Source: Calditrichota bacterium
GTDB lineage: Bacteria > Calditrichota > Calditrichia > Calditrichales > Calditrichaceae
Direction: 5' to 3'
NCBI GenBank assembly: GCA_024278715.1
Contig: JAJRSN010000229.1
Span: 1 to 38,447, forward strand
Length of the DNA: 38,447 nt
Shown here: piece after piece, positions 1-38,447 of the stretch
Numbering within the stretch: the first letter of the stretch is position 1
Layout: each line of letters opens with the position of its first letter
Position numbers and translations under genes: made by a program
The notes under the pieces: model-generated
Told to the model about the DNA's origin: nothing
Seen by the model: only the letters and a program-made list of their open reading frames with translations
The model's database searches: none

Positions 1-1
1 C

Positions 2-454
2 AATATTTACTTTCCCAACGGGCGGCGCGATCACGGACGCGTGGATTACAAACTGGAGTTTTACGCCGAGCTGCTGAAAATTATTGACGCGCGGCGGAAT
101 CGCGGAGAAAGAGTGATCATAACCGGCGATTTTAATACGGCGCACAAAGAGATCGATCTTAAAAATCCTAAAAACAATCAAAACACATCCGGTTTTTTAC
201 CGCAAGAAAGGGAATGGATCGACCGTTATCTCGAAAACGGCTGGATCGATACCTTTCGTCATTTTTACCCGGATCTTAAAGATCAATACACCTGGTGGAG
301 TTACCGCTTCAACGCCAGAAAGCGGAACATCGGCTGGCGCATCGATTATTTTTTGATTTCCGAAAATTTACTGCCCTTCCTTAAAGAGGCATTTATTCTT
401 CCGGATGTCATGGGCTCGGATCATTGCCCGATCGGTATTGAGCTGAAATTTTGA
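2..454 (+). CDS. xth: Exodeoxyribonuclease III, C-terminal part (5' end lies outside window)
   Basis: Frame is open from nt 2 (NIYFPNGRRDHGRVDYKLEFY...). Motifs ITGDFNTAHKEIDLKNPK, DTFRHFYPD, YTWWSYRFNARKRNIGWRIDYFL and GSDHCPIGIEL are typical of ExoIII/EEP nucleases. Confidence 0.95.
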   Translation, partial: NIYFPNGRRDHGRVDYKLEFYAELLKIIDARRNRGERVIITGDFNTAHKEIDLKNPKNNQNTSGFLPQEREWIDRYLENGWIDTFRHFYPDLKDQYTWWSYRFNARKRNIGWRIDYFLISENLLPFLKEAFILPDVMGSDHCPIGIELKF

Positions 455-494
455 GCAAATCTGCCGTTCGCCGGTTTTGACGCCAAACCGTTTA

Positions 495-1307
495 TTAAAA
501 GCTTTTCAACGCTTCTTTCCGCTTTTTTGCTTTTTCCGTTTCGCTCATTTTCCAGTGGTAATCATAAACCGCGCCTTCCCATTCGCCATACATGGGATTG
601 GGCAGCACAATGAATTTTTTACCGAACTGGTCTTTCAGGCGGTCGGTTTCGTTAAAGCGGTCTTCAACTGTTTTTTTCTCAAACACCTGGGCAAAATCGT
701 TAAGATTGTCACCGATCAAAAGAATAATCTGATGGGTTTTGGCAATGATTTGCCGTCTGCTTTCTTTACTTGAAGTTTCTTTTCTCAAATAAAGATGGCT
801 TTCGGTTGCCTGCGGGAATCCGGCTTTCTGTAGATTACTTAGCGTTTTTTGCAATGTTTTGATTTTGCGGTTGGAAACGTAAAAAATGTCCGCTCCCTTT
901 TGAGCGGCAAATTGCAAAAAGGGTACCGCGCCGGGAATTGCTTTTGCCGCTGCTTTGCCAATCCACTCGTCCCAGCCTGCGGGATAGGATTGATCGGTTT
1001 TGATCAGGTAAGCTTCGTAAGGGCTGTTGTCCAGAAGGGTTTCGTCTATATCCACAATCACCGCGGCTTTTTTACTCGCGGGCAGGGTGTCCAGTGCGGC
1101 ATTCAGTCGAAGTTTGGCAATGTTAAAAGCCTGGTAGCAAAGCGCCCTAACTTCCGCCGCTGTTTGCACGTAAAGCACGGACATCACCAGATGTTCATTT
1201 TTTGAAGATTTTGACGCATCCGGATTTTTGTTTGAGCAATTGAAAACAAAAAAGGCGATGCTAATAAAGGCGAGTAATAAGAACGGACGGGTATTTTTTA
1301 GGTTCAT
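495..1307 (-). CDS. 5'-nucleotidase, lipoprotein e(P4)-type / class C acid phosphatase (HAD superfamily)
   Basis: 270 aa. Hydrophobic N-terminus followed by Cys (lipoprotein-like); VIVDIDETLLDNSPYEAYLI (HAD DxDxT), YPAGWDEWIGKA, YVSNRK, LLIGDNLNDF. Confidence 0.9.
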   Translation of the reverse strand: MNLKNTRPFLLLAFISIAFFVFNCSNKNPDASKSSKNEHLVMSVLYVQTAAEVRALCYQAFNIAKLRLNAALDTLPASKKAAVIVDIDETLLDNSPYEAYLIKTDQSYPAGWDEWIGKAAAKAIPGAVPFLQFAAQKGADIFYVSNRKIKTLQKTLSNLQKAGFPQATESHLYLRKETSSKESRRQIIAKTHQIILLIGDNLNDFAQVFEKKTVEDRFNETDRLKDQFGKKFIVLPNPMYGEWEGAVYDYHWKMSETEKAKKRKEALKSF

Positions 1308-1527
1308 GACATATCCTTCCGGTTTGTTTGAATGTCCCGATTTGCCGGGGTTATTTCCGTGGCATGACGTAAAATCCGCTTTAAATACTTGTTAAATCAG
1401 AATTATTTTACGCAAAGATCAAATAATCTTCCAATTATTTTAAAAATAATTTTTTCAATTAAAGGTTTTTTGTCTATCTTAAAATAGGGTCAAATTACCT
1501 TATTTGATTATAAGAAAGGAATTTAAA

Positions 1528-2046
1528 ATGTCCTCCTTGTTTTATTATCCGATTAATTTTTTCAAGAAGCTTTACATCAAAACACTTCTTTTCTTTTTGG
1601 GTAAGGCTTTTGTGGCAGCCGGAAAATTGATTCCCGAAGTTCAGGAAGAATTAAAAAATTTTGAAAACGGTTTGCTGCTCACTATGACCGTCATGCCAAA
1701 CGGACCGGAAATGAAATTACTTTTCTCCGGAGAAAAAATCAGTTTTGCCAAAAAGCTGCCTCAAAGCTCTCCGGAGAGGTTGACCATAACAATCAAATAT
1801 CTTGAAGCGGCTTTTGTTATGTTTACCTTTCGGGAAAGCACTTCTGTCGCTTTTGCGCGATCGCGGATGACAGTAAACGGCGATCTTGGGAAATCAATGG
1901 CTTTTGTCCGTTGTTTGAATTGGGTTGAATTTTATCTTTTGCCGGCGATTTTTGCCCGTCGCGCTTTAAAACGATATCCCGCTCATTCTGTTTTTAAAAA
2001 GACGATGACAAGAGTAAAACTATATTCGAGACTTTTATTTGTTTAA
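1528..2046 (+). CDS. Hypothetical protein, possible SCP2 sterol/lipid-binding-like domain
   Basis: ATG at 1528 with AAGGA upstream; fold assignment is only a weak pattern impression; 21 nt upstream of the Fe-ADH gene on the same strand. Confidence 0.5.
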   Translation: MSSLFYYPINFFKKLYIKTLLFFLGKAFVAAGKLIPEVQEELKNFENGLLLTMTVMPNGPEMKLLFSGEKISFAKKLPQSSPERLTITIKYLEAAFVMFTFRESTSVAFARSRMTVNGDLGKSMAFVRCLNWVEFYLLPAIFARRALKRYPAHSVFKKTMTRVKLYSRLLFV

Positions 2047-2067
2047 TGAAATCGAGGGGAAAACCCG

Positions 2068-3273
2068 ATGTCAAAGACATTTTTTGAATTTTTCAGTCCG
2101 GTTAAAATTTTAGCCGGTTTTAATGCGCTTGAAAATATTCCGTTTGAATTATCGCTTTTAAATGTAAAAGAACCCTTATTAATTACAGATCCCGGGGTGG
2201 AATCGGCTGGTCTTTTAAAATCAGTTGTTCGGGTGTTAAAGGATACCGGAATAAAACCTCCGGAGATTTTTAATGATGTTCCGCAGGATTCTTCCATGTC
2301 CGTGGTGGCAAAGGGAGCAAGCCTGTATCGTGAAAAAGGCTGCGACGGATTGATTGCGCTTGGCGGGGGATCGGTGATTGACACGGCAAAAGGGATTAAT
2401 ATTTTGGTTAGCGAAAACGCGGATGATCTTAAAAAATTTAGCGGGGCGGGAGTTTTGAAGAAACAGTTAAAACCGCTGATGATCATCCCCACAACTGCCG
2501 GAACCGGTTCGGAAACCACGCTTGTGGCGGTTATTACCGATCCGGAAACCGGAAACAAAGTGCCCTTTGTCTCGCATTTTTTAATTCCCGATGTAGCCAT
2601 ACTCGATCCGAGGATGACTCTTACGCTTCCACGGCAATTAACCGCCGCTTCAGCAATGGATACTTTAACTCACGCTGTAGAAGCTTACACGGGCTTGGCA
2701 AATAATACGGTTAGTGATGCGCATGCCTGGTCTGCCGTTCAAGTTGTTTCCGAAAACTTGTTTGCGCTTTTTGAGAAGCCCGATGACCGGCAGCTTCGCT
2801 TGAATCTTTCCGTTGCCGCAACACAGGCGGGAATAGCGTTCTCCAATTCCATGGTTGGCGTGGTTCATACCCTGGGACATTCGGTCGGTGCGGTTTGCCA
2901 TGTGCCGCATGGTATGGCGATGAGCGTTTTATTACCCCACGGATTGGAATACAATCTTGAAAACGGCGGCGAATCGTATGCTAATGCTCTGGGAAAATTG
3001 CTTTTACCCCTTGCCGGAGAAGATACTTATCTGAATACCGCCAAAAACGAAAGACCCGCCGCTGTGATTAAAACGATTCGCGATTGGAAAAACAGGTTGC
3101 AAAAAATATCGGATTTACCCTGTACTCTTAAAGAAACAGGCAGGGTGCAGAAAGACGATCTTGTGCCCATCGTTCAGGTCTCGTTAAGCGATGCTTCATC
3201 CATTTACAATCCGGTTGAAATCGACGCCGAGGACGCATTGAACATTTTGACCAAGGCTTATGAGAATTGCTGA
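2068..3273 (+). CDS. Iron-containing alcohol dehydrogenase
   Basis: 401 aa. LIALGGGSVIDTAKGI, IPTTAGTGSETT, DTLTHAVEAYTG, HTLGHSVGAVCHVPHGMAMSVLLPHGLEYN metal-binding region. Confidence 0.95.
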   Translation: MSKTFFEFFSPVKILAGFNALENIPFELSLLNVKEPLLITDPGVESAGLLKSVVRVLKDTGIKPPEIFNDVPQDSSMSVVAKGASLYREKGCDGLIALGGGSVIDTAKGINILVSENADDLKKFSGAGVLKKQLKPLMIIPTTAGTGSETTLVAVITDPETGNKVPFVSHFLIPDVAILDPRMTLTLPRQLTAASAMDTLTHAVEAYTGLANNTVSDAHAWSAVQVVSENLFALFEKPDDRQLRLNLSVAATQAGIAFSNSMVGVVHTLGHSVGAVCHVPHGMAMSVLLPHGLEYNLENGGESYANALGKLLLPLAGEDTYLNTAKNERPAAVIKTIRDWKNRLQKISDLPCTLKETGRVQKDDLVPIVQVSLSDASSIYNPVEIDAEDALNILTKAYENC

Positions 3274-3307
3274 TTTCACGGAATCAGAAAATTTGGAGGG
3301 AACACTA

Positions 3308-4882
3308 ATGTCCGAAACAAGCACGACCAAATGCGTTAATCCCCTTACCGGTGAAATTCTTGGGGAAGTATCGCAGCATTCCACAGAAGATGTTTTAAAG
3401 GCAATCAAAAAAGCGCGGGAAGCTCAAAAAGTCTGGAAAGAATATTCTGTTAAGGAAAGAGTTCTGCGATTAAAACCGATAAAGAATTTTATTGTGGATC
3501 GCGCCGATCAGATTGCGGAGACCATTTCTCGTGATTCGGGCAAAGTGCGTTTGGATGCAATGGTAACCGAAGTCATTAACTCCCTCATGGCGTTAAGTTA
3601 TTACAGCCATAAAGCCCCGGCTTTCTTAAAAGATCGCTGGATTAAGCCCGGGAATCTTCTGATGGCGAATAAGTGGACCAAATTGATTTGTGTGCCTTAT
3701 GGGGTGATCGGAATTATCACGCCCTGGAATTATCCGTTTACAATCGCTTTTTCCGAAATTATTCTGGGATTGATTACAGGCAACGCCATACTTTTTAAAA
3801 CAGCCTCCGAAACTCAGATGGTCGGGCATATTTTGAAAGAAGCGGTAGAACAGGCTGATTTGCCGGAGGGTCTGTTTCATTATTTAAATTTGCCGGGTAC
3901 TGTTGCCGGCGACGCCTTTTTGGAAGCGGGTGTAAATAAATTGTTTTTTACCGGCTCCGTAGCGGTTGGCAAATATCTGATGAAAAAAGCGAGCGAAACA
4001 TTAACGCCCGTCAATCTTGAATTGGGCGGAAACGACGCCATGATTGTCTGTGAAGACGCCGATCTTGAACGCGCCGCAACAGGCGCCGTGTGGGCGGGTT
4101 TCTCAAACGCCGGGCAATCGTGTGGCGGTGTGGAACGAATTTACGTTCATCAAAATGTTTACAAACCGTTTTTAAAAATTTTAAAAAAGAAAATCGAACA
4201 ATTCAGAATAGGGTACCCATTTGGCTTTGATATCGACATGGGCGGAATTACAACTAAAAAACAAATGAATGTTGTTAACCTGCACATTGAAGATGCGCTT
4301 TCCAAAGGAGCAAAAATTTATGCTCAATCCGAACTGCCGGACGATTCAAACTATCAAAATCTAATGCACGCTACCATTCTGACGGACGTGAAACACGACA
4401 TGGATGTGATGCGCCATGAGACCTTTGGACCCGTTGTGGGAGTGATGTCTGTTGAAGATATGGATGAAGCCGTTCGACTGGCTAACGATTCCTATCTCGG
4501 GCTCACGGGCTCGGTCTGGTCGCGTGATCGTAAAAAAGCCGAAGTTATTGCTAGAAAAATTCAAGCCGGCGTGATAACCGTTAACGATCACCTGATGAGT
4601 CACGGGCTGCCGGAAACTTCGTGGGGCGGATTCAAACAAAGCGGTATCGGACGTTCTCATGGTCAATTGGGTTTTTACGAAATGACTCAGCCGCAAATGA
4701 TTGTGCATGATTTTATGCCGGGCGTTAAAAAGAACGTGTGGTGGCATCCGTATTCGCAAAATGTGTACGAAGGCATGAAGGGGATGATCGATTTTCTTTA
4801 CAATCGCAACATTTTTATTAAGATTAAAGGAATGATGAAATTACTGCGCACGTTTTTGCGTACTTTTCGTGCGGGTGAATAA
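3308..4882 (+). CDS. Aldehyde dehydrogenase family protein (NAD(P)-dependent)
   Basis: ATG 3308 preceded by GGAGG (track start 3260 would overlap the ADH). VIGIITPWNYPF, FFTGSVAVGKYLM, NLELGGNDAMIVCEDAD, NAGQSCGGVERIYV (catalytic Cys), HETFGPVVGVM. Confidence 0.95.
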   Translation: MSETSTTKCVNPLTGEILGEVSQHSTEDVLKAIKKAREAQKVWKEYSVKERVLRLKPIKNFIVDRADQIAETISRDSGKVRLDAMVTEVINSLMALSYYSHKAPAFLKDRWIKPGNLLMANKWTKLICVPYGVIGIITPWNYPFTIAFSEIILGLITGNAILFKTASETQMVGHILKEAVEQADLPEGLFHYLNLPGTVAGDAFLEAGVNKLFFTGSVAVGKYLMKKASETLTPVNLELGGNDAMIVCEDADLERAATGAVWAGFSNAGQSCGGVERIYVHQNVYKPFLKILKKKIEQFRIGYPFGFDIDMGGITTKKQMNVVNLHIEDALSKGAKIYAQSELPDDSNYQNLMHATILTDVKHDMDVMRHETFGPVVGVMSVEDMDEAVRLANDSYLGLTGSVWSRDRKKAEVIARKIQAGVITVNDHLMSHGLPETSWGGFKQSGIGRSHGQLGFYEMTQPQMIVHDFMPGVKKNVWWHPYSQNVYEGMKGMIDFLYNRNIFIKIKGMMKLLRTFLRTFRAGE

Positions 4883-4894
4883 AAAGCAACAATG

Positions 4895-5186
4895 ACCGCA
4901 GATGAACATAGATGACGCTGATCGCGCAGATTAATTTTTCCTTATTTGGATTTTTAGTGCTTTAAATAAGAGAATTTGTTTCAATTTCAATATTAAATTC
5001 AATTTTCTTTGTGTTCTTTGTGACTCCTTTGTGTGCTTAGTGGTTATTATTTACCGCAGATTAACCTGATTTCACAGATTGCGCTTATTAAATTGTTGGT
5101 TTTTTGATCCTTAGCGCTTAAAATCAGGAGGGTTTGTTTTAACTGCAATTTTGACTATAGATTTTTCTGATTCCGCAGATTGTGCC
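4895..5186. repeat. Diverged tandem duplication with CCGCAGATTAAC-type and CTTTGTG-type degenerate intergenic repeats
   Basis: ACCGCAGATGAAC... (4895) and ACCGCAGATTAAC... (5053), third partial CTGATTCCGCAGATT (5167); CTTTGTGTT-CTTTGTGACT-CCTTTGTGTG-CTTAGTGGTTA at 5007-5046. Confidence 0.6.
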
Positions 5187-5724
5187 GTAACAGAAAAATT
5201 GTGGGATACCTTTTTGATATTCATTGCGATGATTTTGCATTATGTGTAAATATTTCCGCAAAAAGCTATGAAAAAACCGTTTGCGGATCAGATGAAATTC
5301 AACGGGTTTATTTTGCGCCAATCTCATAAAATTTTGATTAAAAGTTTGAATTTTCGTTTTCGGGCAAAGTCTCCGGCTTTTTCGGAAGTGTGATGCAATC
5401 AATATTTCCCGTTTTGGGGTAAAAGACAAAGCGATTTTTCCTGAATTGCTGTGGCGCTTAATTTACAATATTTATCGTCATAAGTCCCTTGTTACATTTC
5501 TAATAAAGTTTTATTCTTTTGCTAACTTTTTATTGCTATTATTTGCAAATGATTTTCAATATTATTATACTTAAATACCGCTATCTAAGATTTGAAAATA
5601 AAATTATTATGCGTGAAAAGACAGTAAATATTCAAAATGGTAAGATTCCCTATATCTTGTCAAGACTCTTTTACCGATTTTGTTTAAATTAAGAATCTAT
5701 TTTAAAACCCGATTAGGAGGCGTT

Positions 5725-7470
5725 ATGCGGAAAACTCTATTTTTATTTTTAGTGGCGTTACTGCCTGTGGCTCTTTTTGCTCAGGCGAGCGATTTATTCA
5801 TTTCCGAGTATATTGAAGGAAGCAGTAATAACAAGGCGTTGGAAATTTTTAACGGAACAGGCAGTCCGGTTGATCTGTCCGTTTATGAGGTGTGGATTAT
5901 CAGCAACGGCGGGAACTGGGCTGAAAAAACCATCAGTTTAAGCGGAACCGTTAACGACGGGGATGTGTATGTGGTTGCCAACAGTTCGGCGGATGCCGCA
6001 ATTTTAAATGAGGCGGATCTAACCACAGGAAGCGCGTCATGGAACGGAGATGACGCCGTGGGTCTGGCAAAAAACGGAACGTTAATTGACGAAGTAGGCG
6101 AGGAGGGCGCGGATCCGGGAACGGGATGGGACGTAGCGGGCGTAACCAACGCCACGGCTAACCATACCTTGATTCGTAAATCCGATATTACTTCGGGATC
6201 GACCGACTGGGCGGCTTCAGCCGGAACCAACGCTGATAACTCGCAATGGATAGTTCATGATCAGGACTATTTTACGGATTTGGGACAGCACACCTTTAAT
6301 CCCTCTAACAATACCACCGTTCAGTTTGCTTCTTCAGCCGCCTCGGTTAATGAAGGCGACGGAACGTACGATCTTGTGGTAACCATTTCTAATCCTGATG
6401 CCACAAACGCTACAACTGCGGATGTCGTTCTGATTTCCGGTGATCCGGCGGATTTAGGCAATTACACCACTCAAACGGTAACCTTTCCCGCAGGAAGTTC
6501 GGATAATCAGATTGTAACAATTACCATTACCGATGATTCCGAATTAGAGGGGGATGAAGATTTTACCTTTGAGCTTCAGAATGTCAGCGGCGGAAATAGC
6601 GCAACCACAGGTTCGCCCTCGCAGTTTGTGTTAACGGTGATTGATAATGAAACCCCGGCAGTGCCCGACATTGTAATCAACGAAATCATGCAAAATCCCA
6701 ATGCTGTGGCTGATAGTGATGGCGAATGGTTCGAATTGTACAACAATGACAGCCAGGCGGTGGATATTAACGGCTGGACGATCAAGGATGACGGAAGCGA
6801 TTCGCATTTAATAGATAACGGCGGTCCGTTGACCATTGATCCGGGCGATTACCTCGTGCTTGGCATTAACGGAGATCAGGCTACTAACGGCGGCGTGGTT
6901 GTGGATTATGTTTACAGCGGATTTACGCTTGCCAACGGCGCGGATGAAGTCGTTTTAATATACAGCGACGGCACAACCGAGGTGGATAGGGTCAATTATG
7001 ACGGAGGAACCACTTTCCCCGATCCCACGGGCGCATCCATGGAATTAAAGAATCCCGGAATGGATAATAATGCGGGCGCTAATTGGGGAGAAGCTCTGTC
7101 CCCTTACGGCGACGGCGATTTAGGCAGCCCCGGAGCGCAGAACAGTATTTTTGTAAGTGTGATTGAAGACAATCCCGTTCTTTCGAGTGACAGCTATCAA
7201 ATTTTTCCGAATTATCCGAATCCCTTCAACCCTTCAACTACAATACGAATCAGCGTTCCTCAACAAACCGCTGATGTTCAGGTTTTGATTTATGACGTTA
7301 CCGGTAAGAAAATCCGCACCTTGTTTAACGGAACGATAAATAAAGGAGCTCACGAGTTTAAATGGAACGGATTTAATGACTTTGGGAGCATGGTTTCCAC
7401 GGGCGTTTATTTTGCGCTTCTGAAAACAAAGAATGCCTCAAAATCCGTCAAAATGATGCTTTTACGTTAA
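5725..7470 (+). CDS. Secreted protein: signal peptide, two lamin-tail-domain (LTD)-like segments, Calx-beta-like domain, C-terminal FlgD-Ig/T9SS-type sorting domain
   Basis: ATG 5725 after AGGAGG. MRKTLFLFLVALLPVALFAQ signal; LFISEYIEGSSNNKALEIFNGT and IVINEIMQNPNAVADSDGEWFELYNN (LTD); VQFASSAASVNEGDGTYDLVVTISNP...DDSELEGDEDFTFEL (Calx-beta); FPNYPNPFNPSTTIRISVPQ...GVYFALLKTKNASKSVKMMLLR. Confidence 0.88.
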   Translation: MRKTLFLFLVALLPVALFAQASDLFISEYIEGSSNNKALEIFNGTGSPVDLSVYEVWIISNGGNWAEKTISLSGTVNDGDVYVVANSSADAAILNEADLTTGSASWNGDDAVGLAKNGTLIDEVGEEGADPGTGWDVAGVTNATANHTLIRKSDITSGSTDWAASAGTNADNSQWIVHDQDYFTDLGQHTFNPSNNTTVQFASSAASVNEGDGTYDLVVTISNPDATNATTADVVLISGDPADLGNYTTQTVTFPAGSSDNQIVTITITDDSELEGDEDFTFELQNVSGGNSATTGSPSQFVLTVIDNETPAVPDIVINEIMQNPNAVADSDGEWFELYNNDSQAVDINGWTIKDDGSDSHLIDNGGPLTIDPGDYLVLGINGDQATNGGVVVDYVYSGFTLANGADEVVLIYSDGTTEVDRVNYDGGTTFPDPTGASMELKNPGMDNNAGANWGEALSPYGDGDLGSPGAQNSIFVSVIEDNPVLSSDSYQIFPNYPNPFNPSTTIRISVPQQTADVQVLIYDVTGKKIRTLFNGTINKGAHEFKWNGFNDFGSMVSTGVYFALLKTKNASKSVKMMLLR

Positions 7471-7479
7471 AACAATTAT

Positions 7480-7502
7480 GCCCCCTCGAAGGGGGCTTTT
7501 CC
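7480..7502 (+). terminator. Rho-independent terminator after the LTD/Calx-beta gene
   Basis: GCCCCC-TCGAA-GGGGGC followed by TTTT, 10 nt after the stop codon. Confidence 0.85.
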
Positions 7503-7726
7503 ATATTTCGCCTGAATTATTTTCTTTAATATTGTAAAAAGTCTCAGTTTTAAATCATTATTGTTTTTTTTATCAATCTTTTCAAAAAAAATCCGAATAT
7601 AAAAATAACGTTGAGAATGAAACTAGTTTTCAATATTTTTGTAAAACTATGATATTCATCAAGAATAAATGAATCGAAAACACTATAATATTTATACAAA
7701 GGATTGAATAAGTTTTTGGAGGAAAC

Positions 7727-9061
7727 ATGAAAAAAATCGGATTTTTATATCTATTACTGATATGGGTTGGTTTTTCTGTAGCTCAGACGATTTTTTTGAG
7801 CGATGACTTTGAAGATGGCGATATCTCAGACTGGAAACAAATTCCCGACAGTAATTGGGTCGCCAGTTCTGACGGGGCAATTACAGGCAGTTTTTCACTT
7901 AAACACGCCTTAAACGACACGGCGGCAAGCAGTCACATTACTAAGCCTTTGGTGAATCTTAATGTTGATTCGGAGATTACAACCTGGCGGTTCAATTTAA
8001 AAAACGGAACATTTGATCCGAGCGGCGCCAATAAATTCTGGGTGTATCTTATGGTTCATGATACTACCCATGTAAACGGATATGCGGTGGGCGTAAATTT
8101 ATCGGGTGAGACCGATAGCCTTTCTCTCTGGCGATTAACAAACAGTCAGGCAGATACGATACTCCTTACTACTTCTTTTGATTGGGGACCCGATGACCTG
8201 GTGGGAATCGAAGTAACCCGCGATTCTTCGGGCGTTTGGGAATTAAAATATGACGCTAACGGAAACTTTGACAATTTAATTAGCGCGGGAGCCGTAAAAG
8301 ACACGGTATATACTGCGGCTAACTATTTCGGAATGTCGTTTTATTTTAAAACAGCCGAAGCGGGAAACCTCTGGTTAGACGATGTATTGATTAAGCAGGG
8401 TACGCGGGTTAATGTTGCGACGAAGGCGTTTTTGCAAGGCGCTTTCAACGCGGATACAATGCGCACAACTCTGGTAAGTCAGGATTTCATGCCAAACGGA
8501 CAACCGTTTAACACCTCTCCGTGGAATTATAACGGCGATGAAATCGTTTTAAATTTTCCGACGGATGTTGTGGACTGGATACAGGTGCAATTAAGAACTT
8601 CCACGGATTCTGCCTCTACCGTTGCAACACGCGCAGCCTTTATTCGTAAAGACGGAATGATTACGGACCTGGACGGATACAGTCCGGTTAGTTTTTCGGG
8701 GATTGCAGACGGTTCTTATTACGTAGTATTGCGGCACAGAAATCATTTAGCCTTGATGACCGCTAACCCGGTGAGCTTATCCGCGGAAACGACTCTGTAC
8801 GATTTTAGTACGGCTCAAAGTCAGGCTTACGGGGCAAACGCACAGGTAGAATTAACAACCGGCGTGTTCGGGATGCCGACTGGCGACGCCAACGCCAACG
8901 GACAGGTCCAGAATGACGATAAAAACGACTTCTGGAAACCGCAGTTGGGAACAGCCGGATATCGATCGGCGGATTTCAATTTGAACGGACAGGTGCAAAA
9001 TGATGACAAAAATGATTTTTGGAAGGGAAACTTGGGCTTAGGCACTCAGGTTCCCAATTAA
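7727..9061 (+). CDS. Secreted protein: ConA-like/lectin-like N-terminal domain plus C-terminal dockerin-like double calcium-binding repeat
   Basis: ATG after TTTTGGAGG. Signal peptide MKKIGFLYLLLIWVGFSVAQ; IFLSDDFEDGDISDWKQ (lectin-like start); C-term GDANANGQVQNDDKNDFWKPQLG + ADFNLNGQVQNDDKNDFWKGNLG resembling duplicated DxNxDGxVxxxD loops. Confidence 0.8.
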   Translation: MKKIGFLYLLLIWVGFSVAQTIFLSDDFEDGDISDWKQIPDSNWVASSDGAITGSFSLKHALNDTAASSHITKPLVNLNVDSEITTWRFNLKNGTFDPSGANKFWVYLMVHDTTHVNGYAVGVNLSGETDSLSLWRLTNSQADTILLTTSFDWGPDDLVGIEVTRDSSGVWELKYDANGNFDNLISAGAVKDTVYTAANYFGMSFYFKTAEAGNLWLDDVLIKQGTRVNVATKAFLQGAFNADTMRTTLVSQDFMPNGQPFNTSPWNYNGDEIVLNFPTDVVDWIQVQLRTSTDSASTVATRAAFIRKDGMITDLDGYSPVSFSGIADGSYYVVLRHRNHLALMTANPVSLSAETTLYDFSTAQSQAYGANAQVELTTGVFGMPTGDANANGQVQNDDKNDFWKPQLGTAGYRSADFNLNGQVQNDDKNDFWKGNLGLGTQVPN

Positions 9062-9107
9062 AAAAGAGTTAAGTTCTTAGTAACTAACATAAATTAAGGA
9101 GAATATG

Positions 9108-9986
9108 ATGAAAACGATAAAGATATTATTGATTTTTTTGTTCGGGTTACAAATAAGCTATGGGACAAGCCTTACCTTCACATTTTCAAATGGCATAGTG
9201 ACCAACAATGGCGTAAAAAAATATGAATTTGATGTGATGGTAAGCGCCAGCGATGACACAACGCATCTTGGCGATGCTTTGGTCTATATTAATTACAACA
9301 CGCTGGGCTTTGGCTCTTCTGTTGTCGCCAACAGTAAAATAACCGTGGACAAGGGCACGCTGATTCAGGGAGAATTGGTGGCAGGCTTACCTTTGTATGA
9401 AATCAGCAATATTTCGGATAATACTTCATCCCGTTTTGCCGTCGGAATAGGATATAAATACAGCGACAGCCCGACTGCCGCCAACCTTGTAACAACTTCG
9501 CCGGAGCAGTTGCTTCACATTACTATTGAAATTATGGATTCAACCCAAACCGCGGGTCTGAGTTTCGAACAAACATTAATGGAAGGACAACAGTATAAAT
9601 CGGATAATGCTACCAAATATTCGCCCATTATTGCTACCGACACGGATGACAGTCCTTTGAAGACGAATCCGAGCGACATCACAAGAGACGGACAATTTTT
9701 GCCCGATAAATTTCAGTTGTACAACAATTTCCCTAATCCGTTCAACCCGAGCACCACGCTTAAATTTGACTTGCCGAAAAGTACGGCGAATGTTCAACTG
9801 GTGATTTACGATATTTTGGGCAGAAGAATAGCCACGCTTTTTTCAGGCGATTTAACGGCGGGTCGTTATTCTTACCTCTGGAACGGCAGAAATCAATTTG
9901 GGAATGCGATGCCGAGCGGCGTTTATTTCGCAACTTTTAAAGCCGGTAATTATTCCAGAACGATTAAAATGATGCTGGTGAAGTAA
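9108..9986 (+). CDS. Secreted protein: cohesin-like beta-sandwich domain plus C-terminal FlgD-Ig/T9SS-type sorting domain
   Basis: Start is ATGATG (9105 or 9108) after AAGGAG. KYEFDVMVSASDDTTHLGDALVYINYNTLGFGSS...ITVDKGTLIQGEL...FAVGIGYKYS...LLHITIEIMD resembles a cohesin-like fold; LYNNFPNPFNPSTTLKFDLPKS...GVYFATFKAGNYSRTIKMMLVK is the sorting domain. Confidence 0.75.
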   Translation: MKTIKILLIFLFGLQISYGTSLTFTFSNGIVTNNGVKKYEFDVMVSASDDTTHLGDALVYINYNTLGFGSSVVANSKITVDKGTLIQGELVAGLPLYEISNISDNTSSRFAVGIGYKYSDSPTAANLVTTSPEQLLHITIEIMDSTQTAGLSFEQTLMEGQQYKSDNATKYSPIIATDTDDSPLKTNPSDITRDGQFLPDKFQLYNNFPNPFNPSTTLKFDLPKSTANVQLVIYDILGRRIATLFSGDLTAGRYSYLWNGRNQFGNAMPSGVYFATFKAGNYSRTIKMMLVK

Positions 9987-10011
9987 GTTTTCATTCAAAT
10001 TTCTTTGAATT

Positions 10012-10057
10012 AAAAAGGCAGGAAACAGCGGCGTCGCCGTCTCCTGCCTTTTCTATT
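10012..10057 (+). terminator. Rho-independent terminator after the secreted-protein pair
   Basis: AAAAAGGCAGGA-(AACAGCGGCGTCGCCGTC)-TCCTGCCTTTTCTATTTT; inner GGCG/CGCC also pairs. Confidence 0.85.
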
Positions 10058-10069
10058 TTAGATATCTTT

Positions 10070-10630
10070 TTATAATATTGTTACAATAAATTTGGTTAAA
10101 ACCGAATCTTCTTTAATGCTTTCTCCCGTTTTTTGGCGGTTTACAATTTGCAAATGCGCTCTTATTTTAGGTTGATCGACGATAATTTCGTTTTTTGTAA
10201 TCGAGGCGTCAGACGGAAAAGCAGAGGTATTTTGGGGTTGAAAAAAAAGGCTTTTACCAAGGAAGATTCCGGAGATCAGAATAATTGCCAGTACAACCTG
10301 ATAGACAGGAATCCGATAGGCAAAAAGCGAATAAAGCGCGTCTGAAATTTTATCCGCAAAACCTTTTTCCGCTCTTTGAAGCATTTCCATTTCGTTCATG
10401 AGATTTAGGCGTACGTCGGGCGAGGGATTTAGTTGGCTTAAAGCATCGCTTGCAAACGACGACCGTATGCGCATTAATACATGCCGAAACCGCAGGCATT
10501 TTTTACAGGTTTTCAAGTGGTCGTCAACAAGTTTCTTTTCTTTATCATTGATATTCGAGGTCATTTGTCGGATTATTAAATGTTCAATTCGGGAACAGTT
10601 TCCGTTTAATTTACCGTTTAAACGATTCAT
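10070..10630 (-). CDS. Anti-sigma factor-like membrane protein with zinc-finger (zf-HC2)-like N-terminus
   Basis: HLKTCKKCLRFRHVL (HxxxCxxC) near the N-terminus, one TM segment (VYQVVLAIILISGIFLGKSLFF), 1 nt after the ECF sigma stop on the same strand. Start ATG at 10630 (MNRLNGKLNG) chosen. Confidence 0.75.
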   Translation of the reverse strand: MNRLNGKLNGNCSRIEHLIIRQMTSNINDKEKKLVDDHLKTCKKCLRFRHVLMRIRSSFASDALSQLNPSPDVRLNLMNEMEMLQRAEKGFADKISDALYSLFAYRIPVYQVVLAIILISGIFLGKSLFFQPQNTSAFPSDASITKNEIIVDQPKIRAHLQIVNRQKTGESIKEDSVLTKFIVTIL

Positions 10631-10631
10631 T

Positions 10632-11222
10632 TTAATTATCTCCGTTTTTATTCGGATTAAAAGCCTGTAAATATTTTGCCAGTTTTTCACAGGCGTAGAA
10701 CAAACGGGATTTCACCGTTCCTTCCGAACAGTTCATCGTTTTGCTGATCTCCTTAATAGAAAGATTCTCTTGAAAACGAAGTAAAAAGGCTGTCCGTTGG
10801 TCGGGCGGTAATTCGTTTAATCTTACCTGCAGAACTTTTTGAAATAATTTTTGATCTATTCTTTGATCAAAGGAATTCGGATTATCGGCGATGTCATTGT
10901 TCGATTCGATAAGTGTTGTGTCTCTATTCGATAGGCGGCGATATTCATTTTTGCACATATTGTGAGCGACGGAAAATATCCAGGTTTTGAACTTGTACCG
11001 ACCATTAAATAGTTCGGGTTTACGGATTATTTTTAGAAAAATATCCTGTAATAAATCCTGTGATTTTTCCCTGTCGCCGCCCAGCATACGAAAAAAGTAG
11101 TGGAGCAGGCGTTTACCGTAACGTGAATAGAGTTGATTAAAGGCTTTGGTATCGCCTTTTTTTATCAACTTCATCAGGCGTTCGTCGCTGACCGTTTGAT
11201 AGTCTTTACCTATAAGAGCCAT
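10632..11222 (-). CDS. RNA polymerase sigma factor, sigma-70 family (ECF)
   Basis: AFNQLYSRYGKRLLHYFFRMLGGDREKSQDLLQDIFLKIIR (region 2), LNELPPDQRTAFLLRFQENLSIKEISKTMNCSEGTVKSRLFYACEKL (region 4). Confidence 0.95.
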   Translation of the reverse strand: MALIGKDYQTVSDERLMKLIKKGDTKAFNQLYSRYGKRLLHYFFRMLGGDREKSQDLLQDIFLKIIRKPELFNGRYKFKTWIFSVAHNMCKNEYRRLSNRDTTLIESNNDIADNPNSFDQRIDQKLFQKVLQVRLNELPPDQRTAFLLRFQENLSIKEISKTMNCSEGTVKSRLFYACEKLAKYLQAFNPNKNGDN

Positions 11223-11246
11223 AAAGTCTGTTGTTTTCTCAACAAA

Positions 11247-12440
11247 TTAAAAGGTTTTGCTATTAATATATTCAATAAGCTTTTCATTTCCACCTTTTTT
11301 TGCCAATTGAAGCGCGAAATTTTTCCAATAATCGGCGTCGTCTTTTTGTCCGCTTAAATTCAAATGTTCTGCCAATTTCATAAAAACAATAACATAATTT
11401 AAATTCAATTGATCAATGGAAGCATTAGCAAGGTATTGTTCGTCGTACCAGTTGTTCTTAAGATAATCCAAGCGTAAATTTTTTTCCAGATTCATTTTCA
11501 AAATAGCCAAGTTGTCAATACTATCGGTGCTATATTGATAGGCAAGACCGACGATGTAAAGATTATCCTCGATATTTTTCAGATAATTTGCGTTTAAAGT
11601 CAGGGCGATATAGATGGGAATATTCTGATAATTTTTATGGATTTGTTGAATTAATTCCTGCAGAAAATCGGCACCTTTTTTACCTTTCAGATCATCGGCG
11701 GAGATGTCGATATTTTTTTTGTCAAGCAAAGATTCCAGATAGTCAGGATATCCCATTGCCAGATTTAAATTGATTATCGTGACGTCCGGGCGAACATTCT
11801 TTACCGTTTGTAATATCCAGGCGGGATAGGTGTCGTTATCGCCATTGGTAAATAGAACAGCATTTTTCTCGCAGGAGGCTAAAACGTTGTAATTGTAATT
11901 TAACAAACCGGGCGCGATGTCTTTGCTTTGATAGAGCTTCCGGATAAATTCTTTCAGTTTTGGTTGATTGTCGTGGACTGCGTAATAGACAATAAAGTCG
12001 TAGTACAATTCCGCTTTTTCGGGTTGTAGTTGATAAGCCTTTTTTAGCCAGGAAATATCTGCTTTTTTGTAGGGCGCATAGTATTTATATTTTAAGTAGT
12101 AGTATTCATAAGAATTGGGAACAGATTTACCCATTTCTGCAATGATTTTTTTTAATTTTTCCTGCCTGTTTTTAAAAGCTTCGGAGGTGAATTGTGTCGG
12201 TCTGGAATATCGAAGAGCAAGAAAGTAATTTCTCCACGCCTCGGGGTTTTGGGGATTTTTTTTGACTTCCCGCTCCCAGAGTTCTGCTTGTTTAAGGTAC
12301 CATTCGTTGGGTTTTTGAACGTAAATGATTCGATAAACTTTTTGCGGTTTTTCACTTTGGGCAAAAACAAAATCGTTTTTTGGAAGAATAAAAAACGCGA
12401 TGAGGATGAAAATTCCGAAAAACAAATTGGTTGATTTCAT
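11247..12440 (-). CDS. Secreted TPR-like protein with a segment resembling the C-terminal part of DUF2723-type proteins
   Basis: Signal peptide; ELWEREVKKNPQNPEAWRNYFLALRYSR (TPR-like); NAVLFTNGDNDTYPAWILQTVKNVRPDVTIINLNLAM; directly upstream of the ECF sigma gene. Confidence 0.6.
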   Translation of the reverse strand: MKSTNLFFGIFILIAFFILPKNDFVFAQSEKPQKVYRIIYVQKPNEWYLKQAELWEREVKKNPQNPEAWRNYFLALRYSRPTQFTSEAFKNRQEKLKKIIAEMGKSVPNSYEYYYLKYKYYAPYKKADISWLKKAYQLQPEKAELYYDFIVYYAVHDNQPKLKEFIRKLYQSKDIAPGLLNYNYNVLASCEKNAVLFTNGDNDTYPAWILQTVKNVRPDVTIINLNLAMGYPDYLESLLDKKNIDISADDLKGKKGADFLQELIQQIHKNYQNIPIYIALTLNANYLKNIEDNLYIVGLAYQYSTDSIDNLAILKMNLEKNLRLDYLKNNWYDEQYLANASIDQLNLNYVIVFMKLAEHLNLSGQKDDADYWKNFALQLAKKGGNEKLIEYINSKTF

Positions 12441-12558
12441 TTTAAAGTTCCTCCGTAAAATGATAGTTACATTGAATAATACACGGGAGAATCGGAAACG
12501 TTCAACGAGGAAGGAAAAAATTTAACGGGATATCGGGGATAAGGTAAAAAGGCGTAAT

Positions 12559-12646
12559 GTGTGACTAGATAGGCTTCCCTTCGACAGGCTCAGGGAGCGT
12601 GTGTGATGGGTGACGAGACAGGCTTCCTTCGACAGGCTCAGGAAGC
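12559..12646. repeat. Two tandem palindromic extragenic repeats with CTTCGACAGGCTCAGG core
   Basis: 12559-12598 GTGTGACTAGATAGGCTTCCCTTCGACAGGCTCAGGGAGC; 12601-12646 GTGTGATGGGTGACGAGACAGGCTTCCTTCGACAGGCTCAGGAAGC. Confidence 0.8.
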
Positions 12647-12663
12647 GGTGAGATAGTAGTAAT

Positions 12664-15600
12664 TTATTTTATTTTAATCATTTTCCGGACTTTTGAAAAT
12701 TGCACCTGACGTGTGGATTTATCGCGGACGACAAGGCGATAAAAATAAATGCCCGACGCCTGTCCGAGATTATTGTTGTTGTTTCCGCTCCAGGTTTTGC
12801 GGTGAACGCCGCTGCCCAAAAGCTGATTATCGACAAGAGTTGTTATTTTTTGTCCGAGAATATTAAAAATAGTTAGCTCGACCCAGGCGGGATCTTTTAA
12901 TCCGAATTCAATTTTCGTCATGGGATTAAAGGGATTGGGATAGTTGGGTTTTAAGTAAAATTTTTCGGGAATTTGATCCGGTTTCGAAGTAATACCACTT
13001 ACTATCTCAAGATGCAGAGTATCCATTTCTCCGGTGTGTTTGGCGTTACCCAGCGGTTGATTCCAGTACAAAACGGTGGATGAGGAATATTTTTGCGGGG
13101 CATCCCAGATCAACAAAACGCCTTCGTGGTTAACCGTTAATACTTCCAAATCCCCGTCGGAATCAATATCGTCAACAACGGGTGAATGAGCCTTGACCAT
13201 ATCGTTCTTTGTGTATAAGGGAAAACCGGCAACCTCGTTTCCGTCAAGTGAGCTTAAGGCGTGAATATAACCGAAGGTATCCAGATAGATGATCTCCTGA
13301 ATACCATCCTGATTAATATCGGCTAAAACAGGGCTGTTGTACGGTGAAAGGATTTCCCAGTTTCCGGCAAAGAAACCGTCTCCGTTGTTAATGGGTTTGG
13401 GCCATCCCTCCATTAACTGCCCGTTATTTTTGAATATGTACACATTATTGCGTCCCACATAGATGATTTCCAGATCGGCATCCTGATCGACATTTCCGAT
13501 AATTGCCGGCGAGCTGTGTCCGTAAGGATCGGTTAGTTTGCATTCCTTGCCCCCTTCCCAGCCGGGAAAGAAATCGCCTTTGTAATCGAGCACATAAAGG
13601 CGGTCGGTTTTAACTATGGGCAATACGATTTCAAGTAAGCCGTCGTTATTCAAGTCAGCCAAACTTAAAGGAGATTCGAGATAGCCGGAGAAAGATTTTA
13701 TCCAGACCGGGTTCGGCGAGCTGTCCGGTTTAAAACAGAATAATTTACCGCCCTGCGTGGGAACGATTACGGATAATTCTCCGCTATCATCCAGGTCGGC
13801 TACCGCCACATTCCCAAGCGAGGTGCGGTCGTCAAACATAAAACCTTCGGAGGGCCAATCTTTGAATGACTTAAGGAATCCGCTGCTGTCGGTTAAAATA
13901 AACAAACGACTGTTTTTGGGAGGATGAGGAGCATTGCCGGCATGGGTAAGCACAATAATTTCATCAAATCCGTCATGATCCAGATCGGAGAGAACGACAG
14001 GAGACGGCGCGTTGTATTGCAAATCGAATTGAGAAAGCAATTGCCCGTTTTTTCCATTGATCACATAGATATTATTCAGAGGTTGACCTTCTCTGAAGCT
14101 TGAAACCACGATTTCATGTTTGGATAAACCGTTGACATTACCGACAGCCGGGAAAGTCAGGTCGCCTTCCAAATCGTTTAATTTGAATAACAGAGTTCCG
14201 TTCGAATCATAAACGTGTAACTGTCCGTTGCCGCCGGAAGCGATCAGCTCTTTTTTCCCGTCGCCGTTCAAATCAAAAGAAGTGACTCCGCTTACTTCCG
14301 ATCCGATGGCTTTTACATTGGGACGAACAGGAAAGCCGTACTGAGGGGGAAGAGCGGACCATGCCCGGATTGTATCCGCCGTGGCACTAAAATTACCGGA
14401 TGAATCCACGGTTCTGATGGAATAATAATAAGGCAAGTTGCTATCCACCTGATTATCAATAAAATATCCGGCATTTTTTAACGGATTTTGCGTGATTCTG
14501 TAGAATTCGGTTTCAGGACTTTCGGAGCGATAGATGTGATAACCGTAAACGTCGTTATCGGCGGAGGGTTTCCAGGTTAGCAGAATCCCTTCGGCTCTGT
14601 CGGGGCGGAAGGAGAAGGAAGGCGGGGGCGACGGTGCTGTAAAATCAATCGGATACTCCCATTGATTGCCGGAATAATCGTTCAGAATTAATTTTAAATG
14701 AATATCGGAAAGTTCTTCGCGATGTTCGATAATAAATTCCTGTTCAAATTCAGCGGTGGTTTGGGGTGAAAGCCGGGGCATTGAAAGTTGATCCTGAACA
14801 ACTTGCGCAAGAGGATCTGCAGAGATCAATCGCGCCTTAATATCGGAAGCTTTTCCCCGTCCGGTGTTGCTAATATTCAGATGAACGGTGGTATAATAGA
14901 GTTTTCCGAGAGTTGTATCTGTCAGTATGGTCTGGTGGGTTTGCGAGAAAACGGTTAATCGCGGAACATAAATATTGAAGCTTGTGTTTTCGGCAAGCTG
15001 TTGTTCCGCGGGCGACGTCAATTCCGCCCTGAGCACCAATGTTGTGTCAACAGTAATTCCACCGGCTATGGTGAGATTAAAGGGACCAAAGGTAACCGTA
15101 TCTTCGGGTAGAACCGATTGGCTTAAAACGGCAAGGCTGTCTTTTAAGTAAAACAGAGATGAAAATTTGTGCAGAGCAATTTGTGTTCCGGGCTGCCAGG
15201 TTTTAACGCCGGTGTTTTTCCATTTCAAATACAGGGCAAATTCTTCGTTAGGCTCGCATTGATTGTTTTGGTTTCCGTTGATTTCCTTAAAACGCGTACT
15301 TAGTAATTTTCCCGCAAAATCATTGGAAGCGGTCAGATTCAAAATTTTTTCAGATGGACGGTAATTTCGGGTAGAGACTGTGAGAAAGACACTGTCTGTG
15401 TTGACGTTTGTAAGGTCAAAAGAAGAAACACCCGTCTCTGAAGTCCGCTGAATTCGATACAATTGATCCTTTTTGTACAACACAACGGTAGCTTGAGGAA
15501 GCGGTGAATCGGTGGAGTCGTTAAGCACAGTGACATTCAGCCAGCGTTTACCGTTTTTAGTTACGATTTGATCTTCTATTTTGAAATTTTGAACTCGGTC

Positions 15601-17337
15601 TGTCCAGATTGGCATTTCGGGGTCGCCTAAGACCAAGGTGGAGTACACAATTATTCGCGAAGGTCCTTCGAAGTTCAGATAACCCAGATAGGGCAATCTG
15701 GAAAGATAATGCGCTTCAGATAGATGATAATAACCTTTGTTAAAAGCTAAGTTAAAGAATTCTTTTTCCAGGTAAATGCCGCTAAAAGGATATTCCCAGC
15801 TTGAATTTCCGATGTAAGCGACGCCTCCGCCGGTTTTACTGAGAATATATTCTTCGCCGAAGCACCGTTTAAGAATATCATTGGTGTAGCAGCTTGCCAT
15901 GTACCAGATGGGGGGATCGGGAGTAGTCAATTGCTCCATATTATAGTTATAGAGATCCGAGCCGCGGGCGCCAGGACGAATGGTGTAATAGAGTCCGTGG
16001 GTTTCGGTGAAAATCAATCCGTATCCTTTGTTCAATTCGTCGAGTGTTACCTGGGGGTCGCTACCGATATTTTCGGACTGAGTAATAAGTGTGCGTTTAA
16101 ATATCGGATTAATTTGAGGATCGATATGTTTGAGAATTAGCTGATCCCGGCTGTCGTTTTCTTTTTGCAGGTTAGCGGCGATATACAACACATTAGCCGG
16201 ATAGTCGCTTGAATTGACGGAATCGAGTTTTTCGTATTGGAACAATTTGGTAACAAAACGGTCGGCATCTTCCGGCGTCATTGCAGGAATTCGAGCGACG
16301 TAAACTTCGGGATAACCTTGGACTTTATCGGGCGCTTCGCCAAAGGTGTCATCCTGATCGGCATTCCAGGTACCGTCAAGGTCGGCAAAGTAATAATCGG
16401 CGGCAAAGGTAAAATTACCGGTGTGAATAATTCGGGTTGGAATAAGTTCCGTATCACCGGCAAGCAATACATATCGTGTACCGCGTTTTGTGTATGACCA
16501 GCGAATGAAATTGCGCATTCGTTCGGCGTCATCGACACCATTGGGGAAGTTTTGGCGAATCCAGGAGAGGGTGCGAATCACGGTGGGGACGCCGCGGCGG
16601 GTTTTCCATTCGGCAAGGGGCTGTAATGACGGTTTCAAGGATTCGGCGGTGATAATGACATAGCGATCGATCAATCCGCTGGCGAGCAATTGGGGATCGA
16701 TTTCATCGGTGCTTGCGGGTAATTTAAATTTGCCGGAGGGTTTTATTTCGTTTTTCGGGTTCAAAAGAGCATCGACAATTTTACTGTCTTCCTGTAATAA
16801 CGGCTGGACGCCCATCTCGGTAGAAATTTCGGTTTGAATTTGGAACTCAATACTTTTAATAAAACGTATTTTTTGTTCGGCGGGTATGTATTGAAACGGC
16901 GAAATGGCAAAATGGGCAATAGGTTTGCCGTTGAAATATTGAATTCCCAAATATTGTACGCTTTGTTGCGGATAGGGCTGGGAATTTTGATAGATCTCGG
17001 GATCGGGTTCGATAAACACATCATTGCCGAATTGTGTCCAGGGCTTTTGGCGGGGAATAATGTTGAACTCGCCCGCAAGGTACTGATAATCCGTATTTGT
17101 TATTCGAAATGATTTGACTTTTATTCCGGGTTCCAGCACGAAACGATAAATATAAAACGGCAGGTCGGGAACGCCTAATTCCGGATTCAATGCGGAGAGA
17201 TTTACCTTTCCGCGATACTCCAAACGATCGAACAAACCGTCTTTTTGTATAGTAATAAGTTCCGAATGATGTTCAAGTTTAATCGTTTGCGCCTGCAGAA
17301 ACGAAAATCCGAGTAAGACAATAAAAATCCATCGCAT
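12664..17337 (-). CDS. C25 (gingipain-family) peptidase, multidomain secreted: propeptide, C25 catalytic domain, CARDB-like region, FN3, FG-GAP-type repeats, C-terminal FlgD-Ig/T9SS-type sorting domain
   Basis: 1557 aa. RYVIITAESLKPSLQPLAEWKTRRGVPT, YVLLAGDTELIPTR, PEVYVARIPAMTPEDADRFVTKLFQYEK, IFTETHG (His, 15997-15999), WYMASCYTN (Cys, 15890-15892); FDLNGDGKKELIASGGNGQLHVYD / DLDHDGFDEIIVL / DLNNDGLLEIVLP; YPNPFNPMTKIEFGLKDPAWVELTIFNILGQKITTL. Confidence 0.92.
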   Translation of the reverse strand: MRWIFIVLLGFSFLQAQTIKLEHHSELITIQKDGLFDRLEYRGKVNLSALNPELGVPDLPFYIYRFVLEPGIKVKSFRITNTDYQYLAGEFNIIPRQKPWTQFGNDVFIEPDPEIYQNSQPYPQQSVQYLGIQYFNGKPIAHFAISPFQYIPAEQKIRFIKSIEFQIQTEISTEMGVQPLLQEDSKIVDALLNPKNEIKPSGKFKLPASTDEIDPQLLASGLIDRYVIITAESLKPSLQPLAEWKTRRGVPTVIRTLSWIRQNFPNGVDDAERMRNFIRWSYTKRGTRYVLLAGDTELIPTRIIHTGNFTFAADYYFADLDGTWNADQDDTFGEAPDKVQGYPEVYVARIPAMTPEDADRFVTKLFQYEKLDSVNSSDYPANVLYIAANLQKENDSRDQLILKHIDPQINPIFKRTLITQSENIGSDPQVTLDELNKGYGLIFTETHGLYYTIRPGARGSDLYNYNMEQLTTPDPPIWYMASCYTNDILKRCFGEEYILSKTGGGVAYIGNSSWEYPFSGIYLEKEFFNLAFNKGYYHLSEAHYLSRLPYLGYLNFEGPSRIIVYSTLVLGDPEMPIWTDRVQNFKIEDQIVTKNGKRWLNVTVLNDSTDSPLPQATVVLYKKDQLYRIQRTSETGVSSFDLTNVNTDSVFLTVSTRNYRPSEKILNLTASNDFAGKLLSTRFKEINGNQNNQCEPNEEFALYLKWKNTGVKTWQPGTQIALHKFSSLFYLKDSLAVLSQSVLPEDTVTFGPFNLTIAGGITVDTTLVLRAELTSPAEQQLAENTSFNIYVPRLTVFSQTHQTILTDTTLGKLYYTTVHLNISNTGRGKASDIKARLISADPLAQVVQDQLSMPRLSPQTTAEFEQEFIIEHREELSDIHLKLILNDYSGNQWEYPIDFTAPSPPPSFSFRPDRAEGILLTWKPSADNDVYGYHIYRSESPETEFYRITQNPLKNAGYFIDNQVDSNLPYYYSIRTVDSSGNFSATADTIRAWSALPPQYGFPVRPNVKAIGSEVSGVTSFDLNGDGKKELIASGGNGQLHVYDSNGTLLFKLNDLEGDLTFPAVGNVNGLSKHEIVVSSFREGQPLNNIYVINGKNGQLLSQFDLQYNAPSPVVLSDLDHDGFDEIIVLTHAGNAPHPPKNSRLFILTDSSGFLKSFKDWPSEGFMFDDRTSLGNVAVADLDDSGELSVIVPTQGGKLFCFKPDSSPNPVWIKSFSGYLESPLSLADLNNDGLLEIVLPIVKTDRLYVLDYKGDFFPGWEGGKECKLTDPYGHSSPAIIGNVDQDADLEIIYVGRNNVYIFKNNGQLMEGWPKPINNGDGFFAGNWEILSPYNSPVLADINQDGIQEIIYLDTFGYIHALSSLDGNEVAGFPLYTKNDMVKAHSPVVDDIDSDGDLEVLTVNHEGVLLIWDAPQKYSSSTVLYWNQPLGNAKHTGEMDTLHLEIVSGITSKPDQIPEKFYLKPNYPNPFNPMTKIEFGLKDPAWVELTIFNILGQKITTLVDNQLLGSGVHRKTWSGNNNNNLGQASGIYFYRLVVRDKSTRQVQFSKVRKMIKIK

Positions 17338-17609
17338 TATTTATGTACTCCAAAGTTTTGATCACTTTATGAAAGTAAGGATACCGAGTCAGAAGACTAT
17401 GACCCAAATCAATTCTCCGATCAATTTAAAACATTTCAAGCGGGAATGCATCACATTTTGATAACATTATCATTAGCGGGCTGCCCGGTTAGCAATGTAC
17501 CATTTGAATTCACAAAATATTCTTTGCCGCAAATCCGTGAACGAGGTGCTTAATTAACAATTTACCTGTTAATGTGTGGTCGGGTGTATTTTACGGCATT
17601 CGGTAATCA

Positions 17610-17647
17610 AGCCCCTAAAGGGGCTACCGTAAGGTCGTAAACGACCT
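17610..17647. repeat. Two consecutive perfect 6-bp hairpins with identical TAAA loops
   Basis: AGCCCC-TAAA-GGGGCT (17610-17625), ACCGTA spacer, AGGTCG-TAAA-CGACCT (17632-17647). Confidence 0.85.
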
Positions 17648-17724
17648 ACCCTCCCCCCTCCACGTCTCTTTGCAAATCCCCCCTTAAATCTTTTCCAATC
17701 TTCCTTTAACGTTAACTCCCCCTT

Positions 17725-19218
17725 TTAGTTCTGTAAATAATCTTCCAATACTACCGGACGTTTTTGCACAAAATCATAAAATGTCTTCCTTTTGATATCC
17801 GACAACAACAATTTGTAACTGATCAGGGCGTTGAGCCGCGAATTATACGCCTGACTCAGCCGATTGCGGTCAAGAGCAAGAGCCTGACTGTTGATATCGC
17901 CGTTGGCAAAACGATTTTTACTGATATTGAAACTCTTTTCCGCCACCTTAACGTTCTTTTCCAATAACCGCAGCCGTCTTAAGCTGCTTTGAAACGCCAA
18001 AACAGTGTTGCGTATATCGCGGATGATGGTGATCTCCTGATCCTTTAACGCCATTTCCTGTTTTTTAAGCCTGGCTCTGGCGGCAAGACGGCGATTTTTA
18101 TTTACGCCCCAATCCCAAAGAGGAATGGTAACCGACAAAGATACGCCGCGGTTGCCGGGTCTGCGTTTTAATTCCTCCCAGGCATTGTCGAAGGTTGAGT
18201 AAAGCGCCAAGTCACGCGGGTCTTGTTTAACGCCTATTAAATCGTAGTAGGCGGAAATTTTACCGCTAATTTGGTATTCCGATTTGATTCGCGCAAGATT
18301 GAGCTTTTGTTGTTCGATCGAAATTTTTTGTTCCTGCAATTCCAGCCGATTCTTCAGACCGTATTCCAACGCTATGTTCAAATCAACATAAATAATAGGG
18401 TAGGACAGATCGGTGTTCAGAACAATAGAGTCTTCCATGTTGATGCTTAAAAGTTGTTTTAAAGCGTCGGCGTTAGTAACGTGATCCACTTTGGACAGGT
18501 CGTAATTATTTTCTGCTTCGCCGAGGTCCACTTCCATTTGCAGGGCTTCAACTTCCGCGATCACCCCCGCCTTAAATTTGTTGATAGCCAATTGATAGGC
18601 TTCTTTTTGCTGCTGCAAGGTCTGGAAGGCGATTTTTTCCCGTTCGATGGCTGAGTACAAATTGTAAAAAGACTGAGCCACTTCGTACTCAAGATCGAGC
18701 TGCGCCCGCAGAAGACGTTTTTTTGACAACTGATAATTGAGCTCCGCCATTTTCAAAGCCGACTGAATTTTATTGTACGAATAAAACGCTTCGATGGGTT
18801 GTTCCAGTCCGATGCGCGTATTGAGCCGAAAAGACTGTTCATGGCGGAAGTAATCCTGAACGTGGTCCACGCCCGTGGAAAGGTAAATATTGCCATCGGT
18901 GGGCAATGGTTGTTCAATTTGCAGATTGCCGGAGTAGCGAGCCTGTTTTACGGGAAAATAGTACAATCCCGTGCTGTCCAAAAGACTGCTGATGGTTTCG
19001 CTGTAATCGGGAGCCTGCAGAAAGAGATTGACCTGAGTTTTAAAACGGTTGCGTGTGGATTTTAATTCGAATCGCGCGATTTTAAAATCTTCCAGCAAGC
19101 TGCGCATTTTATAGCTGTTTTCGCGGGCGATTTGTTGGCATTGTTCTAAAGTAAGCCTTTTAATTTCTCCTGCTTGCAAATCAATAATGATTATTAATAA
19201 GACAAGAAGAAATTTCAT
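17725..19218 (-). CDS. TolC family outer membrane efflux protein
   Basis: 497 aa with signal peptide; RLTLEQCQQIARENSYKMRSLLEDFKIARFELKSTRNRFK, ALEYGLKNRLELQEQKISIEQQKLNLARIKSEY, GVSLSVTIPLWDWGVNKNRRLAARARLKKQE. Confidence 0.92.
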   Translation of the reverse strand: MKFLLVLLIIIIDLQAGEIKRLTLEQCQQIARENSYKMRSLLEDFKIARFELKSTRNRFKTQVNLFLQAPDYSETISSLLDSTGLYYFPVKQARYSGNLQIEQPLPTDGNIYLSTGVDHVQDYFRHEQSFRLNTRIGLEQPIEAFYSYNKIQSALKMAELNYQLSKKRLLRAQLDLEYEVAQSFYNLYSAIEREKIAFQTLQQQKEAYQLAINKFKAGVIAEVEALQMEVDLGEAENNYDLSKVDHVTNADALKQLLSINMEDSIVLNTDLSYPIIYVDLNIALEYGLKNRLELQEQKISIEQQKLNLARIKSEYQISGKISAYYDLIGVKQDPRDLALYSTFDNAWEELKRRPGNRGVSLSVTIPLWDWGVNKNRRLAARARLKKQEMALKDQEITIIRDIRNTVLAFQSSLRRLRLLEKNVKVAEKSFNISKNRFANGDINSQALALDRNRLSQAYNSRLNALISYKLLLSDIKRKTFYDFVQKRPVVLEDYLQN

Positions 19219-19400
19219 GGTTTTGCTCCTTTTGGGTTAAAAGTGATTTGAAATACGTTGAGACCTGGAGTAAAGTTCTTAAAAAATCAATTTGACCGCA
19301 AAAAAAGTAGAGAATATTTTTATCGTCAGCTTTATTAGCCTGAAAAATACGGCACAAGATGTTTTTGTTCGTTAAACAGAGACGGGGCGCGCGGCGGGGA

Positions 19401-19427
19401 GAAGATCGGGCAACTTGCCCGACCTTC
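19401..19427 (-). other. Stable hairpin just downstream of the second RND gene, between it and the TolC gene
   Basis: Minus-strand GAAGGTCGGGC-AAGTT-GCCCGATCTTC, 11-bp stem with one G-U wobble, starting 5 nt after the TAG stop; no U-tract follows. Confidence 0.75.
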
Positions 19428-19432
19428 GGTTG

Positions 19433-22400
19433 CTACCGATTTTTAGAAAGTTCGGGCTTTAATTTGCGTCTCGAGGCGATAATGCCGGTAGTTAATTGTT
19501 TAAAATAATTCCGCATATCGTCAAAAAGAGTGTAAGCCCAGGGAACCGCGATTAATGAAACCAGAGTCGAAAAAATCAATCCGCCGATAATGGTTCTTCC
19601 CATGGGCGCGTAAGGAATTCCGATCATCTTTGTATTCCCTACAGCCATGGGTATTAAACCGCCGATGGTGGTAAATGCGGTCATTAAAATGGGTCGGAAA
19701 CGATTCTGCCCGCCTTCCAAAAGAGCCTCTAACCTGCTCAACCCCTGCTTGCGCAGGCGATTGACCAGATCAACCAGAACAATGGCGTTATTAACCACAA
19801 TTCCGATCAGAATAATAAAGCCAATTTGACTCATCATATCCAACGGAGTACTTGTGAGGTACAAAATCCAATAAGCGCCCACAAACGAGAAGGGAATGGA
19901 CATGATCACTGAAAGCGGCAGAACGAAAGATTCGAAGAGGATTCCCATCAGCAAAAAAACGAAGGTAATGGAAAGGATGACGCCGAACATCATATTCTGG
20001 CTGCTTTCGCTCAAACGGAAAAAGCGCTTGCCTTTAGACCACGAATATCCGTAGGGCATTTTAAAGCCGGACATGACTTTATCGATTTTTTGGTAAATCG
20101 CGCCGATATCTTTAGAAGTGGTGTTTGCTTTTACGCTGAGATAGGTCTTTCCGTCTTCGCGGTGGATTTCGCCGAAGCCTTTTTTAACTTCCAACTTAGC
20201 CACGGTAGCCAGGGGAATTTCGCGACCGCTGGCGGAAAAGAAAGTGATATTTTTAAGCTGTTCAAAATTTTTGCGGTCCTGCTCCCTTAATTGGATGGTC
20301 ATATTGATTTCTTTTTCTTCGGTTTGATATTTAGGCAACTGAATTCCGCGTAAGGCATACATAATGGTTCCGGTAATAACGCGTGGATTAATTCCGTATT
20401 TTTGAGCCTGTTCGCGGTTAATGATAATGTGCACCTCGTCCTGACCGCGTTCCTGATCGGTTTCGATGCTGATAATTTCGGGAATGTCGCTTAGACGTCG
20501 TTCCACCTCTTTTGCCAACTGCGACAGTTTTCGGGTATCGTCGCCGTACAGGCTGATGGTGACCGAAGAAGACTCGTCGCCTCCCTGTTGTCTCCAGGTT
20601 GTGCGGAACTTAACCCCGGCAAACTCCGGAAGGCGTTTTTTGACATCCGCCAAAACCTGATCGCGATCCATTTTTTTATCGATTTCAATTCCCAGGAGTT
20701 TTACAACCGAATCATAAATAACCTCGTACCATTGTTCGCCTTTTTCCTGCTTCAAAAAGACATGAATCCGCCCGAAATTATGACGATAGCGCACGTCAAT
20801 CGTACGCAGGTTGTACAAATCGGCTTTAACCCGGATGGTATCTTCAACGGCTTTTACCACCCTTTTGGCGTCTTCCAGCGAATAATTGTCGGGCATGTCG
20901 ATCATCAGTCGGAAATCGTTGATATTGCCTTCCATGTTGTCTGTTTTGCCAACCCGCTGCGAAGCAAAATTCATAGAATAAAGAATAATCAACAAAATCA
21001 AAAAAGTTTCCACCCGATGGTTAAGAACCCAGTTGAGAGTGGTACGGTAGTAGCGGTTGAATCTGTAAATGATCGGCGGCTCGTTCACTTTGCGGCGGCT
21101 GACGATGCGGCTTGCCGCCAGGGGAATAAAAATGAGAGCCACGAAAAGAGAAGCCAACAAAGAGAAAATCACCGGCAAACCGATACGCATCATGTAAAAG
21201 CGGAATCCGATCTCATCGTTCATCAAAATCAACGGCAGGAAAACGACTACTGTTGTAAGAGTAGCCATGGTAACGGCAAGCGCCACCTCGCTTGCGCCCA
21301 CGGCGGCGGCTCGTTTAACATCGTAACCCTGCGCTTTTTTATGATAGATGTTTTCCAGAACAACGATGGAGTTATCCACCACCATGCCGATGGAGATCAT
21401 TAAGCCCATCATGGTAATCAGGTTCATCGACCAGCCGATAAAATAGATGACCGTGAGACTGATTAATATGGAAAGAGGGATGGCGACAATCACAATTAAG
21501 GTCATACGAAATCTTCGCAAGAAAAAATAAAGAACAAGAAAGGCGAAAAATCCGCCCCAAAGTCCGGCGTTTTTTAAGTTGTCAACCGATTCCTCGATAA
21601 ATTTTCCCTGATCAAAGAGAATCTCCATTTTAAATCCGCTGAGACGCGGATCATTCAGCAGTTCGTGCAGTTTACCTTCGATTTCATTGCTGAGTTTAAC
21701 CGTGTTAGCCATGGCTTCTTTGTAAATGCCGATCTGTATGGCGCTCTTGCCGTCGATCCGCTGCACCCAGGTTTGTTCGGGCACATCGTACTTTATTTCG
21801 GCAATGTCTTTTAAACGGATGTTAGCTCCTTTGATGGGGATATTGCGGATATCTTCGAGTGTGCGGAATTTACCCACGGAGCGCACATAAATTTTTTGTC
21901 CGCCGGAACGGATGTAGCCCGAGGACATGGAAAAATTATCCTGGCGTAAGGTTTCGATCACATTGTACAAATTGATTTTGTAACCTTTAACCGCGTCCTG
22001 CTTAATGTAAATGAGGATTGATTTTTCATCCGCGCCCCAAATTTCCACATTGGCGACCCCGTCGATTCGCTCCAGAGGTTTTTTAAAGAGCTGCTCGGTA
22101 AAATAATAAGGATCATCCAACGGTTTTTCGGGGATTAAAGCGACCCACATGATGGGGTCATCGTCGTTGCTCCATTTGCGGATGTAGATGCGCTCCACAT
22201 CGTCGGGCAGCTCGGCTTTGATGCGATCCAGCCGGTCACGCAGCTGACTGTAAGCAATGTCCATGTCGATCCCCTGCACAAAGCGCACAAAAGCCCAGCA
22301 TCCGTTGGTAAAGCTGTTGGTTTCCACGCTTCGGACGCCTTTAATGGTGCGAACCGCTTCTTCCACGGGTTGGGCGATGAACTGCTCAACTTCTTCGGGA

Positions 22401-22618
22401 TTGGCATTGGGATAGGGAATCCACACCCCTAAAAAGGGCGGCGTGAATCCGGCGGGCATCAACTCCACGGAAATTTGAGTGTAAGCAATAAAACCCACCA
22501 CCAAAAAAGCCAGCAGCGACATCACCACGGTTACCGGTCGGGTGAGTGCTATTTTGGGTAAAAGCCCGATTTTATTATTTGAGGATTTTTCCACGGAATC
22601 CTTCTTAATTTCATCCAT
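19433..22618 (-). CDS. Efflux RND transporter permease subunit (AcrB/HAE-like)
   Basis: 1061 aa; PYPNANPEEVEQFIAQPVEEAVRTIKGV, MGLMISIGMVVDNSIVVLENIYHKK, FRPILMTAFTTIGGLIPMAVG. Confidence 0.95.
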   Translation of the reverse strand: MDEIKKDSVEKSSNNKIGLLPKIALTRPVTVVMSLLAFLVVGFIAYTQISVELMPAGFTPPFLGVWIPYPNANPEEVEQFIAQPVEEAVRTIKGVRSVETNSFTNGCWAFVRFVQGIDMDIAYSQLRDRLDRIKAELPDDVERIYIRKWSNDDDPIMWVALIPEKPLDDPYYFTEQLFKKPLERIDGVANVEIWGADEKSILIYIKQDAVKGYKINLYNVIETLRQDNFSMSSGYIRSGGQKIYVRSVGKFRTLEDIRNIPIKGANIRLKDIAEIKYDVPEQTWVQRIDGKSAIQIGIYKEAMANTVKLSNEIEGKLHELLNDPRLSGFKMEILFDQGKFIEESVDNLKNAGLWGGFFAFLVLYFFLRRFRMTLIVIVAIPLSILISLTVIYFIGWSMNLITMMGLMISIGMVVDNSIVVLENIYHKKAQGYDVKRAAAVGASEVALAVTMATLTTVVVFLPLILMNDEIGFRFYMMRIGLPVIFSLLASLFVALIFIPLAASRIVSRRKVNEPPIIYRFNRYYRTTLNWVLNHRVETFLILLIILYSMNFASQRVGKTDNMEGNINDFRLMIDMPDNYSLEDAKRVVKAVEDTIRVKADLYNLRTIDVRYRHNFGRIHVFLKQEKGEQWYEVIYDSVVKLLGIEIDKKMDRDQVLADVKKRLPEFAGVKFRTTWRQQGGDESSSVTISLYGDDTRKLSQLAKEVERRLSDIPEIISIETDQERGQDEVHIIINREQAQKYGINPRVITGTIMYALRGIQLPKYQTEEKEINMTIQLREQDRKNFEQLKNITFFSASGREIPLATVAKLEVKKGFGEIHREDGKTYLSVKANTTSKDIGAIYQKIDKVMSGFKMPYGYSWSKGKRFFRLSESSQNMMFGVILSITFVFLLMGILFESFVLPLSVIMSIPFSFVGAYWILYLTSTPLDMMSQIGFIILIGIVVNNAIVLVDLVNRLRKQGLSRLEALLEGGQNRFRPILMTAFTTIGGLIPMAVGNTKMIGIPYAPMGRTIIGGLIFSTLVSLIAVPWAYTLFDDMRNYFKQLTTGIIASRRKLKPELSKNR

Positions 22619-25600
22619 TACGATTCACTCCCGTTTTCTAATATGGATTTGGAACGGGGCATTTTTTCTTTGTTGACAATATCGTACACCATGGGAATAA
22701 CCACCAGAGTCAGCAAAGTGGAAGTGATTAATCCGACGATTACGGTGATCGCCATTGGCGTGCGGATTTCGGCTCCTTCGCCAAATCCCAACGCCATGGG
22801 TAAAAGTCCTAGCACCGTGGTTGACGCGGTCATCAGAATGGGGCGCAGACGGACTCTTCCGGCTTGAATAATGGCGTCAACTTTAGACATGCCGTTGCGA
22901 CGCAGGTGATTGATGTAATCGACAAGCACAATCGCGTTGTTTACGACAATACCCGCCAGCATAATCAATCCCAAAAAGACGACAATGCTCAGGGGAATTC
23001 CCGTGAAATACAGGTACAGAACAACGCCGATAATTGCCAGAGGAATGGTGAAAATAATGATGAACGGATGGATCAATGATTCAAATTGCGAAGCCATGAC
23101 AATGTAAACCAGAAAAATCGCCAGAGCCAGAGCCATCATTAAGCTGTTTAAGGAGGTTTCCATCTCTTTGTTTTGTCCCGCCAGTTCATAGCTAAAATCG
23201 GCAGGTAAATCGAGCTTTTGGATTACTTCAAAAATACTCTGATTCAATTCGTTTAATTTGTAGCCGGGCAAAAGATTGGCTGTAATAACCGCCGAGCGCT
23301 GCTGATCGATGCGGCGGATTTCCGAAGGTCCTTCTTTAACGCGCAATCGGGCGACAGATTCGAGCGGTATCGGGATGTTGTTGTTCGTTGGATTAATAAT
23401 TAGCCTTTTTAAATCATCAATACTTTCGCGATCCGCTTCCCGCAAGCGCACCAGAATATCGATCCGGCGGTCTTCTTCTTTAAACTGCGTGCTTACGTCG
23501 CCCTGTATTTTATTGCGGATTATTTCAGCCACTTTTCTCACATTTAGTCCGTGACGCGCTAACTTTTGGCGGTCGAAAAAGACTTGAACCTCAGGATTTC
23601 CGCGTTGAATGTTTGCCCTGACGTCCACAAGTCCGGGAATCTGTGACATGCGTTCTTCCAGTTTATGGCTGAGCCGCTGCAGTTTTGCGAGGTTAAAGCC
23701 TTTTAAATGAACCTCGATCGGGGTTTTAAACGAAAAGAGAACGGGTCGGGCGATGTCCATTTCCATTCCCGAGTACTCCGAGAATATTTTTCTGATATTG
23801 CCGATGACGCGTTCTTCAGCCCGCGCCATATCGCCGGTGGGTTTGAGGGTCACGGTTATTCGCGCGGTGTTTTCGCCCTCGTCTGTTTTGGTGGAAGCGC
23901 TTTTATCGGTTCCGCTCAGCGAAGAGACCATTTGCACGCCGGGAATTTGCGAAATGCGTTCCTGAATCGGCTCAATGCGGCGATCGGTTTCTTCAACGGG
24001 CGTCCCCACGGGAAGCCTGACTTCCACAAAGAATTCTCCCTGATGCACTTCGGGAATCAATTCGCTGCCCAGGCGCGGAGCGATAACTAAAATCGTAAAC
24101 AGAAAAAGTACAAACACCGCAAGTACAAGTGAGTAGCGATTTTTAAGAGATTTTCGCAGAAGCACCGGATAGCCGCTTTCGATTCTTGAATAGACCACGT
24201 TAAAAACTTTTATGAGAAGGGCGAAAACGGGAGCTAAAATTAATTTAAATATCTGAATTAACAAAAATGAAATGATGGTAAATTCCAATAAAAAACTATG
24301 GAAAAGCCGAAAAAACAGTTCCATGAAAAGAGTGGTTACAAATTTGATTACATAGAATGCCGCTTTAAAGGGCGCGAGCAAAAGGGCAATAGTAAGGCTG
24401 ATAGCACTATTGTTTTTCAGGCTAAGACGAATCCGTGAAAAATCGTCGTACAAAACAAGCACCGAATTAAAACTCAGGAAGTCCTTCCATATCTGGCTTA
24501 CGTAACCCAAAAGTCGTGAATCGCCTTTGGCTGCGAAAGATTTAACCCGTTTTCCGTAATCCCAATCGCGTTTAACAAAGCGAATCAAACCGGCGATTGG
24601 CTGGAAAGCAACCAGAAAAAGGAGCAGAAAGCCCTTTCCGACTGCTAAAAATAATCCGCCGAAAATTTGCACAATCCGCCAAATTCCGAACAGAAAAGCC
24701 TTGGTGTTGCTTAATAAACGGTTTAAAAATTTTGTGATTGCGGACGCCGGTTCAATTGATTCCGGGAGCTGACGTTTTTGGAAATCGAGAATAAAGTTTT
24801 CGGGTAATTTGCTTATTTGCGTACCGCGGATAAAAGTATCGACCTGACGCGAAGAGAGCATGGGAATCAAAAACAGGGCGACCAATAATGAGGCTAACAG
24901 CGAAAAGACAACGGTCAAAGCAAGATCGCCAAAAACCTGTCCGGCGACGCCCTGCACAAAGACGATTGGGAAAAACACGGCAATGGTAGTTAAAGTAGAA
25001 GCCGTAACCGCGCCGCCCACCTCGCGCACTCCGCGGATGGTCGCCTCGATTATGCCGTCGCCTTCTTCGCGGCAGCGGGCAATGCTTTCCAGCACCACAA
25101 TGGAGTTATCCACAAGCATTCCGATGCCGAGCGCCAGACCTCCGAGCGACATGATGTTCAGCGAAACATTGAAAATTTTCATCGGAGCAAAGGTGGCTAC
25201 AATGGAAAGGGGAATGGAAATACCGATAATCACGGTCGGAGAGAGTTTTCTTAAAAAGACAAAGAGGACCAGAATGGCTAAAAGACCGCCCTGAATAGCT
25301 GTGCTTTTAACATCGTTAATGGAATTTTCGATAAAAACTGATTGATCGGACAGTGTTTTAATATTGATGCCCTTTGGCAGGTCGTAGGTAATAAAATTGG
25401 TCATCTGCTTGGCTCGTAAATCGGCGCCGCGTCTTGCTCTGCCTTTTTGCGCGGCAGGCTCTTTTTTAACGCCTTCCTTTTTCGCTTTTTTCATTTGAGC
25501 CACAAAGGCGCGCTGCGCCGGCGATCCGTAAAGTCTTTCTTTGACGCGTCGCGCCACTTCAACAATATTTGCGTCTGCTTCTTTGTAGATTTCGATTTCG

Positions 25601-26475
25601 ACGCTTTCTTTGCCGCCGATGCGCGTAATAATTTCCCGTTCTTTGCTGGTGCGGATTACCTTTCCCACATCTTTGATTTTTATGTTGACGCCGTTCCAGC
25701 GTCCGATTATGATGTTTTCGATTTCTTTAATATTGCGGAATTCATTGAGCGTGCGAACCAGATATTCCGTTTCGCCCTCTTTCAGCTTTCCGCCAGCCAT
25801 ATTGATGTTCTCTTCAGCCAGACGCTCGCGAACGGCTTGAATATCCACCCCGATTAAGGAGAGTTTTTGTTCGTCAAGTTCCACGCGTATTTCTTCTTTT
25901 AACCCGCCTTTAACCTTAACGGCAGCCACGCCGTCAATGGTTTCCAAAGCGCGCTTAATCTCTTCTTCGCCTAAATAACGAAGGTAAGACAGGCTGACGT
26001 CGCCGTACAGTCCGAGACGTATGATGGGGTCGAGAGAGGGATCGTAACGCAAAATAATCGGGCGCTTGGCGTCCAAAGGCAAAAACACCTGATCCAGTTT
26101 TTCTCGCACATCCGCCGTGGCTTTGTTCATGTCGGTATCCCAGGTGAACTCCAGAATCACATCCGATTGCTCGGCTTTGGAAATGGAGCTTATCGAGACC
26201 AGATTGTCCACTACTCCCAAAGCCTGTTCAACGGGACGTGAAATCGTTGTTTCAACTTCTTCGGGCGCGGTGCCCGGGTATTCGGTTCGTACCGTTAAAC
26301 TCGGATAGGTCATTTCGGGCATTAAATTTAAGGCGAGCTGTTTGTAAGAAATAAGACCGAAAACAAACACGCCGATCACAACCATCAAAATGGCTACGGG
26401 ACGTTCTGTGGTTATGCGGAAAATACTATGTTCAAAAGTTGATTTATTCTGTTCCATAAAATAACTATTCTCCAA
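22618..26475 (-). CDS. Efflux RND transporter permease subunit, enlarged (1285 aa) with two internal insertions
   Basis: TEYPGTAPEEVETTISRPVEQALGVVDNL, LGIGMLVDNSIVVLESIARCREEG, RLRPILMTASTTVLGLLPMALGFGEGAEIRTPMAITVIVGL; additional ~215 aa hydrophobic segment after TM6. Confidence 0.95.
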   Translation of the reverse strand: MENSYFMEQNKSTFEHSIFRITTERPVAILMVVIGVFVFGLISYKQLALNLMPEMTYPSLTVRTEYPGTAPEEVETTISRPVEQALGVVDNLVSISSISKAEQSDVILEFTWDTDMNKATADVREKLDQVFLPLDAKRPIILRYDPSLDPIIRLGLYGDVSLSYLRYLGEEEIKRALETIDGVAAVKVKGGLKEEIRVELDEQKLSLIGVDIQAVRERLAEENINMAGGKLKEGETEYLVRTLNEFRNIKEIENIIIGRWNGVNIKIKDVGKVIRTSKEREIITRIGGKESVEIEIYKEADANIVEVARRVKERLYGSPAQRAFVAQMKKAKKEGVKKEPAAQKGRARRGADLRAKQMTNFITYDLPKGINIKTLSDQSVFIENSINDVKSTAIQGGLLAILVLFVFLRKLSPTVIIGISIPLSIVATFAPMKIFNVSLNIMSLGGLALGIGMLVDNSIVVLESIARCREEGDGIIEATIRGVREVGGAVTASTLTTIAVFFPIVFVQGVAGQVFGDLALTVVFSLLASLLVALFLIPMLSSRQVDTFIRGTQISKLPENFILDFQKRQLPESIEPASAITKFLNRLLSNTKAFLFGIWRIVQIFGGLFLAVGKGFLLLFLVAFQPIAGLIRFVKRDWDYGKRVKSFAAKGDSRLLGYVSQIWKDFLSFNSVLVLYDDFSRIRLSLKNNSAISLTIALLLAPFKAAFYVIKFVTTLFMELFFRLFHSFLLEFTIISFLLIQIFKLILAPVFALLIKVFNVVYSRIESGYPVLLRKSLKNRYSLVLAVFVLFLFTILVIAPRLGSELIPEVHQGEFFVEVRLPVGTPVEETDRRIEPIQERISQIPGVQMVSSLSGTDKSASTKTDEGENTARITVTLKPTGDMARAEERVIGNIRKIFSEYSGMEMDIARPVLFSFKTPIEVHLKGFNLAKLQRLSHKLEERMSQIPGLVDVRANIQRGNPEVQVFFDRQKLARHGLNVRKVAEIIRNKIQGDVSTQFKEEDRRIDILVRLREADRESIDDLKRLIINPTNNNIPIPLESVARLRVKEGPSEIRRIDQQRSAVITANLLPGYKLNELNQSIFEVIQKLDLPADFSYELAGQNKEMETSLNSLMMALALAIFLVYIVMASQFESLIHPFIIIFTIPLAIIGVVLYLYFTGIPLSIVVFLGLIMLAGIVVNNAIVLVDYINHLRRNGMSKVDAIIQAGRVRLRPILMTASTTVLGLLPMALGFGEGAEIRTPMAITVIVGLITSTLLTLVVIPMVYDIVNKEKMPRSKSILENGSES

Positions 26476-26532
26476 AAAGCCAGTAAAATTTGGTTTTTAT
26501 TGCTGAATTCCGGCAGATTTTTCGATCATATT

Positions 26533-27666
26533 TTAATTTTGGGCTGCCAGACGATTTTCGCGAACATTTACAATGCGTACGGGCGTCTGGTCTTTCATCC
26601 CGGCTTGACCAACCACAATAACCAATTCGCCTTCTTCGATATCTTTGACGACCTCAACCTTCACATTGTCTTCGTAGGCGGGCATGATACGAATTTTATG
26701 CGCCAGCGAATCACGAACCACATAGGCGTACATGTTCTCGTTTTCGTAAACAATGGCTGTTTTGGGAACCAAAACCACATCACGATGAGTGTCCAGAATG
26801 ATATGGACATTAACAAACATTCCGGGACGGAGCTTACCGGCGCGGTTCCGAACGCCGACGGTTACTTTAAACGTTCCGCTGGAGGGGTCCACAACCGGGC
26901 TGATGCGCTTTACCCACCCTTCGAATTTTTCTCCTTCAAAATACTCCGAAGTCGCATAGGCTCTTTGTCCGATTTTTACCTCTCTCATGTTTTTTTCCGG
27001 CACGTAAACCACGGCAATAACCTGCGAATTGTCCACAACGGAAAATAGCTTGTCGGTGGGGTGAATGCGCTCGCCGATTTTGGTAAGACGTTGTCCCACC
27101 CGTCCGGAAATGGGCGAACGGACTTTGGTAAAATCTAATTTTAATTTAGCCTCGCTCCAGGCGATTTCGGCTGTCTGAAGCGTGTAGCGGGCTTTCTCAA
27201 ATTCTTCTTGACTTAAAAGGTTTTTCTCAAACATGGCTTTTAAACGGTCGAAATTTTTAACCTGTTGATCGTATTCAATCCGTGCTTTTTGTTCAGCCAA
27301 TTCGTATTCTTTGGCTTCGAGCGCCAGCATTATTTCGCCTTTTTTGACATACTGTCCTTCTTCTTTGTAAATAGCTTCAACAATACCCTGAATGCGACTG
27401 TAAACGTCAGCCATGATTTCCGTTTCGAGATTTGAACTTAGAAGCAGGAATTTGGAGATATTCCCCCGAACAATGGGAGTAACTTCAACAGGAACGCGCT
27501 GCTCGGCATCGGAAGGGTCTGGTTTATCTTTAGGATTTTTTTGTTTGCTCGAATCCTGTTGTCTGGCATTTTGAGCCGCTTGTTTCCGACCTTCGCGACT
27601 TCCGCAGGCTGTGAGTGAAAAAATGCTCCAAATAATCAACATTGCAATGAGGAAGGCTCTTTTCAT
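26533..27666 (-). CDS. Efflux RND transporter periplasmic adaptor subunit (HlyD/MFP family)
   Basis: Lipoprotein-like N-term (FSLTACGSREG); ADVYSRIQGIVEAIYKEEGQYVKKGEIMLALEAKEYELAEQKARIEYDQQ; FTKVRSPISGRVGQRLTKIGERI; LRPGMFVNVHIILD. Confidence 0.95.
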   Translation of the reverse strand: MKRAFLIAMLIIWSIFSLTACGSREGRKQAAQNARQQDSSKQKNPKDKPDPSDAEQRVPVEVTPIVRGNISKFLLLSSNLETEIMADVYSRIQGIVEAIYKEEGQYVKKGEIMLALEAKEYELAEQKARIEYDQQVKNFDRLKAMFEKNLLSQEEFEKARYTLQTAEIAWSEAKLKLDFTKVRSPISGRVGQRLTKIGERIHPTDKLFSVVDNSQVIAVVYVPEKNMREVKIGQRAYATSEYFEGEKFEGWVKRISPVVDPSSGTFKVTVGVRNRAGKLRPGMFVNVHIILDTHRDVVLVPKTAIVYENENMYAYVVRDSLAHKIRIMPAYEDNVKVEVVKDIEEGELVIVVGQAGMKDQTPVRIVNVRENRLAAQN

Positions 27667-27884
27667 ATTTACCTCTGTTTTATTGTTTTAAATTAAATTT
27701 TTTACTGTTTGGGTAACGGTATCATAAAAACGGTTGTTTTTTTTATTTGTTATTAAACAATTTCTAAACATTACGTTAAAACAATTGAGCTTGTTTCATT
27801 TTTTATGAATATAGAACAATTAAAGGAGAAAAGAAGTGAAATAGTTAACACAATTTAAAAAACTTTTATTCATCCGTTGTTTAG

Positions 27885-28318
27885 TTAAGCGTGTAATGGT
27901 TAAGCGGCTTCTCCGGTAATCGTAATGCGTTATCGACATTTAATCCATTGTCGGTTATTAGTTAAGGGTTAAGGGTATAAGCGTTAAGCGTGCCTATCCA
28001 AACTACAAGTCACGTTCTTGTCACTGGTTACTTGTTACTATATCACTTGTCGCTTTTATCTTTAATCTTGAAAGAACTTTAATCTTAAATTTTACTCGTC
28101 ACTCGTTACGTGTCACTTTTTACGCACGGCTTTCTGATCTCTGCTTTCTCCTTTATGACACTTATTTTTTGCTCTAAATTAAACAACTAAACAACTAAAC
28201 CTCTAAACTTCTAAACAACTAAACCCAAGATTAGGTCTCTCGTCAGTGCTTTTTACTTTCCGACAACCTTTTCCTTTCATCATTAATCATTAATCTTTAA
28301 TCTTTTATCTTTCTCTTC
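27885..28318. repeat. Intergenic composite of degenerate 7-8-nt repeat arrays (GTTAAGG, ACTNGTY, TAAACNNC, TCWTTAA families)
   Basis: GTTAAGGGTTAAGGGTATAAGCGTTAAGCG (27961-27990); ACTGGTTACTTGTTACTATATCACTTGTC (28023-28051); ACTCGTCACTCGTTACGTGTCAC (28094-28116); (TAAACNNC)5 at 28180-28225; TCATTAATCATTAATCTTTAATCTTTTATCTTTCT (28280-28314). Confidence 0.85.
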
Positions 28319-28419
28319 ACTTGTTACTTGCCGCTCCCCCGTGAGCCGGATTAAAGATTGGAAAAATTAATAGAAAATGCTTAATATCAATCTCTGTTAA
28401 AAAAGAATTAATTTGAGCA

Positions 28420-29037
28420 ATGCGCATAACAATTCCAAATCAATTAACAATTATAAGAATTATTTTAACGCCGGTTTTCATTGTTTTGTTTTTGAAAGGC
28501 GGGCGGTTAAACGTGGCAATCGCTAGCATCGTGTATCTGCTGGCATCAATTACCGACTGGTACGACGGGTATATTGCCAGGCGTTTACAGATGATCACCC
28601 GTTTGGGGCAATTCATGGACCCCTTGGCTGATAAAATTCTTGTCTCTTCTGCTTTAGCGGTATTTGCTCACGAACACTACCTTGAATGGTGGATGGTTAT
28701 TTTAATCATTTCACGTGATTTTTTAATTACCGGTTTGCGCAGTTTCGCGCTTTATATCGGAAAACCGATCATCACCTCGGTTTTGGCAAAATGGAAAACA
28801 TTTTTGCAAATGGCTTTTATTTTCGCCCTGTTAATTTATATCAATATTCCGGGCTTACCCGAAATCAGGCTCGATCGCGTTGAATCTCCTTACTTTATCT
28901 GGACAAATATTGTTATGTACCTGATAATCGTGCTGACCGTCATAAGCGGGGTTCAATATCTGATTGTAAATCGTTCGCATTTTTATGAACTGGTCAAAAG
29001 AACGTTTCACTGGATTATCGGTCTATTTGAAAAATGA
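28420..29037 (+). CDS. pgsA: CDP-diacylglycerol--glycerol-3-phosphate 3-phosphatidyltransferase
   Basis: IPNQLTIIRIILTPVFIVLF; SITDWYDGYIARRLQMITRLGQFMDPLADKILV (CDP-alcohol phosphotransferase motif). Confidence 0.95.
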   Translation: MRITIPNQLTIIRIILTPVFIVLFLKGGRLNVAIASIVYLLASITDWYDGYIARRLQMITRLGQFMDPLADKILVSSALAVFAHEHYLEWWMVILIISRDFLITGLRSFALYIGKPIITSVLAKWKTFLQMAFIFALLIYINIPGLPEIRLDRVESPYFIWTNIVMYLIIVLTVISGVQYLIVNRSHFYELVKRTFHWIIGLFEK

Positions 29038-29048
29038 GGAAGGAAAAT

Positions 29049-29504
29049 ATGCGCAGATTAATGGTCTATGGAATCGGAACGGGTTTAGGTGCGGGCTATT
29101 CGCCGATTGCTCCTGGTACGGCGGGCAGTCTTTTGGCTTTAATTTTATTCGGATTATTGCCCGCAGCGTCGGTTGTCTGGCTTTTGATTTCGGGTATCGT
29201 TTTTTTTGTCGGCGTAAAAATTTCAACGCTTATCGAATGTGATAAAGGGGAAGATCCTTCTTTGGTGGTAATAGACGAAATTGTTGGGCAGTGGATTGCT
29301 TTGTTGTTTTTGCCCGCTTATCCTTTAATGGTTTTTGTGGCGGCTTTTTTTCTCTTTCGTTTGTTTGATATCTGGAAACCGTACCCGATTGATCTCTCCC
29401 AAAAGCTGAACGGCGGTTGGGGAATCATGATCGATGACGTTTTAGCCGGAATTTACGCCAACCTTGTTTTGCAAATTATTCTTCGTTCGGGATTGCTGCC
29501 ATGA
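29049..29504 (+). CDS. pgpA: Phosphatidylglycerophosphatase A
   Basis: GTGLGAGYSPIAPGTAGSLLAL, DKGEDPSLVVIDEIVGQWIALLFLP, FRLFDIWKPYPIDLSQKLNGGWGIMIDDVLAGIYANLVLQ; start may alternatively be 29034. Confidence 0.93.
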   Translation: MRRLMVYGIGTGLGAGYSPIAPGTAGSLLALILFGLLPAASVVWLLISGIVFFVGVKISTLIECDKGEDPSLVVIDEIVGQWIALLFLPAYPLMVFVAAFFLFRLFDIWKPYPIDLSQKLNGGWGIMIDDVLAGIYANLVLQIILRSGLLP

Positions 29505-30748
29505 AAGATGTCAACGCGGAAATTATTTCCATCGGCAACGAACTATTAGCCGGTATTACGGTAAACACCAACGCGGCTTATATCGCGCATCAGCTCAACT
29601 CGATCGGAATAGAGGTTGAGCGGATTACCACGATTCCCGATCGGAACGACGAGATTCTGAAAGCGTTAGAACAGGCGAGTGAAAGTGCTAAAACGGTTAT
29701 CTGTACCGGCGGATTGGGACCGACCCCTGATGATATTACCAAACAGGCGCTTTGCGCTTATTTCAACGTAGCCATGGAATTTCACGCGGAAGTGTTCGAA
29801 GATATTCAGAGATTTTTGTCGAACCGAAAGATTTCGTTAAACAAGCCCAACCGGGAACAGGCGGTTATTCCACAATGCGATCGCCTGCTCAGAAATCACC
29901 GCGGAACCGCTCCTGGGCTCTATTTTGTTCGCGCCGATACCCATTTTTTCTTTTTACCAGGCGTTCCCGAAGAGGTGCATCATTTAATGCGAAAAGATGT
30001 TCTGGCAATTTTGGCGGAAATATTCGATCTTCGCCCGGTTAAAACCCGTCTTTTGCGAACCACCGGAATTCCCGAATCGCGCTTAATCGAAAAAATCGGA
30101 GATTTGGTAAAAAAACAGCGGAATATTCGTCTTTCCTTTTTACCGCGCTTCAGGGGGGTCGATTTGCGTTTTACTTTGAACCGGGATGATGATGAAGTCC
30201 GCCGCCAATTCGATAATTTAGTTAACGCTGTTAAAGATCGGTTGCAAAAGTACGTCTTTACTGAATTGGAACAGGAATTGGAAGGCGTTATCGGCGAAAT
30301 TCTCAAGCAAAAGGGTTACTCGCTTTCGGTGGCGGAAAGTTTTACGGGCGGATTGCTCGGTGATTTGATTACGAATGTTCCCGGCAGCTCGGAATATTTT
30401 TTAGCCGATCTGGTTACTTACAGCAACGAGAGTAAAATTGAGCTTTTGGGCGTAAATCCTGAAACATTAAAAAAATTTGGTGCGGTAAGCGCACAAACCG
30501 CCGTTGAGATGGTGCGCGGCGTGCAAAGGCGTTTTCAAAGCGATTGCGCCATAGCAACTACAGGCATTGCCGGACCCTCCGGCGCGACTGCGGACAAACC
30601 GGTGGGCTTGTGTTACATCGCTGCCCGGGAGGGCGGCAAAGAGCGCGTAAAGGAGTTCCGTTTCGGACATGACCGCGTTATGAATAAGCGCCGCGGCGCA
30701 ATTGCCGGACTGGAACTTTTGCGCAGAATATTGTTGGATATCCGCTAA
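29501..30748 (+). CDS. cinA: Competence/damage-inducible protein A-type CinA (MoaB/MogA-like + nicotinamide-nucleotide amidase domains)
   Basis: EIISIGNELLAGITVNTNAAYIAHQLNSIGIEVERITTIPD, CTGGLGPTPDDITKQAL, SLSVAESFTGGLLGDLITNVPGSSEYF, IATTGIAGPSGATADKPVGL; ATGA overlap with pgpA stop. Confidence 0.96.
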   Translation: MKDVNAEIISIGNELLAGITVNTNAAYIAHQLNSIGIEVERITTIPDRNDEILKALEQASESAKTVICTGGLGPTPDDITKQALCAYFNVAMEFHAEVFEDIQRFLSNRKISLNKPNREQAVIPQCDRLLRNHRGTAPGLYFVRADTHFFFLPGVPEEVHHLMRKDVLAILAEIFDLRPVKTRLLRTTGIPESRLIEKIGDLVKKQRNIRLSFLPRFRGVDLRFTLNRDDDEVRRQFDNLVNAVKDRLQKYVFTELEQELEGVIGEILKQKGYSLSVAESFTGGLLGDLITNVPGSSEYFLADLVTYSNESKIELLGVNPETLKKFGAVSAQTAVEMVRGVQRRFQSDCAIATTGIAGPSGATADKPVGLCYIAAREGGKERVKEFRFGHDRVMNKRRGAIAGLELLRRILLDIR

Positions 30749-30764
30749 ACGGAGCGATAAGAGC

Positions 30765-31328
30765 ATGGAAATTATTCGCAGTTTTGTAGCCATCGAATTG
30801 CCTGCCGATTTAAAGGAGCAGATCGACGCTTACCAAAAGCAATTAAAGCGCTTCTGCAAAAGCGTTCGCTGGGTCAACAGCCAATCACTGCACGTTACCT
30901 TAAAATTTTTAGGCAATCGTGAAAAAGATTTAGTCGAGCGGGTGCGGCAAAATTTGCAGGTTACGGAAGGAATGTTTGAGGGATTCCGAATTACCATCCG
31001 AAATTTCGGCGCGTTTCCCGGAAAGCGCAGTCCGCGGGTGTTCTGGTTGGGCGTGGACAGCGAACCTCGTGAATCGCTGTTTGAATTGTTTGTTTCTATC
31101 GAAAATAAGCTGCATTCTTTGGGATTTGAAAAAGAAAAACGGCGTTTTTCGCCGCATCTTACACTGGCTCGCGTGAAAAAGCCCGAAAGATTCGACGCAT
31201 TGTGGAACTTTGCGGAAAAGCATCCCTTTGAACCCTATTCATTTGCGGTAAAAGAGTTTGTTTTGATGCAAAGCTTTTTAAAGCCGGACGGAGCCGTTTA
31301 TAAACCCATCCAAAAATATTCTTTATGA
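30765..31328 (+). CDS. thpR: RNA 2',3'-cyclic phosphodiesterase (LigT/2H family)
   Basis: MEIIRSFVAIELPADLKEQI; SLHVTLKFLG and FSPHLTLARVK (two HxTL motifs). Confidence 0.95.
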   Translation: MEIIRSFVAIELPADLKEQIDAYQKQLKRFCKSVRWVNSQSLHVTLKFLGNREKDLVERVRQNLQVTEGMFEGFRITIRNFGAFPGKRSPRVFWLGVDSEPRESLFELFVSIENKLHSLGFEKEKRRFSPHLTLARVKKPERFDALWNFAEKHPFEPYSFAVKEFVLMQSFLKPDGAVYKPIQKYSL

Positions 31329-31407
31329 TTTAAAAAGGTTTTTATTTTAAAAAACTGTGAGTATATTTATTGGCGAAGAGACGAAAACTAAGGAGAAAAG
31401 ATCAGCA

Positions 31408-32448
31408 ATGAGTGATAATCAGAATAAAGCGAAGGCTGTGGAAATAGCCGTTTCGCAAATCGAAAGGAATTTTGGCAAGGGCGCCATCATGCGCCTTGGC
31501 GATCGGGTTAAGGTTGATGTGGACGTGATCCCGACGGGATCGGTTTCATTGGACGCCGCTCTGGGCGTCGGAGGGATTCCCAGAGGCAGAATTACAGAGA
31601 TTTACGGTCCGGAATCTTCGGGAAAAACAACGCTTGCTCTGCATGTCATTGCGGAAGCGCAAAAACGAGGCGGTTTGGCTGCGTTCATCGACGCCGAGCA
31701 CGCTTTGGATCCGGGCTACGCCAAAAAATTGGGCGTGGATACCGTAAACCTGCTTGTCAGTCAACCCGATAACGGCGAGCAGGCTCTGGAAATCGTTGAA
31801 ACCCTGGTGCGCAGCGGAGCAATTGACGTGGTTGTCATCGATTCGGTAGCGGCTCTGGTACCGAAAGCGGAAATTGAGGGCGAAATGGGAGATTCGCACA
31901 TGGGTTTACAAGCCAGGCTGATGTCTCAGGCTCTTCGTAAATTGACCGGTACGGTGAGTAAATCCAACACCAGCGTCATCTTTATTAACCAGATTCGCGA
32001 AAAACTTGGCATAATGTTTGGCAATCCGGAAACCACAACCGGCGGTCGGGCGCTGAAATTTTACACTTCCATCCGTCTGGATATCCGGCGCATCGCCACA
32101 ATTAAAGTCGGGAACGAAATGGTCGGCAACCGCACCAAAGTGAAAGTGGTCAAAAATAAAATGGCTCCTCCCTTCCGCGACGCCGAATTCGACATTATGT
32201 ACGATCAGGGAATTTCCAAAGAAGGCGATGTTCTGGATAAAGCCGTGGAATTTCGAATCGTCCAGAAATCAGGTACCTGGTTCTCTTATAATGAGATGCG
32301 CCTCGGTCAGGGTCGTGAAAACGCCAAAACCTTTTTGAAAGAAAACCCCGAGGTTTTTCAGGAGATCGAAAAGAAAGTGCGCGTGCAACTGGGTCTTGAT
32401 CAGGATGAAAACAAAGAGAAAGAAGAAGAGAAATCTGCCGCTCCCTGA
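31408..32448 (+). CDS. recA: Recombinase RecA
   Basis: MRLGDR...[43 protein letters not shown]..., [68 protein letters not shown] 31408 after AAGGAG. Confidence 0.99.
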
Positions 32449-32477
32449 AATTACGCTGTTTTAAATATTTGCAATTT

Positions 32478-32523
32478 TTCGGTCCGTTAAAAAAATATTG
32501 AGTTTTTGACGGACTGAATTTTT
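32478..32523 (+). terminator. Rho-independent terminator downstream of recA
   Basis: TTCGGTCCGTTAAAAA-(AATATTGAG)-TTTTTGACGGACTGAA followed by TTTTT; 16-bp stem with two G-T wobbles. Confidence 0.8.
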
Positions 32524-32687
32524 GCTTTCTTTGCTGTGATCCCCTGAAAAATGATTACTCCATCCCGCGTCGCCGACGATGAGCGACCGAAACGGCTTTC
32601 CGCCTGAAATATTTTAACTTTTCCCGTGCTTTTTAAGATCATAATTTGTATTATTCCCGAAGAAGCTTTAAACGGAAAGGGCTGTAA

Positions 32688-33323
32688 GTGGTTATTACAA
32701 AGATAGAACGGCTTCCGAAATCGCCGGTTCTTTATAATCTGTATTCCGAAGATTTGTTATTGTTTGCCGTTACCGAAGACACGCTGGTGCATTTTAATCT
32801 GCAAAAAGGGGTCGAGCTTACTGATGAAGAGCTGGAAACTATTTTTGATTACGATCAGATGCGGCGTTGCGTGCATCAGGCTTTCCGCTATTTGAGCCGC
32901 AGGAATCATTTCGAAGCGGAATTAAAGCGCAAACTTTTTAGTAAGGGTTTTAAAACAGAAATTATCTCCAAAGCTCTTGAGTATCTGAAAGAAAAAAAAT
33001 ATTTGGACGACCAAAAATTAACGGCGCAATTTGTACGCGAAGCCATCAAATTAAAACATTACGGACCCATGCTGTTAAAGAAAAAATTATTGGAACGGGG
33101 GGTTAATTCGGAAGAAATTGAACTCCGTTTAAACGAATTTTATCCTTTTGAAAAACAGGAAGAGATTGCCGGCGAACTGGTTCGAAAAAAATTAAAATCG
33201 TTGCCCGAAAATTTGGGCGTTAAAAAACGGAATCAAAAAATAGCGGCTTTTTTACAACAAAAGGGATTCGGTTGGGACGTGATTAACGTGTTATTGAGAG
33301 AATTACCTGCGGAAGAGCCATAA
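32688..33323 (+). CDS. recX: Regulatory protein RecX
   Basis: GTG start; AFRYLSRRNHFEAELKRKLFSKGFKTEIISKALEYLKEKKYLDDQKLTAQFVREAIKLKHYGPMLLKKKLLERGVNSEEIE; downstream of recA. Confidence 0.92.
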   Translation: MVITKIERLPKSPVLYNLYSEDLLLFAVTEDTLVHFNLQKGVELTDEELETIFDYDQMRRCVHQAFRYLSRRNHFEAELKRKLFSKGFKTEIISKALEYLKEKKYLDDQKLTAQFVREAIKLKHYGPMLLKKKLLERGVNSEEIELRLNEFYPFEKQEEIAGELVRKKLKSLPENLGVKKRNQKIAAFLQQKGFGWDVINVLLRELPAEEP

Positions 33324-33503
33324 AACAAAAGAGATCAGGGCGCTTAAAAGCAGCATACTGGTCAGCGGAAAATAGAGTTTAAAATTTGGCTTGTTGACGA
33401 CGATGTCGCCGGGTAATCTTCCGAACGGAAGCTTGCTCAGGTAGGGAAAGAATAATCCCAGTAAAATCAATAACACTCCGCCGTAAATCAAAAGTTTTCG
33501 CAT
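33303..33503 (-). CDS. DUF2905 domain-containing small membrane protein
   Basis: 66 aa; GLFFPYLSKLPFGRLPGDIVVNKPNFKLYFPLTSMLLLSALISFVLWLF matches the small DUF2905 family pattern. Confidence 0.85.
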   Translation of the reverse strand: MRKLLIYGGVLLILLGLFFPYLSKLPFGRLPGDIVVNKPNFKLYFPLTSMLLLSALISFVLWLFRR

Positions 33504-33559
33504 TTTCAGCCGCCCTTTTTTGATTTCCTTTAAGTTAGATAATTTTTCTGGACAAAAGG

Positions 33560-33925
33560 TTACCCGGCGTCGTCTAACATTTTGTGAAGCCGGTCGAGCA
33601 AATCGGGGTAAAAAATGGGTTTGGGAATAAACTGCTCTCTGTGTTTGGTTAAATGCTCGTCAAAACCGACGGCGTGACCGGAAATAAAAAGCACGGGAAC
33701 GGACTTGTATTCTTCAACGGTCTGCAGCCAGTCGTAAAATTCAAAACCGTTTTCGTCCGGAATGCCGACATCCGTGATAATCAGGCTGATGTGATGTTTT
33801 TTCAGAATTTCGCGAGCCCTGGCTGTGTTGGTGCAGGCGTGAACCTTGAATCCTTCGCGTTCCAGAAAGAGCTTGGCTAAAAGCAGGCTTTGTTTGTCGT
33901 CGTCTATGAATAAAATATCTCTCAA
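33560..33925 (-). CDS. Single-domain response regulator receiver protein
   Basis: ILFIDDDKQSLLLAKLFLEREGFKV, LIITDVGIPDENGFEF (phospho-Asp), VPVLFISGHA, FIPKPIFYPDLL (conserved Lys). Confidence 0.92.
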   Translation of the reverse strand: MRDILFIDDDKQSLLLAKLFLEREGFKVHACTNTARAREILKKHHISLIITDVGIPDENGFEFYDWLQTVEEYKSVPVLFISGHAVGFDEHLTKHREQFIPKPIFYPDLLDRLHKMLDDAG

Positions 33926-34282
33926 TTAATAAGCCTTTCGTAAGCGTTGTGAATATTGCCGAGAAGTCAACGCTTAATATAGGCAGTGGAAGGGGTATTT
34001 TTCAATCAAATTTTTTAAAAAAAGGAAGCGGACGAATTCTGAAAATGTGAAACAGGTGAATTTTTTTGAAAAACATGAAAATCCCGTGACTCTGTTCCTC
34101 AGCGATGGGGAAGGGAGAGCGCCGAAAATACTAAATTATCGGAAGATGCGAATGGAAATAAGCGTGAATTTATTTTTCGCAAAGCCGTTAATATTAAATT
34201 AAAGGGAGAATCCATTTTTATTGGTAAAAAAGCCGAAATCCTTATATATTTGGCATTTACAAAAAAATAACGGAGAAACACA

Positions 34283-36901
34283 ATGACGGCTAATGAAATT
34301 CGTCAGCAATTTATTGATTTTTTTATTTCCAAAGGACATACATTTGTGCCCAGCGCTCCGGTCGTTCCCCAAGATGATCCTACACTGTTGTTTACCAATG
34401 CGGGAATGAATCAATTCAAGGATATCTTTCTGGGCAAGGGTAAACGCGATTACACCCGTGCGGTCAATTCGCAAAAGTGTATTCGGGTAAGCGGAAAACA
34501 CAACGATCTGGAAGAGGTCGGACGCGACACCTATCACCACACATTCTTTGAAATGCTCGGTAATTGGTCGTTTGGCGATTATTACAAAGAAGAAGCCATT
34601 GCCTGGGCTTGGGAACTGTTGACCGAAGTCTGGAAATTGCCCAAAGACAAATTGTTCGCCACAGTGCATCACACCGATGATGAAGCCGCGCGAATCTGGA
34701 AAGAGGTAACCGACATTGCTCCCGACCGGATATTAATATTCGGAGATAAAGACAATTTTTGGGAAATGGGTCCCACGGGTCCCTGCGGTCCCTGTTCCGA
34801 AATCCACATCGATCTTGGCGCGGAGTTCTGCAATTTAAAGGGGCATGAACACGATTGCGGAGTTAACGGCGATTGCGGTCGTTACATCGAATTGTGGAAT
34901 TTGGTGTTTATTCAGTTTAACCGTGACGAGCAAGGCGCGCTTCATCCTTTGCCGGCGCGTCACGTGGATACAGGCGCGGGATTCGAACGTCTTGTGGCGG
35001 TGCTGCAGGGTAAAAAATCCAATTACGATACCGACGTGTTTATGCCGATTATGGAAAAGATCGGCGAGCTGGTGGGACAAAATTATCACCGTTCGTCGGA
35101 ACAAATGGCGTTTCGCGTAATTGCCGATCATATCCGCATGCTCACCTTTTCCATTGCCGACGGCGGATTGCCTTCCAACGAGGGAAGGGGGTATGTAATG
35201 CGACGTATTCTGCGTCGCGCGGCGCGCTACGGACGTAAGTTAAACATGCACGAACCCTTTATGTACAAAATTGTTCCGCGTGTGGCGGAAATAATGGGCG
35301 ACGCCTATCCCGAAATTAAAGAACGCATGGAACATGTTCAGGCGGTCATCCGGGCTGAAGAAGAACATTTTAATCACACCCTTGACCGCGGTCTGGAAAT
35401 TTTCGAAAAAATAAAAAATGAATTAAAAAGCGGAAAACAGCTCGTTATTCCGGGGCACGAGGTGTTCCGCCTGTACGATACCTACGGTTTTCCCGTGGAT
35501 TTAACCCGCATTTTGGCGGAAGAGCACGGTTTAACACTCGATATGGCGGGTTTTGAAGAAATGATGGAAGCGCAGCGGCAACGGGCGCGAGCCGCCTCAA
35601 AATTCGTAATGAGCGAGGGAGAGCAATCGGGCTGGGTGATTTTGAACGAAGGCAAAGATTCCAAATTTGTAGGTTATGAAGAGCTTGCCATCGAAACGCA
35701 CATTATGCGCTATCGCATTACCGAAAACGAAATTCATCTGGTTTTAAAAGAGACGCCGTTTTACGCCGAGTCCGGAGGGCAGATAGGCGACAAAGGAACC
35801 ATCTCCGGCGAGGGATTCAGGTTAAATGTGACCGATACGCAGAAAGACGGCGATCGCATTGTTCATATATGCCGACCGTTGCCCGACTTTAAACCTAAAT
35901 CGGATAAGGTGTTAGCGGAGGTTATCTCTTCGGCGAGACGCAGCACGCAAAAAAATCACACGGCTACGCATCTACTGCATGCCGCACTCAGAACGGTTTT
36001 GGGAAACCATGTTACTCAAGCCGGTTCGCTGGTGGAACCCGACCGTCTGCGTTTTGATTTTACCCATTACGAACGCCTTACATCCGAGCAGGTGGAAGAG
36101 ATCGAACGCATTGTAAACCGGAAAATTCAGCAAAACATTCCGTTGGAAATTTCTTTGGAAAAATTTACCGAAGCCAGAAAAAAAGGAGCCATGGCGCTTT
36201 TCGGTGAAAAGTACGGCGATATTGTCCGTACAATTAAAATCGACGATTTCAGTTTTGAATTGTGCGGCGGCACGCACGTTAAATCAACCGGAGAAATAGG
36301 CGCCTTTATTGTTGTGTACGAATCCGGTATTGCCGCCGGAGTGCGCAGAATCGAAGCCGTTACCGGAGAAAAGGCTGTTGAGTATATTCAACAAAACAAA
36401 AAAACCGTTCAGAATCTTGGCGCGTTGTTGAATGCCGGCGAAAGGGAAATACTTCAAAAAGCAGAACAGCTGTTGCATGAAAAACGCCGCTTGGAAAAAG
36501 AACTTGCGCAGGCTAAAACTGTTTCTTTGCAGGCTGGAGTTGACGATCTGATTAAAAAAGCGGAGATCATTAACGGTATCCATGTTATTGTTCATGAAAT
36601 CCCGAATGTAGAAACGGATCAATTAAAGACCATTGGCGACAGCATCAGAGAAAAATCTCCTCGAACGGTTGCCTTGCTGATTACCGAGAAAGATCAAAAA
36701 TTAAATTTGGTTTGCGTGGTTAGCGACGATTTGATAAAAGAGAAGAATCTGCATGCCGGTAATCTGGTAAAAGAAGTAGCCCGGCAGGTCGGCGGCGGGG
36801 GCGGCGGACGTCCGCATTTGGCGACAGCCGGAGGAAAGCAGGTTGAGAATAAAGATAAGGCGATTCGATTTTTTAAGGAACGTTTATTGCAAAACCGATA
36901 A
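34283..36901 (+). CDS. alaS: Alanine--tRNA ligase
   Basis: RQQFIDFFISKGHTFVPSAPVVPQDDPTLLFTNAGMNQFKDIFLG; GNWSFGDYYKEEAIAWAWELLT; GPCGPCSEIH; HTATHLLHAALR; FELCGGTHVKSTGEIG; GGGGGGRPHLATAGGK. Confidence 0.99.
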   Translation: MTANEIRQQFIDFFISKGHTFVPSAPVVPQDDPTLLFTNAGMNQFKDIFLGKGKRDYTRAVNSQKCIRVSGKHNDLEEVGRDTYHHTFFEMLGNWSFGDYYKEEAIAWAWELLTEVWKLPKDKLFATVHHTDDEAARIWKEVTDIAPDRILIFGDKDNFWEMGPTGPCGPCSEIHIDLGAEFCNLKGHEHDCGVNGDCGRYIELWNLVFIQFNRDEQGALHPLPARHVDTGAGFERLVAVLQGKKSNYDTDVFMPIMEKIGELVGQNYHRSSEQMAFRVIADHIRMLTFSIADGGLPSNEGRGYVMRRILRRAARYGRKLNMHEPFMYKIVPRVAEIMGDAYPEIKERMEHVQAVIRAEEEHFNHTLDRGLEIFEKIKNELKSGKQLVIPGHEVFRLYDTYGFPVDLTRILAEEHGLTLDMAGFEEMMEAQRQRARAASKFVMSEGEQSGWVILNEGKDSKFVGYEELAIETHIMRYRITENEIHLVLKETPFYAESGGQIGDKGTISGEGFRLNVTDTQKDGDRIVHICRPLPDFKPKSDKVLAEVISSARRSTQKNHTATHLLHAALRTVLGNHVTQAGSLVEPDRLRFDFTHYERLTSEQVEEIERIVNRKIQQNIPLEISLEKFTEARKKGAMALFGEKYGDIVRTIKIDDFSFELCGGTHVKSTGEIGAFIVVYESGIAAGVRRIEAVTGEKAVEYIQQNKKTVQNLGALLNAGEREILQKAEQLLHEKRRLEKELAQAKTVSLQAGVDDLIKKAEIINGIHVIVHEIPNVETDQLKTIGDSIREKSPRTVALLITEKDQKLNLVCVVSDDLIKEKNLHAGNLVKEVARQVGGGGGGRPHLATAGGKQVENKDKAIRFFKERLLQNR

Positions 36902-36910
36902 GGAGCTCAA

Positions 36911-37885
36911 ATGTCTGAAACCTATCGAATTTTAGTAACGGGTGGCGCGGGCTACATTGGCAGTCATGTTGTTCATTACCTCGTGGAATCCGGACATCGG
37001 GTGATTGTTCTTGACAATCTTTCACTGGGAAGAAAAGAGAATTTACCGCCTGATGCCGAGTTGGTGACAGGCGATGTTTTGAACGATCGGGATTTGGAAA
37101 AGGTTTTTGAAAAGGGAGTCGATGTCGTTTTTCATTTTGCAGCCTGGAAAGCAGCCGGCGAGTCCATGACAAAACCCGACAAATACGGACGTAATAACAT
37201 TTGCGGCTCCATTAATTTGTTAAACGCCTGTCTGACTTACGAGGTTAAAAATTTTGTTTTCTCTTCGTCGGCAGCGGTTTACGGAGATCCTCAATACCTG
37301 CCGGTTGACGAAAGCCATCCTTTAAAACCCGTTAATTACTATGGATACACTAAGTTAGCCATTGAAGAAAATTTAAAGTGGTACAGTAAGTTAAAGGGGA
37401 TTCGTTATGCCGCTCTTCGGTACTTCAACGCCACCGGGTATGATATTAAAGGTCGTGTTAAAGGGAAAGAAAAAAATCCGGCAAATCTTTCGCCTGTGGT
37501 AATGGAAACCATTGCCGGGGTTCGCGACGAAATGCAGGTGTTCGGCAACGACTACGATACTCCGGACGGTACCTGCATCCGCGATTACATTCATGTGAAT
37601 GATCTTGCCTCGGCGCATGCCAAAGCCATGGATTATTTGCTGGAAAAAAAGCAAAATCTGGTGGTGAATTTAGGCACGGGCAAGGGGCACACGGTTTTGG
37701 AGGTCATCAAAACGGCGCAGCGGGTGAGCGGAAAAAGGGTAAATTATCGTATTACCGGTCGGCGTGCGGGCGATCCACCCGAATTGGTTGCCAGTTGTGA
37801 TTTGGCTTATAAATTATTAGGGTGGAAAGCGAAATATTCCGATCTGGAAACTATTTTCGGCTCCATGCTGCCGGTGTATCTTTGA
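36911..37885 (+). CDS. galE: UDP-glucose 4-epimerase
   Basis: ILVTGGAGYIGSHVVHYLVESGHRVIVLDNLSLG; VFSSSAAVYGDPQYLPVDESHPLKPVNYYGYTKLAIE; ALRYFNATGYD; GTCIRDYIHVNDLASAHAKA. Confidence 0.95.
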   Translation: MSETYRILVTGGAGYIGSHVVHYLVESGHRVIVLDNLSLGRKENLPPDAELVTGDVLNDRDLEKVFEKGVDVVFHFAAWKAAGESMTKPDKYGRNNICGSINLLNACLTYEVKNFVFSSSAAVYGDPQYLPVDESHPLKPVNYYGYTKLAIEENLKWYSKLKGIRYAALRYFNATGYDIKGRVKGKEKNPANLSPVVMETIAGVRDEMQVFGNDYDTPDGTCIRDYIHVNDLASAHAKAMDYLLEKKQNLVVNLGTGKGHTVLEVIKTAQRVSGKRVNYRITGRRAGDPPELVASCDLAYKLLGWKAKYSDLETIFGSMLPVYL

Positions 37886-37918
37886 CAGCGAAAATCAGAG
37901 AGAAACGTCCTGTTTTTG

Positions 37919-38070
37919 TTATTCGTTAAGTGTTAAGGGTATAAGAGTTAAGCGTCTTCTCCATTTTCCTCTAATGCCCAATATCATCTTGTAACTTTGT
38001 TACTCTTTTACTTATCACGCATTACTCGTCACTTTATTACTCATCAAGCGTCACGCATTACGGATTACGC
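37919..38070. repeat. Second copy of the composite degenerate heptad-repeat region (GTTAAGG then ACNCRTY families)
   Basis: TTATTCGTTAAGTGTTAAGGGTATAAGAGTTAAGCG (37919-37954) then ACTTTGTTACTCTTTTACTTATCACGCATTACTCGTCACTTTATTACTCATCAAGCGTCACGCATTACGGATTACGC. Confidence 0.85.
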
Positions 38071-38167
38071 CTTTCCCTTGCTTTTTTCTATTTTTCTTTT
38101 GTACATTAGAAAGACCTCTTTTTTTCAGGTTTCAAAAAATGAATTTACTAATAATTTTAAAAATTTA

Positions 38168-38178
38168 CCCCCCCCCCC
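38168..38178. repeat. C11 homopolymer tract
   Basis: AAATTTA-CCCCCCCCCCC-GCAG read directly. Confidence 0.9.
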
Positions 38179-38402
38179 GCAGTTTGCGGAAAATAATGCG
38201 TAGGGGAACCAATGTCCCGAACGACCGCTCCCAGCCTTAACGGATTGATTCATTTACCGTTTACCTTAATCCCAGGAGCAAAACTATGAAACCCAAAATT
38301 TACTTTTCTCTATTGCTGAGTAGTCCCGCCCAACAGATCATGGAATTTTTGCAAAGCCTGCGCGGGACATTTCGAAGCACAGTTACCGAGCTTGTCGAGG
38401 TA

Positions 38403-38447
38403 TCTTTTGTCTTTTGTCTTTTATCTTTTGTCTTGTTTTTGTCTTGC
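38403..38447. repeat. TCTTTTR heptamer array running to the window end
   Basis: TCTTTTG-TCTTTTG-TCTTTTA-TCTTTTG-TCTTGTTTTTG-TCTTGC. Confidence 0.85.

What the first reader, a model, noticed from the sequence alone, without database searches (positions are those of the whole stretch)
7727..9986. Possible minimal surface-anchored cohesin/dockerin-like pair
The first gene ends in a dockerin-like double calcium-loop and has no sorting domain. The next gene has a domain resembling cohesins (YEFDVMVSASDDTTHLGDALVYINYNTLGFG...ITVDKGTLIQG...LLHITIEI) followed by the FlgD-Ig/T9SS-type C-terminal domain. A simple reading is that the second protein is sorted to the cell surface and docks the first, lectin-like one: a cellulosome-like attachment reduced to two genes. 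Cohesin-dockerin biology is established; the fold assignments and pairing here are inference.
Basis: partly seen in the sequence, partly recalled or inferred. Interest (0 to 1): 0.7.

Follow-up and report, generated by a model that had tools for sequence, protein, structure and literature searches.

The report
Two-gene cohesin–dockerin surface-anchoring cassette
Two neighbouring genes encode a secreted lectin-like protein with a calcium-binding plug (dockerin) and a partner carrying the matching socket (a cohesin fold too diverged for standard models) plus a cell-surface sorting tag; the same gene pair recurs across several bacterial phyla, suggesting a widespread and overlooked way of fastening proteins to the cell surface.

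Summary
Observation confirmed; interpretation largely supported. Gene A (7727-9061): signal peptide, ConA-like jelly roll, X-like module and, at the extreme C-terminus, a dockerin with two canonical calcium loops; no T9SS sorting domain. Gene B (9105-9986): signal peptide, a domain invisible to Pfam Cohesin, and a T9SS type A sorting domain. AlphaFold2 of an orthologous pair read as one chain gave pLDDT 93 and pTM 0.89 across a disordered linker, so the halves are confidently placed against each other. Foldseek identifies B's domain as a cohesin (all 34 PDB matches at E<=0.001). B follows A in all 8 Calditrichales genomes holding A, while most flanking genes change. In 396 Bacteroidota genomes all 8 with B also hold A (p=6e-8). 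Natural A+B fusions, tandem-B proteins, cohesin+dockerin adaptors and up to 19 A-type proteins per genome occur elsewhere. It is a divergent, non-cellulosomal cohesin-dockerin family tied to T9SS, in Calditrichota, Bacteroidota, Cloacimonadota and KSB1; a related idea is published for one cloacimonadote genus. Binding, calcium dependence and surface location are untested; how A crosses the outer membrane is open.

The parts
7727..9061 (+). Gene A: secreted dockerin-bearing protein, 444 aa, no T9SS sorting domain
   Evidence: ORF; no Pfam or NCBIfam sorting domain; conserved in 8 Calditrichales genomes
7727..7786 (+). Signal peptide of A (MKKIGFLYLLLIWVGFSVAQ), judged by eye
   Evidence: sequence; conserved AQ/GQ-T boundary in alignment A1
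7787..8398 (+). ConA-like lectin/glucanase jelly-roll domain of A
   Evidence: AlphaFold2 model of A and Foldseek hits to calreticulin, ERGIC-53, VIP36, GH131, Cip1
8399..8878 (+). Beta-rich module preceding the dockerin, in the position of the X module of X-dockerin dyads
   Evidence: A3/A5 profiles span it together with the dockerin; pLDDT mostly >90
8882..9058 (+). Dockerin: duplicated F-hand calcium-loop/helix segments at the extreme C-terminus
   Evidence: loop conservation; profile hits to PDB dockerins; helices at residues 396-406 and 425-435
8885..8920 (+). Calcium loop 1 (DANANGQVQNDD)
8972..9007 (+). Calcium loop 2 (DFNLNGQVQNDD)
9105..9986 (+). Gene B: cohesin-fold anchor with T9SS type A sorting domain, 293 aa
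   Evidence: ORF; conserved directly downstream of A
9105..9164 (+). Signal peptide of B (MMKTIKILLIFLFGLQISYG), judged by eye
   Evidence: sequence; alignment A2
9165..9671 (+). Cohesin-fold domain of B
   Evidence: AlphaFold2 of ortholog L081; Foldseek: all 34 PDB matches at E<=0.001 are cohesins
9729..9983 (+). T9SS type A C-terminal sorting domain (FlgD-Ig-like)
   Evidence: TIGR04183 36.4 bits over cut-off 23; PF13860 44.9 bits over cut-off 27

Best explanation
A and B form a non-cellulosomal cohesin-dockerin pair. B enters the periplasm by its signal peptide, is exported through the type IX secretion system by its C-terminal sorting domain, and is held at the cell surface. The cohesin domain of B binds the X-like module plus Ca2+-loaded dockerin at the C-terminus of A and so holds A, a ConA-like (probably glycan-binding or glycan-cleaving) protein without a sorting domain, at the surface. 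Shown by computation: the domains, the cohesin fold, a confident relative placement of the two halves in a co-fold, conserved adjacency and co-occurrence. Inferred: that binding really happens, that it needs calcium, that B is surface-attached, and what A binds. Whether A crosses the outer membrane together with B or separately is open.
For: Fold: B domain is a cohesin (all 34 PDB matches at E<=0.001 are cohesins). Interface: the ortholog pair read as one chain through its stop codon has mean pLDDT 93.3 and pTM 0.89, with linker residues 232-248 below 50; if the 222- and 165-residue halves were not placed relative to each other, a pTM near 0.55 would be expected (own arithmetic). Dockerin: calcium loops, PDB dockerin hits, a relative over the Pfam Dockerin_1 cut-off (27.6 vs 22.9). 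Pairing: adjacent in 8/8 Calditrichales genomes that hold A while most flanking genes differ; 55/55 B ORFs lie on the strand of A in A-seeded loci, 39 of 109 A ORFs are followed directly by B, 21 by another A, 4 are fused; in Bacteroidota 8/8 B-positive genomes are A-positive against 45/388 of the rest (p=6e-8). Division of labour: 13 of 14 complete B proteins scanned carry a T9SS sorting domain, none of 13 scanned A proteins does. A gene adjacent to an A gene in another bacteroidote has an outright Pfam Cohesin plus Por_Secre_tail. The T9SS pore SprA is present in the window's genome.
Against: No binding has been measured, no PAE or coordinates were available to inspect the interface, and no mismatched-pair control was run. 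The co-fold used the L081 orthologs (60% and 54% identical to the window proteins), not the window pair itself. Window A fails Pfam Dockerin_1 and window B fails Pfam Cohesin. 45 of 53 A-positive Bacteroidota genomes have no detectable B; 8 loci examined there have a different sorting-domain neighbour (B') that could not be related to cohesins by hhalign. G010 has B without A visible, near a contig edge.
Confidence: 0.8

Rival explanations
1. The A C-terminal module is itself a secretion/sorting signal (a new kind of T9SS or other C-terminal signal); B is simply another surface protein of the same operon, and the two do not bind each other.
For: The module sits at the extreme C-terminus in most relatives (tail 0-5 residues in 107 of 152 hits), as sorting signals do; no other export signal beyond the signal peptide is seen in A; many A-positive Bacteroidota lack a detectable B.
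Against: The module is an X-dockerin by sequence and the co-fold places it confidently against B. Some A modules are internal, followed by a B domain and a sorting domain in one chain (L098, L109, L112), and some have long basic tails after the dockerin.
Confidence: 0.1
2. A and B bind each other, but in the periplasm or as an assembly step whose purpose is not surface display of A (for example B as a carrier from which A is released).
For: A lacks a sorting domain, so its final location is not defined by sequence; T9SS passengers fold in the periplasm (review PMC9251779).
Against: B carries a full type A sorting domain and, in relatives, B domains are attached to long surface-type repeat proteins (Bact_surface_Ig-like repeats, L118, L127) or occur in tandem (L083), as expected of surface anchors.
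Confidence: 0.1

Closest known systems
Clostridial cellulosome type II cohesin / X-module-dockerin pairs (e.g. CipA X-dockerin with SdbA; PDB 2b59, 3kcp)
   Same: Cohesin fold, X-like module plus dockerin at the C-terminus, anchoring of a dockerin protein to a surface protein.
   Different: Anchor uses a T9SS sorting domain, not S-layer homology or sortase; sequences fall below Pfam thresholds; in the window a single pair with no cellulase and no multi-cohesin scaffoldin.
Cellulosome-like complex predicted in Ca. Stygibacter, Cloacimonadota (PMC8542988)
   Same: Dockerin enzymes plus a cohesin scaffoldin that carries a T9SS C-terminal domain for surface attachment; purely in silico.
   Different: There a 3,755-aa scaffoldin with tandem cohesins and carbohydrate-binding modules found through InterPro domains, in one genus; here two-gene cassettes of a divergent family across several phyla. 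Whether the sequences belong to the same family was not tested.
[quoted passage not shown] 2009, PMC3035643; seen only as a citation, text not held)
   Same: Cohesin and dockerin modules outside cellulosomes in many taxa.
   Different: Paper not read here; the adjacent A-B cassette with a T9SS anchor was not found described in the library searched.
T9SS type A substrates such as gingipain-type proteins
   Same: B has the same sorting domain.
   Different: B would serve as an anchor for a second protein that lacks the domain.

Membership tests
Cohesin | Cohesin jelly-roll fold | tested here: met
   Foldseek on the AlphaFold2 model of the L081 ortholog: 34 PDB matches at E<=0.001, all cohesins
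Cohesin | Match to Pfam PF00963 above cut-off (a detection model, not the definition of the fold) | tested here: not met
   No PF00963 hit for B nor at its locus in a whole-genome search; a cohesin over cut-off exists in a gene next to an A gene in another genome (L230, 33.8 bits)
Cohesin | Binds a dockerin | not testable with these tools
   Predicted only: pTM 0.89 across a disordered linker
Dockerin | Two F-hand calcium-binding loops with D1, N/D3, N/D5, G6, D12 | tested here: met
   both loops, 51 sequences
Dockerin | Sequence relation to known dockerins | tested here: met
   Profile of the family against PDB: 2vn5_B E=7.6e-4, then mostly dockerins; a relative passes PF00404. Window A alone does not pass PF00404
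Dockerin | Calcium-dependent binding to a cohesin | not testable with these tools
   Needs pull-down with and without EDTA
Cellulosome | Multi-cohesin scaffoldin with carbohydrate-binding modules and dockerin-bearing cellulases | tested here: not met
   Single copy of A module and B domain in this genome; B has one cohesin and A no recognised cellulase domain. Not filed as a cellulosome.
T9SS type A substrate (gene B) | C-terminal sorting domain above curated cut-off, with a T9SS in the genome | tested here: met
   TIGR04183 36.4 bits over 23; SprA_N E=4.5e-31
T9SS type A substrate (gene B) | Cleavage of the sorting domain and attachment to the surface | not testable with these tools
   Needs experiment

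The most novel reading that the evidence does not exclude
The pair forms in the periplasm and passes the outer membrane together: the sorting domain of B carries A, which has none, through the T9SS pore as a folded complex, so that one anchor gene can export and display many dockerin-tagged proteins.
Probability: 0.3. Interest if true: 0.85.

Novelty: new variant of a known kind. Interest (0 to 1): 0.62.

Why it matters
It points to an overlooked, sequence-divergent cohesin-dockerin family tied to the type IX secretion system in at least four phyla, most scanned members of which miss Pfam's cohesin and dockerin models. It offers a simple way by which proteins without a sorting domain (lectin-like proteins, M36 and M12B peptidases) could be held at the surface, makes 'how do such proteins cross the outer membrane' directly testable, and supplies new candidate binding pairs for protein display.

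Tried and rejected
Pfam, NCBIfam and PDB sequence searches with single proteins gave no cohesin or dockerin; only family profiles and structure did. hhalign of the B profile against cohesins of the same genome was not convincing, nor could the alternative neighbour B' be related to cohesins. One protein (L234) gives a weak bridge: Pfam Cohesin E=0.015 and the B profile E=0.001. The BFVD structure search was uninformative. Foldseek hits of A to receptor-binding domains of clostridial neurotoxins were rejected as shared generic jelly-roll fold: TM about 0.3 and rmsd 17-19 A over multi-domain alignments, while single-domain lectin and calreticulin hits fit at TM 0.5-0.6. Reading the finding as a cellulosome was rejected (single pair, no cellulases). 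Neighbouring ECF sigma/anti-sigma genes were considered as regulators, but the context is mostly not conserved with the pair.

Full report
The two genes. A (7727-9061) and B (9105-9986) are adjacent on the + strand with 43 nt between stop and start. Pfam and NCBIfam find nothing significant in A; in B they find only the FlgD-Ig/T9SS type A sorting domain, above its curated cut-offs. Both begin with evident signal peptides (by eye). In the 4.0-Mb genome of the window the A module and the B domain each occur once. Canonical Pfam cohesins, with a canonical dockerin beside them, sit elsewhere on contig C496, so this is a second, diverged system. The SprA pore of T9SS is present.

Pairing in close relatives. 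In 21 genomes of the order, A occurs in 8 and B in 9. In all 8, B follows A directly on the same strand, with 0-43 nt between. The ninth, G010, has B near a contig end, preceded by another sorting-domain gene. Most flanking genes differ: the upstream gene of the window recurs only in one locus, L077 (71% identical), so the pair holds together while its surroundings change.

Pairing far away. A scan of GTDB genomes with the A module gave 77 loci, in Calditrichota, Bacteroidota, Cloacimonadota and KSB1 (one locus labelled Thiotrichaceae may be a binning error). In these loci, which were chosen by A alone, 55 ORFs with a B domain were found, all on the strand of A; 39 of 109 A ORFs are followed directly by B, 21 by another A, and 4 are fused to B in one chain. 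In 40 genomes of the window's phylum A occurs in 13 and B in 10, both in 9. One genome, G031, has 19 A-module proteins and two B genes beside the short A. In 396 Bacteroidota genomes B occurs in 8 and A in 53, and all 8 B-positive genomes are A-positive (Fisher p=6e-8). Thus B implies A. The reverse does not hold: 45 A-positive genomes lack a detectable B. In 20 such loci the neighbour of A often has a T9SS sorting domain: once with an outright Pfam Cohesin (L230), once with a weak one (L234), and in eight loci as a conserved family B' whose N-terminal domain could not be identified. Matches scored per genome were capped in the large scan, so counts there are lower bounds.

Dockerin. The family profile (A5) finds PDB dockerins first and almost only (2vn5_B E=7.6e-4), aligned over profile positions 161-219, and X-dockerins from position 150. 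The two calcium loops keep D1, N/D3, N/D5, G6 and D12. One relative passes Pfam Dockerin_1. The two repeats of the window protein share NGQVQNDDKNDFW, an internal symmetry that in type I dockerins goes with dual binding modes (established knowledge; its application here is inference).

Cohesin and co-fold. No sequence method links B to cohesins with confidence. For the structure, the ortholog pair of L081 was used because its A and B lie in one reading frame with a single stop between; the stop was read as glycine, so the B signal peptide serves as linker. With 75 aligned rows the model has mean pLDDT 93.3 and pTM 0.89, and the linker (232-248) is disordered. With halves of 222 and 165 residues, an unplaced pair would give a pTM near 0.55 by simple arithmetic, so the relative placement is predicted with confidence. 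Coordinates and PAE were not available, so contacts could not be inspected, and no mismatched-pair control was run. Foldseek gives cohesins in all 34 matches at E<=0.001.

What A carries. The window A modelled alone (pLDDT 84.6) has an N-terminal ConA-like jelly roll resembling calreticulin, L-type lectins, GH131 and Cip1; the fold does not tell lectin from enzyme. In other genomes the module sits on M36 and M12B-type peptidases and on repeat proteins. None of 13 A proteins scanned has a T9SS sorting domain; 13 of 14 complete B proteins do.

Mechanism. The simplest reading is that B is sorted to the surface by T9SS and holds A through cohesin-dockerin binding. Since T9SS moves folded proteins (review PMC9251779), A could travel bound to B; it could also leave by another route and be captured. 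Nothing here decides between these. Variants seen elsewhere, namely tandem cohesins (L083, L102), cohesin plus dockerin in one chain (L069, L065) and B domains on long Ig-repeat stalks (L118, L127), resemble the scaffoldins, adaptors and stalked anchors of cellulosomes.

Known work. A cellulosome-like set with a T9SS-anchored scaffoldin was predicted for Ca. Stygibacter in Cloacimonadota (PMC8542988), so the general idea is not new. The divergent family, its two-gene form and its spread were not found described in the library searched, which lacks most subscription journals. Hence: new variant of a known kind.

Noticed in passing
L069:12459-13811 (-); L065:6031-7455 (+): Proteins that combine a B-like cohesin domain and the A dockerin module in one chain, like adaptor scaffoldins.
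   Followed up: partly
L032, L063 (G031), L123, L134: Lysine/arginine-rich tails after the dockerin in some A proteins (e.g. ...RKKAKVKSGRKLRDFPKKKKEVEDQ); purpose unknown.
   Followed up: no
L222-L225, L232, L236, L239, L241: A conserved 430-470 aa sorting-domain protein (B') directly downstream of a single 700-830 aa A-type protein in Bacteroidota; N-terminal domain unidentified, possibly another diverged cohesin.
   Followed up: partly
window 12664-17337 (-): Gingipain-like C25 peptidase with FG-GAP repeats and a T9SS-type C-terminal domain.
   Followed up: no
window 5680-7470 (+): Protein with lamin-tail and Calx-beta domains and a T9SS sorting domain just upstream of A; conserved beside the pair only in L077.
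   Followed up: partly
own genome contig C496 (L001-L004): Canonical Pfam cohesins and a dockerin in T9SS-type proteins: a separate cohesin-dockerin set in the same genome.
   Followed up: partly
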